Shown piece after piece: positions 1 to 64,000 of a DNA stretch of 64,000 bases. Made by a program: the position numbers and the translations under genes. The stretch is taken from positions 718,501 to 782,500 of the forward strand of contig NZ_CP110644.1 of assembly GCF_026153515.1 (NCBI RefSeq), read 5' to 3'. Each line of letters opens with the position of its first letter. Positions within the stretch are counted from its first letter, which is position 1. The notes below the pieces were generated by a model. The model worked only from the letters and a program-made list of their open reading frames with translations, was not told the DNA's origin and searched no databases. The DNA is from Pseudomonas sp. KU26590 (GTDB taxonomy: Bacteria > Pseudomonadota > Gammaproteobacteria > Pseudomonadales > Pseudomonadaceae).

Positions 1-50
1 TATGTCTGGAGATTTCAATCGGATTTCCTGATTCCTCAGAGCAACATTTT

Positions 51-76
51 GCGCTTTCTTTCGATAGATAAAGCGC
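51..76. promoter_or_regulatory. inverted repeat upstream of cytochrome b561 gene
   Basis: GCGCTTT (51-57) and AAAGCGC (70-76) form a 7-bp inverted repeat with a 12-nt gap, ending 34 bp before the cytochrome b561 start codon. It could be an operator or a short leader hairpin. No clear -35/-10 pair was recognised. The rest of 1-110 holds nothing I can name. Confidence 0.3.
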
Positions 77-110
77 TAGTCTCTCCCCCGGCACTCACAG
101 GATATTCAGC

Positions 111-662
111 ATGCAGCTACGCAACTCTTCTTCTCGCTATGGCTGGGTCAGCATCGTTTTGCATTGGGGGGTCGCGCTGACGGTGTTTGGCATGTTTGCG
201 CTAGGGTTGTGGATGGTAGGGCTGGGCTATTACGACACGTGGCGCAAGGCTGGCCCGGACCTGCACAAGAGCATCGGCATCACGCTGTTCCTGTTCATGC
301 TGATCCGGGTGATCTGGCGCTTTGTCAGCCCGCCGCCACCAGCGCCTGCCACGCACAGCCGGTTTGTGAAAACGGCTGCAAAGCTGGGGCACGCGTTTCT
401 GTACCTGGACCTGTTTTTGGTGATGTTCGCCGGTTACCTGATTTCCACCGCAGACGGTGTCGGGATTCCGGTGTTTGGATTGTTCGAAGTGCCTGCACTG
501 ATCAGCGGACTGCCAGACCAGGCAGACGTGGCGGGCACCGTGCACTTGTACCTGGCCTGGACCCTGGTGATATTCGCAGGACTCCACGGGCTGGCCGCTT
601 TGAAGCATCACTTCGTTGATCGTGATGCCACGCTTGTGCGTATGCTTGGCCGCAAGGCCTGA
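111..662 (+). CDS. cytochrome b561 family protein (YceJ-like)
   Basis: A 183-residue integral membrane protein with about four hydrophobic helices, the size of the prokaryotic diheme b561 family. These proteins take electrons from the quinone pool or a periplasmic donor. A histidine in the first helix (VLHWG, near residue 18), another in DLHKSIG (near 52) and a C-terminal LHGLAALKHH segment are the expected heme-ligand regions. The yceI-type gene starts 31 bp downstream, and the pair is common in proteobacteria, so co-transcription is likely. The family is clear; the physiological partner is unknown. Confidence 0.9.
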   Translation: MQLRNSSSRYGWVSIVLHWGVALTVFGMFALGLWMVGLGYYDTWRKAGPDLHKSIGITLFLFMLIRVIWRFVSPPPPAPATHSRFVKTAAKLGHAFLYLDLFLVMFAGYLISTADGVGIPVFGLFEVPALISGLPDQADVAGTVHLYLAWTLVIFAGLHGLAALKHHFVDRDATLVRMLGRKA

Positions 663-693
663 TACTCAATTCAACTAGAAAGGAAGATGACGT

Positions 694-1290
694 ATGTTGA
701 AAAAGACACTTGCTGCACTGGCTCTCGGTACCGCTTTGCTGACAGCCGGTCAGGCGATGGCTGCTGATTACACAATCGACAAGGAAGGCCAGCACGCCTT
801 CATCAACTTCAAGATCAGCCACCTGGGCTACAGCTTCATCTACGGCACGTTCAAGGACTGGACCGGCACGTTCAGCTTCGACGCCGCCAAGCCTGAAGAC
901 AGCAAGATCAGCATCGACCTCAAGACCGCCAGCGTCTTCACCAACCACGCTGAACGTGACAAGCACATCAGCAGCAAGGACTTCCTCGACGTCGCGACCT
1001 ATCCTGACGCCAAGTTCGTGTCCACCAAGGTCACCAACGTCGGCAAGAATGCTGACGGCAAGACCACTGCTGACGTGATCGGCGACCTGACCCTGCACGG
1101 CGTGACCAAGCCGGTCACCGTCAAGACGACTTTCCTGGGTGAAGGCAAGGATCCATGGGGCGGCTACCGTGCCGGCTTCGAGGGCACTACCTCGATCAAG
1201 CGTTCTGATTTCGGCAAGATGATGGACCTGGGTCCACAGTCTGACACCATGGACCTGATCATCTCGTTCGAAGGCGTCAAAGCCAAGTAA
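694..1290 (+). CDS. YceI family periplasmic lipid-binding protein
   Basis: 198 residues starting with a clean signal peptide that should be cut after AMA (about residues 1-23), followed by a YceI beta-barrel domain. YceI proteins bind polyisoprenoid or other long lipids in the periplasm. Typical family stretches are visible: an early [12 protein letters not shown], central [15 protein letters not shown], and late [12 protein letters not shown] and RSDFG motifs. A good ribosome site (aaggaag) precedes the ATG. It follows the b561 gene by 31 bp and is followed by a strong terminator at 1313-1338, so the two probably form a bicistronic unit. Confidence 0.93.
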
Positions 1291-1312
1291 GACGCGTTGT
1301 TGTGGTGATAAA

Positions 1313-1338
1313 GCGCCGACCTTTGGGTCGGCGTTTTT
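1313..1338 (+). terminator. rho-independent terminator of the b561-yceI unit
   Basis: CGCCGAC (1314-1320) pairs with GTCGGCG (1327-1333) and is followed directly by a run of five T. It lies 23 bp after the yceI stop codon. Confidence 0.85.
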
Positions 1339-1344
1339 GTGTCA

Positions 1345-1438
1345 GTGGGACCGGCTTCAGCCGGGAAGAGGCCGGTGCATCCGCCATCACTTTTACAGTG
1401 AGACGATTGACGTCTTCCCGGCTAAAGCCAGTCCTACT
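1345..1438. repeat. REP doublet, 'accggcttcagccggga' type
   Basis: Two inverted copies of a short palindromic repeat (ACCGGCTTCAGCCGGGAAG, then its degenerate complement CTTCCCGGCTAAAGCCAGT) flank about 45 bp. The same doublet recurs at 15486-15580. This is the REPIN arrangement known from Pseudomonas intergenic DNA. Confidence 0.85.
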
Positions 1439-1461
1439 GGTGCAGGCGATCCAGGCAGAAA

Positions 1462-1494
1462 CTAAAACGCCCCGAACCAGTCGGGGCGTTTTAG
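1462..1494. terminator. bidirectional terminator downstream of rhlE
   Basis: A perfect 14-bp stem, CTAAAACGCCCCGA and TCGGGGCGTTTTAG, with a 5-nt loop. The A/T ends give a U-rich tail in both directions. It lies 24 bp beyond the stop codon of the minus-strand helicase gene. Confidence 0.9.
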
Positions 1495-1518
1495 TTGCTG
1501 CAGAACAACCGGCGCTGC

Positions 1519-3447
1519 TTAACCTTCGCGGTTGCGGGTCAGCAGGGCTGGTTTTTCACCGCGTGGGCGGCTAGGCAGCTGATCAAGTTGTTCAGCTGAA
1601 GGGAAACGATCGCCCTTGGACTCTTTGTGCATGATCTTCGGTGCTGGCTGACCGTCGCGAGGCCCGCGAACTGCTGGCTCCTGACGCGCTGGCTGCTGCT
1701 CTTCGCGAGCCGGACGACGGGCACGTGGCGACTCTTCGCGGCGAGCCTGACCGTCACGGCCGGAGCCGTTGCGAGGACCGCTGCGTTTGGCCGGCGCGGC
1801 GGCGGTGTCGGTGCTGGCGGGGGCGCCAGTGGCCGAACCGCTGCCTGAACCGCCGCGCGGACCGCTACGGCCTGGCGCCTGACCACGCGGTGCCGGTGCG
1901 GCGCCAGTGGCAGGAGCGCCCGGACGACGGCCGCGGCTCTGGGTCTTGTTCGGATAAGGGCTGACGTAGTCGGCGCGGTTGCCGAAGTTGTCCACTTCAT
2001 CATCCAGGAACTCGTCGGGTGCGCGATTCGCGCCCGCAGCCGCTGGCTGAGACTGGCGTGACTCGCTCGACGGGGTGCCCTGACGCGGCTTTTGCGGGCG
2101 TGCCGGACGTGCCGGGCGCTCGCCCGAGGGTGCTGCCGCTGCCGCTGCCGGCTTTTCCTTGCCCTTGTCTTTGCCTTTGTCCTTGCGACCGCCACCACCA
2201 CCGCCACCGTTCGGACCGTCGCCACGCGGGCCACGGGCATTGCGCGGGTTACGCACGTCCGGACGCTCGCGGACTTCCGGCTTCTCGGCTTCAACGGCCG
2301 TGATGTCGAAGCCCATCAGATCGCCGTCGGCAATCTTCTGCTTGGTCATGCGCTCGATGCTTTTCAGCAGTTTCTCTTCGTCTGGTGCAACCAGCGAGAT
2401 CGCCTCGCCGCTACGGCCTGCGCGACCGGTACGACCGATGCGGTGCACGTAGTCTTCGTCGACGTTAGGCAGCTCGAAGTTGACCACGTGGGGCAGCTGG
2501 TCGATGTCCAGGCCACGGGCAGCGATGTCGGTCGCGACCATGATGCGGACGGAGCCGGCCTTGAAATCGGCCAGCGCTTTGGTGCGCGCGTTCTGGCTCT
2601 TGTTGCCGTGGATCGCCACAGCGCTGAGGCCGTGTTTATCCAGGTATTCGGCCAGGCGGTTGGCACCGTGCTTGGTGCGGGTAAACACCAGCACCTGTTC
2701 CCACGCACCTTGGGTGATCAAGTGCGCCAGGAGCGAGCGTTTGTGGTTGGCCGGCAGACGGAAAACGCGTTGTTCGATGCGCTCGACCGTGGTGTTCGGC
2801 GGCGTGACTTCGATGCGTTCCGGGTTGTGCAGCAGTTTGCCAGCCAGCGCGGTGATGTCCTGCGAGAACGTTGCCGAGAACAGCAGGTTCTGACGCTTGG
2901 ACGGCAGGCGAGCGAGGACTTTCTTCACGTCGTGAACAAAGCCCATGTCGAGCATGCGGTCGGCTTCGTCCAGCACGAGGATTTCAACGTGGGACAGATC
3001 GACGCTGCCCTGACCGGCCAGGTCGAGCAAACGACCCGGGCAGGCAACCAGCACGTCAACGCCGCGCGCCATGGCCTGAACCTGCGGGTTCATGCCGACA
3101 CCGCCAAAGATGCAGGTACTGACGAACTTGAGGTTCTTGGCGTAGATCTTGAAGCTGTCGTGGACTTGAGCGGCCAGTTCACGAGTCGGGGTCAGGACCA
3201 GAACGCGCGGTTGGCGCGGGCCGTGACGCTGGGATTTGTCCGGATGACCGTTGGGAAACAACCGCTCCAGGATAGGGAGGGCGAAACCACCGGTTTTACC
3301 AGTACCTGTCTGGGCGGCGACCATCAGATCGCGGCCTTGCAACACGGCGGGAATGGCCCGCTGTTGCACTGGGGTAGGCTGGGTGTAGCCAGCAGCCTCG
3401 ATGGCGCTGACTAAAGCCTCGGAGAGACCGAGGGAAGCAAAGGACAT
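1519..3447 (-). CDS. rhlE: DEAD-box ATP-dependent RNA helicase, RhlE2 type
   Basis: A 642-residue cytoplasmic RNA helicase that unwinds RNA duplexes in RNA decay and ribosome work. All core motifs are visible: Q-motif around residues 3-28, AQTGTGKT (45-52), PTRELAAQ (87-94), DEAD (160-163), SAT (191-193), [10 protein letters not shown] and [10 protein letters not shown]. After about residue 380 comes a long basic, Arg/Gly/Pro/Ala-rich disordered tail of some 260 residues. That tail makes it longer than a minimal RhlE and matches the long RhlE2 paralogue of Pseudomonas, whose tail binds RNA and the degradosome. A 277-bp leader (3448-3724) separates it from the next minus-strand gene and holds no gene I support. 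Confidence 0.95.
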
Positions 3448-3724
3448 GAGTAATCCTGTCTTGAGTTGGGGCCATAGAGGCCCAAATAGGGATGATCTTC
3501 CAGGCGCAGACTAAGGTTCTGCACGTAACGCGAATGCGCTCGACCCTGCTGCGGTCATCGCACAATCCTTGGAAGGCGCGATGGCGTCCGGTCCTGTGCA
3601 GGTCTGTAAGTTCAACTCGGGGCAGGGGCGCAAAAAGTGCGCAGCTGACGTGTTCGAGAAGTCTTCTGTGAGACCGTGCACCCGGGCGCAAGCCTGGCGG
3701 AGACGCCGGAGTATAACAGAGCAA

Positions 3725-4534
3725 TCACAACGCGCTGCTTTCCTGCTGCTCAACGGTTTTATCGACCCCAGTCCCCGATTCTGCAGGAATAGTCGTCGGC
3801 GTTTCGCCGGTGTACCGCTCCACCAGTTTGGCGTAGGCGGCTTCTTCCTTGAAACGCTTCAGTTCTGCGCTGAACCGTTGGGCCAGCAGGTCCATGCCGG
3901 CGTTGCGGCGTAGCGCCAGGTACTGCCCCCGATGATTGAGCACGACCGGCAATTGACTGACCTGGTCTTCCAGCTTGAGCCGCTTGATCATCTGCCGCCC
4001 CAGCAGGCGATCGGTCACCATCAAATCGATGCGGCCGCGAATCAGTTTGCCGAAGTTCGCTTCATGGCTCGGTGCAGGCTCCCGGATGAACGCTGTCGAG
4101 TTGTCGAACGCCGGGCTGTATCGATAACCCGGAGAGACGCCGACGGTCAGACCGTGCAAGTCTTCCATGCTATTGAAGGCATGCGGCCTGGCATTGGCCT
4201 GAAACAGCACCCAGTCGATGCTCGACAACGGTTCGTTCGGATACAACAGGTCAGCGCGCCCCTCGTCCCTGTTTATATCGAGAATGCCGTCAGCCTCGCC
4301 TTCACTGAGCATCATCAGGCAGCGCTTCCAGGGGAGAAACTGCCACTCGACGTCGATGCCCAGGCGCTCGAAGACGATCGCCGTGGTGTCGTAATCCAGC
4401 CCGGAGGCATGGTTGTCGTCCACGATGACGTAGGGGGACCAGGGTTCGGTGACGATCCGCAGTTTTTCGCCCAGCGCGCTGAAGCTCAGGCAGGCGAGGA
4501 GGGCTGCAGCGGATATTGGGAGGATGGACGGCAT
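3725..4534 (-). CDS. periplasmic amino-acid-type solute-binding protein
   Basis: 269 residues with a signal peptide (about 1-22, ending near SALG) and an extracellular solute-binding family 3 fold. This is shown by KLRIVTEPWSPYV, the GLDYDTTAIVFERLGIDVEW segment and the late VGVSPGYRYS and FGKLIRGRIDLMV motifs. No permease or ATPase gene is adjacent, so it is an orphan binding protein. It may act as a sensor or work with a distant transporter. The ligand cannot be told from sequence. It sits between rhlE and metF, as in other Pseudomonas. Confidence 0.85.
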   Translation of the reverse strand: MPSILPISAAALLACLSFSALGEKLRIVTEPWSPYVIVDDNHASGLDYDTTAIVFERLGIDVEWQFLPWKRCLMMLSEGEADGILDINRDEGRADLLYPNEPLSSIDWVLFQANARPHAFNSMEDLHGLTVGVSPGYRYSPAFDNSTAFIREPAPSHEANFGKLIRGRIDLMVTDRLLGRQMIKRLKLEDQVSQLPVVLNHRGQYLALRRNAGMDLLAQRFSAELKRFKEEAAYAKLVERYTGETPTTIPAESGTGVDKTVEQQESSAL

Positions 4535-4690
4535 GCGCGCGAGATTACGACGCTAGCTAACTAAATAGAAGCAGTGATTCTCAACAAAAACAGAAGGCAG
4601 GGCTCAACGACGGGGCTGGCAGGCCTCGTGGTGACGAAGCCTGCCGTTGCAACCGTTGTGAGGTTCAATCCGTTTGAATTGAAACCGTTA

Positions 4691-5536
4691 TCACGCGGAG
4701 AGCTTCAGATTATTCCAGACCGCCAGGCTCGGTTCGGCCTGATTCAGCGTGTAGAAATGCAGACCGGGGGCGCCGCCGTGCAGCAGTCGCTCGCACATTT
4801 CAGTGATGACCTGCTCGCCAAACGCCTGAATGCTTGCCGTGTCGTCGCCATACGCTTCCAGCTGCTTGCGCACCCAGCGCGGGATCTCCGCACCGCACGC
4901 GTCGGAAAAGCGCGCCAGTTTGCTGTAGTTGGTGATCGGCATGATGCCCGGTACGATCGGAATATCCACGCCCAGCTTCTGCACGCGCTCGACGAAGTGG
5001 AAGTAGCTGTCGGCGTTGAAGAAGTACTGAGTGATCGCACTGTTGGCGCCGGCGTTGGCCTTGCGCACGAAGTTTTTCAGATCGTCTTCGAAGTTGCGTG
5101 CCTGCGGGTGCATCTCCGGGTAGGCGGCGACTTCAATGTGGAAATGGTCGCCGGTTTCTTCACGGATGAAGCTCACCAGGTCGTTGGCATAACGCAGCTC
5201 ACCGCTGGCCATGCCCATGCCGGAGGGCAGGTCACCGCGCAGGGCAACGATACGTTTGATACCGGCTTGCTGGTACTGCGCCAGCAAGCTGCGCAGGTCG
5301 GCCTTGCTGTCACCGACACACGACAGGTGCGGTGCCGCCGGAACGTGTACTTCTTTTTCCAGCTGCAGCACGGTGTTGATCGTGCGGTCGCGCGTGGAAC
5401 CCCCGGCACCGTATGTGCAGGAGAAAAAACTGGGGTTGTAGCTGGCCAGCGTACGCGCCGTGGCAAGCAGTTTTTCATGACCAGCGTCGGTCTTCGTCGG
5501 GAAGAATTCGAAACTGTAGCTACGGTCTTGGGACAT
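4691..5536 (-). CDS. metF: 5,10-methylenetetrahydrofolate reductase
   Basis: 281 residues, the usual MetF length. It reduces 5,10-methylene-THF to 5-methyl-THF with FAD and NADH, supplying the methyl group for methionine synthesis. The N-terminal SFEFFPTKT motif, SCTYGAGGSTRDRT, the ALRGDLP motif and ITQYFFNAD are classic family signatures. I chose the ATG at 5536 because an AAGG site lies 8 nt upstream; an ATG two codons earlier is too close to it. The neighbour ahcY belongs to the same methyl cycle. A hairpin at about 4618-4645 after the stop lacks a U-tract and is not called a terminator. Confidence 0.96.
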   Translation of the reverse strand: MSQDRSYSFEFFPTKTDAGHEKLLATARTLASYNPSFFSCTYGAGGSTRDRTINTVLQLEKEVHVPAAPHLSCVGDSKADLRSLLAQYQQAGIKRIVALRGDLPSGMGMASGELRYANDLVSFIREETGDHFHIEVAAYPEMHPQARNFEDDLKNFVRKANAGANSAITQYFFNADSYFHFVERVQKLGVDIPIVPGIMPITNYSKLARFSDACGAEIPRWVRKQLEAYGDDTASIQAFGEQVITEMCERLLHGGAPGLHFYTLNQAEPSLAVWNNLKLSA

Positions 5537-5575
5537 GGTCATAACCTTGGAAGCTCAAAAGCCTGACGCGAACCC

Positions 5576-5664
5576 TGTAGGAGCCGGCTTGCTGGCGAAA
5601 ACGACAGTTTGGTCGACATCGAGGTGTCTGACCTGACGCTTTCGCCAGCAAGCCGGCTCCTACA
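5576..5664. repeat. REP doublet, 'gtaggagccggcttgctggcgaa' type
   Basis: Inverted pair TGTAGGAGCCGGCTTGCTGG and its complement around about 45 bp of unique DNA, between metF and ahcY. The same subtype occurs at 47551-47638. Confidence 0.9.
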
Positions 5665-5725
5665 AGTTGCGGCCGTTCATGCGGGGTCAGCGTGCCCTAA
5701 ATGACGAGCACGCCCCACAGACGTA

Positions 5726-7318
<1,593 letters not shown>

Positions 7319-7329
7319 TTATCTTTCTT

Positions 7330-7424
7330 TGAGCTGCAAGTGGCAAGCTGCAAGCGGCAAGCGGTAAACAACAGCGGACCTGCTTTTAACTTGCAGCTTC
7401 AGGCTTGAAGCTTGAAGCTGGCGC
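7330..7424. repeat. short direct repeats of the 'gcaagctgcaag / gcttgaagctt' type
   Basis: Between the ahcY leader and the thioesterase gene lie several copies of a GCAAG(C/T)-type unit (gtggcaagctgcaagcggcaag), then the complementary form CAGCTTCAGGCTTGAAGCTT. The block can fold into an imperfect long hairpin. It resembles the low-complexity intergenic repeats often seen in Pseudomonas. Confidence 0.55.
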
Positions 7425-7461
7425 ACATCCACCACCGCCTCCCAAACACCCTGGAGCCCCC

Positions 7462-7866
7462 ATGAACTTCCACACCCGCAAATGGGTAAAACCCGAAGAC
7501 CTCAACCCCAACGGCACGTTGTTCGGCGGCAGCCTGTTGCGCTGGATCGACGAAGAGGCGGCCATCTACGCCATTGTTCAGTTGGGCAATCAGCGCGTGG
7601 TGACCAAGTACATTTCCGAGATCAACTTCGTCAGCGCCTCGCGTCAGGGCGACATCATTGAGCTGGGCATTACGGCCACCGAGTTCGGGCGTACTTCCAT
7701 CACGCTGACCTGCCAGGTGCGCAACAAGATCACCCGCAAGAGCATTCTTACGGTCGAGAAGATGGTCTTCGTCAATCTGGGCGAAGACGGCTTGCCGGCA
7801 CCACACGGCAAGACCGAAATCACCTACGTGAAGGATCAGTTCAAAGAAGAGGCGATCGACGGCTGA
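7462..7866 (+). CDS. acyl-CoA thioesterase, hotdog fold (YciA-like)
   Basis: 134 residues from MNFHTRKW; a CTGGAG ribosome site precedes this ATG, so the 19 upstream in-frame codons are leader. The hotdog signature LNPNGTLFGGSLLRWIDEEAA carries the expected acidic catalytic residue on the helix. ISEINFVSASRQGDIIELG and GRTSITL follow as in cytosolic acyl-CoA hydrolases. It cleaves acyl-CoA esters to free acids and CoA; substrate length is unknown. No operon partner: its downstream neighbour is convergent. Confidence 0.9.
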   Translation: MNFHTRKWVKPEDLNPNGTLFGGSLLRWIDEEAAIYAIVQLGNQRVVTKYISEINFVSASRQGDIIELGITATEFGRTSITLTCQVRNKITRKSILTVEKMVFVNLGEDGLPAPHGKTEITYVKDQFKEEAIDG

Positions 7867-7920
7867 TACCGCAATGGCCCGCATCCTTGTATGGGGTTGC
7901 AGGCAAACATCTCAGCGCCA

Positions 7921-8982
7921 TCAAGGCCGGGCGGTTGCCTTCATGAACTCACCCAGCGGCTCGGCATAGAAACGGGCCATATTGGTCGTACCGTGCCCGC
8001 GGGTTTCAGCACTGGCAGGAATCAATACAAGACGTGCGTTTTTCAGCTGGGCGAGGGACTTCTGCATGGTCCCGGTCTCAGGTGGATTACGCTCGTCGTC
8101 TGCACTGTTGATTGCCAGCACCGGCGCTTTGATTGCCGAGAGCTTCGGCGCGGTGTCGTAGTCCGCCGATGACTGCCATTGGTAGATGAAGTCGTTGGCG
8201 TCCCCCGGCAAAGGCGCTGCCAGCCGTTCATCAACCAGTTTGTCTGCCAGAGCTCGTGTAGGCGCCAAGGCCTGATAAGCCAGGGTGCCGCCGCTGGTGC
8301 CGAAGCCAAACATCACATTGGCCAGACGAAGGGAGGGCGGCGGGCTGGTGTAATTCCCCTCGTTCCACGCCGGGTCCTGCTTGATGGATTCGATCAACAT
8401 GCGGCGCATGATCCAGTTGCGCGCCGACATCGCTGTGGGTTGCGAGGCCATCGGTACCAGAGCGTCCATCATGTCCGGCCATTTCTGGCCCCACATCCAG
8501 GTCTGCATGCCGCCCATGGAATTGCCCATGACCAGCCGCAAATGCTTGATGCCCATCCCTTCGGTCAGCAGGCGATACTGCGCCTCGACCATGTCGTCGT
8601 AGTTGTAGGCAGGAAACTTCATGCGCAAACCGTCAGACGGCTTGCTCGACTTGCCGACGCCGATGCCATCGGGGGCGATGATGTAGTACTTGCTGGCATC
8701 CAGAGGTCGGCCAGGGCCAAACAGCTCGCCCCCAAACTCCTTGCCTATCATGTCACTGGCGGGGCGATTGGTGCCGTGCAGATAGAGCACCGCCGGGTTC
8801 TTCGGATCGCCGACGGTCATGTAGCTCATCCGCAGGTTGTCCAGTTTTTCGCCGGTGTGGAAAGTGAAGTTGGGTGCTGTCCACACCCCTTCCACTGCTG
8901 CTGGAACGCTTGCCGCAAAGGCCATCCCCGTCTGCGCTACGATCAGCAGCGCAGTGCACAGGCCACGTTTGAATCCTCGCAT
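7921..8982 (-). CDS. secreted alpha/beta hydrolase, homoserine acetyltransferase-like fold
   Basis: 353 residues with a signal peptide (about 1-23, AFA end) and an alpha/beta hydrolase domain. Landmarks are the YLHGTNRPASD oxyanion region, the nucleophile elbow GNSMGGMQT (Ser in GNSMGG), an acidic residue in NSADDERNPPE and a late histidine in ETRGHGTTN. The domain resembles MetX-type acyltransferases, but a signal peptide argues for an extracytoplasmic esterase or hydrolase rather than methionine biosynthesis. GAGGAACT is a good ribosome site. Substrate unknown. Confidence 0.85.
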   Translation of the reverse strand: MRGFKRGLCTALLIVAQTGMAFAASVPAAVEGVWTAPNFTFHTGEKLDNLRMSYMTVGDPKNPAVLYLHGTNRPASDMIGKEFGGELFGPGRPLDASKYYIIAPDGIGVGKSSKPSDGLRMKFPAYNYDDMVEAQYRLLTEGMGIKHLRLVMGNSMGGMQTWMWGQKWPDMMDALVPMASQPTAMSARNWIMRRMLIESIKQDPAWNEGNYTSPPPSLRLANVMFGFGTSGGTLAYQALAPTRALADKLVDERLAAPLPGDANDFIYQWQSSADYDTAPKLSAIKAPVLAINSADDERNPPETGTMQKSLAQLKNARLVLIPASAETRGHGTTNMARFYAEPLGEFMKATARP

Positions 8983-9038
8983 GGTCAGTTCCTCTTTTTA
9001 TTTTTATGAGGTTTAGGTGTTGCCGAGGCCAACTGGAA

Positions 9039-9827
9039 TCAGCGCTTGAGGCCCTGCCAGTCACGCAGCCACTGCAGGCCTTCGCTGGTATCGCCTTTCG
9101 GGCGGTACTCGCAGCCGACCCATCCGGTGTAGCCCAGGCGGTCGATTTCTTCGAACAGCCACGGGTAATTCACTTCCCCCACGCTCGGCTCATGCCGGTC
9201 CGGCACACCCGCGATCTGGATGTGGCCGATGCCGGCGAAGTCGCGGCGCAGTTTGCTGGTGACGTCGCCCTCGACGATCTGGCAGTGATAGCAGTCGAAC
9301 TGCACCAACAGATTGTCGGCGCCGACCTCTTTAAGCACAGCCTGGCCCTGATCCTGACGATTGAGGAAAAAGCCCGGAATGTCCCGGGTGTTAATCGGCT
9401 CGATCAACACCGTCACCCCGACCTTGGCCGCTTGTTGCGCGGCGAAGCTCAGGTTTTCCAGATACACCGCGTGATGCTGCTGGCGCAGGTCTTCACTGGG
9501 CAGCAAGCCTGCCATGACGTGAATGCGGTCGTTGCCCAGCACCGCTGCGTAATCCAGCGCCTTCTGGACGCCGTCGCGAAATTCACTCTCCCGGCCCGGC
9601 AGCGAAGCAATGCCGCGCTCGCCCTTGGTGAAGTCGCCGGGCGGGGCGTTGAACAGCGCCTGGGTCAGGCCGAAGTCGTCCAGACGCAGCTTGATTTCCT
9701 CGGCCTTGAAGTCGTAGGGAAACAGGTACTCCACGCCCTTGAAGCCGTCACTCGCCGCAGCCGAGAAACGCGCCAGGAAGTCGTGTTGCGGATACATCAT
9801 GCTGAGGTTGGCAGCGAAGCGAGGCAT
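9039..9827 (-). CDS. otnI: 2-oxo-tetronate isomerase (hydroxypyruvate isomerase family)
   Basis: 262 residues of the xylose-isomerase-like TIM-barrel family, annotated as Hyi or OtnI. N-terminal [12 protein letters not shown], the metal-site stretch [13 protein letters not shown] and QFDCYHCQ are visible. In this operon the expected reaction is 2-oxo-tetronate to 3-oxo-tetronate. It is the last gene of the threonate operon, 22 bp after the gntP-type gene, with AGGAGA upstream of its ATG. Context favours OtnI over hydroxypyruvate isomerase. Confidence 0.88.
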
Positions 9828-9849
9828 GGTTATCTCCTAGTTGAAGCCG

Positions 9850-11307
9850 TTAGACGAAAGGCCAGAGCAGCAGCGTCATCAAGAAACCGAGGGTGCCCAG
9901 AATGGTCACCAAGAAGGTCCAGGTGCGCAGGCCGTCGGCAACGTTGAGGCCCGCCAGTTTGGTGAACATCCAGTAACCGGCATCGTTGATGTGCGACATC
10001 GCCAGACCGCCACCGCCCATGGCCAGGCAGAGCAGGGCCATGTGGTTGGCGCTCAGGTTCAGCGTGGCGATCAGCGGGCTGAGAATGCCGGCCGTGGTCA
10101 CCAGCGCCACTGTGGTCGAGCCCTGTACGGCACGCAACAGCAGCGTCAGCAGAAAGCCCAGTGCGAGAACCGGCAGCCCGGTGTTGCGCAGCGCTTCGGA
10201 GACCACCGCGCCGATACCGGTATCCACCAGCACTTTGCCGAACACGCCGCCAGCACCTGCAATCAAAATCACCATCGCTACGCCGGGCAATGCCGAGCCC
10301 ACGACATCGGACACCTGGCTGCGACTCCAGCCACGGCGTGAACCCAGCAGCCAGGCGCACAGCAACGTGTCGATCAGCAAGGCTACCAGCGGCGCGCCGA
10401 GAACGGTCAGCACGCTGCGCAGCATTGAGTCGGCGGGCAGCAGGGTGGTCGCCAGCGTGCCCAGCAGGATCAGAATGATCGGCAGCAGAATCAGCGCGAT
10501 GATGATCCCTGCGCCCGGCGCCGGCGCTTTTGGCAGACGTGCCGCCAGGCTGCTGGCGTTTTCTTCCAGGCCCAGCACCTGGGCGTGTGCCGCTTCGGAG
10601 GTCGTTGAGTAATCATTGTTCGCCCACGCCACCAGATCCTGGTTGGTGATGTGCGGACCGTAGACTTCGCTCCGAATATCATCTGTCATCGGGTAGGTCT
10701 TGCGGGTGATGCGACCGGCAATCAGGTAGCCGATCAGGCACAACACAGCAACGATCGGCAGCCCGAACATCAACACGCGACCCAGGTCCGCGCCCAGCTG
10801 ACCGGCCGCTGCGACTGCGCCCGGGTGTGGCGGGAGGAAGGCGTGTACCGACAGCAGCGCGGCGCACATGGGCAGCGCGAAAATCAGCAGCGGTTTACGC
10901 GCGGCACGGGCGACGCCATAGGCCAGCGGCATGAGGATGATCACGCCCACTTCGAAGAACACCGGAATGCCGACCATGAAACCCGCGACGGTCAGGGCCA
11001 GCGGCGTGCGCCGGTTGCCGAAGCGGTTGATCAGCGTCTTGGCCAGCGCCTCGGCGCCGCCGGACAGTTCGATGATGCGGCCGATCATGGCGCCAAGGGC
11101 AATGATGATCGCGATGTGGCCGAGGGTTTTGCCCATGCCGCCTTCGATGGTCGCTACCAGATCGGCCGGTTTAACCCCGGCCACCAGCGCCACGATAATG
11201 CTGACCAGCATCAGCGCCACGAACGGTTGGAACTTGTATTTCAGGACCAGAAGCAGCAACAGCGCAATGCCGGCTCCGGCGACGATCATGAGGAATAGAG
11301 GAGTCAT
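9850..11307 (-). CDS. GntP family sugar-acid:H+ symporter, probable threonate importer
   Basis: 485 residues, strongly hydrophobic with about 12 membrane segments. GntP family features include the VPVFFEVGVIILMPL-like GIPVFFEVGVIILMPLAYG and HAFLPPHPGAVAAA motifs, and a C-terminal HINDAGYW. It imports a hydroxy-acid with protons. Lying within the otn/ltn operon it most likely carries threonate or a related tetronate. It is slightly longer than E. coli GntP because of a central loop with a charged, Ala-rich insertion (residues about 220-255). An 84-bp gap holding two hairpins separates it from otnC. Confidence 0.9.
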   Translation of the reverse strand: MTPLFLMIVAGAGIALLLLLVLKYKFQPFVALMLVSIIVALVAGVKPADLVATIEGGMGKTLGHIAIIIALGAMIGRIIELSGGAEALAKTLINRFGNRRTPLALTVAGFMVGIPVFFEVGVIILMPLAYGVARAARKPLLIFALPMCAALLSVHAFLPPHPGAVAAAGQLGADLGRVLMFGLPIVAVLCLIGYLIAGRITRKTYPMTDDIRSEVYGPHITNQDLVAWANNDYSTTSEAAHAQVLGLEENASSLAARLPKAPAPGAGIIIALILLPIILILLGTLATTLLPADSMLRSVLTVLGAPLVALLIDTLLCAWLLGSRRGWSRSQVSDVVGSALPGVAMVILIAGAGGVFGKVLVDTGIGAVVSEALRNTGLPVLALGFLLTLLLRAVQGSTTVALVTTAGILSPLIATLNLSANHMALLCLAMGGGGLAMSHINDAGYWMFTKLAGLNVADGLRTWTFLVTILGTLGFLMTLLLWPFV

Positions 11308-11331
11308 GTTGTGTCCCGTTGTTATTGTTTT

Positions 11332-11373
11332 CCGGCGAAGCCGGTCCGCCGAAAACCGGAAGGCCGGTTTTCG
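11332..11373 (-). other. intra-operon double hairpin between otnC and gntP-type gene
   Basis: A perfect 10-bp stem with 4-nt loop (CGAAAACCGG, AAGG, CCGGTTTTCG; 11350-11373) stands next to a 5-bp stem CCGGC-GAA-GCCGG (11332-11344). There is no U-tract in the direction of transcription. It is more likely an RNA stabiliser or processing site, which would set different levels for enzyme and transporter parts of the operon, than a terminator. Confidence 0.55.
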
Positions 11374-11391
11374 ATCTAAACGCCGTTGGGG

Positions 11392-12054
11392 TTACCAGTT
11401 CACGCCAAACGTCTGGCGCAGTTCTTCCAGCGCCGCTGCGTCCAGCGGTTCAGGTTTGGGGTTGCTCATCAGCCAGAGGCGAGCCGTCTCCTCCAGCTCT
11501 TCCAGCGCATAAGAAGCCTTGGCGACCGAGCTTTCCCAGATCACCGGGCCTAGCCGCTCAAGCATTACGCCGCGCACGCTGTTCGCCAGTTTCGCCACTT
11601 GATCGGCGACGTTCGGCGAGCCGGGGCGTTCGTAAGCAATCAACGGAATGTGCCCAACTTTCATCACTTGATACGGCGTGATGGGCGGGAGGATGTCGTC
11701 CGGTTTCCAGACGCCGGCCAGTGTCAGCGCGACCAGATGCGTCGAGTGGGTGTGCACCACGCCGCCGACGCCAGGATTGCGGTCGTAGACCTGACGATGC
11801 AGGGCCAGCGTCTTCGACGGCTTGTCGCCGGAGACCCATTCGCCGGCCAGATTGACCTTGGCGATGGCATCAGGATCGAGACGCCCCAGGCAGGCGTCGG
11901 TTGGCGTGATCAGCCAGCCGTCGTCGAGGCGCGCGCTGATGTTGCCAGCGCTGCCGACGGTATAGCCGCGCCCAAACAGCAGGCGGCCGATGGCGCAGAT
12001 TTCTTCACGCTGTTTGTTTTCGGCGCTCACTGAACTGCTGGTTACGTTGCTCAT
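11392..12054 (-). CDS. otnC: 3-oxo-tetronate 4-phosphate decarboxylase (class II aldolase family)
   Basis: 220 residues with the class II aldolase/adducin fold. GNISARLDDG near residue 37 and the zinc-binding VVHTHSTH are the family signatures. In the tetronate pathway OtnC decarboxylates 3-oxo-tetronate 4-phosphate to dihydroxyacetone phosphate, which enters glycolysis. Its ATG overlaps the otnK stop codon (ATGA), implying translational coupling. Related families include L-fuculose-phosphate aldolases; the neighbours decide the call. Confidence 0.92.
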   Translation of the reverse strand: MSNVTSSSVSAENKQREEICAIGRLLFGRGYTVGSAGNISARLDDGWLITPTDACLGRLDPDAIAKVNLAGEWVSGDKPSKTLALHRQVYDRNPGVGGVVHTHSTHLVALTLAGVWKPDDILPPITPYQVMKVGHIPLIAYERPGSPNVADQVAKLANSVRGVMLERLGPVIWESSVAKASYALEELEETARLWLMSNPKPEPLDAAALEELRQTFGVNW

Positions 12055-13352
12055 CGGGCATCCCCCGCCAGTTGCTTGAGGGCTTTGTCGAAGAAGTCGC
12101 GGCCACCGAAATTTCCGGACTTCAGCGCCAGAGCCAGAGGCATCGCGCCGCTGCTGATGGTCGCCGGAACCCCCGGGTCGATCTGCGCGCCGATCTTCAG
12201 CAGGCTCACGCCCAAGGCCTGAACCACGGCGCCGGAGGTTTCGCCGCCGGCGACGACAAAGCGTTTCACGCCCGCCTCCAGCAGGCCGCGAGCGATCTGC
12301 CCCAGCGCGTCTTCGACCAGCGCGCCGGCACGTTCAACACCCAGTTTTTGCTGCACGGCTTTGACTTCTTCCGGGCTGCTGGTGGCGTAGATCAATACGG
12401 TTTGCCCGGCATCGCGGGCGAACGCCAATGCGTCTGCCACCACAGATTTGCCCTCAGCCAATGCCAATGGATCAATGCGCAAGGCCGGTCGGTTAGCCTC
12501 AAGCCAGGCGGCAACCTGACCGTTGGTGGCGACCGATGCGCTGCCCGCCAATACCACTTCGCCGCCGTCGACGTGCTCAAGCTTCGCCGCGTCGATGTCA
12601 CGCAACTTGCCCGCTTTGCGGAAATTGCCCGGCAAGCCCAGCGCCAGACCCGAGCCGCCGGTGAGCAGCGGCAGGTCGGCGCAGGCTTCGCCCAGCGTGT
12701 ACAAATCAGCGTCAGACAGCGCGTCGGCAACTGCCATGACCACGCCCTCTGCACGCAGCTCTTCGATGCGCGCACGCACGCCATCGACGCCTCTGGCGAT
12801 GCTGTCGTAGCGCAGCAAGCCCACTTTTTGCGTGGTCTGTGATTGCAGCACGCGGACCAGATTGGCATCGGTCATCGGCGTCAGCGGATGGTTTTGCATG
12901 CCGCATTCGCTGAGCAGTTGGTCCTGCACGAACAAGTGACCACGGAAAATTGTGCGACCGTTTTCCGGGAACGCCGGGCAGGCCAGGGTGAAGTCGCTGT
13001 TCAGCGCCTTGAGCAGCGCTTCGCTCACCTGGCCGATGTTGCCTTTGGCGGTAGAATCGAACGTCGAGCAGTACTTGAAGAAGATCTGCTCACAGCCCTG
13101 ATCACGCAGCCATTGCAGCGCGGCGAGGGATTCTTCAACGGCTTCTGCGGCCGGCGTGGTACGGGATTTCAGCGCGATAACGATGGCGTCGGCATCCAGT
13201 TCAGCCAGGCTGTCGGCGCTCGGGATACCAATGCTTTGCACGGTGCGCATGCCGCCCCGCACCAGCATGTTGGCCAGGTCGGTGGCGCCGGTGAAGTCAT
13301 CGGCAATGCAGCCCAACAGAGGGCGCGGAGTCGTGGTGCTCATCAGCGTCAT
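12051..13352 (-). CDS. otnK: 3-oxo-tetronate kinase
   Basis: 433 residues of the four-carbon acid sugar kinase family (DUF1537). The N-terminal GCIADDFTGATDLANML motif and the C-terminal VVAGGETSGAVVQALG nucleotide-binding motif are both present. It phosphorylates 3-oxo-tetronate at C4 with ATP. It starts just after the ltnD stop codon; an ATG three codons inside (13343) is an equally good start. Together with LtnD, OtnI and OtnC it completes the route from L-threonate to dihydroxyacetone phosphate. Confidence 0.92.
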   Translation of the reverse strand: MTLMSTTTPRPLLGCIADDFTGATDLANMLVRGGMRTVQSIGIPSADSLAELDADAIVIALKSRTTPAAEAVEESLAALQWLRDQGCEQIFFKYCSTFDSTAKGNIGQVSEALLKALNSDFTLACPAFPENGRTIFRGHLFVQDQLLSECGMQNHPLTPMTDANLVRVLQSQTTQKVGLLRYDSIARGVDGVRARIEELRAEGVVMAVADALSDADLYTLGEACADLPLLTGGSGLALGLPGNFRKAGKLRDIDAAKLEHVDGGEVVLAGSASVATNGQVAAWLEANRPALRIDPLALAEGKSVVADALAFARDAGQTVLIYATSSPEEVKAVQQKLGVERAGALVEDALGQIARGLLEAGVKRFVVAGGETSGAVVQALGVSLLKIGAQIDPGVPATISSGAMPLALALKSGNFGGRDFFDKALKQLAGDAR

Positions 13353-13353
13353 C

Positions 13354-14259
13354 TCAGTTGTTTTCAGGCTTGGCGGTCGGCAGTTCGATGCCCGGGAAAA
13401 TCTTGATCACGGCGGAGTCATCCTCACGACCAAAGCCAGCGGTGGAGGCTTGCATGAACATCTGGTGGGCGGTGGACGACAGCGGCAGCGGGAATTTGCT
13501 GGCGCGGGCGGTATCCAGCACCAGGCCCAGGTCTTTGACGAAGATGTCCACGGCCGACAGCGGCGTGTAGTCCGCCTTGAGAATGTGCGGTACGCGGTTC
13601 TCGAACATCCACGAGTTACCGGCGCTGTTGGTGATCACTTCGTACAGCGCGTCCGCGTCTACGCCTTCGCGCAGGCCCAGGGCCATGGCTTCGGCGCTGG
13701 CGGCGATGTGTACGCCGGCCAGCAGCTGATTGATGATTTTGACTTTCGAACCCAGGCCATGAACGTCGCCCAGGCGATACACCTTGCCCGCCATGCCGTT
13801 GAGGATCGCATCGGCCTTGGCGTAGGAATCAGCCGGGCCGGAGGTCATCATGGTCATCTCGCCAGCGGCTGCCTTGGCCGCGCCGCCGGAGATCGGCGCG
13901 TCGAGGTAAAGAAGGCCTTTTTCGGTGAGGCGCTGACCCAGTTCGATGGCGAAGGTCGGTGCGACCGTAGCGCAACCAATGATCAGGCTGCCCGGGCGCA
14001 GAGCGGCGACTGCGCCGTTGTCGCCGAACAATACGGTTTCGGTCTGCTCGGCATTGACCACGACGGTGATGATCACGTCGCAGGCAGCGGCCATAGTCGC
14101 AGGAGATTCACAGGCAACGCCGCCTTCGCTGGCGAATTGCTCGGTCACGGCAGCGCGCACGTCACAGGCATGAACGTTGAAGCCGCTGCGCAGCAGGGAG
14201 CGCGCAATGCCCAGGCCCATCGCACCCAGACCAATGACGCCGACATTCTTGTTATTCAT
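13354..14259 (-). CDS. ltnD: L-threonate dehydrogenase
   Basis: 301 residues from MNNKNVGVIG, chosen because AGGAGAG lies just upstream; the in-frame extension to 14376 crosses the promoter region. This is a beta-hydroxyacid dehydrogenase. It shows a Rossmann GLGAMGLGIA near the N-terminus, the substrate loop DAPISGGAAKA and the catalytic-lysine region SKVKIINQLL. It oxidises L-threonate to 2-oxo-tetronate with NAD+. It is the promoter-proximal gene of the operon, and its control region at 14260-14400 faces the DeoR-type regulator. Confidence 0.92.
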   Translation of the reverse strand: MNNKNVGVIGLGAMGLGIARSLLRSGFNVHACDVRAAVTEQFASEGGVACESPATMAAACDVIITVVVNAEQTETVLFGDNGAVAALRPGSLIIGCATVAPTFAIELGQRLTEKGLLYLDAPISGGAAKAAAGEMTMMTSGPADSYAKADAILNGMAGKVYRLGDVHGLGSKVKIINQLLAGVHIAASAEAMALGLREGVDADALYEVITNSAGNSWMFENRVPHILKADYTPLSAVDIFVKDLGLVLDTARASKFPLPLSSTAHQMFMQASTAGFGREDDSAVIKIFPGIELPTAKPENN

Positions 14260-14400
14260 GAATCTCTCCTCGGGTGAGCGCCGAAGTTCATCAGCACTCG
14301 AACGGTGTTTGTTCTGATCTGTTAAAGATAGTGAACCTGTGATCGGATAATGTGAAGTGCTTTTTTGGATTAACAAAAATTAACATTGCCACGAGCAGGC
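14260..14400 (-). promoter_or_regulatory. probable promoter/operator region of the threonate operon
   Basis: AT-rich stretch upstream of ltnD with the direct repeat TTAACA-4 nt-TTAACA (about 14370-14385, read as ttaacaaaaattaaca). DeoR/GlpR family repressors usually bind short AT-rich repeats, so this is the best place for the adjacent regulator to act. The exact operator is not determined. Confidence 0.4.
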
Positions 14401-14431
14401 GAAAAAAAGCCTCAGTCGGGGCCGAGGCTTG
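14400..14431 (-). terminator. terminator of the DeoR-type regulator gene
   Basis: On the minus strand AAGCCTC/GAGGCTT (14424-14430 with 14407-14413) forms a stem that runs directly into seven T. It lies beyond the REP doublet that follows the regulator gene. Confidence 0.75.
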
Positions 14432-14443
14432 GTACGCATCAAA

Positions 14444-14531
14444 TGTAGGAGCGCGCTTGCCCGCGATTGCGGTTTGTCTGAAACAGATATGTCTCGGACA
14501 GTCCGTCATCGCGGGCAAGCGCGCTCCTACA
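14444..14531. repeat. REP doublet, 'gtaggagcgcgcttgcccgcga' type
   Basis: TGTAGGAGCGCGCTTGCCCG and its inverted copy flank about 45 bp between the regulator stop codon and its terminator. This is the commonest REP subtype in the window (also 33382, 38205, 53038, 55864, 60434 and a degenerate copy at 62878). Confidence 0.92.
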
Positions 14532-14552
14532 GTGTTTGTGGCACTCGCTGAG

Positions 14553-15374
14553 TTAGCTTGGCTGATCCATCGACGCCAACATCAATTCAACCCCCAGCCC
14601 GCGAATGCTGTCCGCAGCGCCGTGGGCGAGGCGGTCGTCGCTGATGATCGTGTCGAACTGCTCCAGACCGGCGACCTTGTACATGCCGAACGTGCCGTAT
14701 TTCGTGCTGGTGGTCAGCAATACCGTGCGCGAGGCCGACTGCATGGCCGCCTGCTTGACCTCAACCTTCAGCGCAGAGGGCGTGGTCGTGCCTCGCTGCA
14801 GATCCCATGAGCTGGTCGACATGAACGCCACGTCGGTTGCCAGCTGCCGCAACGTCGCCGCTGCCAGCCCGCCGACACAGGACCGGTTCGGGTGGTCCAG
14901 CAAGCCGCCGGTGTGAATCACATCCACATGGGTCGCATCGGCGAGTGCATTGACCACGCCGAAATCGTTGGTGACCACTGTCATCCCCGCCAGCGCAACA
15001 ATGTGCGGGACGATTTCCAGCGTGCTGGTGCCGGCGTCCAGGTACACGGTCATCTCGGGGTGCAGCAGGCTGGCGGCCAGTTTCGCCATCGCCTGTTTGT
15101 GCGGCAGCTCTACCACTGCCTTGGACTGGTGACTGGGCTCGCTGTGAACCTGACTGGCGATGCGTACCCCGCCGGTCACCGAATAGGCACGGCCACTTTG
15201 CTCAAGCAGCGCAATGTCGCGGCGAACGGTCATGTGCGAGCAGTCGAACATTTCCATGAGCTGATGCACGCTGAGCACCTGATGCTTGCGCAACTGACGC
15301 AGCATCAACTCCCGGCGCTGATCGGGGATCATCGGCGCTGCGCCACTGAGGGTGGCGTCTTCTTCGCTGGACAT
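14553..15374 (-). CDS. DeoR/GlpR family transcriptional regulator of the threonate operon
   Basis: 273 residues from MSSEEDATL; AGGAGCC precedes this ATG. The frame opens 20 codons earlier without a comparable site. An N-terminal DeoR helix-turn-helix (DQRRELMLRQLRKHQVLSV, then DCSHMTVRRDIALLEQ) is followed by the sugar-phosphate-isomerase-like sensor domain with YLDAGTSTLE and VVTNDFGV. Such proteins repress sugar catabolic operons until a phosphorylated intermediate appears. Divided only by a REP and promoter DNA from ltnD, it most likely controls that operon; the inducer is probably a tetronate phosphate (inference). Confidence 0.9.
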   Translation of the reverse strand: MSSEEDATLSGAAPMIPDQRRELMLRQLRKHQVLSVHQLMEMFDCSHMTVRRDIALLEQSGRAYSVTGGVRIASQVHSEPSHQSKAVVELPHKQAMAKLAASLLHPEMTVYLDAGTSTLEIVPHIVALAGMTVVTNDFGVVNALADATHVDVIHTGGLLDHPNRSCVGGLAAATLRQLATDVAFMSTSSWDLQRGTTTPSALKVEVKQAAMQSASRTVLLTTSTKYGTFGMYKVAGLEQFDTIISDDRLAHGAADSIRGLGVELMLASMDQPS

Positions 15375-15485
15375 GCAGGCTCCTGGGCTACGAGATACAG
15401 CCGAGGTCGGCTGGGTGGCTGGCATCTTAGCCAATCGGGCTGCTCGTGGCAGTATCGACGAGCAACCTGCGCGCAGGTTGTTCTT

Positions 15486-15580
15486 TGTAGGACCGGCTTC
15501 AGCCGGGAAGGGGCCGGCGTGAACGCCATCAGATTTGCGGCGTGACGGGTAATGCCTTCCCGGCTAAAGCCGGTCCTACT
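15486..15580. repeat. REP doublet, 'accggcttcagccggga' type
   Basis: Inverted pair of TGTAGGACCGGCTTCAGCCG and its complement, the same subtype as 1345-1438, in the 366-bp gap between the regulator and the MAPEG gene. The rest of that gap holds only short promoter-like AT-rich DNA near 15680-15730. Confidence 0.9.
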
Positions 15581-15740
15581 CCGGTTGCGCAATGCGCCAT
15601 TGGGTGCGCGGGTGGTTGTGGTCCCGTCCGCCGTGCGTTACCTGTAAGAACCTTTCGGCGGGCCGTGGCTCTTAGCCTGTAGATAGGTATTACTCGGTAT
15701 GCTTCTGATGAAGCTCAAATTCTAAAAAAAGGATGTGGTT

Positions 15741-16127
15741 ATGACCGTTGCTTTTTGGTGCGTGTTGATCGTGATTCTGTTGCCGATAGGGTGCGCTGGC
15801 ATTGCCAAGTTCAGCAGCGGCAAATTCAGTGCACGGCACAATCATGATCCCCGGGACTTTCTCGACCGCCTCGAAGGCCTCCCGCGGCGCGCCCACAACG
15901 CGCAGCTCAATAGTTTTGAAGCGATTCCCGGGTTTGCCGCTGGCGTAATCATCGCCCACGTCGCCGGTGTCGCGCAGTTGGTCACGATCGACGTACTCGC
16001 CGTGCTGTTCGTGACCAGTCGCCTGCTCTACATCATCTTTTATCTGGCGGATCTCGCGGCGTTGCGTTCGCTGGCCTGGATCGTCGGGATGGGGCTGGTG
16101 ATTGCGCTGTTTGGCGTTTCAGTTTGA
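15741..16127 (+). CDS. MAPEG family membrane protein
   Basis: 128 residues with about four hydrophobic helices, the size of bacterial MAPEG (membrane-associated, eicosanoid and glutathione metabolism) proteins. The stretch RAHNAQLNSFEAIPGFAAGV matches the family's R-x-x-x-A-x-x-N-x-x-E-x-x-P-x-F pattern. The ATG at 15741 follows an A-rich GGA site. The function of bacterial members is poorly known; it stands alone. Confidence 0.85.
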   Translation: MTVAFWCVLIVILLPIGCAGIAKFSSGKFSARHNHDPRDFLDRLEGLPRRAHNAQLNSFEAIPGFAAGVIIAHVAGVAQLVTIDVLAVLFVTSRLLYIIFYLADLAALRSLAWIVGMGLVIALFGVSV

Positions 16128-16176
16128 TCGCTCAACGGTCGCTCTTACACCCTGAGATCTTGCCGAGAAAAAGACC

Positions 16177-16286
16177 GTGTGGGAGTGAGCTTGCTCACGA
16201 AGAGGTGAGTCCATCCGCCAAGTCTTCATCAGCGGAAATGCCGTCCTCGCGAGCAAGGTGGAGCGCCACCCCGGTCACTCCTACAC
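16177..16286. repeat. REP doublet, 'gtgggagtgagcttgctcacga' type
   Basis: TGGGAGTGAGCTTGCTCACG and a degenerate inverted copy (GCGAGCAAGGTGGAGCGCCACCC...CACTCCTACA) after the MAPEG gene. Related to the doublet at 39295-39384. Confidence 0.8.
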
Positions 16287-16313
16287 ATTAAGGACTGATG
16301 CCCGCAGACGACC

Positions 16314-16733
16314 TTACTCGTCATCCTCGTCAGGCTGAACCTTCTCCAGCTTTTCCTGCTCGGCCTGCAGTTCCTTGCGAGATTCGGCCAGCTTGTCTTT
16401 ACGCTTGTCGATTTTCTCGGGATCGCCTTTGCTCATGGCCTTGTTCAGATCCGCCTGGCGACGGCTGACTTCGCGCTTGGCATCCAGCACCTTCTGTTCC
16501 TGCTGCTTGACCACGTCGACGTCGGTGCAGTTGGCGTTCAACGCGCTCAGGGCTTTTTGCAGCCCGGCCTGTTGATCGGTATTGCCCGCCGCCTTGGCGT
16601 TCTCAATCTGAGTGGCGATGTCCTGGCGCTTGGCGGCGCATCCGGACGGTTCCGGCGCCTGCTCGGCTGCAAACACGGGCGCGGCCAGAAACCCGCACGC
16701 GGTGAATGCAAAAAGGGATGACAGGAATTTCAT
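16314..16733 (-). CDS. DUF1090 family periplasmic protein (YqjC-like)
   Basis: 139 residues: a signal peptide (about 1-22, ending VFA), then CAAKRQDIATQIENAKAAGN and a highly charged helical remainder rich in Lys, Glu and Gln. This is the DUF1090/YqjC pattern with two cysteines (GCAAK and NANCTDV). AAGGAG sits at the right distance from the chosen ATG. The function of the family is unknown; likely periplasmic coiled coil. Confidence 0.85.
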   Translation of the reverse strand: MKFLSSLFAFTACGFLAAPVFAAEQAPEPSGCAAKRQDIATQIENAKAAGNTDQQAGLQKALSALNANCTDVDVVKQQEQKVLDAKREVSRRQADLNKAMSKGDPEKIDKRKDKLAESRKELQAEQEKLEKVQPDEDDE

Positions 16734-16789
16734 GAATACTCCTTGAACACAAATGGCCGCACGCTCGACACAATCGTGCGGCCCTGAAA

Positions 16790-18544
<1,755 letters not shown>

Positions 18545-18572
18545 TTACCAGGTGTTATCCCCAGTCCAGACA

Positions 18573-18609
18573 ACGCCAAAGGTTACGGTTGATGCGTAAC
18601 CTTTGGCGT
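18573..18609. other. perfect 15-bp inverted repeat downstream of the TcA gene
   Basis: ACGCCAAAGGTTACG and CGTAACCTTTGGCGT with a 7-nt loop, 18 bp past the stop codon of the Tc toxin gene. The stem is strong but no T-run follows on either strand. It may be an atypical terminator or RNA-stabilising hairpin. Confidence 0.6.
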
Positions 18610-18626
18610 CCACAGCAAGCCATCGC

Positions 18627-21600
18627 CTACTTTTTGGCCTGCATAAGCGTTTTCACTTTGTCGGTAAACGCCTTGCCTCCATCCAGCGCCGTGTAGACGA
18701 GGTTTATCTGGATCGTTTTGATGACGGTTGTTTTTCCATCGGCAGCCAGCAGCGATTTCACAAAATCGGCATCTGTGAAGTTCAGCTGCCAGCGTGATAT
18801 GGCACCTGTGCCTTCGAAGGGAAGGTAGCGGCCATCGTGGAACATCAGCTCATACACCCAGTCAGCCTTGTCGAAGCCCAGGCCGTCGTCCGCCTCCCCG
18901 GATGACAGGGCAATTTGTTGCTGGACCCGCAGGTTCCGTTTAATGCTTCCCGGGGCCTTGGTCGCGGGCGCATACAAGTAATCCGCGCCCTCGCTGGTGG
19001 GTTCGACCAACGTCGTGCTGTCTGTTTGCGTAAGGATGGCGCAGACGTTTTCCAGGCTTGCCCCGGCTGCCGATGTCGTCACAAACGAAACCGATACGTG
19101 CCTGAGCTGACGCAGGTAATGGCCTGGGTAGTTTTTGTCGAAATCGGCGGATTTGAACTCGAATACCAGCGGGGCGCTGGCCAGCGATTTGAGGGTGGCA
19201 AGCCATTCATCTCCCGTTTGAGTGCCCCTCAAATCAACTGTTTTCTTGATGCTCAGGCGGCGCTCGTTGCACTGAATATGCGCGTTTTCCATTTCTTGCA
19301 GATCCACGAGCAAGGACTCGCCAGCCAGCATCCCCTTGTAGGAATCAACCCAAGCGCCGGTCTTGATAAAGGCAGGGCGCGTGTAGTCGCCGATTTCATA
19401 ACGCCAGGCTGCTTCGGCGCTCAGGCATAACGACAGGACGGCGTCGTAAGCCGGGGCGTACAGCAGCTCCTGACGGGCGACGAGCCAGTTATATGACGAG
19501 GGGCTGATGAAGCCGTTGGTCATCGTGGCATGCAGCTCTTCCAGATTGGCGCGTACCGCCCGGGCCTCTTCCAGGCTGATGGTAGCGGCGTTGTATTCGA
19601 GGTCGGATTCGTCCAGCTCAAAGTTCAAAGATTCGATATCCAGTTCTGCCTGCTTTAATTCGAATTGCCACTCTTGAGCACGGCGTTCATAGTCCGCTTC
19701 GGCCAGTAGGCGATCGGATACAAACATGCTGGATTCAGCGGCTATTTCCATTCCCAGCGCTGCCTTGGCCATTGAAGCGTGCGGTTTATTGCCCCCGAAC
19801 GCCATTCCATAAATGGTCGGTACCAAGCCCTCCGTTATGCCTGCCGCAATCTGGAGGGGGACCGACATTGTTTTTAGAACGGCTGCGCTCCAGATGAGAC
19901 CGGTTGCAGCCTCCTCCATCGGTGAGCGACCTGTCAGCAGCAGATTCTCGTAGTATTCCTTCCTGAAAACCGCTGCTTGTTTGCTTAGTTCAAGCAGCTT
20001 TTTCTGAGTGACTTCATCGTTGACAGCCTCCCGCTTGAGTTGCAGGGTGAAATCAGAAACGTTGATTTGTTGTTGCTTGAGCAATGCCGACAGTGTGCTG
20101 TTGAACTCATTCTCCATCAGTTTCATGTAATGGCGGCCCATGTCCTGGAGTTGCCGCACAGCGGTACGGGCCGTTGGGATCAACTCACGGAAACGATATG
20201 CAGGTATCTGCGCCCGATCACTGTTGTAAGTGTTAATGAGTTGGCCGATACCTCGCTGGCCGACGCCGAACGCGTCCACGCTCTCTGTGCGCCAGTCCAT
20301 GACGGGCAAGACTTTGCCGTCCAGCGTCAGCCCATGACGCAGGTTGAAAAGACGATGCTCCAGGGTTTTTCGGGCTGCGGCGACCCGCTCGTTGATCGGT
20401 GCGCGAAAGTGCACGCTGCTCGCGCTATTCAGGGCCACGGAAGCCCAGCGCGATACCGAGGTCCGTTCCGGTAAAGGTCCGATCAGCCTCAGCGCTTTCT
20501 GGAAACACAACCAGGCGTGATTCAGCGTGCTGGACGTGAGCTGCCGATAAAAGTGATCCCCTTGTCGCTGCCAGTTATCCACCAGCGACAGGAGCACCGC
20601 CTGCCGGTAGTAGCGCGAAAGGGTGAACGCCCGTGCCGTCGGATCAACAACCTTCTGCAGTTCGGAACCGCTGGTACCGCCCTCTGCCAGCGGTCGGGTG
20701 TTCCAAAATGGCTGACGCTCCTTGTCGTCTTTCTGTGTTCTGAAAGGGTCGAATAAATACTGCGTGTACCAACGCTCTGCCTCGTCGAACTGTTGTTGTT
20801 CACTTAAACGGGTTGCAACCAGATCTGGCAAGTGCAGAAACAGTTCGCGGAAGTAAGCGCCATTAGCGCCGTGGAAGTCGACCGGAGGTGTCTCTATGTT
20901 GGCATCAATGGTGGGTTCTTTAATCCACTGTGCCTCCCATTCCAGAGCGCGTTCCACGCTACGTGCTGCGCGAGAAACCAGCTGTTTGCCAAACAGGGTG
21001 TTAAGCCGGATGGCATTGGAGGGGAAGGTGGGGGCGTCGTCGGCCACGGCGCTCAGATCCAGGTATTGGGCTTGTTCGGTGTTCCTTCTTATCGCGATGT
21101 CCCATTTTTCGTCCGTGCCCAGTGCCTGCACATCGAAGGTGGTGAATACGTTCTGCAACGGTTCGCCTGCCTCACACAGCGCAAACATGTACTGACCAGA
21201 ATCTTTGTACGGGTAGTCGCGAGTGATGACGGCGTTACCGTCTGCGACGACGCTTTCTTCGGTCAGCCGGGTAAATGCCTTGTCCTTAGGCCCTTTGGCA
21301 TAAAGCCGAAGTTCTATTTTTTCGTAGGCCTTCGGGTTAACGACGACGTCCACGGGCAGAGAGGCGATCAACTGGTCTTTGAGATAGAACTCGATCCTTA
21401 GACTGTCTTCGAGCAGGTAGCGGGCTTTTTCCAGTTTCAGGTTAACGGTCCACCGTTCAGGGCTGGTTGCTTCAGGTAGTGTTTCGGGTTTGGCCTGAAT
21501 CTTCTTGTTGTCATCGGTGACTGAATAGCCAATGCTGAGTGGGCGTTTTTCAGCAGTATTAACGGTGATTGGAAGCTGAAAACCTATGTCCCTGTCGTCA

Positions 21601-24600
21601 TTCGGTATTGAGATGTTTGACTGATTTGACGTTACAGTGTACGCAATGTCATTGATTCGAAAAGTTATGTTAATGGCAATGGATGTTACAGTTGGGAGTT
21701 TGGTGAGGTTAACGATTGGTTTTTTATAGTGTCCTTTCAGAGTCAGGGCTTTTCCGGATATGAAGTTGGCGGTTATTGTATTGGTTGAGTTTGGCCTGGG
21801 GAATAATAATTTCCCAATCAGGTACTTAGGGGTGGAAGAATTCTCTATCACTTGAAGCATGTTAGCAGGGTCTGGGTTTTCATTGTACTTTGCTTTCCCC
21901 ATTGCATACGGGATAATTTCATGGAGAGTGTCGTAGTTTATGAACTGTGATTGAGGTATCAAAGGTTCTTTTTTTATGAAGTCCTGGTAGTGGAGATCGA
22001 ATTCGTAGACGCTATCTACTTTGGCCAGAACTTGTGGCCACTGCCGGATTGGTGTAGTGAGCGTATCTGGTTTATATTGTTCCAGCGCGAAGCGCGTTGT
22101 GCCCTGCTCTTTTTTTAGAGGCTCAATTTCGGACCGCTCTCCTGTATAAGGGTGCTGGACTTTGGTGACGTCTTTGTATGAGTTGTAAATGATTTTGCTC
22201 AGGCTTTTCGTAGCATCTAACGGGAACTGTTTTTTATCGATGAGCAACAGATCCCGTGCTTCAATAAAATAATCTGTGTTGAGATTTCCATAGTGTACAG
22301 ATTCCTGCGCGGTGTCATTGATGGACGTGTAGGCACTGTTATATAACATTACTGTCAGCCACGGATCTTCGGTACGTTCTCCTTCGGTGTTGACCAACGC
22401 GATCAAACCAGGCTCATAGGTGTCATCTTTGAGGTAGGGGTTCTTTAAATCTGGCAGGCGCTTCCCATCTTGGATGCCATCAAGGCAAATGAGCTCGTTA
22501 GGGGTGGACCAGAATCCATCACTCTGCTTGTAGATATATTGAACGCTGATTTTTTTGAACTTGGTGGGAGTCTGGTTTTTGTCGTCCGCACTCGGCAGGC
22601 CGACAGTGCCGCGTTCGACCCAGAACACATAGGGGCGGCCTTCAATCATCACCGGGCGAATGGCATCGCACCTGGATGTGGCCTTGGTGTCCGGATCTGT
22701 GTAGCTGCTCTGAACGATCTGACCGGTCGCGGAGACGCTGATCTTTTCCCATTCGGTCCACGCAAGCGGGCTCAAGCGTTCCTTGTCGTCGCGCAGCCCT
22801 ATGTCTACGGACCGCCAGTAATACTCGGCCGGCGAGGCATTGGTTTTGCCAATAAAGTGATACGTGTCGTTCTTGGGGTCAGTGCCGTCCAGATAACCAC
22901 TGATAACTTGCAAATTGCTGGTCTGTTCGAATTTAGTAAGGTAACTGGTAATGGCTGTTTGTAGGAGTTCAGGGTCCAGCTTGCCTTGGTTGAGTTCCAC
23001 CTCCAACGCCTGGAAAGCAGTGCTTTTATTGGGCCGGTTAGCGTAGTAGATCAGGTTTTCCGGATGATTGAGTTGCGTCCGCCATACTTTCCAGGTCCCG
23101 TACGTACTCAGGTATTGACGCCAGAAGTCCGATGTTTCCTGCGCAATAATGGTAGTCGTGTAGCCCGGGTCGAGTCGTGCAAACAGCCTGTGCAGGTAGT
23201 GCTGCAAGCTCGCAGTTGCTTGGTTCACAGCACTGACTTTCACTGCCGTACTGACTAGAACATCTGTCAGAAAATAACTGGAAAGCTCCTCGGTGGTGGG
23301 AATGAATCGCTTCAGCTCAGGGGTGGACGCCGCCCAGTATCCTAGTAAATAGGCCGCCAGCGCATCGCGCCATGGTTCTTGCAGGCGAGATTCTATAGAT
23401 TCCTGTTCAACATTATCACAAGCGCCCAGCAGTACTTGACCGCTGACACGGTAGGCCTCGAATTTAGAACTTTCGTCAAGCGAGTGTAGATCGAGTAATG
23501 ATTCGCTGGACAGGCCGGTCAAGTTGCATAGGTTCTTTAAACGAAGCACAAGGTCGATGTCAGAAATTGTGGTGGTCAAACGCGCGGATGCTTGTGTGTC
23601 AACGGTTGTAGGAGAGTACTCAACGAGCGTCAACTCCTTGTTCTTATCTTTGTACTTACTTATATAATCCCACGCCTCAGGCCTTGTCTCTGGAAGAAGA
23701 AGTTCTTTACGAACCTTTAATGGGCCTGGGTTGTCCCTCAGAAATTGATCGAATTTGTCATATACGGATCGCGCATCTTTGGAAGAATCTTCTGGCCGGG
23801 CATTAAACATGTGTCTGGCTACAAGTTCTCCAAAAGGGCTGAACTCTCGATAGTCCGACCTGATATATATATCTTTCTCCGTTTTTGTCAGTGATGCTAA
23901 AAAATCGTCAAATGGTTTGCTGGTATCTATTTTTACGGTTTCTTTTTTTGCCGTTCCCGCATACGAAAGCGCAACCATTGTTTCGCTTTCAGACCAGCCA
24001 ATGAGCTTCCCAAGCCGCCCCGCAGTCAACACCTCGGTATTCAATCTGTTGATTTGGGGTGCGTTGCTAAAATAATTAAGTGCATCATTCTCTTCAACGC
24101 CGGACTTTTCGCATTGTTGCACCCAGTCACTGTATCGGCTGACCTGATAACACAAGTCGAGGGTAAGCGCAGTGGCACTTGAAGGTGTCTGCCCCGCAGT
24201 GTCCGTCTCCCCTGCCAGGTCGAACCAGGCGGGGTGATCAAGCAGGGCTTTAAGTCCGGTAGGGCTCAATTGCAGGTATTTGATCACCTGCGCGTGCCGG
24301 GCAAGCTTGTCCCACAAATCGAGGGTCAGCCCATCGAGCGCCGTGCTCGCGCTTGCGGGCGTTTTCTCGGCAGCTGTCAATACGTCCGCCAGTAGACTGA
24401 AACGGCTTTCCTCTATCCAGCGTAATAGCTCAAGCGCGTGCCCTGAAGTGAGTGCGCGCCCGTCGTCGTCCTTAGCGAAGACGTTGCCGATGATGTGTTT
24501 GGCTGCGTCTTCTTGCGCGATGGTTGCATTGGTGATCAGCCGCTCCAGCCTGTCTATGACCTGATCGATGTCCACATCTGCCCGAAATACCGCGTTGGCA

Positions 24601-26561
24601 CTGTTAACTTTGCCCTTGAGTTCCGCTTTCAACACATCCGCAAGGCTTTGATCAGGGCGCAGGACTAGCGTTTTCACCAAGCCGCGGGAATCCAGGCATG
24701 TTTGCAAAGTGCCGATCCATGAGCCAGATGCGGGTAGCACATCCAGGCCAACTTCTTGTGCAATCTGCGTCTCGCTTAACAGGGAGGCCTTGATCCGCGG
24801 AAGGGCGTCGACCAGGGTGCGCTGGATGCGAGCATCCACCCTGTAAAGAGGTTTGAGTTCGGCGGGGATGTCAGCGGGCAGTGGCGTGAGCCAGCTCAGC
24901 AGGGCCTGCGCGGAAATCTTTTGCCGCCGCAGCCAGATGTCCAGATTGATCAGGCCGGTCAACACGTCAAGAATGTCGGCTGCCCCCAACTTGACATCGA
25001 CCTCCCCGTCGTAGAAGTAATCGCCTTCAGTTATCTGCGGCGTCCCCGCCAGTTGTGTCCACACTCGCGGATTTGTTTTCGCCAGCAAGGCGATAAGGCT
25101 GTTGCCTTCGTTCGTGCCGAGCCCTAAAAGGCGAGGCAATCTGGTCAGGCGGTAGAGCGATGAGAATACCGGCAGGGATAACGTCGGCTTTGTGAGTTTC
25201 AACGCTTGCGCAGCCTGCTTCAGATAGAGGTTCGCCACTCTTTCTTCCAGGGCGAAAGCGCGGCATATCCCCCCAATGACGGATTTAGAGGAGCTGTCGC
25301 TGCTCTGTGCGGTGACGCTGATCTCGAACTCGCGGCCGTCGAGCGTCAGGCGATCTTCTGTGTCCGCCAGTTGTCCTGCGCCAGGGCCATCGAGCACTCG
25401 GTCCAGGAAAGGTGTTTGTTCACCTGTAACGTAGGGCGTTACGCCGTTGATCAGGGCCGCGAACTGCTCGGCAGTCACATCGTATTCATTGCGCATGTAG
25501 CAGAAAACACCCAGCGCCCTGAGCGTGTTTTTCGTGATTTGGAAATCCTTGGTCTGGCCCTCCGCACGCAGGGCAGCCATCACCAGCAGATCAACGTGAG
25601 CGAAGGGCAGTTGCAATGCGCGTTGCAGGTGGATGATTTTGTGAATGCGACCAAAGTGGTCAGCATTTGCACCCTTGATACGCAGGCTGATGCCTGGTCC
25701 TTCGTAGGTGTCTTCCAGAGATAACGCCGGAGCGGTTGCGTTGTTGATGAACACGGCGCCGTAGAGATGGCCGCCAAGCGCTGCGCTGTTCTTTTCGTTG
25801 GCCGCAGCGTAAGCGCTGGAGCATTTGACCGTGGTGATGGCCTCTGTGCCATCGTCCGGAACGCCCGACGTGGCCAGCAGTTCCAGAATGCTTTCGGGCT
25901 TTAGTCCGGTTTGCCGGGACAAGCACTCGACACCGGTCAGTTGCTCAAGGGCGTTGGATGCATCGCCCTTCACGCCGTACAGCTTGTGCAGGAAGTCGCC
26001 GTCGGTGGCAGCGCTGCTATCGATCAAGAGGGATTGCAGCGCAGGGCTGAACCCCGTCGCGGTTAGCATGACGTGTCTGAGTTTTTCGCTACGCAGGGTG
26101 TCTGAAGTGAAGTTGGGGTAGTGGTAATGGCTTCGTTGCAGCACATCGAACAGTGACGTTTTCTTCTGCTTGAGTACTGCCTTGATCTGCTCAAGCGGCC
26201 GGTGAAAAGGCAATTGGACGGGGTATTGCGCTTTGGAAATCTCCTCCACCAGGTTCTTTTTTTCACCCACGTGAAGTTTGGCTTGCCGCGTCATGGCTTC
26301 AATCACCAGCGTCAGCGCAGAGACCTGGTTTTCAAGGCTTGCCTTATCCAGCACCCGTTCGCCGATATCCGGGCGCCGGCTGGCGAGTTTGATCTGGCTA
26401 TCGGGATTACCTTGGGCCTCCAGCGTCAGCGCTTGTCGATACAGGGCGTGAAGATAGGCCAGAGGCCCGTTGTTGGCCTCTAGCGCGTCGGACGCGCATT
26501 TGTCAGCGACTTGTTCTGGGAACAGTTTTCCATAAGTGGCAGTTGTTGTGTTCTCTTCCAT
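18627..26561 (-). CDS. Tc insecticidal toxin complex A subunit (TcdA/TcaAB type), orphan
   Basis: 2,644 residues, near the length of single-chain TcdA proteins. In known Tc toxins the A subunit makes the pentameric pore that binds receptors and injects the TcB-TcC cocoon's toxin. The N-terminus (LFPEQVADKCASDALEAN, AYLHALYRQAL) matches the SpvA-like domain. A neuraminidase-like central part covers roughly residues 1050-1400. The C-terminal pore and TcB-binding part has long helices (about 2150-2400, with RAQEWQFELKQAELDI) and ends in RYLPFEGTGAISRWQLNF, a family hallmark. No TcB, TcC or chitinase gene is near. DNA from about 21.6 to 24.0 kb is AT-richer than the flanks, suggesting transfer. 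AGGAAG precedes the ATG. An IS lies 66 bp upstream. Confidence 0.9.
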   Translation of the reverse strand: MEENTTTATYGKLFPEQVADKCASDALEANNGPLAYLHALYRQALTLEAQGNPDSQIKLASRRPDIGERVLDKASLENQVSALTLVIEAMTRQAKLHVGEKKNLVEEISKAQYPVQLPFHRPLEQIKAVLKQKKTSLFDVLQRSHYHYPNFTSDTLRSEKLRHVMLTATGFSPALQSLLIDSSAATDGDFLHKLYGVKGDASNALEQLTGVECLSRQTGLKPESILELLATSGVPDDGTEAITTVKCSSAYAAANEKNSAALGGHLYGAVFINNATAPALSLEDTYEGPGISLRIKGANADHFGRIHKIIHLQRALQLPFAHVDLLVMAALRAEGQTKDFQITKNTLRALGVFCYMRNEYDVTAEQFAALINGVTPYVTGEQTPFLDRVLDGPGAGQLADTEDRLTLDGREFEISVTAQSSDSSSKSVIGGICRAFALEERVANLYLKQAAQALKLTKPTLSLPVFSSLYRLTRLPRLLGLGTNEGNSLIALLAKTNPRVWTQLAGTPQITEGDYFYDGEVDVKLGAADILDVLTGLINLDIWLRRQKISAQALLSWLTPLPADIPAELKPLYRVDARIQRTLVDALPRIKASLLSETQIAQEVGLDVLPASGSWIGTLQTCLDSRGLVKTLVLRPDQSLADVLKAELKGKVNSANAVFRADVDIDQVIDRLERLITNATIAQEDAAKHIIGNVFAKDDDGRALTSGHALELLRWIEESRFSLLADVLTAAEKTPASASTALDGLTLDLWDKLARHAQVIKYLQLSPTGLKALLDHPAWFDLAGETDTAGQTPSSATALTLDLCYQVSRYSDWVQQCEKSGVEENDALNYFSNAPQINRLNTEVLTAGRLGKLIGWSESETMVALSYAGTAKKETVKIDTSKPFDDFLASLTKTEKDIYIRSDYREFSPFGELVARHMFNARPEDSSKDARSVYDKFDQFLRDNPGPLKVRKELLLPETRPEAWDYISKYKDKNKELTLVEYSPTTVDTQASARLTTTISDIDLVLRLKNLCNLTGLSSESLLDLHSLDESSKFEAYRVSGQVLLGACDNVEQESIESRLQEPWRDALAAYLLGYWAASTPELKRFIPTTEELSSYFLTDVLVSTAVKVSAVNQATASLQHYLHRLFARLDPGYTTTIIAQETSDFWRQYLSTYGTWKVWRTQLNHPENLIYYANRPNKSTAFQALEVELNQGKLDPELLQTAITSYLTKFEQTSNLQVISGYLDGTDPKNDTYHFIGKTNASPAEYYWRSVDIGLRDDKERLSPLAWTEWEKISVSATGQIVQSSYTDPDTKATSRCDAIRPVMIEGRPYVFWVERGTVGLPSADDKNQTPTKFKKISVQYIYKQSDGFWSTPNELICLDGIQDGKRLPDLKNPYLKDDTYEPGLIALVNTEGERTEDPWLTVMLYNSAYTSINDTAQESVHYGNLNTDYFIEARDLLLIDKKQFPLDATKSLSKIIYNSYKDVTKVQHPYTGERSEIEPLKKEQGTTRFALEQYKPDTLTTPIRQWPQVLAKVDSVYEFDLHYQDFIKKEPLIPQSQFINYDTLHEIIPYAMGKAKYNENPDPANMLQVIENSSTPKYLIGKLLFPRPNSTNTITANFISGKALTLKGHYKKPIVNLTKLPTVTSIAINITFRINDIAYTVTSNQSNISIPNDDRDIGFQLPITVNTAEKRPLSIGYSVTDDNKKIQAKPETLPEATSPERWTVNLKLEKARYLLEDSLRIEFYLKDQLIASLPVDVVVNPKAYEKIELRLYAKGPKDKAFTRLTEESVVADGNAVITRDYPYKDSGQYMFALCEAGEPLQNVFTTFDVQALGTDEKWDIAIRRNTEQAQYLDLSAVADDAPTFPSNAIRLNTLFGKQLVSRAARSVERALEWEAQWIKEPTIDANIETPPVDFHGANGAYFRELFLHLPDLVATRLSEQQQFDEAERWYTQYLFDPFRTQKDDKERQPFWNTRPLAEGGTSGSELQKVVDPTARAFTLSRYYRQAVLLSLVDNWQRQGDHFYRQLTSSTLNHAWLCFQKALRLIGPLPERTSVSRWASVALNSASSVHFRAPINERVAAARKTLEHRLFNLRHGLTLDGKVLPVMDWRTESVDAFGVGQRGIGQLINTYNSDRAQIPAYRFRELIPTARTAVRQLQDMGRHYMKLMENEFNSTLSALLKQQQINVSDFTLQLKREAVNDEVTQKKLLELSKQAAVFRKEYYENLLLTGRSPMEEAATGLIWSAAVLKTMSVPLQIAAGITEGLVPTIYGMAFGGNKPHASMAKAALGMEIAAESSMFVSDRLLAEADYERRAQEWQFELKQAELDIESLNFELDESDLEYNAATISLEEARAVRANLEELHATMTNGFISPSSYNWLVARQELLYAPAYDAVLSLCLSAEAAWRYEIGDYTRPAFIKTGAWVDSYKGMLAGESLLVDLQEMENAHIQCNERRLSIKKTVDLRGTQTGDEWLATLKSLASAPLVFEFKSADFDKNYPGHYLRQLRHVSVSFVTTSAAGASLENVCAILTQTDSTTLVEPTSEGADYLYAPATKAPGSIKRNLRVQQQIALSSGEADDGLGFDKADWVYELMFHDGRYLPFEGTGAISRWQLNFTDADFVKSLLAADGKTTVIKTIQINLVYTALDGGKAFTDKVKTLMQAKK

Positions 26562-26622
26562 GATGTCGCTTCCTGTTTACTGGGAATAAAGGCGTTTCAG
26601 ATAAGGTCGTCCACTCGTTAGC

Positions 26623-26626
26623 CTAG
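26623..26626. repeat. target-site duplication of the IS, left copy
   Basis: CTAG immediately outside the left terminal repeat; matched by CTAG at 27820-27823. CTAG fits the YTAR target preference of the IS5 group. Confidence 0.85.
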
Positions 26627-27819
26627 GGAAACTCTGAAAAAGACTTCCAAATCTGGTGAAATACGCCAGTCCCAAGCACTGAACGGTTGAGTCCCGATGA
26701 AGCAGATGTCCTTCGCTGACGCCGAATACGCTGGCAAACGCAAACAAACCCGCCGTGAACGCTTCCTGATCGAGATGGATCAGGTCGTGCCCTGGAATGG
26801 CTTGGTCAAACTGATCGAGCCGCACTATCCAACGGGAGAAGGTGGTCGTCCGGCATACCCGTTGATGGCGATGTTGCGGGTTCATCTGATGCAGAACTGG
26901 TTCGGTTATAGCGACCCAGCTATGGAAGAATCGCTGTACGAAACTACGATTCTGCGCCAGTTTGCCGGGCTGCATCTGGATCGGATTCCAGACGAAACCA
27001 CGATCCTCAACTTCCGCAGATTGCTCGAAAAACATGAGCTGGCCGGTGGGATTTTGCAGGTCATCAATGGCTATTTGGGCGACCGTGGTTTGTTGTTGCG
27101 CCAAGGCACCGTGGTCGATGCGACGATCATTCATGCGCCGAGTTCGACCAAGAACAAGGACGGCAAACGCGACCCTGAAATGCATCAAACCAAGAAGGGA
27201 AATCAATACTATTTCGGGATGAAATCGCACATCGGTGTCGATGCCGAATCCGGTTTGGTGCATAGCGTAGTGGGCACTGCGGCGAATGTGGCGGACGTAA
27301 CCCAGGTCGATCAGTTACTGCACGGAGAAGAAACTTACGTCTCTGGCGATGCCGGTTACACCGGCGTCGAAAAGCGCCCCGAGCATCAAGATCGCCAAAT
27401 GATCTGGTCGATTGCTGCGCGGCCCAGCAGCTATAAAAAGCATGCAAAGAAGAGTCTGATCGGGCGCATGCGTCGCAAAATCGAATACGCGAAAGCTCAA
27501 CTGCGCGCCAAGGTTGAGCATCCGTTTCGAGTAATCAAGCGCCAGTTTGGTTATACGAAAGTACGCTTCCGAGGCCTGCTGAAAAACACTGCGCAGCAGA
27601 CCACGCTGTTTGCTCTGTCGAACCTGTGGATGATGCGAAAACGATTACTCAATGCAGGAGAGGTACGCCTTTAATGCGGAAAATGAGTGCTGAAAAGCGC
27701 TTGTACGCAGAAAAAAGCGGGGATTGAGAGAGCAAAAGGTCTAATTTTCGATTGAGTCGACATTTTTTGAGCCTCAAGCAACGGGGCTGTTAAAAACGCG
27801 TGCCTACTTCAGACCTTCC
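26627..27819 (+). mobile_element. IS5-group insertion sequence, intact, 1,193 bp
   Basis: Terminal inverted repeats GGAAACTCTGAA (left end) and, read inward from the right, GGAAGGTCTGAAGTAG. The latter is close to the IS5 end GGAAGGTGCGAATAAG. The element is flanked by 4-bp CTAG duplications and carries one full transposase gene. Size and target match IS5. The left end carries two mismatches (AC for GG) against the right, so the ends are imperfect. It is oriented away from the Tc toxin gene and lies 66 bp from its start codon. Confidence 0.92.
26697..27674 (+). CDS. IS5 family DDE transposase
   Basis: 325 residues, full length for an IS5-group transposase, with no frameshift. The N-terminal DUF772-type domain includes EGGRPAYPLMAMLRVHLMQ-like GEGGRPAYPLMAMLRVHL and DETTILNFRRLLE. 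The DDE triad is visible as D141 (VVDATII), D218 (SGDAGYTG) and E274 (KVEHPFRVIKRQFG), the last in the IS4/IS5 Y-E-like motif. It should catalyse cut-and-paste movement of the element at 26627-27819. Confidence 0.95.
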   Translation: MKQMSFADAEYAGKRKQTRRERFLIEMDQVVPWNGLVKLIEPHYPTGEGGRPAYPLMAMLRVHLMQNWFGYSDPAMEESLYETTILRQFAGLHLDRIPDETTILNFRRLLEKHELAGGILQVINGYLGDRGLLLRQGTVVDATIIHAPSSTKNKDGKRDPEMHQTKKGNQYYFGMKSHIGVDAESGLVHSVVGTAANVADVTQVDQLLHGEETYVSGDAGYTGVEKRPEHQDRQMIWSIAARPSSYKKHAKKSLIGRMRRKIEYAKAQLRAKVEHPFRVIKRQFGYTKVRFRGLLKNTAQQTTLFALSNLWMMRKRLLNAGEVRL

Positions 27820-27823
27820 CTAG
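27820..27823. repeat. target-site duplication of the IS, right copy
   Basis: CTAG directly after the right terminal repeat, identical to 26623-26626. Confidence 0.85.
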
Positions 27824-27924
27824 AGATCGTCTTGCAAAGAGGCAAATAATCGAGTTGATGAAGGTTAAATTAATGACCTTAAATTTCAATGAGTTAAGTT
27901 TATTTATGCTTATTCGAAATATCA

Positions 27925-28108
27925 GTGATAGCGAATCGGTTTAGTGCTGTTGAAGGCGTGGTAAATCCTCCATTTTATATGGCGTTTCGCGATAGCAAGT
28001 ATCCAGGGTTTGTTATTTGAATATGGCGACGACGTCGACAGGATTAAGGCTGCAAAATACTTATGGGCTGCAGAATTTAATCGCGACGGAAAAACGCAAC
28101 AGATTTGA
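27925..28108 (+). pseudogene. possible frameshifted gene remnant
   Basis: In the 360-bp gap between the IS and the LysE gene, one frame reads VIANRFSAVEGVVNPPF, then YMAFRDSKYPGFVI, then stop (27925-28020). The next frame continues LLFEYGDDVDRIKAAKYL, then WAAEFNRDGKTQQI and stop at 28106-28108. The two halves look like one protein broken by a frameshift near 28010. Both are protein-like in composition and the DNA is AT-rich compared with the core genome. I do not recognise the family. It could be the tail of a gene that once accompanied the toxin island. Confidence 0.35.
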
Positions 28109-28183
28109 TCTTCAGCTGTGTCTTGAGCTTCGCAGCGCGCAGGGCTGACACTTCATCACTTCGATTCTTGCAGGAGACTTGCA

Positions 28184-28804
28184 GTGAACCTTCCCACCTT
28201 GCTGGTTTTCATTCCCGCCTGTTTCGCCTTGAACATGGCGCCCGGCCCTAACAATCTGCTGTCGATCAGCAACGCCTCGCGCTATGGATTTATCAGTGCC
28301 TGCTGGGGCGGCATTGGTCGTTTGCTGGCGTTTGCGATCATGATTGCGCTGGCGGCGGTGGGGCTGACGGCGGTGCTGCATACGTCGGAGCTGCTGTTTC
28401 ACGCGATCAAGATCGTTGGCGCGGCGTACCTGTTTTATCTGGCGGTGCAGTTGTGGCGGGCAGCACCTGAGGCTGAGGGCGGGACCGTTTTTGCTTCGAG
28501 GGGGTTGGGGACTCTGGCACGACAGGAGTTTCTAGTGGCCATCGGTAACCCCAAGGCTATTTTGCTATTCACCGCGTTTCTGCCGCAATTCGTCGACCGT
28601 TCCGGCGTGGTCATCACTCAGTTCGCACAACTGGGCGCGATGTTTCTGGCGCTGGAATGCATCGCTATCGGGCTCTACAGCTGGATGGGCGTGCATGCGC
28701 GTCGTCTGTTTGCCAAACCAAGTGGCAAGCGTCTGTTCAACCGGATATGTGCTGGGCTGTTAGCGAGCGCAGCGTCGTTTTTGCTGGTGGCGCGGCGGGG
28801 CTGA
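28184..28804 (+). CDS. LysE/RhtB family amino-acid exporter
   Basis: 206 residues with about six membrane helices. The N-terminal MAPGPNNLLSISNASRYG motif and the central KIVGAAYLFYLAVQLWR and FLVAIGNPKAILLFTAF stretches are RhtB-type signatures. It exports an amino acid or analogue; substrate unknown. The start is GTG with CAGGAGA upstream. A bidirectional terminator separates it from the convergent metK. Confidence 0.92.
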   Translation: MNLPTLLVFIPACFALNMAPGPNNLLSISNASRYGFISACWGGIGRLLAFAIMIALAAVGLTAVLHTSELLFHAIKIVGAAYLFYLAVQLWRAAPEAEGGTVFASRGLGTLARQEFLVAIGNPKAILLFTAFLPQFVDRSGVVITQFAQLGAMFLALECIAIGLYSWMGVHARRLFAKPSGKRLFNRICAGLLASAASFLLVARRG

Positions 28805-28824
28805 TCGTTCCTTCAACCCGAATG

Positions 28825-28866
28825 CAAAAAGCCCCTGACGACTCACATCGCCAGGGGCTTTTTTTA
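28825..28866. terminator. bidirectional terminator between lysE-type gene and metK
   Basis: AAAAAGCCCCTG and CAGGGGCTTTTT pair around a 14-nt loop, giving T-runs on both strands between two convergent genes. Confidence 0.9.
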
Positions 28867-28901
28867 CCGGATGCCGCTAAGCGCTATGCACCCAGCGGAT
28901 A

Positions 28902-30092
<1,191 letters not shown>

Positions 30093-30109
30093 CTCGACGG
30101 TTTTCCTGA

Positions 30110-31108
30110 TTAGTACCGATGGTGAGTGTTGCCAGCCGGTCGCTGAAAGTGGCGGACCTGGATCTGGAAACCATTACGTAAGCCTATGTACAGGCTTTCC
30201 CCGGGGACCAGCCCCGCAGCGATGGCCCAACGGGCCAGATCTTCCTGTTCGAAGCCTAACCAGAGATCGCCACAGGCCTCCTTGGCCCAGCTCTGGTCAT
30301 GGCTGCACAACTCTGTCACCAGCAGGCTACCGCCCGGTTGCAACAGGTTGGCCAATTGTTTGAGCGCTTCGGCGGGCGCGGCGAAATGGTGTAGCACCAT
30401 ATTCAAGACCACGCAGTTACCGGCGATATTAGCGTTGGTCAGTGCATCGGCCAGTTTCAGCTCGACGTTAACCAGCGCCTTTTGCGTGCAGATCTTGCGC
30501 GCCAGATCGAGCATTTCCGGGCTGTTGTCCAGGCCCGTCACATGTCGAAAACGCCGCGCCAGATCAGGCAGAAAACCGCCATCCCCGGGCCCGACTTCTA
30601 TCGCCGTGGCATCGACGGGAAAGCTCAGCTTGTCCAGCAACGACAGCAGGCTGTCGCGGTATTGCGGCAGTCCTGCGATCAGGTCCTGCTGGGCCCGAAA
30701 TTTCTCGGCAGTGCGTGCGAAGAAGTCCTGACTGGCGTTGGCCCGCTGGCGATGCACCAGGCCGATCCGCGCCTGTACATCATCGGGCAGGCGCAGGTTA
30801 TCGGCTTCTTCAAGCATCGCCGCGTGCAGCTTGCCGCCGGTGTGTTCGGTGTGGGGCAGGGCGCGTCGATAAAAGATCGCGTTGCCTTCACGCCGCGTCG
30901 CCACCAGATCGGCCTGGGCCAGCACCTTGAGGTGATGGCTCATGCCGGACTGACCGATGGCGAAAATCTGCGCCAACTCCAGTACGCCGAAGGAATCGTT
31001 CGACAGCGCGCGCAAGACATTCAGCCGCAGCGGATCGCCGCCGGCTTTGCACAAGGCAGCCAGCTCGTCGCATTCATCATGGCTAATGGCAGGCACGCGA
31101 AGATTCAT
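30110..31108 (-). CDS. ArsR family regulator fused to SAM-dependent methyltransferase domain (SahR-like)
   Basis: 332 residues in two domains. An N-terminal ArsR winged helix lies at about 20-85 ([23 protein letters not shown], then [18 protein letters not shown]). A class I methyltransferase fold from about 140 has motif [11 protein letters not shown] (171-180). The methyltransferase part may act only as a SAM/SAH sensor. The gene is upstream of metK, and a strong inverted repeat lies just before its start. ArsR-type SahR regulators of methionine-cycle genes are known in Proteobacteria; calling this one a SahR is inference from domain make-up and position. Confidence 0.88.
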
Positions 31109-31150
31109 AAGGCAGGCAGTCTAGTTATCGACCGGACGTGTCGCAAGGGC

Positions 31151-31172
31151 AATATCAAAAAGTTTTGATATT
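31151..31172. promoter_or_regulatory. 22-bp inverted repeat, probable ArsR-type operator
   Basis: AATATCAAAA and TTTTGATATT, perfect 10-bp arms around a central AG, 42 bp upstream of the ArsR-methyltransferase start and about 195 bp upstream of tktA. It is by far the strongest palindrome in this intergenic region. Its form suits a dimeric ArsR repressor that autoregulates its own operon with metK. Confidence 0.8.
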
Positions 31173-31366
31173 GGTCGATCAGTGGCGGCACCCCGGCGCC
31201 GAGATTCTGCCGTTTGCCGTCGGGCGTTGGGTGCGGTGTACGAAAACACGTCACTGGCAGAGGAAAACACCGATGGTGTGTGATCTGTCATTGCCCCCGG
31301 AGGGTGCCTGAGGGAAAATGGCCGCCTTTTTCCGGTCCCACTTTTATCTGCCCCAGGAGATCAGCG

Positions 31367-33364
31367 ATGCCAAGCCGTCGTGAGCGAGCCAATGCCATTC
31401 GTGCCCTCAGCATGGATGCCGTGCAAAAGGCCAACAGCGGCCACCCGGGTGCCCCGATGGGCATGGCGGATATCGCTGAAGTCCTTTGGCGCGATTATCT
31501 GAAGCACAACCCAGCCAATCCGATGTTTGCTGACCGCGACCGGTTCATCCTGTCCAACGGCCACGGCTCGATGCTGATCTACTCGCTGCTGCACCTGACC
31601 GGCTACGACCTGTCCATCGAAGACCTGAAAAACTTCCGTCAGCTGCACAGCCGTACGCCGGGCCACCCGGAATACGGCTACACCCCGGGCGTTGAAACCA
31701 CCACTGGCCCACTGGGTCAGGGTTTCGCCAACGCCGTCGGTTTTGCGGTTGCCGAGAAAACTCTGGCTGCCCAGTTCAACCGTCCAGGCCACAACATCGT
31801 CAACCACCACACCTACGTGTTCATGGGTGATGGCTGCATGATGGAAGGCATCTCCCACGAAGTCGCTTCGCTTGCCGGCACGCTGCGCCTGAACAAGCTG
31901 GTCGCGTTCTACGACGACAACGGGATTTCCATCGACGGCGAAGTCGAAGGCTGGTTCACCGACGACACCCCTAAGCGCTTCGAATCCTACGGCTGGCTGG
32001 TCATCCGCAACGTCGACGGTCATGACGCCGACGAGATCAAGACCGCCATCGACACCGCTCACAAGAGCGACATGCCGACGCTGATCTGCTGCAAGACCAC
32101 CATCGGTTTCGGTTCGCCTAACAAGCAAGGCAAGGAAGACTGCCACGGCGCTCCGCTGGGCACTGAAGAAATCGCCCTGACCCGCGCTGCGCTGAAGTGG
32201 ACCCACGGCCCGTTCGAAATCCCGGCCGACATCTACAGCGAGTGGAATGGCAAGGAAAAAGGCCTGGCCGTTGAAGCCGAATGGGATCAGCGTTTCGCTG
32301 CCTACTCCGCAGCCTTCCCGACCGAAGCCAACGAGCTGATCCGCCGCATGAGCGGTGAACTGCCTGCTGACTTCGCCGAGAAATCCGCCGCATACGTGGC
32401 TGAAGTCAACGCCAAGGGCGAAACCATCGCCAGCCGCAAGGCCAGCCAGAATGCCTTGAGCGCTTTCGGTCCGCTGCTGCCTGAATTCCTCGGCGGTTCC
32501 GCCGACCTGGCAGGTTCAAACCTGACCATCTGGAAAGGCTGCCGCAGCATCACCGGCGAAGACGCCACCGGTAACTACCTGCACTACGGTGTTCGTGAGT
32601 TCGGCATGGGCGCGATCATGAACGGCATCGCCCTGCACGGCGGTTTCGTGCCGTACGGCGCGACCTTCCTGATCTTCATGGAGTACGCCCGCAACGCGGT
32701 GCGCATGTCCTCGCTGATGAAGAAACGCATCATTTATGTGTTCACCCACGACTCCATCGGTCTGGGCGAAGACGGCCCGACTCACCAGCCGATTGAGCAA
32801 CTGACCAGCCTGCGCACCACGCCGAACCTGGACTGCTGGCGCCCGGCTGATGCCGTTGAATCCGCCATCGCCTGGAAGCACGCGATTGAACGTGATGACG
32901 GCCCGTCGGCGCTGATCTTCTCCCGTCAGAACCTGCAGCATCAGGCCCGTGATGCCGAGCAGCTGGAAAACATCAACCGCGGTGGCTACGTGCTGCGCGA
33001 CTGCAGCGGCGAGCCGGATCTGATCCTGATCGCAACCGGTTCCGAAGTTGGCCTGGCTGTTCAGGCATACGACAAGCTCACCGCAGACGGCAAGAACGTG
33101 CGTGTGGTTTCCATGCCGTGCACCAGCGTTTTCGAAACCCAGAGCGCCGACTACAAGCAGTCGGTTCTGCCACTGGAAGTCAGCGCGCGCATCGCCATCG
33201 AAGCTGCTCACGCCGACTACTGGTACAAGTACGTGGGCCTGGAAGGTCGCGTGATCGGCATGACCACCTTCGGCGAGTCGGCACCTGCCAACCTGCTGTT
33301 CGAAGAGTTCGGCTTCACGCTGGAGAACGTCCTCTCCACGGCTGAAGAGCTGCTGGAAGACTAA
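31367..33364 (+). CDS. tktA: transketolase
   Basis: 665 residues from [16 protein letters not shown] precedes this ATG, and the frame's 51 extra upstream codons are leader. It is a thiamine-diphosphate enzyme of the pentose phosphate pathway that moves two-carbon ketol units. [19 protein letters not shown], the TPP motif [18 protein letters not shown] and the pyrimidine-domain [10 protein letters not shown] and [17 protein letters not shown] are all present. It is divergent from the regulator-metK unit. With epd, pgk and fba it forms the common Pseudomonas central-carbon cluster; a REP doublet lies before epd. Confidence 0.97.
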
Positions 33365-33381
33365 GCACCACTGCGCTGCCG

Positions 33382-33471
33382 TGTAGGAGCGCGCTTGCCC
33401 GCGAATGCATTCTGTCAGTCGCCTGAGATAGGGCTGACAGACCGCACTCGCGGGCAAGCGCGCTCCTACAG
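33382..33471. repeat. REP doublet, 'gtaggagcgcgcttgcccgcga' type
   Basis: Inverted pair between tktA and epd, ending 28 bp before the epd ATG. It may protect or separate the two halves of the transcript. Confidence 0.92.
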
Positions 33472-33498
33472 GTTTTGATGAAAGCCTGCGAGAACCCC

Positions 33499-34545
33499 AT
33501 GCCTCAGCCACACCCTTATAAAGTCGCCCTCAATGGTTACGGTCGTATCGGCCGCTGCGTGCTGCGCGCGCTGTGCGAGCGAGGGGCGAAGGCTGGCTTT
33601 GACGTGGTGGCAATCAACGATCTGGCCGACATGGCCAGTCTCGAATACCTCACGCGCTTTGACTCCACACACGGCCGGTTCCCCGGCGAAGTGCGGGTCG
33701 AAGGCGATTTTCTGCACATCAACGATCACGTCATCAAAGTGTTTCGCAGCGCGACGCCGGAAGGCATCGACTGGGGCTCGCTCGACGTCGATCTGGTGCT
33801 CGAATGCTCCGGCGTCTACAACACGCGTGCTGACGGCGAGCGCTTTCTTTCGGCCCACGCGCCGCGAGTGTTGTTTTCCCAGCCCATGGCCAGCGAAGCC
33901 GACGTCGATGCCACCATTGTCTACGGCATCAATCAGGAAACCCTGACCGGCGATGAGCGGCTGCTGTCTGCCGCGTCGTGCACCACCAATTGCAGCGTGC
34001 CGTTGCTCGACCTGCTGAATCGCGAACTGGGTCTCGAGTACGTGACCATCACCACGATTCACTCGGCGATGAACGATCAGCCAGTCATCGACGCCTACCA
34101 TCATGAAGACCTGCGCCGTACACGTTCGGCTTTTCAGTCGATCATCCCGGTGTCCACTGGTCTGGCGCGGGGCATCGAGCGGCTGCTTCCGGAACTTGCC
34201 GGCCGAATTCAGGCCAAAGCAGTTCGTGTGCCGACGGTGAACGTCTCGTGCCTGGACATCACGCTGCAGGTCGCCCGTGATACCGATGCCGTCGAGATCA
34301 ACCGCATCCTGCGCGAGGCCGCCACCCGCGGCCCGCTGAAGGGACTGCTGGCGTATACCGAATTGCCGCATGCCAGTTGCGATTTCAACCACGACCCGCA
34401 CTCGGCGATCATCGATGCCAGCCAGACGCGGGTCTCGGGCCCTCGGCTGGTGAACATCCTGGCCTGGTTCGACAACGAGTGGGGCTTTGCCAATCGCATG
34501 CTGGATGTCGCCGATCACTACCTGCACACCATTCATAAACAATAG
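33499..34545 (+). CDS. epd: D-erythrose-4-phosphate dehydrogenase
   Basis: 348 residues of the GAPDH family. The N-terminal Rossmann motif is [16 protein letters not shown] and the catalytic cysteine lies in [14 protein letters not shown]. It oxidises erythrose 4-phosphate to 4-phosphoerythronate, the first step of pyridoxal phosphate synthesis. The subgroup is supported by position between tktA and pgk and by the divergent GAPDH sequence. The start at 33499 lacks a strong ribosome site; ATG 33478 is an alternative. Without phylogeny a GAPDH role cannot be wholly excluded. Confidence 0.9.
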
Positions 34546-34564
34546 TAAAAACAGGGAATGCCTC

Positions 34565-35728
34565 ATGACCGTGTTGAAGATGACCGACCTCGATCTGCAA
34601 GGTAAGCGTGTACTGATCCGCGAAGACCTCAACGTCCCGGTCAAAGACGGCGTGGTGACCAGCGATGCGCGCATTCTCGCGTCGCTGCCAACCATCAAGC
34701 TGGCGCTGGAGAAAGGCGCAGCCGTCATGGTCTGCTCGCACCTGGGTCGCCCCACCGAGGGTGAGTTTTCCGCCGAGAACAGCCTCAAGCCGGTCGCTGA
34801 CTACCTGAGCAAGGCGCTCGGTCGTGAAGTGCCGCTGGTCGCGGAATACCTGGACGGTGTCGACGTCAAAGCGGGCGATATCGTGCTGTTCGAGAACGTG
34901 CGCTTCAACAAGGGCGAAAAGAAGAACGCTGACGAGCTGGCGCAGAAGTACGCCGCTTTGTGTGATGTGTTCGTGATGGACGCTTTCGGCACCGCCCACC
35001 GTGCAGAAGGCTCGACCCACGGCGTGGCCAAGTTCGCCAAAGTCGCTGCGGCCGGTCCGCTGCTGGCCGCTGAACTTGACGCGTTGGGCAAGGCCCTCGG
35101 CAATCCGGCCCAGCCAATGGCGGCCATTGTTGCCGGCTCCAAGGTTTCCACCAAGCTGGACGTGCTTAACAGCCTCAGCGAGAAGTGCAATCAGCTGATT
35201 GTCGGCGGTGGTATTGCCAATACCTTCCTGGCTGCGGCGGGCCATCCGGTTGGCAAGTCCCTGTACGAGCCGGACCTGCTTGAGACCGCCAAAGCCATCG
35301 CCGCGAAGGTCAGCGTGCCGTTGCCGGTCGACGTGGTGGTTGCCAAGCAATTCGCCGCCGATGCCGAAGCCACCGTCAAGCTGATCGCCGACGTCGCCGA
35401 CGACGACATGATCCTCGACATCGGTCCTCAAACCGCTGCGCACTTTGCCGAATTGTTGAAATCTTCCAAGACTATTCTCTGGAACGGCCCGGTCGGCGTA
35501 TTTGAGTTCGATCAGTTCGGCGAAGGCACCAAGACGCTGGCTCACGCAATCGCCGAGAGCTCGGCGTTTTCTATCGCTGGCGGGGGCGACACCTTGGCCG
35601 CCATCGACAAATACGGTATAGGCGACAAGCTCTCCTATATATCTACAGGCGGCGGTGCGTTCCTTGAGTTCGTCGAGGGCAAGGTACTGCCTGCCGTGGA
35701 AGTTCTGGAACAACGCGCCAAGGCCTGA
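34565..35728 (+). CDS. pgk: phosphoglycerate kinase
   Basis: 387 residues from [10 protein letters not shown], the usual bacterial length. It transfers phosphate from 1,3-bisphosphoglycerate to ADP in glycolysis. Signatures are [48 protein letters not shown] and, near the end, [17 protein letters not shown]. It begins 19 bp after epd and is followed by two small lipoprotein genes and fba, all the same strand. Confidence 0.97.
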
Positions 35729-35752
35729 CCGGCCAAGGTGAAGGGGAGTGAA

Positions 35753-35980
35753 ATGGTCAAGCCATTACCGCTGTTGATCATGGCGGGTTTGCTGGTCGGC
35801 TGTGCAAGCAAGCCTGAGGCAGAGACGGCGTCGAGCGCGGCGCCGGGATTGCTTCAGGTCAGCTGCTATCAGGCAGGCTGGCAGGCGGAAACCGTACCGA
35901 TCGTTTACAAGCGTGGCGGGCCTGAAGTCTGGGAAAAATACGAATTCATGCCTGCCGTGGGACCTGTCCCCTGTCACTGA
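35753..35980 (+). CDS. small putative lipoprotein
   Basis: 75 residues from MVKPLPLL. An AGGGGAG ribosome site supports this ATG over the one five codons earlier. The lipobox LLVGC predicts lipidation at about Cys17 (MAGLLVGCASK). The mature part is 59 residues with two more cysteines (VSCYQAGW and a C-terminal PCH). No family recognised. Same strand as pgk and fba, so probably in the same transcript. Confidence 0.75.
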   Translation: MVKPLPLLIMAGLLVGCASKPEAETASSAAPGLLQVSCYQAGWQAETVPIVYKRGGPEVWEKYEFMPAVGPVPCH

Positions 35981-36090
35981 TTTTCAGTTGACCACTGAGT
36001 CTCATTTGACGGTGTGCCGGAATACAGGAACAGCATTGCCCCTGCCATGATCGACATCCGTCACGCGATGCGGGGGATTCAGGAGTAGTA

Positions 36091-36414
36091 ATGAAAGGCT
36101 TGTTAGCCCTTGCGACACTGATGCTGCTGAGCGGTTGCGCCAGCATGAAAGCATCGGAACCGGCAGCCCCCTGGACCCATTGGGTCTGCGACAGCAAAGC
36201 CGAGATTTTCTGGAAGTACGCCGATGCCGCGAAGAAGGAGGTTGATGTACGCCTCAATCAGAGCGAGCAGGTATTCCGTCTGCAAGCGTCGCCCGGAGCT
36301 TCCGGCGCGCTCTACAGTAACGGCGTGCTGGCGTTCGACAACAAAGGCAGCGAAGGCCTGGTCTACTGGGACGCTACCAACGATTTGATCGGTCGTGGCT
36401 GCAAGGCGCCGTAA
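36091..36414 (+). CDS. MliC-like lysozyme inhibitor lipoprotein
   Basis: 107 residues: lipoprotein signal with lipobox LLSGC (Cys about 16), then a single MliC-type domain with WVCDSKAEI, the loop motif SGALYSNGVLAFDNKG and a final GRGC. MliC proteins in the cell envelope block C-type lysozyme with a S-G-x-x-Y-like loop; here it reads SGALYS. CAGGAG precedes the ATG. It lies between the small lipoprotein gene and fba. Confidence 0.82.
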   Translation: MKGLLALATLMLLSGCASMKASEPAAPWTHWVCDSKAEIFWKYADAAKKEVDVRLNQSEQVFRLQASPGASGALYSNGVLAFDNKGSEGLVYWDATNDLIGRGCKAP

Positions 36415-36535
36415 AGGGCTGAGCGGTTCGAGCGAGGCAGCACCGGGGCGATGACTGAGCAATCGACCCCTATAATTTGAATAGCCGCCACTACGGCACG
36501 CACGATTAACGACCCCACCGGGAGAGAGACAGACA

Positions 36536-37600
36536 ATGGCACTTATCAGCATGCGCCAGATGTTGGACCACGCAGCCGAGTTCGGCTACGGCGTCCCTGC
36601 ATTCAACGTGAACAACCTGGAACAAATGCGCGCCATTATGGAAGCGGCCGACAAGACCGACTCTCCGGTGATCGTTCAGGCTTCGGCCGGTGCGCGCAAA
36701 TACGCTGGCGCCCCGTTCCTGCGCCACCTGATCCTGGCGGCGATCGAAGAATTCCCGCACATTCCGGTGGTCATGCACCAGGACCACGGCACCAGCCCGG
36801 CCATCTGCCAACGCTCCATTCAACTGGGCTTCAGCTCGGTGATGATGGACGGTTCGCTGCGCGAAGACGGCAAAAGCCCTGCGGACTACGACTACAACGT
36901 TCGCGTCACCCAGGAAACCGTCGCCATGGCTCACGCCTGTGGTGTTTCGGTTGAGGGTGAGCTGGGTGTTCTGGGCTCGCTGGAGACCGGCATGGCCGGT
37001 GAAGAAGACGGCGTCGGCGCAGAAGGCATGCTGGATCACAGCCAGATGCTGACCGACCCGGAGGAAGCGGCCGATTTCGTTAAAAGAACTCAGGTTGACG
37101 CACTGGCTATCGCCATCGGCACCAGCCACGGCGCGTACAAGTTCACCAAGCCGCCTACCGGTGACATCCTGGCGATCGAGCGGATCAAAGAGATCCACAA
37201 GCGCATCCCGAACACCCACCTGGTGATGCACGGTTCTTCTTCCGTTCCGCAGGAATGGCTGAAAATCATCAACCAGTACGGCGGCGACATTAAAGAAACC
37301 TACGGCGTGCCGGTCGAAGAAATCGTTGAAGGCATCAAGCACGGCGTGCGCAAGGTCAACATTGACACCGACCTGCGTCTGGCCTCGACGGGTGCTATCC
37401 GCGAGTTCATGGCGAAAAACCCGAGCGAGTTCGACCCACGTAAATACCTGGCGAAAACCGTATCGGCCATGCGCGACGTGTGTATCGCCCGTTACGAAGC
37501 ATTCGGCACCGCCGGCAACGCCTCCAAGATCAAGCCGATCTCCCTGGAGAAGATGTTCGAGCGTTATGCCAAAGGCGAGCTGAACGCCAAAGTGAACTGA
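36536..37600 (+). CDS. fba: fructose-1,6-bisphosphate aldolase, class II
   Basis: 354 residues, the length of the zinc-dependent type B aldolases of Pseudomonas and relatives. It interconverts fructose 1,6-bisphosphate with dihydroxyacetone phosphate and glyceraldehyde 3-phosphate. Zinc ligands are in [20 protein letters not shown] and [12 protein letters not shown], and [14 protein letters not shown] forms the phosphate site. It ends the tktA-epd-pgk cluster, with a terminator 28 bp later. Confidence 0.97.
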
Positions 37601-37627
37601 TCGTTTTCTGATCGATTGCTGAAAAAT

Positions 37628-37656
37628 GAAAAGCCCGCAGCGATGCGGGCTTTTTT
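37628..37656. terminator. bidirectional terminator between fba and cdhB
   Basis: AAAAGCCCGCA and TGCGGGCTTTT around a 4-nt loop with T-runs on both strands, between convergent fba and the thioesterase gene. Confidence 0.92.
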
Positions 37657-37675
37657 GTGGGCGTGATCCGCGTAT

Positions 37676-38164
37676 CTACAGGGTGTTTTGCCGGCTGGGT
37701 AGGGTGATGATCCGCCCGACATAGGACGGATTCGGCTGGTCATGTTGAGCTTCACTCAGCAATCGCAGCGCCTGCAGCGACGCTTCGCTGAACGGCGCCG
37801 ACTTCGGCCCCGCCGCCAGGTCCACATGCAGCAGCATCTGCTCGCTCGCTGCCAACTCGATCTCCCCGTCTGGCTTGTACAGCCCGTGATAAAGCTGCAC
37901 ACGTTTGTGGTCGTGCCCGACGATTTGCGTACGCACTTCCACCGCTTCGCCGAGTTTCACTTCGTGCAGGAAGTTGATGTGCGCTTCGAGCGTGAACAGC
38001 GAGTGGCCGCTGGCATCCCGATCGTCACTGGCCAGGCCGATGCGTTCCATGAAGGCGTCTGTGGCGAAGCTGAAAATCAGCAAATAAAAGGCATCGCGCA
38101 GGTGGCCGTTGTAGTCGACCCAGTCGACGAGGACTGGGGTTTTGTACGTAATGAGCGCAGGCAT
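37676..38164 (-). CDS. cdhB: betainyl-CoA thioesterase (carnitine catabolism)
   Basis: 162 residues with a hotdog thioesterase fold of the 4-hydroxybenzoyl-CoA type; VDWVDYNGHLRDAFYLLIF carries the catalytic aspartate region and HINFLHEVKLGE the following strand. In carnitine degradation this protein hydrolyses betainyl-CoA to glycine betaine and CoA. Location beside cdhA and cdhC supports that role over a general thioesterase. A REP pair separates it from cdhA. Confidence 0.87.
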   Translation of the reverse strand: MPALITYKTPVLVDWVDYNGHLRDAFYLLIFSFATDAFMERIGLASDDRDASGHSLFTLEAHINFLHEVKLGEAVEVRTQIVGHDHKRVQLYHGLYKPDGEIELAASEQMLLHVDLAAGPKSAPFSEASLQALRLLSEAQHDQPNPSYVGRIITLPSRQNTL

Positions 38165-38204
38165 AGGGTTCCAGGGTCACAATTTCGGTGAGATCAACGG
38201 CCTA

Positions 38205-38269
38205 TTCGCGGGCAAGCGCGCTCCTACAGTTGATCGCATACCTCTTGTAGGAGCGCGCTTGCCCGCGAT
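38205..38269. repeat. REP pair, 'gtaggagcgcgcttgcccgcga' type, outward order
   Basis: Here the copies are in the reverse order: TCGCGGGCAAGCGCGCTCCT comes first, TGTAGGAGCGCGCTTGCCCG second, only 15-20 bp apart. It sits between cdhB and cdhA. Confidence 0.85.
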
Positions 38270-38299
38270 GAAGCCGGTTTGGGCGATGAAAATTTTGGC

Positions 38300-39265
38300 T
38301 CAATCCTCAAACGCCATCCCATGCCTGGCCTTGGTGGTTTTCACCGCTTCAAGTACCGCCAGCAGGCAGTCATCGCGATACCGCTCCAACGCCGCAATGC
38401 TGTGGCTACCCAGCTGATCCGAGGTGCCATCGACCACATCGTCAATCAGCTTGTCGGTCAGCTCCGGCGCCGGAAGATAAGTCCACGGCAACTTCAGCGC
38501 CGGGCCGAACTGCGCCATGAAGTGCCGCATGCCTGCATCGCCGCCGGCCAGGGTGTAAGTCAGAAAGGTGCCCATGAATGACCAACGCAGGCCGGCGCCG
38601 AAACGGATCGCGTCATCGATTTCACCGGTGGTCGCCACGCCGTCGTTGACCAAGTGCAGGGCCTCGCGCCACAGCGCTTCCAGCAAGCGATCCGCAATAA
38701 AACCGGGGACTTCTTTGCGCACATGCAGCGGACGCATGCCGAGTGATTCGTAGACCTGAATCGCGGCCTGCACCGCTTCCGGCGCGGTGTGCTTGCCGCC
38801 GACCACTTCCACCAGCGGCAGCAGATACACCGGATTGAACGGATGGCCCACCACGCAGCGATCCGGGTGTGTGGCGCTCTCGTAAAACTCCGACGGCAGC
38901 AGCCCGGAGGTGCTGGAAGCAATGATCGCGTCACGCTTGGCCGCCGCGCTGATCTTGCGGTGCAGATCCAGTTTGAGGTCAAGGCGCTCGGGGGCGCTTT
39001 CCTGGATGAAGTCGGCGTCGCGAACGCATTCCTCAATGGTGTCGACAAAGCGCAGGCGTTCCTGGGACGCGCCCGACGCCAGGCCTTTTTGCTCAAGCGC
39101 CGGCCAGGCGTTGGCCACGCGTTTGCGCAGCGCCGCTTCTGCGCCCGGCGCCGGGTCCCAGGCCACGACATCCAGGCCATGAGCCAGCGCGCGCGCCACC
39201 CAACCGCTGCCAATGACACCGCTGCCCAAGGCCGCGAACGTTTTGATGGTGGTGATAAAGGTCAT
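38300..39265 (-). CDS. cdhA: L-carnitine dehydrogenase
   Basis: 321 residues of the 3-hydroxyacyl-CoA-dehydrogenase superfamily. The NAD-binding motif is [41 protein letters not shown] and the helical C-terminal domain follow. It oxidises L-carnitine to 3-dehydrocarnitine with NAD+, the first step of catabolism. A 3-hydroxybutyryl-CoA dehydrogenase label is possible from sequence alone; the cdhB/cdhC/cdhR context makes carnitine the substrate. It has no strong ribosome site, but the N-terminus matches the family. Confidence 0.92.
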
Positions 39266-39294
39266 GTCGGTTACTCGAAAAAGTGTCGAGGGCC

Positions 39295-39384
39295 TTGTAG
39301 GAATGAGCTTGCTCGCGATAGCTATTCATCTGTGCCAGATGTGTGACTGACACACCGTTATCGCGAGCACGCTCACTCCTGCAC
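39295..39384. repeat. REP doublet, 'gtaggaatgagcttgctcgcga' type
   Basis: TTGTAGGAATGAGCTTGCTC and a near inverted copy (GCGAGCACGCTCACTCCTGC) between cdhA and cdhC. Confidence 0.88.
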
Positions 39385-39403
39385 GGTAGGATTTGTGTGG
39401 GGA

Positions 39404-40291
39404 TCAAAACCGCTTTTTCAGGCCCATCTTCACGCGGCCCTCGGCCGGGGTCAGCACCCGGGCGCCCAGGCGGCTGAGAATCTCGCTGGCGCGCTCGACC
39501 AGCGCGCCGTTGCTGGCGAGCACACCTTTGTCGAGCCAGATGTTGTCCTCCAGACCGACCCGCACGTTGCCGCCGAGCAACACCGCCTGCGCAGCCATCG
39601 GCATTTGCATGCGGCCGATACCGAAGGCAGCCCACACCGCATCGGCGGGCAAGTTGTCGACCATGGCTTTCATCGTGGTGGTGTCCGCTGGCGCGCCCCA
39701 CGGAATGCCCATGCACAGTTGAAACAGCGGGTTGTCCAGCAAACCTTCTTTCATCATCTGCTTGGCAAACCACAGGTGGCCGGTGTCAAAAATCTCCAGT
39801 TCGGCTTTAACTCCCAGTTCCTGAATGCGCTTGGCCCCCGCCCGCAGTTGCGCGGGCGTGGACACATAAATGGTGTCGCCATCACCGAAGTTGAGGGTGC
39901 CGCAGTCCAGCGTGCAGATTTCCGGCAGCAGCGCTTCGACGTGCGCGAGCCGGGTCAGCGGACCGACCAGATCGGTGCCGGGGCCGAAATCGGTGGGAAG
40001 CTCGCCCGGTCCGATCTCCAGGTCGCCGCCCATGCCCGCAGTCAGGTTGACGATGATGTCTATGTCGGCTTCACGGATGCGGTCCATGGTCTCGCGGTAC
40101 AGCTCGACGTCACGGCTGAACTTGCCGGTCTCGGGATCGCGCACATGGCAGTGCACGACCGTCGCCCCGGCCTTGGCGGCCTCGACCGCGGCTGCGGCAA
40201 TCTGCTTGGGCGTGATCGGGACCAGGTGGCTTTTCCCGGTCGTGTCGCCAGCACCGGTCAGTGCGCAGGTGATGATGACGTCGTGATTCAT
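39404..40291 (-). CDS. cdhC: 3-dehydrocarnitine cleavage enzyme (BKACE family)
   Basis: 295 residues from [11 protein letters not shown], supported by AGGAACC upstream; the frame opens 21 codons earlier. It belongs to the beta-keto acid cleavage enzymes (DUF849): ITCALTGAG, the metal-binding [14 protein letters not shown] and [14 protein letters not shown] are characteristic. It reacts 3-dehydrocarnitine with acetyl-CoA to betainyl-CoA and acetoacetate. It is the promoter-proximal gene of the cdh set and divergent from cdhR. Confidence 0.93.
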
Positions 40292-40360
40292 GGGTGAGGT
40301 TCCTTGCAGGCCAGGCATTGACGCGGACGTTTGCGGCCCGCTTATGAGATGCAAAACTAC

Positions 40361-40430
40361 GCAGCAGCGAGCCTCTCAAATCGCACAGCGGCGACACGGT
40401 CTTGCACAGCAGCGACCTGTACGGTTGCTG
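40361..40430. promoter_or_regulatory. phased direct repeats in the cdhC-cdhR control region
   Basis: GCACAGCGGCGAC (40383-40395) and GCACAGCAGCGAC (40404-40416) are repeats 21 bp apart. A shorter relative, GCAGCAGCGAG, begins at 40361. On the other strand they read GTCGC(C/T)GCTGTGC. Two-turn spacing of direct repeats is typical for AraC-family activators, so CdhR or GbdR binding is likely. The remainder of the 248-bp gap holds promoter DNA only. Confidence 0.6.
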
Positions 40431-40539
40431 CCAATCGGCAAGAGGTGTATTGGATGATCGGGCCCAGGAAACCCGGTCGTGTCTGATCACTTTCCGACCA
40501 AATCTCCCATATGCTCAGATCCTAAGGAACGCGCCAACG

Positions 40540-41496
40540 ATGTCCCAGGATTTCTACTTTCTGCTCATGCCCGGCTTTTCGATGATGGGTTTCGTGTCGG
40601 CGCTGGAGCCGTTGCGCGTCGCCAATCGTTTTGGTGGCGAGCTGTTTCGCTGGCACATCCTGAGCGTCGACGGCGGTCCTGTGATTGCCAGCAACGGCAT
40701 GTCGGTGAACGCCGATGCCGCGCTGGAGCCGCTGAAAAAAGGCGCGACGTTATGGGTGATGTGCAGCGTTGATCCGCTGAAGTTTTACACGGGGATGCTG
40801 GAACACTGGCTGCGTCGGCTGGACCTGGAAGGCGTGGTGCTGGGTGCCATCGACACCGGCGGTTTCGTCCTCGCCCAGGCGGGTCTTTTGGACGGCTATC
40901 GGCTGACCCTGCACTGGGAAGCGCTGGACGCCTTCAAGGAAACCTATCCCCGGCTACAGGCAACGCAGGAGCTGTTTGAGATCGACCGGCGCCGCATTAC
41001 CTCGGCCGGCGGCACCGCCTCCATCGACATGATGCTCGACCTGATCGGGCAGGCTCACGGCGCTGACATGGCGATCAAGGTTTCCGAGCAGTTCGTCCTC
41101 GGGCGCATACGCCAGCGCAAAGACCACCAGCGCATGCAGATCGCCACGCGCTACGGCATCAATAACAAGAAAATGGTGCAGGTGATCGGCGTCATGGAGC
41201 AGCACACCGAGCCGCCGCTGAGCACGCTGGCACTTGCAGAAGGGATTCAAGTGACGCGGCGTCAGTTGGAACGGCTATTCCGCCTGCACCTGAACGACAC
41301 GCCGAGCAACTTTTACCTCGGCCTGCGGCTGGAAAAAGCCAGGCAACTGCTGCGCCAGAGCGACATGAGCGTGCTGGAGGTCAGTATTGCGTGCGGGTTT
41401 GAATCGCCTTCGTATTTCACCCGCAGTTACAGAGCGAGATTTGTGGTGTGTCCGAGGGAGGATCGAGGGCGGGCGCGCGAGGTGAAGGCTGTTTGA
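40540..41496 (+). CDS. cdhR: carnitine-responsive transcriptional activator, GATase1/AraC type
   Basis: 318 residues from MSQDFYFLLMPG with AAGGAAC upstream. The N-terminal class I glutamine-amidotransferase-like sensor domain covers about 1-190 (DFYFLLMPGFSMMGF, GAIDTGGFVLAQAGLL). The C-terminal AraC helix-turn-helix covers about 215-315 (TLALAEGIQVTRRQLERLF, SVLEVSIACGFESPSYFTRSYRARF). This is the GlxA/CdhR/GbdR architecture. Divergence from cdhC identifies it as CdhR, which activates carnitine genes. The reading frame is complete. Confidence 0.9.
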   Translation: MSQDFYFLLMPGFSMMGFVSALEPLRVANRFGGELFRWHILSVDGGPVIASNGMSVNADAALEPLKKGATLWVMCSVDPLKFYTGMLEHWLRRLDLEGVVLGAIDTGGFVLAQAGLLDGYRLTLHWEALDAFKETYPRLQATQELFEIDRRRITSAGGTASIDMMLDLIGQAHGADMAIKVSEQFVLGRIRQRKDHQRMQIATRYGINNKKMVQVIGVMEQHTEPPLSTLALAEGIQVTRRQLERLFRLHLNDTPSNFYLGLRLEKARQLLRQSDMSVLEVSIACGFESPSYFTRSYRARFVVCPREDRGRAREVKAV

Positions 41497-41512
41497 CTCC
41501 TGATTATTGTCA

Positions 41513-41552
41513 ATTATACTCACGACTATAAATTATAGTCCGAGTAATAATT
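41513..41552. promoter_or_regulatory. AT-rich nested palindrome before the lone ATPase gene
   Basis: A perfect inner palindrome GACTATAA-A-TTATAGTC (41524-41540) sits inside a near-matching outer pair, AATTATACTC on the left and GAGTAATAATT on the right. It ends 12 bp before the ATPase start codon and is strikingly AT-rich against its surroundings. Likely an operator or cruciform-type control site. Confidence 0.65.
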
Positions 41553-41563
41553 GGGTATAAATC

Positions 41564-42739
41564 ATGACCAAACGCACTGGTTTTGTGTTCAAGCGCACGA
41601 CCCTCGCGTCCACCGTCGCCGAAGGTTTGACCGGCGAAGGACTGCACGATTATTCATCAGGACTGTTCCTCGCGGCGCCCCGTCGCACTGGCAAGAGCAC
41701 CTTCCTGCGCGAGGATCTGGTTCCGCAGTGTCTCGTCCAGGGTTGGCTGCCGGTTTACGTTGACCTGTGGGCTGATCGGGAACAGGACCCCGCCGACCTG
41801 ATCAGCTCGGCGATCGCGGTTGCCCTTGTGCCGTACGAAAAAGGCATTCGTAAGCTCGCTAAATCAGCCGGGATAGACAAACTTAACTTCCTGCGCACGC
41901 TGTCGTGGGATTTCACCACGCCGCAATTGCCAGTGGGCTCGACGTTAACGCAGGCCTTGCAGCTGTTGCACAGCGCGTCGCAGAAGATGATCGTGCTGAT
42001 CATCGATGAAGCTCAGCACGCCTTGACCAGTGAAGCCGGGGTCAACGCAATGTTCGCGTTGAAGGCCGCACGGGACGAGCTCAATCAAGGTCATGAGCAA
42101 GGCAACGGCGCGTTGCGGCTGGTGTTGACGGGCTCGAACCGAGACAAGCTGGCCCATCTGGTATTGAACAAAAACCAACCGTTTTATGGCTCGAACATTA
42201 CGCCGTTTCCGCTATTAGGCAAAGACTTCACCAAAGCCTACACGGCCCACCTCAACAGCCATCTGGCCCTCACCAACCAGTTTTCCGCGGCCGATATTGA
42301 TTCCGCGTTCGAGCTGGTAGGGCGCCGCCCGGAAATGCTGCGTTCAATCATCGGCGATGTGGCGCTTGAGCTGGGAGACGCCGAGAATCTTGGCCAATTG
42401 CTGCATGACAGTGCCCGGTTGCTGCGGGCGGGCGTGTGGGAGGAGTTTGAGAGCGCCTACAACGCCCTGACCTTGCCACAGCGAGCAGTGCTGGAAGTGA
42501 TGGCTGACCGCGCACGCGACAACCAGCCGTTCGCACCCTTCGCCGATGCGACCTTACTTGCGGTGGGCAAGGCGTTGGAGGCGCTGAACAGCGAGCTGGT
42601 GCCTGGCACTCAGACCATTCAGGCGGCGATCGATGCGCTCCGTGACAAAGAGCTGGTGTGGAAATCCAGTCGCGGCGCATATGCCTTGGAGGACAAGGCA
42701 CTGGGCGAGTGGCTGTTGCAACGCAGAGAACCCAAGTAA
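41564..42739 (+). CDS. stand-alone P-loop ATPase (AAA/STAND type), function unknown
   Basis: 391 residues. Walker A is APRRTGKST (38-46), Walker B MIVLIIDEAQ (142-151) and a sensor-like LVLTGSNRDKL follows near 185-195. This is the layout of the ATPase families with a PRRTGKS P-loop. The C-terminal 120 residues look like a winged-helix region (LTLPQRAVLEVMADRA, AIDALRDKELVWKSSRGAYALEDKALGEWL). No nuclease, protease or TIR-like part is visible. It is inserted between cdhR and a DUF3010 gene with no obvious partner. The AT-rich palindrome in front suggests its own control. The role could be DNA repair, mobile-element or defence related; I cannot decide. Confidence 0.8.
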   Translation: MTKRTGFVFKRTTLASTVAEGLTGEGLHDYSSGLFLAAPRRTGKSTFLREDLVPQCLVQGWLPVYVDLWADREQDPADLISSAIAVALVPYEKGIRKLAKSAGIDKLNFLRTLSWDFTTPQLPVGSTLTQALQLLHSASQKMIVLIIDEAQHALTSEAGVNAMFALKAARDELNQGHEQGNGALRLVLTGSNRDKLAHLVLNKNQPFYGSNITPFPLLGKDFTKAYTAHLNSHLALTNQFSAADIDSAFELVGRRPEMLRSIIGDVALELGDAENLGQLLHDSARLLRAGVWEEFESAYNALTLPQRAVLEVMADRARDNQPFAPFADATLLAVGKALEALNSELVPGTQTIQAAIDALRDKELVWKSSRGAYALEDKALGEWLLQRREPK

Positions 42740-42748
42740 GCGTATTGC

Positions 42749-43168
42749 TTACTTGGCCTTCATCAACGCCGAACACGCCGCCTTGTAAGCCTCATGCTGA
42801 TACTTGTTCAGCGCAGGGGGCAGTTCAAAGCTGTGCTTCTTCATCTGAGCATTAATCGTCTGAGGCGACAGCAGGATGACTTCACAGTCTTCCAGCAGTT
42901 GAAAGATGGTCTCGATCTTGAACGTCGTCGGGCCGCCGGCGAACTCGCCTTTCTTGCTGCGTTTTTTGATCGCGATATGGCCGATGCCGTTGTCACGCAC
43001 GAACGCTTCGATCTGGCGGGCGAACGCTTTCACGTTGACGGCTTCATCGTCGTCTTCGAGTGCGATCTTCTTGATCGGCAACGGAACGTGTTCGAGCGCG
43101 CCGGACGCGCGAGTGGCGACAGCGAAGATGGCCTCGCTGCCTTTGATTTCTACGCCGCAGATGTTCAT
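42749..43168 (-). CDS. DUF3010 family protein
   Basis: 139 residues from MNICGVEIKG; AAGG lies 7 nt before this ATG, while an ATG two codons upstream is too close. The N-terminus ICGVEIKGSEAIFAV and IGHIAIKKRSKKGEFAGG suit an RNase H/actin-like fold, and DUF3010 is the family I recall. Biochemical role unknown. It is convergent with the ATPase gene, 9 bp between stop codons. Confidence 0.8.
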   Translation of the reverse strand: MNICGVEIKGSEAIFAVATRASGALEHVPLPIKKIALEDDDEAVNVKAFARQIEAFVRDNGIGHIAIKKRSKKGEFAGGPTTFKIETIFQLLEDCEVILLSPQTINAQMKKHSFELPPALNKYQHEAYKAACSALMKAK

Positions 43169-43215
43169 GTGCATACCTTGAGCTCGGGGAGGGCGTCAGG
43201 GTAGCGCATTCGGGA

Positions 43216-43620
43216 TCACTCAGACTGCGCGACGGTGTCCAGGTATTCCGATCGTTCGTCGCTGGCGCGGGTCAGGCAATCGTTCTGGTCGATGTTGAAT
43301 TCTTTGGTGCCGGGCTTGGCCGGGAACACTTCCACTGCACAGTCCGCGTCACGCAGTTTCTTCCAGGCTTCCTGGGCCGCCTTGAGTTTGGTGGCGAACT
43401 CCTCGGCCTGGGCCTTGTTCGCCCCGAACTGCGTCTGCACACGCTCAAGCACGTTCTGAACATTCTCTGTCAGCAACTTCTCCGCCGTGTCGCGGCTGTA
43501 CACCGAGCACTCAAGCGTCTGCTGATCTTCTTCAACGCCGTCACAAGGATTGACGGCCGGGTTGGCTGCAGCGTGGGCACCTGTCGCGAATAAAGCCAAA
43601 GCCAGAAACATGGTTTTCAT
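43216..43620 (-). CDS. DUF1311/LprI-like periplasmic protein
   Basis: 134 residues from MKTMFLALAL with a signal peptide (about 1-18, AHA/AAA). The mature part has four cysteines (NPCDGVEEDQQTLECS, LRDADCAVE, QNDCLTRASDERSEYL) and helical repeats typical of the lysozyme-inhibitor LprI / DUF1311 family. Starting at 43710 would add 30 residues with no signal sense. Function in lysozyme resistance is possible but inferred from the family name only. Confidence 0.78.
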   Translation of the reverse strand: MKTMFLALALFATGAHAAANPAVNPCDGVEEDQQTLECSVYSRDTAEKLLTENVQNVLERVQTQFGANKAQAEEFATKLKAAQEAWKKLRDADCAVEVFPAKPGTKEFNIDQNDCLTRASDERSEYLDTVAQSE

Positions 43621-43717
43621 TGGGACTTCCCGAGTCAGAGATGGATTGGATTCTCGCCCAAGCGCGAGGCAAAGAACAGTTATCAAATGCGGGGAGCAAA
43701 TGCCCATCACCCCCCTT

Positions 43718-43757
43718 TGTCGTTTCTTGACGCTTTCGGCAATTCCCCTGTCGTTTT
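43718..43757. promoter_or_regulatory. TGTCG-type repeats upstream of the dipeptidase-dgcAB cluster
   Basis: TGTCGTTT at 43718 and 43749, and TGACGCTTT at 43728, lie 90-130 bp before the dipeptidase start. The pair 43728/43749 is spaced 21 bp, like the repeats near cdhC-cdhR and gbcA-gbcB. A probable GbdR-type activator site, by comparison within the window only. Confidence 0.45.
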
Positions 43758-43847
43758 TGCACCCGGCTCCTCCGACCCTCAGGCATATGCTGACCCCAAA
43801 GCGCCGGCAGACCTTCCGGCCATTAAAGAACCCCAGGGGACCGCCTG

Positions 43848-44825
43848 ATGAGCCCAGCCGAGTTACACGCCGACAGCATCGTCATTGACGGGTTGATCAT
43901 TGCCAAATGGAACCGTGAACTGTTCGAAGACATGCGCAAAGGCGGCCTGACCATGGCCAACTGCACAGTCTCGGTGTGGGAAGGCTTTCAGCAGACCGTC
44001 AACAGCATTGCCTCCAGCCAGAAATTGATTCGTGAAAACAGCGATCTGGTCATCCAGGTGCGCAACACGGCCGACATCCGCAAGGCCAAGGCGTTGGGCA
44101 AGACCGGCATCCTCTTCGGCTTCCAGAATGCCCATGCTTACGAGGACCAGATCGGCTACGTCGAGATATTCAAGCAGCTGGGCGTGGGCATCGTGCAGAT
44201 GTGCTACAACACCCAGAATCTGGTGGGCACCGGCTGCTACGAGCGCGACGGCGGCCTGTCGGGTTTCGGGCGTGAGATCGTCGCGGAGATGAACCGCGTC
44301 GGCGTCATGTGCGACCTTTCCCATGTCGGCTCGAAGACCTCCGAGGAAGTCATCCTCGAATCGAAGAAGCCAGTGACCTACTCCCACTGCCTGCCTTCGG
44401 GCCTCAAAGAACACCCCCGCAACAAATCCGACGCGGAGCTTAAGTTCATCGCCGATCACGGCGGCTTTGTCGGCGTGACCATGTTCGCGCCGTTTCTGGC
44501 CAAGGGCATCGATTCGACCATCGACGATTACGCCGAAGCCATCGAGTACGTGATGAACATCGTCGGCGAAGACGCCATCGGCATCGGCACTGATTTCACT
44601 CAGGGTCACGGCCAGGAATTTTTCGAATACCTGACCCACGACAAAGGCTACGCCCGCCGCCTGACCAACTTCGGCAAGATCATCAACCCGCTGGGCATCC
44701 GAACCGTCGGCGAATTCCCGAACCTCACCGAAACCCTGCTTAAACGCGGCCACTCCGAGCGCGTGGTGCGCAAGATCATGGGCGAAAACTGGGTTCGCAT
44801 CCTGGGCGACGTCTGGGGCGAATAA
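43848..44825 (+). CDS. membrane-dipeptidase family zinc hydrolase of the glycine betaine cluster
   Basis: 325 residues of the peptidase M19 family. Visible landmarks are a metal-site region HADSIVIDGLI (H-x-D), the bridging glutamate area FGFQNAHAYEDQ, CDLSHVGSKT, TYSHCLP and IGIGTDFTQGHG. M19 enzymes cleave dipeptides or related amides. In Pseudomonas this gene is kept next to dgcAB, but its substrate in betaine metabolism is not established. CAGGGGA precedes the ATG. It heads the plus-strand cluster. Confidence 0.88.
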   Translation: MSPAELHADSIVIDGLIIAKWNRELFEDMRKGGLTMANCTVSVWEGFQQTVNSIASSQKLIRENSDLVIQVRNTADIRKAKALGKTGILFGFQNAHAYEDQIGYVEIFKQLGVGIVQMCYNTQNLVGTGCYERDGGLSGFGREIVAEMNRVGVMCDLSHVGSKTSEEVILESKKPVTYSHCLPSGLKEHPRNKSDAELKFIADHGGFVGVTMFAPFLAKGIDSTIDDYAEAIEYVMNIVGEDAIGIGTDFTQGHGQEFFEYLTHDKGYARRLTNFGKIINPLGIRTVGEFPNLTETLLKRGHSERVVRKIMGENWVRILGDVWGE

Positions 44826-44860
44826 GCCTGCGGCCCCACGCGCCGATCACTGAATTTTTT

Positions 44861-44880
44861 CCTCTCCCATCGCGGAGAGG
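44861..44880 (+). other. intercistronic hairpin before the DUF5943 gene
   Basis: CCTCTCC and GGAGAGG pair around a 6-nt loop, 34 bp before the next start codon; no T-run follows. Likely RNA processing or stability element. Confidence 0.5.
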
Positions 44881-44913
44881 GCATCCACACGAATTTTCCG
44901 GAGTTAAGTTTCC

Positions 44914-45444
44914 ATGGCCAAGATCGCCCCGCAATTGCCAATCGAAGTCGACAGCGAGACCGGTGTCTGGACCTCCGACGCCCTGCCGATGCTGTACGTG
45001 CCGCGCCATTTCTTCGTTAACAACCACATGGGCATCGAAGAAGTGCTGGGCGCCGACGCCTATGCCGAAATCCTCTACAAGGCCGGCTACAAATCGGCCT
45101 GGCACTGGTGCGAGAAAGAAGCCGAATGCCACGGCATCGAAGGCGTCGCCGTGTTCGAGCACTACATGAATCGTCTGTCCCAGCGCGGTTGGGGGCTGTT
45201 CAAGATTCAGGACATCGATCTGGAAAAAGGCACCGCCAGCGTCAAGCTCGAGCACTCGGCCTTCGTTTACGTCTACGGCAAAGTGGGGCGCAAGGTCGAT
45301 TACATGTTCACCGGCTGGTTTGCCGGCGCCATGGACCAGGTCCTCGAAGCCAGCGGAAGCAAAATCCGCACCGTGGCCGAGCAGGTTTACGGCGGATCCG
45401 AAGAAGGCCACGACGACGGCCTGTTTGTCGTCAAGCCGTTGTAA
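44914..45444 (+). CDS. DUF5943 domain protein of the dimethylglycine cluster
   Basis: 176 residues, soluble, no signal peptide. It resembles the small 4-vinyl-reductase-like (V4R) or DUF5943 proteins found upstream of dgcA; AWHWCEKEAECHG with paired His/Cys and EHYMNRLSQRGWGLFKI are notable. It lies 15 bp before dgcA with GbcAB/DgcAB partners nearby. Its role may be as a small-molecule binder or accessory factor; this is inferred from position. Confidence 0.8.
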   Translation: MAKIAPQLPIEVDSETGVWTSDALPMLYVPRHFFVNNHMGIEEVLGADAYAEILYKAGYKSAWHWCEKEAECHGIEGVAVFEHYMNRLSQRGWGLFKIQDIDLEKGTASVKLEHSAFVYVYGKVGRKVDYMFTGWFAGAMDQVLEASGSKIRTVAEQVYGGSEEGHDDGLFVVKPL

Positions 45445-45459
45445 GTCGAGGTTTCCGTC

Positions 45460-47520
45460 ATGGCTTTCGAAGCGATGTTTCAACCGATTCAGATCGGTAA
45501 ATTGACCATACGCAACCGCGTATTGAGTACTGCGCACGCCGAGGTCTACGCCACCGACGGCGGCATGACCACCGAACGTTACGTGAAGTACTACGAGGAG
45601 AAAGCCAAGGGCGGCATCGGTCTGGCCATTTGCGGCGGTTCGTCCAGCGTGGCGATCGACAGCCCGCAAGGCTGGTGGAAGTCCGTCAACCTGGCGACCG
45701 ACAAGATCATTCCGCACTTCCAGAACCTCGCTGACGCCATGCACAAGCACGGCGCCAAGATCATGATCCAGATTACTCACATGGGCCGTCGTTCGCGTTG
45801 GGACGGCGATCATTGGCCGACGCTGCTGTCGCCTTCGGGCATCCGCGAGCCGGTTCACCGCGCAACCTGCAAGACCATAGAGCCGGAAGAAATCTGGCGC
45901 GTGATCGGCAACTACGCCAGCGCGGCGGCGCGTGCCAAGGCCGGTGGCCTGGACGGCGTCGAGCTGTCGGCAGTTCACCAGCACATGATCGACCAGTTCT
46001 GGAGTCCGCGGGTCAACAAGCGCACCGATGAATGGGGCGGCAGCTTCGAGAACCGCATGCGTTTCGGCCTGGAAGTGATCAAGGCCGTGCGCAAAGAAGT
46101 CGGCCCTGATTTCTGCGTCGGCCTGCGTATCTGTGGCGACGAATTTCACCCGGACGGCCTCAGTCACGAGGACATGAAGGAGATCGCCAAGTACTACGAC
46201 CAGACCGGCATGATCGATTTTCTCGGTGTGGTCGGATCAGGATGCGATACCCACAACACCCTTGCCAACGTCATCCCGAACATGAGTTATCCACCGGAGC
46301 CATTTTTGCACCTGGCGGCCGGCATCAAGGAAGTGGTCAAGGCGCCGGTGCTGCACGCGCAGAACATCAAGGACCCGAATCAGGCGACCCGCATTCTCGA
46401 AGGCGGCTACGTCGACATGGTCGGCATGACCCGCGCGCACATCGCCGATCCGCACCTGATCGCCAAGATCAAAATGGGCCAGATCGACCAGATTCGGCAG
46501 TGCGTGGGTGCCAACTACTGCATCGACCGTCAGTACCAGGGCCTGGACGTGCTGTGCATCCAGAACGCCGCCACATCCCGGGAATACATGGGCGTGCCGC
46601 ACATCATCGAAAAAACCACCGGCGTGAAGCGCAAGGTGGTGATCATCGGGGCCGGGCCTGCGGGGATGGAAGCGGCGCGCGTTTCGGCCGAGCGGGGCCA
46701 CGACGTGACCTTGTTCGAGAAGAAAGACGCCATCGGTGGACAGATCACAACCGCTTCGAAAGCACCGCAGCGCGATCAGATCGCCGGCATCACGCGTTGG
46801 TTTCAGCTTGAGCTGGCGCGCTTGAAAGTGGATCTGCGTCTGGGCACGGCGGCAGACATCGCGACCATCATGGACCTGCGTCCAGACGTGGTGGTGCTGG
46901 CGGTGGGCGGTCATCCGTTCATTGAGCAGAACGAGCATTGGGGGGCCGCCGAAGGCTTGGTTGTCAGCAGCTGGGACATCCTTGACGGCAAAGTCGCGCC
47001 GGGCAAGAACGTGCTGGTCTACGACACCATTTGCGAGTTCACGGGCATGTCCACGGCTGACTTTCTCGCCGACAAAGGCTGCCAGGTCGAGATCGTTACT
47101 GACGACATCAAACCCGGCGTTGCCATCGGGGGTACGTCGTTCCCGACCTACTACCGCAGCATGTACCCCAAGGAAGTGATCATGACCGGCGACATGATGC
47201 TGGAAAAGGTCTACCGCGAGGGCGACAAGCTGGTCGCGGTGCTGGAGAACGAATACACCGGCGCCAAAGAGGAGCGGGTGGTCGACCAAGTCGTGATCGA
47301 GAACGGCGTGCGTCCTGACGAGGAGCTCTATTACGGGATGAAGGAAGGTTCGCGCAACAAGGGCCAGATCGACATCGACGCCCTGTTCGCGATTCAGCCG
47401 CAGCCGTCGTTGAGTCAGCCGGGTGACGGGTATCTGCTGTTCCGCATCGGTGACTGCGTGGCACAGCGCAATACCCATGCGGCGATCTATGACGCGTTGC
47501 GGCTCTGCAAGGACTTTTAA
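45460..47520 (+). CDS. dgcA: dimethylglycine demethylase subunit DgcA
   Basis: 686 residues with the trimethylamine-dehydrogenase architecture. An N-terminal Old-Yellow-Enzyme FMN barrel covers about 1-350 (FQPIQIGKLTIRNRV, ITHMGRRSRWD, GVELSAVHQHMIDQF). An iron-sulfur loop around CVGANYCIDRQYQGLDVLC is next. A C-terminal FAD/NAD domain begins KVVIIGAGPAGMEAARVSAERG. With DgcB it demethylates dimethylglycine to sarcosine. A REP doublet separates it from dgcB. Confidence 0.93.
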   Translation: MAFEAMFQPIQIGKLTIRNRVLSTAHAEVYATDGGMTTERYVKYYEEKAKGGIGLAICGGSSSVAIDSPQGWWKSVNLATDKIIPHFQNLADAMHKHGAKIMIQITHMGRRSRWDGDHWPTLLSPSGIREPVHRATCKTIEPEEIWRVIGNYASAAARAKAGGLDGVELSAVHQHMIDQFWSPRVNKRTDEWGGSFENRMRFGLEVIKAVRKEVGPDFCVGLRICGDEFHPDGLSHEDMKEIAKYYDQTGMIDFLGVVGSGCDTHNTLANVIPNMSYPPEPFLHLAAGIKEVVKAPVLHAQNIKDPNQATRILEGGYVDMVGMTRAHIADPHLIAKIKMGQIDQIRQCVGANYCIDRQYQGLDVLCIQNAATSREYMGVPHIIEKTTGVKRKVVIIGAGPAGMEAARVSAERGHDVTLFEKKDAIGGQITTASKAPQRDQIAGITRWFQLELARLKVDLRLGTAADIATIMDLRPDVVVLAVGGHPFIEQNEHWGAAEGLVVSSWDILDGKVAPGKNVLVYDTICEFTGMSTADFLADKGCQVEIVTDDIKPGVAIGGTSFPTYYRSMYPKEVIMTGDMMLEKVYREGDKLVAVLENEYTGAKEERVVDQVVIENGVRPDEELYYGMKEGSRNKGQIDIDALFAIQPQPSLSQPGDGYLLFRIGDCVAQRNTHAAIYDALRLCKDF

Positions 47521-47550
47521 CAGTGCGCCCCGCAGAAGACGGCGAGCTTC

Positions 47551-47638
47551 TGTAGGAGCCGGCTTGCTGGCGAAGAACGATGACGCGGAACTTAAGAGAC
47601 ACCGCATCGCCCGGTTCGCCAGCAAGCCGGCTCCTACA
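47551..47638. repeat. REP doublet, 'gtaggagccggcttgctggcgaa' type
   Basis: Inverted pair TGTAGGAGCCGGCTTGCTGG and its complement between dgcA and dgcB; same subtype as 5576-5664. Confidence 0.92.
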
Positions 47639-47676
47639 AGGCCCTTGTGACACCCGAGGTTTTTTGGGAGCTCCAC

Positions 47677-49638
47677 ATGCTAAACACCCTTCTTCCCATC
47701 CTGCTCTTCGCTGCCTTGGGCCTTGCGGTCCTTGGCGCGCTGCGGCGGGTGAGCCTGTGGCGCAACGGGCGTGCGTCCAGGGTCGATCTGCTCGGCGGCC
47801 TGCTGGCGATGCCCAAGCGCTACATGGTCGATCTGCACCACGTCGTCGCGCGGGACAAATACATCGCCAACACCCACGTCGCCACGGCGGGCGGCGCGGT
47901 TGCGTCGATCATCCTTGCGATTCTGGTGCACGGTTTTGGCCTGCATAACCGGGTCCTTGGCTACGCGCTGCTGCTGATGTCGGCCGTGATGTTTGTTGGC
48001 GCGATCTTCATGTACCTGCGTCGTGGTCAGCCGCCGAGTCGGCTGTCAAAAGGCCCGTGGATGCGCCTGCCAAAAAGCCTGCTGGCGTTTTCGGGCTCGT
48101 TCTTTATCGTCACGTTGCCGGTTGCGGGCATTTTGCCTGCGAACTTTGGCGGCTGGCTGCTGGCGATCATTCTTGGCATCGGCGTGCTCTGGGGCGTCTG
48201 CGAGTTGTTCCTCGGCATGACTTGGGGCGGGCCGATGAAGCACGCGTTCGCCGGCGCGCTGCACCTGGCATGGCACCGTCGCCCGGAGCGCTTCGGCGGG
48301 GGCCGTTCGACAGGGCTGAAACCCCTCGATCTGGCAGACAAAACCGCACCGCTGGGCGTCGAAAAACCCAAGGATTTCACCTGGAACCAGCTACTCGGTT
48401 TCGATGCATGCGTGCAGTGCGGCAAGTGCGAAGCTGCCTGTCCTGCCTTCGCCGCCGGCCAACCGCTGAACCCGAAAAAGCTGATTCAAGACATGGTCGT
48501 CGGGCTGGCGGGCGGCACTGATGCAAACTTTGCGGGAAGTCCCTATCCGTCCCTTGACGGCCAAGGCAAGCCTGTCGGTGAGCATGGCGGCAATCCCCAT
48601 CAACCCATCGTCAATGGACTGGTCGACGCCGACACCCTGTGGTCGTGCACGACCTGCCGGGCTTGCGTGGAAGAGTGCCCGATGATGATCGAGCACGTGG
48701 ACGCGATCGTCGACATGCGTCGGCATCTGACCCTCGAAAAGGGCGCAACGCCCAACAAGGGCGCCGAGGTGCTGGAAAACCTGATTGCGACCGACAACCC
48801 AGGCGGCTTCGCCCCGGGTGGACGCATGAACTGGGCAGCAGACCTGAACCTTGAGGTCATGAGCAACAGGAAAACCGTGGACGTGCTGTTCTGGGTCGGC
48901 GATGGCGCGTTCGACATGCGCAATCAGCGCACCTTGCGCGCGTTCGTCAAGGTGCTGAAAGCCGCCAAGGTCGACTTCGCGGTGCTGGGTCTTGAAGAGC
49001 GTGACAGCGGTGATGTTGCGCGGCGTCTGGGCGATGAAGCGACGTTCCAGATGCTCGCCAGACGCAATATCCAGACGCTGGCGCAGTACGACTTCAAGCG
49101 CATCGTCACCTGCGACCCGCACAGCTTTCATGTGCTGAAAAACGAATACGGTGCGTTCGACGGCCACTACGTCGTACAGCACCACAGCACTTATCTGGCA
49201 GAGCTGATAGTCAACGGCGCGTTGAATCTGGGCCAGCACAAAGGTGCCAGCGTCACCTATCACGATCCCTGCTACCTCGGTCGTTACAACGGCGAATACC
49301 AGGCGCCGCGCGATGTGCTGCGTGCGCTGGGCATCGAGGTCAAGGAAATGGTGCGGTCCGGATTCCGCTCACGTTGCTGCGGCGGCGGTGGTGGCGCTCC
49401 GATCACCGACATTCCCGGCAGGCAACGGATTCCGGACATGCGCATGGATGACATCCGCGAGACCGGCGCCGAATTGGTGGCCGTGGGTTGTCCACAGTGC
49501 ACCGCGATGCTTGAAGGCGTGGTCGAGCCACGGCCGATGATCAAGGACATCGCCGAACTGGTGGCTGACGCGCTGCTTGAAGACACCGCGCCTGCAAAAC
49601 CGGCAGCGGCCCGACGTGAACCTGCGGAGGCCCATTGA
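47677..49638 (+). CDS. dgcB: dimethylglycine demethylase subunit DgcB (membrane iron-sulfur protein)
   Basis: 653 residues from MLNTLLPILL with GGGAG upstream. The N-terminal membrane part has about five helices (residues 1-180). Two [4Fe-4S] clusters follow: C245-x2-C248-x2-C251-x3-C255 and C324-x2-C327-x2-C330-x3-C334. The C-terminal half holds CCG heterodisulfide-reductase-like domains (HDPCYLGRYNGEYQ, RSRCCGGGGGAP). It passes electrons from dimethylglycine oxidation to the membrane chain. Its stop codon overlaps the next gene's start by one base. Confidence 0.93.
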   Translation: MLNTLLPILLFAALGLAVLGALRRVSLWRNGRASRVDLLGGLLAMPKRYMVDLHHVVARDKYIANTHVATAGGAVASIILAILVHGFGLHNRVLGYALLLMSAVMFVGAIFMYLRRGQPPSRLSKGPWMRLPKSLLAFSGSFFIVTLPVAGILPANFGGWLLAIILGIGVLWGVCELFLGMTWGGPMKHAFAGALHLAWHRRPERFGGGRSTGLKPLDLADKTAPLGVEKPKDFTWNQLLGFDACVQCGKCEAACPAFAAGQPLNPKKLIQDMVVGLAGGTDANFAGSPYPSLDGQGKPVGEHGGNPHQPIVNGLVDADTLWSCTTCRACVEECPMMIEHVDAIVDMRRHLTLEKGATPNKGAEVLENLIATDNPGGFAPGGRMNWAADLNLEVMSNRKTVDVLFWVGDGAFDMRNQRTLRAFVKVLKAAKVDFAVLGLEERDSGDVARRLGDEATFQMLARRNIQTLAQYDFKRIVTCDPHSFHVLKNEYGAFDGHYVVQHHSTYLAELIVNGALNLGQHKGASVTYHDPCYLGRYNGEYQAPRDVLRALGIEVKEMVRSGFRSRCCGGGGGAPITDIPGRQRIPDMRMDDIRETGAELVAVGCPQCTAMLEGVVEPRPMIKDIAELVADALLEDTAPAKPAAARREPAEAH

Positions 49639-50858
49639 TGAGCGACATTATCCGCCGCGACCCGCGCGCTGAGTGGATCGCGCGAAACCGCCTGCATCCC
49701 TTGCACGCTTCCATGCAACCGGCCCAATCCAGCTGGATGGGCCCCAACGGTGTGCTGCGTAAAAACGTGCATGGCATCGGTTTTATCGGTCCCAACGGGG
49801 TTAAGCGCATTGATCGAAGCGGGGCGCAGCAAGGGGGCGCGGTCAAACGCTCCGCATCGGTGGACGTGCCATTGCCGTTGCATCGAATTGCAACGCCGGC
49901 CTTTTACATCGCTGTTGTGCCCGACATGGTCGGCGGCCGTCTGAGCAGCCATGACCGCGATCTGCTGGGCTTGGCCCACGGGCTGGCTGGCACCGAGGGC
50001 GCTGTCCTGGCGGTGATTTTTGGCGAGCACAAAGAGACCGCGTTCGATACCGCTGGCGTAGATCGTCTGTTGGTACTGGAAGGCAGCGCGTTCAGTGGCT
50101 ATTCGCCCGAGCAGCGTGTGCAGGGTCTGCGGGCTGTGGATAACCAGTTCGACCCGCATCACTGGCTACTGCCCGACAGCCGAAACGGTGGGGGCGAGTT
50201 GGGGCGCCGCTTTGCGGCCAGCCTGGGCGAGCGTCCGTCGACACGCGTCTGGCAAGTGGCTGGCGAACAGTGCATCGGTCGTGCAGGTGCTGGCGCGGAG
50301 GACCTGTTGCGTCCCGTATCACGCCTGATTCTTGCTCAAGCGGAATGCGCAGAGCCTGTCAGTGAAACGCGGCATGAAGCGCTGCCTATGGAGTTATCCA
50401 CAGCTGTCGCGCGTAGCTTGCCGCGCATCGAGGACCTCGGCGCCGTGGCGGTCGATCCTGCGCTTATCCCCATGTCCGAAGCTGAATTCATATTTTCAGG
50501 CGGCAACGGGGTCAAGGACTGGTCGCTGTTTCACCGCACTGCCGTCGCCCTTGGCGCTACAGAAGGCGCATCCCGTGTGGCCGTCGACGATGGCTTCATG
50601 ACCCGGGATCGCCAGGTCGGTGCGTCCGGAACCTGGGTCACTGCCCGGGTGTACGTGGCGGTCGGGATTTCCGGCGCGATCCAGCATCTACAGGGCATTG
50701 GCGCCTGCGACAAGGTGGTGGCGATCAACCTCGATCCGACCTGCGACATGATCAAACGGGCTGATTTGTCGGTGATCGGCGAGAGCGCTGCCATTCTCGA
50801 AGCGCTGGTTGAAGCGGTCGACACCTACCGGAATGGGGCGAAGCGCGATGCAGCCTGA
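49638..50858 (+). CDS. etfA: electron transfer flavoprotein alpha subunit of the dimethylglycine cluster
   Basis: 406 residues. The C-terminal FAD domain is clear: GASGTWVTARVYVAVGISG, AIQHLQGIGACDKVVAIN and ADLSVIG. The N-terminal 70 residues (RRDPRAEWIARNRLHPLHA, WMGPNGVLRKN) are an extension absent from housekeeping ETF-alpha. That marks this as the betaine-cluster paralogue (PA5400-like, from memory). It overlaps dgcB by one base (TGATG) with GCGGAGG ahead. It likely accepts electrons from DgcAB or sarcosine oxidation. Two exact TTATCCACA-type sites fall inside (50135, 50394). Confidence 0.88.
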   Translation: MSDIIRRDPRAEWIARNRLHPLHASMQPAQSSWMGPNGVLRKNVHGIGFIGPNGVKRIDRSGAQQGGAVKRSASVDVPLPLHRIATPAFYIAVVPDMVGGRLSSHDRDLLGLAHGLAGTEGAVLAVIFGEHKETAFDTAGVDRLLVLEGSAFSGYSPEQRVQGLRAVDNQFDPHHWLLPDSRNGGGELGRRFAASLGERPSTRVWQVAGEQCIGRAGAGAEDLLRPVSRLILAQAECAEPVSETRHEALPMELSTAVARSLPRIEDLGAVAVDPALIPMSEAEFIFSGGNGVKDWSLFHRTAVALGATEGASRVAVDDGFMTRDRQVGASGTWVTARVYVAVGISGAIQHLQGIGACDKVVAINLDPTCDMIKRADLSVIGESAAILEALVEAVDTYRNGAKRDAA

Positions 50859-51651
50859 AATGGGTAGCTCTGTGGATAAAGGTGCGTTGCACGTGATCAG
50901 CCTCGTCTCTGTCGGCGCTCATCCGACGTCTGGCCGGCCGCGTCGCGCCGAGCAGGACGCCCGGGCGGTTGAGCTGGGTTTGCAACTGGCTGGGGATAAC
51001 TTGCATGTGTTGCATGCCGGTGATGCCGAAGAGCCCGCATTACGTGGCTACCTGGGCATGGGCGTGGACGAGCTTCACGTGCTGGCTCAGCCGCCGGGTG
51101 CGGACGCGTTGCCCGGACTGGCGGATTATGTGCGCGAGTCCGGGGTGCAGTTGGTGCTGACCGGCAGTCAGGCTGAAACCGGCGAAGGCTCCGGCATGCT
51201 CCCGTATTTGCTGGCTGAAAAGCTCGGCTGGCCGCTGGTGGTGGGCCTGGCCGAGGTCGAGTCCATGAGCAACGGCAGCGCCCAGGTGCTGCAGGCGCTC
51301 CCCCGAGGTCAACGCCGCCGACTTAAAGTCCGCCTGCCGTTTTTGGCGACTGTGGATAACTCTGCACCGAAACCCCGCCAGAGCGCCTACGGCCCGGCGC
51401 AACGCGGTTTGCTGGATGTGGAGGAGATTGAAGTGGTCATCGACGAAGTGTTCATCGACGCTAAGCTGACGCCCGCCAAGCCACGGCCGAAGCGCTTGAA
51501 GGTCATCAAAGCCAAGAGCGGCGCTGATCGTATGAAGGCCGCAACGGCGAAAGCGAGCGGAGGCGGTGGGCAGGTTCTCAAGGGAGTGACTGCTCAGGAG
51601 GGGGCTGCTGCGATTTTGAAGTTGCTGGTGGAGGAGGGGGTGGTGCGTTGA
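50848..51651 (+). CDS. etfB: electron transfer flavoprotein beta subunit of the dimethylglycine cluster
   Basis: 267 residues from MQPEMGSSVD; the start overlaps the etfA stop by 11 bp. ETF-beta landmarks are an early VISLVSVGAHPTSGRP, LTGSQAETGEGSGMLPYLLAEKLG and GQRRRLKVRLPFLATVDNSAPKPRQ. The C-terminus is an unusual Lys/Ala-rich tail (KPRPKRLKVIKAKSGADRM). It pairs with the preceding subunit as an electron carrier. Two TGTGGATAA sites are in its coding DNA (50871, 51351). A terminator follows directly. Confidence 0.87.
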   Translation: MQPEMGSSVDKGALHVISLVSVGAHPTSGRPRRAEQDARAVELGLQLAGDNLHVLHAGDAEEPALRGYLGMGVDELHVLAQPPGADALPGLADYVRESGVQLVLTGSQAETGEGSGMLPYLLAEKLGWPLVVGLAEVESMSNGSAQVLQALPRGQRRRLKVRLPFLATVDNSAPKPRQSAYGPAQRGLLDVEEIEVVIDEVFIDAKLTPAKPRPKRLKVIKAKSGADRMKAATAKASGGGGQVLKGVTAQEGAAAILKLLVEEGVVR

Positions 51652-51657
51652 GCACCG

Positions 51658-51681
51658 AAAGGCGCCACGATGGCGCCTTTT
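51658..51681. terminator. bidirectional terminator after etfB
   Basis: AAAGGCGCCA-CGA-TGGCGCCTTTT, a 10-bp stem with A/T ends, 6 bp after the etfB stop and 6 bp before the stop codon of the convergent unknown gene. Confidence 0.92.
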
Positions 51682-51687
51682 CTCCGT

Positions 51688-52206
51688 TCACGACTGAGGC
51701 GTATCTGGCTGCATTTTTTGACCCCTGGAATCTGCATCAACAATCACAACGTCGAAAACCTGCTCAATGACCTGACGCGTCCCCTGTTTCAAACTCCATG
51801 CGAAGAAAACGAGACACCCAACCAGTAAAGTGAACAAGCCCGAACCAACGAGGCTCTGCGCAGCTCCCTTCCAAAACCCTGGCCGCGCCATTCGGATGTC
51901 GTTGGCGGCTCTTGAGGAGCAAAACGCTGCCAACTCGTCCGTTTCGGTACTCAGTGAGGACTCCAGAAAGTTTGTCGCCAGCCGGGTCGCCTGGGTTCGA
52001 TAGGCTTCAAGTTGCGAACTGCTGTTGCTGATATCGTGAAACGCAACGAGATCGCAATCTAGCGGATCAGTGCCGTTTCTCTCTTTGAACGCGTGGATAT
52101 ACTCGATTTTTTGCCGTTTATACACCGAGTAGGCCAGTTGGCCGAGTATGTCGTCTTCATCGTTCACTAACTCGCTGAAGATGTAGTTGTAGCGCTCTTC
52201 GGTCAT
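51688..52206 (-). CDS. unknown single-pass membrane protein
   Basis: 172 residues. The N-terminal 100 residues are soluble and helical (EERYNYIFSELVNDEDDI, AYSVYKRQKIEYIHAFKE, LEAYRTQATRLATNFLESS). One strong membrane helix lies at about 112-137 (FWKGAAQSLVGSGLFTLLVG), then a short tail. I do not recognise a named family with confidence. AGGAG nine bases before the ATG overlaps the end of the upstream small gene, so the two are translationally coupled. The cassette is in an accessory position between conserved etf and gbc genes; a membrane effector role is possible but unproven. Confidence 0.72.
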   Translation of the reverse strand: MTEERYNYIFSELVNDEDDILGQLAYSVYKRQKIEYIHAFKERNGTDPLDCDLVAFHDISNSSSQLEAYRTQATRLATNFLESSLSTETDELAAFCSSRAANDIRMARPGFWKGAAQSLVGSGLFTLLVGCLVFFAWSLKQGTRQVIEQVFDVVIVDADSRGQKMQPDTPQS

Positions 52207-52212
52207 GTGAGA

Positions 52213-52401
52213 TCACTCCTGCCGGAGCCTGCGGGAGGCCGATCGGAATGCTTCCCTGATTTCTTCTGTGGTCTTGGGTTTAAAGCTGATAATGCCCAAT
52301 AATTCCTTGGGCAGAGCAAACGAAGCCCCTTGCTTACGTTTACATAGCCTGCTGTTCGCCTCAATGACGACTTTGTGTGAGAACGGTGTCCAGTGATGCA
52401 T
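52213..52401 (-). CDS. small basic protein of unknown function, paired with membrane protein gene
   Basis: 62 residues, rich in Lys and Arg, no membrane segment: MHHWTPFSHKVVIEANSRL then KTTEEIREAFRSASRRLRQE. A textbook AAGGAG lies 7 nt before the ATG, which supports a real gene despite the length. Its stop is 6 bp before the membrane-protein start. It could bind nucleic acid or the partner protein; no family recognised. Confidence 0.65.
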   Translation of the reverse strand: MHHWTPFSHKVVIEANSRLCKRKQGASFALPKELLGIISFKPKTTEEIREAFRSASRRLRQE

Positions 52402-52499
52402 GAGGGTGCTCCTTGCCGCCGGTTGATTTGCGCTGAGTGTACCGAGCTGTCCGGGGCATGGATGTCAGACGCTTCCTAAACGTACCCACCCAAATGTCT

Positions 52500-52930
52500 A
52501 TGTATACATACCCACAATCGCTGTTGATCCGCCTGTGGATAAACTGTTTGCGTATTGCTACAGCCCTTTGCTGGCGTCGCTCTCAGCCGGCTGGTTGATT
52601 TTTGATCGCTCTATCTGGCGGATTCTTATGGATTTTTTCCACAAGCCAGCCTTGTCGGCGCGTGTTCTTACCCACATTGTCTGTGCGCGTGCGTGTGGAT
52701 AACATGTTCGTGATTCGCTGCGGCCCTTGTAATTCGTGGCCTCCAAAGCTTTGTTCAAAATTTAACCAATAACAGCTATCGAGCGTCGATTTGCTCTGCT
52801 TGTCTCCTGTACTAAGCCCTTTTCACGCTTTTCCACAGCAGTCGGCATACTTACACACATAGGCTGTTGGCTGTTCTGTGGATAACATGTTCGCGGTCAG
52901 GCTTGCGCCCCTGAATCCGGCAGGTTGAGC
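52500..52930. repeat. three repeated modules of DnaA-box-like sites
   Basis: In the 725-bp gap 52402-53126 each module has a left box and an inverted right box exactly 26 bp apart: ATACCCACA 52508/TGTGGATAA 52534; TTACCCACA 52668/TGTGGATAA 52694; TTACACACA 52851/TGTGGATAA 52877. All right boxes are perfect DnaA boxes (TTATCCACA on the other strand) and are followed by similar sequence (ACATGTTCG in two, then a GCCC(T/C)TTG-like block). Two modules also carry TTTTCCACA (52635, 52829). Modules repeat at about 160 and 183 bp. Likely DnaA binding, or a dispersed repeat family based on this palindrome. Confidence 0.75.
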
Positions 52931-53037
52931 GATATGATCAAAAAATGAGCAGGTGTCTCCTCTGGGTATTGATCAACGCAGAACCAGAAGCAGATCCAGA
53001 GACGTTCACCCGGATTTCCACTCACCCATCCAAAACG

Positions 53038-53096
53038 CATCGCGGGCAAGCGCGCTCCTACAGGTGAATGTCTGTAGAAGCGCGGTTGCCCGCGAC
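53038..53096. repeat. REP pair, 'gtaggagcgcgcttgcccgcga' type, outward order
   Basis: TCGCGGGCAAGCGCGCTCCT followed closely by a degenerate TGTAGAAGCGCGGTTGCCCG, downstream of the gbcA stop codon. The remaining DNA 52930-53037 shows nothing further. Confidence 0.85.
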
Positions 53097-53126
53097 AGTG
53101 TCAGCTCAAACCCGACAGGTAAAACC

Positions 53127-54425
53127 CTACTCGTGGTTAACCGCCACGCCCTTCAAATACGAAGCAGGTTCGGCGCCCATGTTCTCCAGCAATTTGGCGC
53201 TGTACCAGTCGATGAAGTTCACCACGCCGAACTCGTAGGTCTTCGAATATGGCCCCGGCTGGTAAGCGATCGAGTTGATGCCGCGCTGGTTTTCTTCGGC
53301 CAGACGGCGGTCTTGGTCGTTGGTGGCGTCCCAGACTTCACGCAGGCGCGCGACGTCGTAGTCCACGCCCTCCACAGCATCCTTGTGCACCAGCCACTTG
53401 GTGGTGACCATGGTTTCCTGTGCGCTGATCGGCCACACGGTGAACACAATCACATGGTCGCCCATGCAGTGGTTCCACGAGTGGGGCAGGTGCAGGATGC
53501 GCATCGAGCCTAGGTCCGGGTTCTGGATGCGGCCCATCAGCTTCTTGCTGCCTTGCTTGCCATCCATCGTCATCGAGACGGTGCCTTTGAGCAGCGGCAT
53601 GCGCACGATGCGGTTGCGCAGGCCAAAGCTGGCGTGGGCGAACGGGATTTTTTCGGCTTCCCAGGCGGCAGCGGAGGCCGCGACGTGGTCCTTGAAGGCC
53701 TGATCGGCGCGCGGGTCGGTAACGTCGTCCCACTCCAGCAAGGTGTTCAGCAGTTCGGGGTGCGACGCATTGCAGTGGTAGCACTCGCGGTTGTTTTCCA
53801 GCACCAGCTTCCAGTTGGCTTTCTCCATCAAGGTGGTTTGCACCGCCACCTTGGTGTTCTCCATGTCGTACGGTTCCATGTAGTGGTTCAGCGTCTGCAG
53901 GAACGCGTCGATGGCAGGCGGATTGCTCGCCATGCTGATGAAAATATACCCGCCCGCGACCTTGCAATGCACTGGCTTGAGGCCGAACTGCTTCATGTCG
54001 AAGTCCGCACCCATCTCGGTGCCCGCGTACAGCAGGCGACCGTCGAGCTCGTACGTCCACTGGTGGTAAGGGCAAACCAGCTTGGCAACCTTGCCTTTTT
54101 CCTTGGTGCACAGGCGTGAGCCACGGTGACGGCAGACGTTGTGGAACGCATTGATCGAGCCGTCCGGCCCGCGCACCACCAGGATCGGGTTCTTGCCGAT
54201 CTGGAGGGTGAGGAAGTTGCCTTTGGCCGGCACTTCGCAGCTCATGCCCGCGATCAGCCACTCTTTCTGAAAGATTTCCTGCATATCGATTTCATACAGC
54301 CGCTCATCGCTGTAGAAAGGCTGCGGCAGCGAGTAAGTGCGCTCGCGGGTGTGCAGCATCTCGGCAGTCGCCTTGCGCGCAGGTTCCAGCGGATCGCCCA
54401 AGCTCAGAGTTGCGGTGACGTCCAT
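53127..54425 (-). CDS. gbcA: glycine betaine monooxygenase, Rieske oxygenase component
   Basis: 432 residues. The Rieske [2Fe-2S] ligands are C98-x-H100 (VCRHRGS) and C118-x2-H121 (CPYHQW). The mononuclear iron site begins at NRECYHCNASHPELL. The C-terminal catalytic domain is of the aromatic-ring-hydroxylase alpha type. It hydroxylates a methyl group of glycine betaine, giving dimethylglycine and formaldehyde. It is divergent from its reductase gbcB across a 329-bp control region. Confidence 0.94.
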   Translation of the reverse strand: MDVTATLSLGDPLEPARKATAEMLHTRERTYSLPQPFYSDERLYEIDMQEIFQKEWLIAGMSCEVPAKGNFLTLQIGKNPILVVRGPDGSINAFHNVCRHRGSRLCTKEKGKVAKLVCPYHQWTYELDGRLLYAGTEMGADFDMKQFGLKPVHCKVAGGYIFISMASNPPAIDAFLQTLNHYMEPYDMENTKVAVQTTLMEKANWKLVLENNRECYHCNASHPELLNTLLEWDDVTDPRADQAFKDHVAASAAAWEAEKIPFAHASFGLRNRIVRMPLLKGTVSMTMDGKQGSKKLMGRIQNPDLGSMRILHLPHSWNHCMGDHVIVFTVWPISAQETMVTTKWLVHKDAVEGVDYDVARLREVWDATNDQDRRLAEENQRGINSIAYQPGPYSKTYEFGVVNFIDWYSAKLLENMGAEPASYLKGVAVNHE

Positions 54426-54754
54426 CTTTCAAGTCCTCAGGCCGCGCTTTGCGCAGTCTACGAATGTGGCTGATACGGTGGGTTTGCAGCGAAGCGCGCG
54501 AGGCGGCAGTGATTTCTGACGCTCAGGCCGATGGATAAAGAATCTGTAATGAATTGATGGCGAGTGTGGAGCCGGGCGCGACCTGAACCTTATCCATGGG
54601 CGACATGGCCGAATCCGTTTCCGACGGCCCGACCCCTATAGACCGGGGCTGGTCGCCATAAGTATGTGAATGTCGCTGATAGGTAAATAGGCGGCTCGTG
54701 CGTTACGCAGAATCGCCATCATGAGAGGCCGACCGTCGGCCGTGGAGAGTGAGT
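54426..54754. promoter_or_regulatory. gbcA-gbcB divergent control region with phased half-sites
   Basis: No gene here. GCGAC occurs at 54578 and 54600, with CCGAC at 54621 (spacing 22 and 21). The complement GTCGC occurs at 54652 and 54672 (spacing 20). The two oriented sets suit one activator site pair per divergent promoter, and GbdR is the known activator of these genes in Pseudomonas. The assignment of these repeats to GbdR is inference. Confidence 0.5.
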
Positions 54755-55855
54755 ATGTCCCAGAGTTTCCTCAGCCCGGTCAACACCCAGACGTGGGCCA
54801 ACGGCCGCCACCTGGTGCGGGTCGTCAAAGTGATTCAGGAAACCTGGGACGTGCGCACGTTCTGCTTCATGGCCGACCAGCCGATTCTGTTCTTTTTCAA
54901 GCCCGGGCAGTTCGTCACCCTGGAGCTGGAAATCGACGGCGTGCCGATCATGCGCTCGTACACCATCTCCAGTTCGCCTTCGGTGCCGTACAGCTTTTCG
55001 ATCACCATCAAGCGTGTGCCCGGCGGCAAGGTCTCAAACTGGCTGCACGACACGCTGCACGAAGGGCAGGAGCTGGCGGTGCACGGGCCGGTGGGGCTGT
55101 TCAACGCCATCGACTTCCCGAACCCGAAAATCCTCTACCTCAGCGGCGGCGTCGGCATCACGCCAGTCATGTCCATGGCGCGCTGGTATTACGACACCAA
55201 CGCCAACGTCGACATGGTCTTCGTGCACAGTTCGCGCTCGCCCAAAGACATCATCTACCACCGTGAGCTGGAGCAGATGGCGTCGCGAATCAATAACTTC
55301 GCCCTGCACATCGTCTGTGAAAAACACGGGCTGGGTGAGCCGTGGGCGGGTTATCGGGGTTATCTGAATCAGAAGATGCTCGAACTCATGGCGCCGGATT
55401 TCATGGAGCGGGAAGTGTTCTGCTGCGGACCGACGCCGTACATGAGTGCGGTCAAGCGGTTGCTTGAAGCCAACGGTTTCAACATGGCGCAGTACCACGA
55501 AGAGTCCTTTGGCGCGACGCCTCCGGAAGCGCGTGCCGACGCCGTGGAGCATGCCGAACAGGCCGCCGATGCGCCGGATCTGGATGTCGCTGAACTGCAT
55601 CAGGTGGAATTCACCGACACCGGCAAGAGCATTCGCGTTGCGCCGGGGGAAACCGTCCACGCCGCCGCTGCCAAGCTGGGCCTGATGATTCCGAAGGCGT
55701 GTGGCATGGGCATCTGCGGTACGTGCAAGGTGATGAAGCTGAGCGGGGAGGTCGAGATGGAGCACAACGGCGGCATCACCGATGACGACGTAGAGGAGGG
55801 GTACATCCTGTCGTGCTGCAGTGTGCCGAAGGGTGACGTGCGGATCGAGTATTGA
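54755..55855 (+). CDS. gbcB: glycine betaine monooxygenase reductase component
   Basis: 366 residues from MSQSFLSPVN; GGAGAG supports this ATG over the GTG two codons earlier. It has a ferredoxin-reductase FAD domain (MRSYTISSSPS), an NAD domain (LYLSGGVGITPVMSMARW, CCGPTPYMSAVKRLL) and a C-terminal plant-type [2Fe-2S] domain (CGMGICGTC, then YILSCCSVP). It passes electrons from NADH to GbcA. Confidence 0.94.
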   Translation: MSQSFLSPVNTQTWANGRHLVRVVKVIQETWDVRTFCFMADQPILFFFKPGQFVTLELEIDGVPIMRSYTISSSPSVPYSFSITIKRVPGGKVSNWLHDTLHEGQELAVHGPVGLFNAIDFPNPKILYLSGGVGITPVMSMARWYYDTNANVDMVFVHSSRSPKDIIYHRELEQMASRINNFALHIVCEKHGLGEPWAGYRGYLNQKMLELMAPDFMEREVFCCGPTPYMSAVKRLLEANGFNMAQYHEESFGATPPEARADAVEHAEQAADAPDLDVAELHQVEFTDTGKSIRVAPGETVHAAAAKLGLMIPKACGMGICGTCKVMKLSGEVEMEHNGGITDDDVEEGYILSCCSVPKGDVRIEY

Positions 55856-55863
55856 TCGACCTG

Positions 55864-55951
55864 TGTAGGGGCGCGCTTGCCCGCGATGAACGATGACGCG
55901 GTCTACCTGAGAGACCGCGTTGTTTTTTTCGCGGGCAAGCGCGCTCCTACA
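55864..55951. repeat. REP doublet, 'gtaggagcgcgcttgcccgcga' type
   Basis: Inverted pair between gbcB and the chemotaxis receptor gene, two convergent genes. Confidence 0.9.
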
Positions 55952-55969
55952 CTGTGATCGACGGGTTGC

Positions 55970-57595
55970 TTACACCTTGAAGCGCGCAACCATGCCGTTC
56001 AGATCCACGGCCAGGCGCGACAGCTCGTTGCTCGCTGCGCTGGTCTGATTGGCGCCGGTCGCGGATTGGGTCGACAAATCGCGGATGTTCACCAGATTGC
56101 GGTCCACTTCCCGAGCGACTTGGGCCTGCTCTTCCGCCGCGCTGGCGATCACCAGGTTGCGTTCGTTGATTTCCACGACCGCGCTGTTAATGGTGTCCAG
56201 CGCAAGGCCGGCACCCTTGGCGATGTTGAGGGTCGATTCCGCCCGCTCGGTGCTGCTACGCATGGAGTTCACCGCCTGTTCGGTGCCGCCCTGGATGCTG
56301 CCGATCATGCGCTCGATTTCGCTGGTCGACTGCTGGGTGCGGTGGGCGAGGGCGCGGACTTCGTCGGCAACCACCGCAAACCCGCGACCGGCTTCACCCG
56401 CGCGGGCAGCTTCGATGGCGGCGTTGAGCGCCAGCAGGTTGGTCTGGTCCGCCAGGCCGCGGATCACATCCAGCACCTTGCCGATGTCACGAGATTCGCC
56501 GGCCAGATTGCCAATAAGGGTGGAGGTGCTCTGTACGTCGGTACTCATGCGTTCGATGGCGCTGACGGTTTCCTGCACCAGATCGCGGCCATCGCTCGCC
56601 GACGTCGTAGCGTTTTTCGACGCTTGCGAGGTGCTCACAGCGTTGCGCGCGACTTCTTCCACGGCACTGGTCATCTGATTGACCGCGGTGGCGGCCTGTT
56701 CGATTTCGTTGTTCTGCTGGGACAGGCCACGCGCGCTTTCGTCGGTAACAGCGTTCAGCTCCTCGGCTGCAGAAGCGAGCTGGGTCGCCGAACCGGAAAT
56801 GCGCTGCAGGGTGTCGCGCAGCCTGGACTGCATCTTCAGCATCGCGGCCAGCAAACGGCCGGCTTCGTCTGTACCGTCCACCGTGATGGTGCGAGTCAGG
56901 TCGCCTTCGGCGATATCCTCAGCCGCATTCAGTGCCGAAGCGATGGGGCGGGTGATGCTGTTGGTCAGCAACCAAGCGAAGAGCAAGGTCAGCACAGTGG
57001 CGATGATCAGCAGCGTGACGACCATCTTGAACGCGGTCGAATACTGTTGAGTCGCCGTCGCGCTGGCTTGATTGACCTGTTGGGTGTTCATCTCGATCAA
57101 CTTGGCGAGTGCGGTGTTCATCTGGTCCGAGTTGGTCTGCAGATCGGCGCTGAGCAGACGGATCAGTTCGGCCATGTCGTTTGCCTGACTCAGCGTCTTC
57201 ATGCGGTTTTCAAGCTGGCGATAGTCGTTGAGCAACTGCACGTACTGGTCGTAGGCCGACTGCTCCGCCGGCTCGGAAATCAGCTTGACGTAGACGGCCC
57301 GGGCATCGTCGATCTGCTTGTTGCGCATGGCAAACAAGTCACTGGTTTTCTGCAGTGTGTCGGGGTCGCGGTTGAGCATCAGGCGGTAGGACAGAACACG
57401 CAGGCGGATGCTGCCTTCGGTCAACTTATCCAGTGCCTTGATGCTCGGCATGCTGTTGGTGGCCATATCGACGTTGGCGTTGTTGATCTTGTTCATTTGC
57501 GACAGGGCAAAGATGCCCAGAATCAGCATCAGCAGGCCGATGATGGAAAAGCCAAGAAAGGCGCGGGGCGCGATATTCAAATTACGTAGGGACAT
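55970..57595 (-). CDS. methyl-accepting chemotaxis protein
   Basis: 541 residues from [10 protein letters not shown]; the frame extends 20 codons further without benefit. The order is a transmembrane helix (about 12-32), a periplasmic four-helix-bundle sensor (about 35-190), a second membrane helix (about 190-212), HAMP and a cytoplasmic signalling domain. The conserved hairpin tip reads [20 protein letters not shown]. It senses a small ligand, unknown here, and controls CheA. No che genes are adjacent. A C-terminal pentapeptide tether is absent. Confidence 0.93.
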
Positions 57596-57911
57596 TACGG
57601 TTCCAGGAAGGCCGCGATCCATGCGAGGCGAAAGAGAGAAGTGACAGAGATGCACGCTTTATCGGTAGGTTTCATGTGGACTTGATGCCGCTTGTCTGCG
57701 CTGTGCGGTTATGTCGCAGCCGGCTGATCTGACGAACAGCAGGAACAAGATCGCAAAAATGGAGTCAATCAGGGCCGTTATGCGTTTGCGCAATAGAGTT
57801 GTAGAGATGCTTGTTGGTCGGTGTAGTGGCGTGAATGCCCTGATTTCACTGGTAGCTAAAGTGACTTTTCTTTATCGTACGCGCCCTTTGAAATTTGCCT
57901 GAGATATCAAA
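57596..57911. promoter_or_regulatory. intergenic region between receptor and zapB-like genes
   Basis: 316 bp between divergent genes. A 63-codon frame at 57711-57902 is not supported by a ribosome site or codon use. The last 80 bp before the zapB-like gene (57820-57911) are AT-rich and probably hold its promoter. No other structure seen. Confidence 0.35.
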
Positions 57912-58145
57912 ATGTTGGAAGCATCCCTAAGCCAGTTGGAAAAGCTCGTCAGTGACCTGGTACAGCACAATCAGGAACTGCAGAACACGAACGCACAACT
58001 CGCCGAAGAGTTGAAGCACGCCAGGGATGACAACGACAGCCTGCAGCTGAGTCTGATGGAGCAGGAAGAGAAACAGGGTGCGACGGCTGCGCGTATTCAA
58101 GCGCTGGTTGATCGCGCCACCAGCGTCAGCGCGGTTGACGCATGA
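57912..58145 (+). CDS. ZapB-like coiled-coil protein (TIGR02449 family)
   Basis: 77 residues that are almost wholly coiled coil: heptads run through LSQLEKLVSDLVQHNQELQ and LAEELKHARDDNDSLQLSL. This family is encoded directly upstream of zapA in pseudomonads and probably bridges ZapA-FtsZ, as ZapB does in E. coli (inference). Its stop overlaps the zapA start (ATGA). Confidence 0.85.
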   Translation: MLEASLSQLEKLVSDLVQHNQELQNTNAQLAEELKHARDDNDSLQLSLMEQEEKQGATAARIQALVDRATSVSAVDA

Positions 58146-58444
58146 TCACGGATCAGGACGGTGCCAAGGTTATTTCCATCCTTGGCAACGACTACACGAT
58201 CAAGGCACCTGCCGGCCAAGAGCAGACCTTGATGGACGCTGTGTCGATGCTGAAGTCGGCATTGTTTGAAACCAAGCGCAGTTACCCGACGCTGATCGGC
58301 GATCGTTTGCTGGTGCTGGCCGCGCTGAACCTGTGTTCGAAGCAGATCGAACTCAAGCAGCAACACGCCGAAGCGCTGAGCCGTTATGAAGACAAGGTCA
58401 GCGCGACGGTCGAGGTGATCGAGAAGGTGATTGCGCAGGGGTGA
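58142..58444 (+). CDS. zapA: cell division protein ZapA
   Basis: 100 residues. The N-terminal ZapA globular head includes VISILGNDYTIKAPAGQEQ, and a long C-terminal helix follows (LCSKQIELKQQHAEALSRYE). It stabilises FtsZ filaments at midcell. It is translationally coupled to the zapB-like gene. The usual downstream 6S RNA gene is not visible; only 95 bp lie before the convergent threonine aldolase gene. Confidence 0.92.
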   Translation: MITDQDGAKVISILGNDYTIKAPAGQEQTLMDAVSMLKSALFETKRSYPTLIGDRLLVLAALNLCSKQIELKQQHAEALSRYEDKVSATVEVIEKVIAQG

Positions 58445-58497
58445 AGGACTCGTGCGACTGACTTAAGGCGCCGCAGTAAGATATCCGCATCGTCGTT

Positions 58498-58520
58498 GAT
58501 CGCGGGCAAGCGCGCCTCTA
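58498..58520. repeat. single REP half-element
   Basis: GATCGCGGGCAAGCGCGCCT, one lone degenerate copy of the common REP subtype, between zapA and the threonine aldolase gene. Confidence 0.7.
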
Positions 58521-58539
58521 AACGCCATGCAGTGCCTGG

Positions 58540-59580
58540 TCAGGCGCCCATCACCCGCCGGATGTCCGCTGCCAGTTCCCGCACGCGGGCTTCTTCGGTG
58601 TCCCATGAGCACATGAAGCGCGCTCCGCCGACGCCGATGAAGGTGTAGAAGCGCCAGCCTCGCGCAGTTAGCGCGGCAATGGCCGCTTCCGACAGTTGCA
58701 GGAACACGCCGTTGGCCTGCACCGGGAACATCAATTCAACGCCGGGAATATCCTTCACAAGATCAGCCAGCAACTGCGCGCAGCTGTTAGCGTGGCGTGC
58801 GTGTTTGAGCCAGGCGTCGTTTTCCAGCAAACCCACCCACGGCGCCGACAGAAAACGCATCTTCGAGGCGAGTTGACCGGCCTGTTTGCAGCGATAGTCG
58901 AAGTCTTCGGCGAGCTTGTGGTTGAAGAACAGAATCGCCTCGCCCACCGCCATGCCGTTTTTGGTGCCACCGAAGCACAGCACATCAACCCCTGATTTCC
59001 AGGTCAGCTCGGCAGGCGAGCAACCGAGGAAGGCGCAGGCATTGGCAAAGCGGGCGCCATCCATGTGCAGGTTCAGGCCCAGCTCTTTACAGGTCTCGCT
59101 GATGGCTTTGAGCTCTTCCGGCTGATAGACACTGCCTACTTCCGTGGCCTGGGTCAGTGTGACCACGCGGGGTTTTGGGTAGTGGATGTCGGCGCGTTTG
59201 AGCGCGACTTCACGAATGGAAGCGGGTGTCAGCTTGCCGTTTTCGCTGCGTGCGGTCAGCAGTTTGGAGCCGTTGGAGAAGAACTCCGGCGCGCCGCATT
59301 CGTCCGTTTCGACGTGGGCGGTTTCCGAGCAGATGACGCTGTGATAACTCTGGCACAGCGACGACAGCGCCAGGGAGTTGGCCGCCGTGCCGTTGAAGGC
59401 GAAAAACACCTCGCAGTCTGTTTCGAACAACTGACGGAATTGATCGGCCGCGCGCGCTGTCCACTGGTCGTCGCCATAGGCACGCTGGTGCCCGTGGTTG
59501 GCTTGCTCCATGGCCGCCCAGGCTTCCGGGCAAATTCCCGAATAGTTGTCGCTGGCAAACTGCTGGCTTTGGTCTGACAT
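58540..59580 (-). CDS. ltaE: low-specificity L-threonine aldolase
   Basis: 346 residues from MSDQSQQFAS; the frame opens 13 codons earlier. A fold-type I PLP enzyme. It has the N-terminal FASDNYSGICPEAWAAME, LNLHMDGARFANA (PLP-contacting Asp) and the Schiff-base lysine in LCFGGTKNGMAVG. It cleaves threonine or allo-threonine to glycine and acetaldehyde. Glycine links it loosely to the betaine-sarcosine-glycine genes nearby, but there is no shared operon. Confidence 0.93.
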   Translation of the reverse strand: MSDQSQQFASDNYSGICPEAWAAMEQANHGHQRAYGDDQWTARAADQFRQLFETDCEVFFAFNGTAANSLALSSLCQSYHSVICSETAHVETDECGAPEFFSNGSKLLTARSENGKLTPASIREVALKRADIHYPKPRVVTLTQATEVGSVYQPEELKAISETCKELGLNLHMDGARFANACAFLGCSPAELTWKSGVDVLCFGGTKNGMAVGEAILFFNHKLAEDFDYRCKQAGQLASKMRFLSAPWVGLLENDAWLKHARHANSCAQLLADLVKDIPGVELMFPVQANGVFLQLSEAAIAALTARGWRFYTFIGVGGARFMCSWDTEEARVRELAADIRRVMGA

Positions 59581-59679
59581 GGCCGGTTCCCTGTAATCGA
59601 AGCCTGCGACTGTAACCAAAGTTGATCGGTTTGGTCATGCATTCTTGCGTCAGAAAATTCAGCCAGACAGCGAAGCAAT

Positions 59680-60423
59680 ATGACCGAAACGAAATCAATT
59701 ACCGCACCCGTGCGCAATCGCGCGCTGGACCTGCTCAAGTGGCTGGCGATGCTGAGCATGGTGATGGATCACCTGCGCTATGTCGGCTGGCACGCCAATT
59801 GGCTCTATGTCCCGGGCCGCCTGGCATTCCCATGGTTTTGCCTGGCGATTGCCGTCAACGTCGTGCGCAACGGCCGACGGGATATCGAGTCTTCGGTTAA
59901 ATGGAAATATCTGACCTGGCTGGCGGTGTTTTCTGTGATCGCGGAGCTGCCGTACAGGATTTACATGGCGGGTGAGGTCACGACGCTGAATGTATTGCCG
60001 ACGCTGGCGCTGGGTTTGCTGATCGCGCAGGGCGGATTGAGTCGGTCATGGCCGGTGAGGCTGCTGGGTATCGCTGCCTTGGCTATTGGTGTTCTGTTTG
60101 GGCCGCAGTTGATGTTCGGAGTGTATGGGGTTTTGCTGCCTCTGGCGTTTGTGCTCGTGCTGCGCACCTCGTTATGGCTGGCGATTGTGCCGGGGATTGT
60201 CTGTTTACTGAGCAACGAATGGCCGAAAATTATCGACGGCATGCTGTGGGGCGATCCGATTTCCATCGGCGCGCTGGTGGCCTGTCTGCTGGCACCGCTG
60301 TTGGGGTTGACGATTCTGCGCGGACGCCCGGCATTCGGTGTGTGGCCGATGCGGCGCTGGGCGTACCTGATTTATCCGGTGCATTTTTTGGTGCTTTTCG
60401 GGCTGCGGCAGGTCTTCACCTGA
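59680..60423 (+). CDS. TraX family membrane protein
   Basis: 247 residues, about seven to eight membrane helices. The TraX family N-terminus reads [19 protein letters not shown], with later [17 protein letters not shown] and a C-terminal [16 protein letters not shown]. TraX acetylates F pilin, but chromosomal copies in Pseudomonas stand apart from any conjugation genes and their acceptor is unknown. Membrane acyltransferase activity is inferred from the family. Confidence 0.88.
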
Positions 60424-60433
60424 CGCAGTTCCC

Positions 60434-60521
60434 TGTAGGAGCGCGCTTGCCCGCGAATGTAGGGTGTCAGTCACCATTGATGTACCTGATCTGACGCATC
60501 GCGGGCAAGCGCGCTCCTACA
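60434..60521. repeat. REP doublet, 'gtaggagcgcgcttgcccgcga' type
   Basis: Inverted pair between the TraX-like gene and alaC, with about 45 bp inside. Confidence 0.92.
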
Positions 60522-60667
60522 GGATTCGTGGTGTATCCGGAATTTGTGGCATGCCGCTTGATCCATGTAGACAAACCGCCATCCCCGCCCGTATCTTTCG
60601 CCTCAGGCCACCGCAGTGGCCAGCGTCGCTCGGACGGTTCCGGGCGCTTACGTCTTCAGAGGTTCAC

Positions 60668-61882
60668 ATGGCAGATCCTGTCTCGCCGCGCCGTTTTGCG
60701 CGCATCGATCGACTCCCCCCTTACGTGTTCAACATCACCGCCGAGCTGAAAATGGCTGCTCGCCGTCGTGGTGAGGACATCATCGACCTGAGCATGGGCA
60801 ACCCCGATGGGGCGACGCCGCCGCATATCGTCGAAAAAATGGTCACCGTCGCTCAACGTGAAGACACTCACGGCTACTCGACTTCGCGTGGCATCCCGCG
60901 TCTTCGTCGGGCGATTTCCAGCTGGTACAAAAAGCGCTACGACGTCGACATCGATCCCGAAGACGAAGCCATCGTCACCATCGGCTCCAAAGAAGGCCTC
61001 GCGCATTTGATGCTGGCCACGCTGGATCAGGGCGACACCGTTCTGGTGCCCAACCCTAGTTACCCGATTCACATCTACGGCGCCGTCATCGCCGGGGCTC
61101 AGGTGCGCTCCGTGCCGCTGGTGCCGGGCGTGGACTTCTTCGCCGAGCTGGAGAAAGCCATTCGCGGCTCGATCCCCAAACCGAAGATGATGATTCTGGG
61201 CTTCCCGTCCAACCCGACCGCTCAATGCGTCGAGCTGGATTTCTTCGAGCGCGTCGTTGCGCTGGCCAAGCAGTACGACGTGCTGGTAGTTCACGACCTG
61301 GCGTACGCCGACATCGTCTACGACGGCTGGAAAGCCCCGTCGATCATGCAGGTCCCCGGCGCGAAGGACATCGCGGTGGAGTTTTTCACCCTGTCCAAGA
61401 GCTACAACATGGCGGGCTGGCGGATCGGCTTCATGGTCGGCAACCCCGAGCTGGTCAATGCCCTGGCGCGGATCAAGAGCTACCACGACTACGGCACGTT
61501 CACGCCGCTGCAAGTGGCCGCCATCGCGGCATTGGAAGGTGACCAGCAATGCGTGCTCGACATCGCTGAGCAGTACCGTCAGCGCCGTAACGTGCTGGTC
61601 AAAGGTCTGCATGAACTGGGCTGGATGGTCGAAAACCCGAAAGCCTCGATGTACGTCTGGGCCAAGATCCCTGAAACCTACGCGCATTTGGGGTCGCTGG
61701 AATTCGCCAAGAAGCTGCTCGCCGAAGCCAAGGTCTGCGTCTCTCCCGGTGTCGGTTTCGGTGAGTACGGCGACGACCACGTGCGCTTCGCCCTGATCGA
61801 GAACCAGGACCGGATTCGTCAGGCCGTTCGCGGCATTCGCAGCATGTTCCGGGCTGACGGGTTAATTACGCAAAAGAACTGA
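60668..61882 (+). CDS. alaC: glutamate-pyruvate aminotransferase AlaC
   Basis: 404 residues from [10 protein letters not shown] with AGAGG upstream; the frame opens 68 codons earlier through the REP. Fold-type I PLP aminotransferase: [52 protein letters not shown] and the PLP lysine in [17 protein letters not shown]. It makes alanine from pyruvate and glutamate. A stable hairpin follows at 61895. Confidence 0.93.
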
Positions 61883-61892
61883 ATGTCGTCAC

Positions 61893-62630
61893 TCATGTGC
61901 CGAGGTCATGACGGGACCTCGGCACATCCGGCAGCGGCATATGCTTGAGGATCGGTGATAACGGTAATTCGGGATGAGTGGTGATGCCATATATGACCGA
62001 CAGCTCATTGGAACCGCTTTCCACATAATAATCACCGGGCGCGGCGCATCGAATGGCTTCGGCTTGCGTGACTGTTGTTGAGTAGCTGCGCCCTTCAACA
62101 GTACGGATGTTCACCGATACCTGGCGGTCTTCCGAGAGTCTTAACGTTCTGTCCATGACAATGTCCTCTTCAGAGGGACTTACGTAGAAAGTCGAGCCTT
62201 TGGGAAGATACAGCGCAAGGTCGGATTCGACGGCCTCGGGTGCGGCGATGGGTGGTATTTCCCATAGATAGATATCGGCGACCACCTCTGCGTCCGGATA
62301 GGAAATGATCTTGAGAATGACCGAAAAGAATCCTCCGTCCTGGTGAACGATGTCTTGGGGGGTGGCATAAAGCCTGGCGTCGCCCACTGAAACGGTGGTC
62401 GAAAGCACTTGGTCCGAATCCTCGACGTATACGGCAATCAGCGCCTCAAGCGTGTTCAGTTCTCGAATGATCCTCAGCTTGACCGAGCCTTCAATATCCA
62501 CCGTATGAAACACGCCTTGAGTCAGAAAGAGCAGCGGTTCCGTAGCGGGTCCTTGTCGACTGGCGGATTTCGCCCTCAAGGTTTTCCATAACTGGGGAGT
62601 TAGCTTATGCGACCTTGCGATTGTGCCCAT
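61893..62630 (-). CDS. unknown protein with beta-rich domain
   Basis: 245 residues from MGTIARSHKL. AAGGA six bases before this ATG is the only good ribosome site; the frame is open up to 62933, and 62726 (MNTVNIDS) is an alternative start without one. No signal peptide or membrane helix. The composition suggests beta strands (LIAVYVEDSDQVLSTTVSVG, STFYVSPSEEDIVMDRTLRL, DYYVESGSNELSVIYG). I recognise no family. It could be a secreted-system or surface-associated protein, but nothing in the sequence proves it. Confidence 0.6.
   Translation of the reverse strand: MGTIARSHKLTPQLWKTLRAKSASRQGPATEPLLFLTQGVFHTVDIEGSVKLRIIRELNTLEALIAVYVEDSDQVLSTTVSVGDARLYATPQDIVHQDGGFFSVILKIISYPDAEVVADIYLWEIPPIAAPEAVESDLALYLPKGSTFYVSPSEEDIVMDRTLRLSEDRQVSVNIRTVEGRSYSTTVTQAEAIRCAAPGDYYVESGSNELSVIYGITTHPELPLSPILKHMPLPDVPRSRHDLGT
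61895..61927. other. perfect 13-bp hairpin at the convergent ends of alaC and an unknown gene
   Basis: ATGTGCCGAGGTC (61895-61907) and GACCTCGGCACAT (61915-61927) with a 7-nt loop. It begins 13 bp after the alaC stop and overlaps the last codons of the minus-strand gene. No T-run follows; probably a shared 3' end structure. Confidence 0.6.
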
Positions 62631-62702
62631 GATCATTCCTTGAGTGAGTGGCTGCCAGCCGTTCCGTTGGCTTAAAAGTAGCTCCGCCATCGCTGGTTGA
62701 AT

Positions 62703-62720
62703 ACTGTCAATGTTGACAGT
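62703..62720. promoter_or_regulatory. 18-bp palindrome upstream of the unknown gene
   Basis: ACTGTCAA-TG-TTGACAGT, perfect 8-bp arms, 73 bp before the preferred start at 62630. If that start is right the palindrome is in promoter DNA and includes a TTGACA box on the gene's strand, so it may be a repressor operator. Confidence 0.5.
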
Positions 62721-62825
62721 GTTCATGCCCGCTGGTGGAAGTGTGGTGGGTTGCCGATGATTCGCGGCAGGCTCAGGACCGACGGGCAGCTGCCTGCAAA
62801 ATCTGTCTGATTGCGACATCGCCTC

Positions 62826-62858
62826 ATAAAAAAAACCCGGCCTCGACCGGGGATTTTT
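62826..62858. terminator. bidirectional terminator
   Basis: AAAAAAAACCCGGCCTCGAC then CGGGGATTTTTG: a CCCGG/CCGGG stem with A/T flanks. On the minus strand it ends with eight T and would stop transcription from the AT-rich genes upstream. Confidence 0.75.
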
Positions 62859-62877
62859 GTGTGCGTCGCAGTCTTTT

Positions 62878-62965
62878 GCAGGAGCGCGCTTGCCGAGGAA
62901 AGCATTTGTCCAGACGCAGTAAAGGCGCCTCACTCACCGCCAATCGCGGGCAAACGCGCTTATAC
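62878..62965. repeat. degenerate REP doublet
   Basis: TGCAGGAGCGCGCTTGCCGA and, 45 bp on, ATCGCGGGCAAACGCGCTTA: both arms carry several changes from the common subtype, an eroded copy at the edge of the AT-rich region. Confidence 0.75.
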
Positions 62966-63021
62966 CGGTGTGGCTACTGAATACGGGCACTCAAACCCAG
63001 CGTATGACGCATGGGGGACAG

Positions 63022-63708
63022 CTATTCCCAAATTCTAAAAAGCGGAACTCTTGCTTGTATCCGGTCTATAAGTGTTGGCGGCATGCTGATAATGTAACTC
63101 CGCTGGTCCTCATCATCTTGGTATGTAATGCTATCTTTCTCTGTGGTAAGGGGTTCATGCCCCGGTTGAGTGTCCCAAGAGACTTTGTAGCTCCTCTTCG
63201 CTAATTCATCACCTTTATCATCGATGATAGTCAACTGAACGGCATCCAGTCCATCACCGAAAAAGTGACTGTTGCTAACTCCACTTCCGCAGATATTGAC
63301 AGTGTATTGCTTGCCGTTGAATTCTTTGATTCCGCCGTTTAGCGTGTTGTTGTAATTGAATTTTTGGCAGTCCGTTATGCTGCGGCCCGCAAAAAAGTTT
63401 ATCGTCAATAATAGGATGCTCAGCCATATGCTGGCCGCAGGTATCATTTTTACGAATTCTTGGCGTGGGGATTTCTCTTCTCTGATAATTTTAGTGGCTT
63501 TATATCCGAAAAAGGACAAAATGGCCAACCCCAGAGGAAGCGAAAGTTCGCTGGCGAATGACAGGCCAGCGATGATGAGTCCGTTGTGAAACTTTCCGGA
63601 TAGTGCCCAGTCAGCAGCGAAAAAAAACACACTAAAAATTATCACTGAAGCAATAGTTAGGGCGATTTTCTTTACCGATGTGTGGAGGTATTGTCGTACG
63701 GTCTGCAT
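63022..63708 (-). CDS. unknown membrane protein, three predicted helices
   Basis: 228 residues from MQTVRQYLHT. Membrane helices lie at about 14-36, 43-67 and 88-108. A soluble C-terminal half of about 115 residues follows, with GRSITDCQKFNYNN and YTVNICGSGVSNSHFF, ending in a hydrophilic region. DNA is strikingly AT-rich relative to the window, suggesting acquisition. It overlaps the upstream gene by 37 bp, so the two are coupled. No family recognised. Confidence 0.7.
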   Translation of the reverse strand: MQTVRQYLHTSVKKIALTIASVIIFSVFFFAADWALSGKFHNGLIIAGLSFASELSLPLGLAILSFFGYKATKIIREEKSPRQEFVKMIPAASIWLSILLLTINFFAGRSITDCQKFNYNNTLNGGIKEFNGKQYTVNICGSGVSNSHFFGDGLDAVQLTIIDDKGDELAKRSYKVSWDTQPGHEPLTTEKDSITYQDDEDQRSYIISMPPTLIDRIQARVPLFRIWE

Positions 63709-64000
63709 ATTCGGTCCAGCTTGAATGAGATAGGTTTTTTTAGCTTGTAAAGTTTTGGTTCGCTGAAAATCATGAAGTCTCCACCCCTCGCATGCTGCTC
63801 TCTCCATTCATTGTAAGACTTGTTGTATACCGGCCAGTAAATGTCTTTTTCGATGAATTTTCTGACGATGCCTGTTCTCTTGTCAATAGGTTTGTCTACT
63901 TCTGATCTGTTGATAAGGTAGTCCCAGTTTAATTCTGTCCTTTCAATTTCGTCGCTACTATTCAAACTTTTAACTTTCCATTCGGGTGCATACTGCCCCA
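63672..64000 (-). CDS. unknown protein, 5' end cut by window edge
   Basis: The frame is open from the window end down to 63672 (at least 108 residues): GQYAPEWKVKSLNSSDEIER, then NKSYNEWREQHARGGDFMIF and a basic C-terminus. A TTG at 63965 could be a start, but the sequence upstream stays open and protein-like, so the gene probably begins beyond 64000. AT-rich, hydrophilic and Trp/Tyr-rich. It overlaps the following membrane-protein gene. Such overlapping AT-rich pairs often belong to effector, immunity or phage-related islands; this is only a suggestion. Confidence 0.6.
   Translation of the reverse strand, partial: GQYAPEWKVKSLNSSDEIERTELNWDYLINRSEVDKPIDKRTGIVRKFIEKDIYWPVYNKSYNEWREQHARGGDFMIFSEPKLYKLKKPISFKLDRICRPYDNTSTHR

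Follow-up and report, generated by a model that had tools for sequence, protein, structure and literature searches.

Three modules of DnaA boxes lie side by side at 52508-52950 of the window, the whole 64,000-nucleotide stretch of the Pseudomonas sp. KU26590 chromosome that was analysed, and they are probably sites at which DnaA is recharged, as judged from a core with DARS geometry and a phased Fis-consensus site beside it. The best reading is that they form a tandem, Fis-phased variant of DARS which would recharge ADP-DnaA, and it is likely that they help to time chromosome replication.

Seven exact copies of the DnaA box TTATCCACA, at positions 50135, 50394, 50871, 51351, 52534, 52694 and 52877, had been reported in a sequence-only reading of the window as an excess over chance; these coordinates are right and the window contains no further copies, whilst 100 dinucleotide shuffles gave a mean of 0.20 copies and never more than 2. 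The complete genome (6.18 Mb) contains 98 exact sites compared to 12 for the reversed pattern, and 33 of the 98 fall within 382.9-441.0 kb, around the dnaA gene at 418.7 kb. As this other dense region is the surroundings of dnaA, a random scatter of such clusters through the genome, which had been named as grounds for dismissing the window cluster, is excluded. Chance clustering of the boxes was rejected on three counts, the shuffles, the reversed-pattern count and a genus-wide pattern search with a control of 0. The earlier suggestion that the region lies near oriC was roughly right, since the modules of the window are 352 kb from dnaA.

The gap in which the modules are found, 52402-53126, measures 725 bp as first described if a 62-aa ORF that borders it (52213-52401, minus strand, read from the window sequence) is taken to be a gene, and about 920 bp if it is not. 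No known RNA family reached its gathering score in 51600-53200. All three modules are built alike: an inverted box I, a gap of 5 bp, box II, a gap of 3 bp and box III. Box III is exact, box I has one or two mismatches, and box II is degenerate, its 5' half departing from the box consensus so that only a CACA or AACA end is retained. In module 1, box I (ATACCCACA, plus strand) is at 52508..52516, the weak box II (GGATCAACA, minus strand), +12 from box III, at 52522..52530, and box III (TTATCCACA, minus strand) at 52534..52542. A CRAACA patch past box III (52545..52553, minus strand), recognised by column conservation, may be a weak fourth box, and a Fis-consensus site with one mismatch occupies 52593..52607, which corresponds to -65..-51 from box III; no strand is assigned to this or the other two Fis sites. 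Module 2 consists of box I (TTACCCACA, 52668..52676, plus strand), a weak box II (ACGCGCACA, 52682..52690, minus strand), an exact box III (TTATCCACA, 52694..52702, minus strand), the patch conserved in the same columns (52705..52713, minus strand) and a Fis-consensus site without mismatch (GTTCAAAATTTAACC, 52753..52767). In module 3 the corresponding elements are box I (TTACACACA, 52851..52859, plus strand), the weak box II (CAGCCAACA, 52865..52873, minus strand), the exact box III (TTATCCACA, 52877..52885, minus strand), the conserved patch (52888..52896, minus strand) and again a Fis-consensus site without mismatch (GATCAAAAAATGAGC, 52936..52950).

The sequence-only reading had identified the right box of each module and its inverted left partner, and the spacing between them is exactly 26 bp, start to start, on opposite strands for the boxes at 52534, 52694 and 52877, with none of the left partners being an exact box. 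It had also placed TTTTCCACA in two modules, and this sequence is indeed present as an extra inverted box on the box I side of module 2 (52635..52643, plus strand, offset +59) and of module 3 (52829..52837, plus strand, offset +48), which coincide with secondary peaks of inverted boxes at +57..59 and +47..48, respectively. That reading had missed box II and the Fis site, as well as the loci elsewhere in the genome.

The 26-bp spacing is kept in related genomes. For 428 distinct exact boxes, drawn from 110 loci in Pseudomonas and its near relatives, +26 is the top offset for an inverted partner (196 boxes, compared to 20 for the next offset), and a MACA on the same strand is found at +12 in 214, again with 20 for the next. 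Columns 18-21, within 151 distinct modules collected mostly from GbcA loci by a search pattern containing no box II, read ACAG (A.97, C.99, A.97, G.95). When the CACA or AACA end of box II was required, 9 of the 14 genus genomes in a phylum sample matched and 5 were without a module; single copies of the TCCCC type do not have the box II end.

The Fis consensus that was used is loose and A+T rich, and it begins at a distance of exactly 65 bp past box III (-65) in 96 of the 137 modules of the locus family to which the window belongs and in 35 of the 42 modules of a second set. Across 199 modules it is found at -65 in 147, and no other offset from -140 to -15, outside -66..-64, was ever above 1; exact matches to the looser GnnYAn5TRnnC stand at -65 in 89 of the 199. 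The register extends to other genera, where 13 of 23 modules (23 of 67 such rows) have the consensus at -65 or -66 and 10 are without it, and to distant gammaproteobacterial loci, where it is at -65..-67 in 6 of 10 among the matches listed. Fis itself is encoded by the KU26590 genome. A search for an IHF site at a fixed place, using WATCAANNNNTTR with up to one mismatch, found no offset shared by more than 5 of the 137 modules of the family or 6 of the 42 of the second set, and the exact IHF consensus was present in just 3 of 49 clusters.

The modules are widespread within the genus and, in the mapped genomes, mostly lie at a similar distance from dnaA. The pattern without the box II requirement was found in 148 of 149 sampled genus genomes, leaving one genome without it, and in a sample of the family 12 of 59 genomes had no module. 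Within 31 single-contig genomes, 107 of 112 module loci were located 0.3-1.0 Mb from dnaA, on both sides. Their centres are rarely inside an ORF of at least 150 aa with an ATG or GTG start (11 of 153, compared to 3282 of 4000 random positions). GbcA loci carry modules in 51 of 80 cases, the other 29 being without a strict module on the GbcA strand, and the KU26590 genome has the module at several other loci with different neighbours. In the same genome, the pattern with up to two mismatches has further matches at, for example, 4438613, 5151709, 5249993 and 5879052.

The four remaining exact boxes of the window lie in or near the ETF genes. Those inside the ETF alpha gene, at 50135..50143 (minus strand) and 50394..50402 (plus strand), are exact in 91% and 80% of 35 aligned related loci and are conserved at the codon level, whilst those of the ETF beta gene, one near its start (50871..50879, minus strand) and one inside it (51351..51359, minus strand), are kept in 32% and 62% of 37. 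The etfA boxes are a separate and likewise conserved set of predicted DnaA-binding sites, perhaps serving titration. A dependence of the modules on the ETF genes was considered and rejected, as 15 of the 43 GbcA loci with no ETF genes in reach still carry modules.

For comparison with E. coli, a profile trained on Pseudomonas modules only was scanned over two 50-kb and two 10-kb stretches. The cores of DARS1 and DARS2 each ranked first in their 50 kb (20.5 bits, next 9.0, and 19.8 bits, next 10.8), and the 10-kb stretches containing datA and oriC peaked at 12.4 and 12.6. A 4.6-Mb Markov null with the composition of E. coli, however, contained at least two places scoring 19.7 bits or above, and its maximum was 24.9. 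The profile alone is thus not selective genome-wide, and the likeness to DARS is founded on geometry and register, not on score alone.

It had been proposed from the sequence that the cluster resembles either datA or DARS. A role like that of datA, in which the boxes would sequester DnaA or stimulate hydrolysis of its ATP after the passage of the fork, is unlikely, even though it would suit the many strong boxes found together in an early replicated region 352 kb from dnaA; the etfA boxes kept at the codon level do resemble plain binding sites, and DnaA boxes are reported to be likewise enriched near oriC in E. coli (PMC12371093). However, the inverted three-box geometry belongs to DARS, titration needs no Fis site at one fixed offset, and the profile gives 12.4 for the datA stretch against about 20 for DARS. 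Moreover, minimal datA is described as containing an IHF site (PMC5742627), whereas in the modules no IHF offset exceeded 5 of 137 or 6 of 42. The DARS half of the proposal is therefore retained, by virtue of the geometry, the Fis site, the position and the distance from dnaA, and the datA half is set aside.

DnaA and Fis are both transcription factors as well, and the modules are upstream of a pair of small minus-strand ORFs (52401 down to 51688), so that they could be promoter elements through which the two proteins control the neighbouring genes. We consider this very improbable: the same module recurs at other loci beside other genes, and a homologue of the 172-aa protein is present in 6 of 80 GbcA loci compared to 51 with modules, which weakens a promoter role for that gene. 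In E. coli, DARS activity is also reported to fall when the site is transcribed through (PMC5010248). There is an equally slight chance that the modules are chromosome-organising elements or accessory origins in which DnaA and Fis are used for something other than nucleotide exchange. The copies on both sides of dnaA at 0.3-1.0 Mb would accord with such a role, and DnaA together with Fis does occur at origins, but no good module was found around dnaA itself (376-445 kb), the best match there, at 388434 and 30 kb from the gene, being rejected as a module with a score of 16.4 and no box II.

On the preferred reading, in which the modules are recharging sites, ADP-DnaA would assemble on them, give up its ADP and come off able to take up ATP. 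DnaA on box III would recruit DnaA to box II and, head-to-head, to box I, as proposed for DARS, and Fis would bend the flank of the module and license the reaction. Fis is abundant in growing E. coli cells, and licensing by Fis would therefore tie recharging to growth. The module copies, mostly 0.3-1.0 Mb from dnaA, would be duplicated some time after initiation, and their doubling would thus raise ATP-DnaA for the next round. Among the matches listed in a search of open-access titles and abstract openings, no description of DARS in Pseudomonas was found; in the literature examined DARS is described for E. coli and its relatives. Should the modules recharge DnaA, the timing of replication by nucleotide exchange would extend to Pseudomonas, with Fis as its growth-linked partner and without an obvious site for IHF, and it would become possible to count and locate recharging sites across species. 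The three modules with their equidistant Fis sites would then provide exact targets for studying the timing of initiation in a second lineage of Gammaproteobacteria.

Like datA, the modules are a cluster of DnaA boxes outside oriC, of the kind that in E. coli controls initiation; datA differs in being IHF-dependent and in having no inverted box I at +26, and the arrangement of boxes around an IHF site was not seen in the modules, which have no strong IHF position and are separated from datA by the profile. The likeness to DARS is much closer. The published DARS core runs box I, 5-bp gap, box II, 3-bp gap, box III (PMC5742627), and the E. coli sequences of DARS1 and DARS2 show gaps of 5 and 3 with box I inverted, the same spacing and orientation as in the window. 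In the E. coli sites, too, not every box is perfect, I and III departing from the consensus; box II is strong there and weak in Pseudomonas. DARS1, between bioD and uvrB, shares the core geometry and shows no IHF match in the 300-bp flank next to box III, and its full activity reportedly requires the flank adjoining the last box (PMC4585315); it differs in being a single core in which box II is the strong box, and neither it nor DARS2 has a Fis site at -65. DARS2, in the rppH-ygdT region upstream of mutH, lies between genes as the modules do, with Fis sites on the box III side, and its distance of about 0.96 Mb from oriC is likened to the position of the modules, the location of DARS in E. coli being reported as conserved and functionally important (PMC5010248). 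It is reported to depend on Fis, with shifts of 5 bp abolishing activity (PMC4245941). In DARS2, IHF sites (IHF-like at -87 and -71) stand between the core and a Fis-type site at -125, whereas the modules have a Fis site at -65 with no strong IHF position in between, and for this reason they are not assigned to DARS2; DARS2 also has one core with a weak box III, in contrast to the array of three to four with a strong box III in Pseudomonas. The modules thus have the three-box core spacing, the intergenic location and conserved distance from oriC, and the Fis flank at the sequence level. As distant Gammaproteobacteria have this core too, with Fis at -65 to -67, we suggest, with the balance evenly poised, that a compact, Fis-phased and IHF-free DARS, which in Pseudomonas occurs as a tandem of three to four units accompanied by single or paired copies to either side of oriC, could be the general form, from which the IHF-dependent DARS2 of E. 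coli would be derived.

Three conserved cores with the geometry of the Escherichia coli DnaA-reactivating sequences (DARS), together with phased, predicted Fis-type sites, are found in the window and recur at other loci, most of which lie 0.3-1.0 Mb from dnaA. The seven exact TTATCCACA sites listed by the sequence-only reading (50135, 50394, 50871, 51351, 52534, 52694 and 52877) were recovered with no others in the window, compared with a mean of 0.20 and a largest count of 2 in 100 shuffled sequences. A pattern search likewise returned the two further sites contributed by TTTTCCACA, and all three exact sites in the 725-bp gene-poor gap (52402-53126) have, as had been claimed, a near-box on the opposite strand at exactly 26 bp. 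In these modules the inverted box I (52508, 52668 and 52851) is followed by box II at +14 and the strong box III at +26 from box I, leaving gaps of 5 bp (I-II) and 3 bp (II-III). The genome-wide count proposed in that reading gave 98 exact TTATCCACA sites in 6.18 Mb versus 12 for the reversed pattern; 33 of the 98 lie within 382907-440971 of contig 1, the 58 kb around dnaA (418.7 kb; stretches L003-L006), and 352 kb separate dnaA from the window modules. Enrichment of DnaA boxes near oriC has been reported in E. coli (PMC12371093).

Pfam places ETF alpha at 49635-50855, ETF beta at 50809-51648 and, on the minus strand, a Rieske/ring-hydroxylating oxygenase at 53130-54425, whose closest named relatives, from Pseudomonas graminis and a Pseudomonas sp., share 99% identity. 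The name gbc is that of the sequence-only reading, and GbcA serves here as a label for the oxygenase. A 172-aa protein is placed at 51691-52206 (minus; ORF 51688-52206), with a 62-aa ORF (52213-52401, minus) six bases ahead of it; the Pfam search gave neither a family, with at most a weak Skp1 match below the cut-off. No Rfam family reached its gathering score in 51600-53200.

Conservation at this locus was followed in the best 80 loci of a longer list, all with the oxygenase, a strict module being defined as TTATCCACA, 17 bases and TGKGNRNAA. At least one strict module was found on the oxygenase strand in 51/80 loci, 48 of which have two to four; the remaining 29, some of them short contigs, have none on that strand, and in two loci (L053 and L068) modules are present but on the other strand. 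Modules occur in 36/37 loci with the ETF genes in reach versus 15/43 of the others. A search for the 172-aa protein turned up homologues in 6/80 loci. One locus (L033) has inserted ORFs, yet its modules remain together beyond them. Only 11 of 153 strict modules are centred inside an ATG/GTG ORF of at least 150 aa, compared with 3282 of 4000 random positions. Downstream of its oxygenase gene, Pseudomonas fluorescens PS723 (L081) carries six strict modules in place of two to four.

The exact boxes inside the ETF genes are single, without an inverted partner in the loci looked at. The two in etfA are identical at every base in 91% and 80% of the 35 related loci aligned, against 6% for the median 9-mer. 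It is likely that here the DNA itself is conserved, because at positions with an unchanged amino acid most of the box codons exceed their gene-wide level of retention (GCT.94 vs.23, GTG 1.00 vs.71, GAT 1.00 vs.55, AAC 1.00 vs.78, TCC 1.00 vs.45, ACA 1.00 vs.40); TTA, retained at.83, had no other comparison. The etfB boxes are less conserved (62% and 32% of 37 loci), only one of four codons being scorable in the latter.

The 26-bp spacing, conservation of which in relatives the sequence-only reading had put forward as a check, holds well beyond the window. In 110 loci from Pseudomonas and its close kin there are 428 distinct exact boxes; counted from box III, 196 of them have the inverted partner at +26 (20 at the next-best offset) and 214 a same-strand MACA at +12 (again 20 at the next-best). 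The 17 spacer bases were left unconstrained in the search, and in 151 distinct modules, mostly from GbcA loci, spacer columns 18-21 are A.97, C.99, A.97 and G.95, which we read as the CACA end of a predicted box II at +12, on the same strand as the strong box. A second inverted box stands at +47/48 (29 counts) or +57 to +59 (38 counts) in the same census, about one helical turn apart, and the two window TTTTCCACA sites, at +59 and +48, belong to this class. Past box III, column conservation continues with CRAACA at -8 to -3 and a patch at -65 to -51.

This patch fits the Fis consensus GnnYAnnnnnTRnnC (PMC4245941). Scanning with a stricter form carrying five W and allowing one mismatch, predicted sites begin exactly at -65 in 96/137 de-duplicated modules of the GbcA locus family and in 35/42 of a second set, which was drawn from 30 further genomes and two further loci of the source genome and mixes other loci with some GbcA-locus copies. 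Taking 199 modules, the consensus is at -65 in 147, and offsets from -140 to -15 outside -66 to -64 have at most one each; partnerless boxes have it in 24/290. A looser exact form places it at -65 in 89/199 modules and at any other offset in at most four. Grouped by spacer type, modules at the other loci give counts of 11/11, 2/3, 6/6 and 2/4. The predicted window sites are 52593-52607 (one mismatch), 52753-52767 and 52936-52950 (no mismatch in either). Among other genera of the family, 13/23 modules, from 20 stretches picked among 67 such rows of the family sample, have the consensus at -65 or -66; of the ten distant gammaproteobacterial loci listed in the class-wide search, some sharing a genus, six have it at -65 to -67 and one more at -75. 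The source genome encodes Fis, above the family cut-off.

If box II is left out of the module pattern, 148 of the 149 genus genomes sampled match (none in the control), as do 47/59 of the family sample. Four genomes of the family sample (G533, G547, G555 and G563) have a different arrangement, in which the module encloses an inverted exact box; in all but G555 this arrangement is TTATCCACAGAAGCTGTGGATAACTGTGTGGGTAA. When the box II end is required, the pattern matches 56/370 genomes of the class (none in the control), many of which have a complete TTATCCACA in the place of box II. It also matches 36/397 genomes in the phylum sample, and 12 of these 36 do not belong to the class; nine of the 14 genus members in the phylum sample match and five do not, and some genus genomes are therefore without a module that has the canonical box II end.

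Besides the window array (771.0-771.4 kb), the source genome has a module pair at 5651.6/5651.8 kb and a module at 5703.1 kb, all between listed ORFs, and one at 5961.6 kb overlapping a putative 159-aa ORF with a TTG start. A weaker module-like site (L131:3948, about 5961.9 kb; 21.6 bits, box III TTATTCACA) lies 373 bp from the 5961574 module. Mapping used 31 of the 40 single-contig genomes among the 149, the module-less G113 being one of the nine left out, and gave 182 strict modules in 112 loci. For 107 of these loci the distance to dnaA is 0.3-1.0 Mb, a proportion which cannot be taken as a probability because the loci are related by descent. Two, both without box II, are within 0.1 Mb, and three are beyond 1 Mb, all in G029, the only such genome of the 31, whose chromosome is perhaps rearranged. 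Where DARS and datA stand relative to oriC is reported to be conserved in E. coli, and to matter (PMC5010248).

The sequence-only reading had offered datA titration or DARS reactivation; by geometry the modules are filed as a putative DARS variant and not as datA. DnaA and Fis would bind at the modules, and the complex would release ADP from DnaA. A profile trained on 151 Pseudomonas modules scores 20.5 bits on the E. coli DARS1 core (runner-up in 50 kb, 9.0) and 19.8 on that of DARS2 (10.8), with maxima of 12.4 and 12.6 in 10-kb stretches at datA and oriC, the latter peak not at oriC itself. In Markov sequence matched to E. coli in composition (4.6 Mb), at least two places reach 19.7 bits, so on the score alone DARS would not stand out in a whole genome; it is marked out by the exact register on both cores. 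The E. coli datA region (L165:4733) holds a head-to-tail pair, TTGTAAACA then TTATCCACA, set 12 bp apart like boxes III and II and lacking an inverted box I.

Nor are the modules filed as DARS2, because of IHF: the best offset for its consensus accounts for at most 5/137 and 6/42 modules in the two sets, and the exact consensus occurs in just 3/49 clusters. Among the matches listed in the open-access literature, titles and abstract openings contain no description of DARS in Pseudomonas; conservation of the DARS2 core is described for E. coli-related gammaproteobacteria (PMC4245941), and the review PMC5742627 refers to close E. coli relatives among the beta- and gammaproteobacteria. E. coli DARS2 is reported to require both Fis and IHF and to be impaired by 5-bp shifts of the sites (PMC4245941), and its sequence has IHF-like matches at -87 and -71 and a Fis-type match at -125; with a predicted Fis site at -65 and no favoured IHF offset, the Pseudomonas unit is thus shorter and lacks an evident IHF site. 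Both DARS cores are reported to comprise equally spaced boxes I, II and III, with box I opposite to the others (PMC5742627). In E. coli K-12 the DARS1 core, between bioD and uvrB, reads TTATCCACT-5-TGTGGATAA-3-TGTGTATTA, and that of DARS2, between rppH and ygdT upstream of mutH, has the same gaps. These gaps of 5 and 3 bp are identical to those of the window modules. The strong box differs: in Pseudomonas it is III, in the E. coli DARS it is II.
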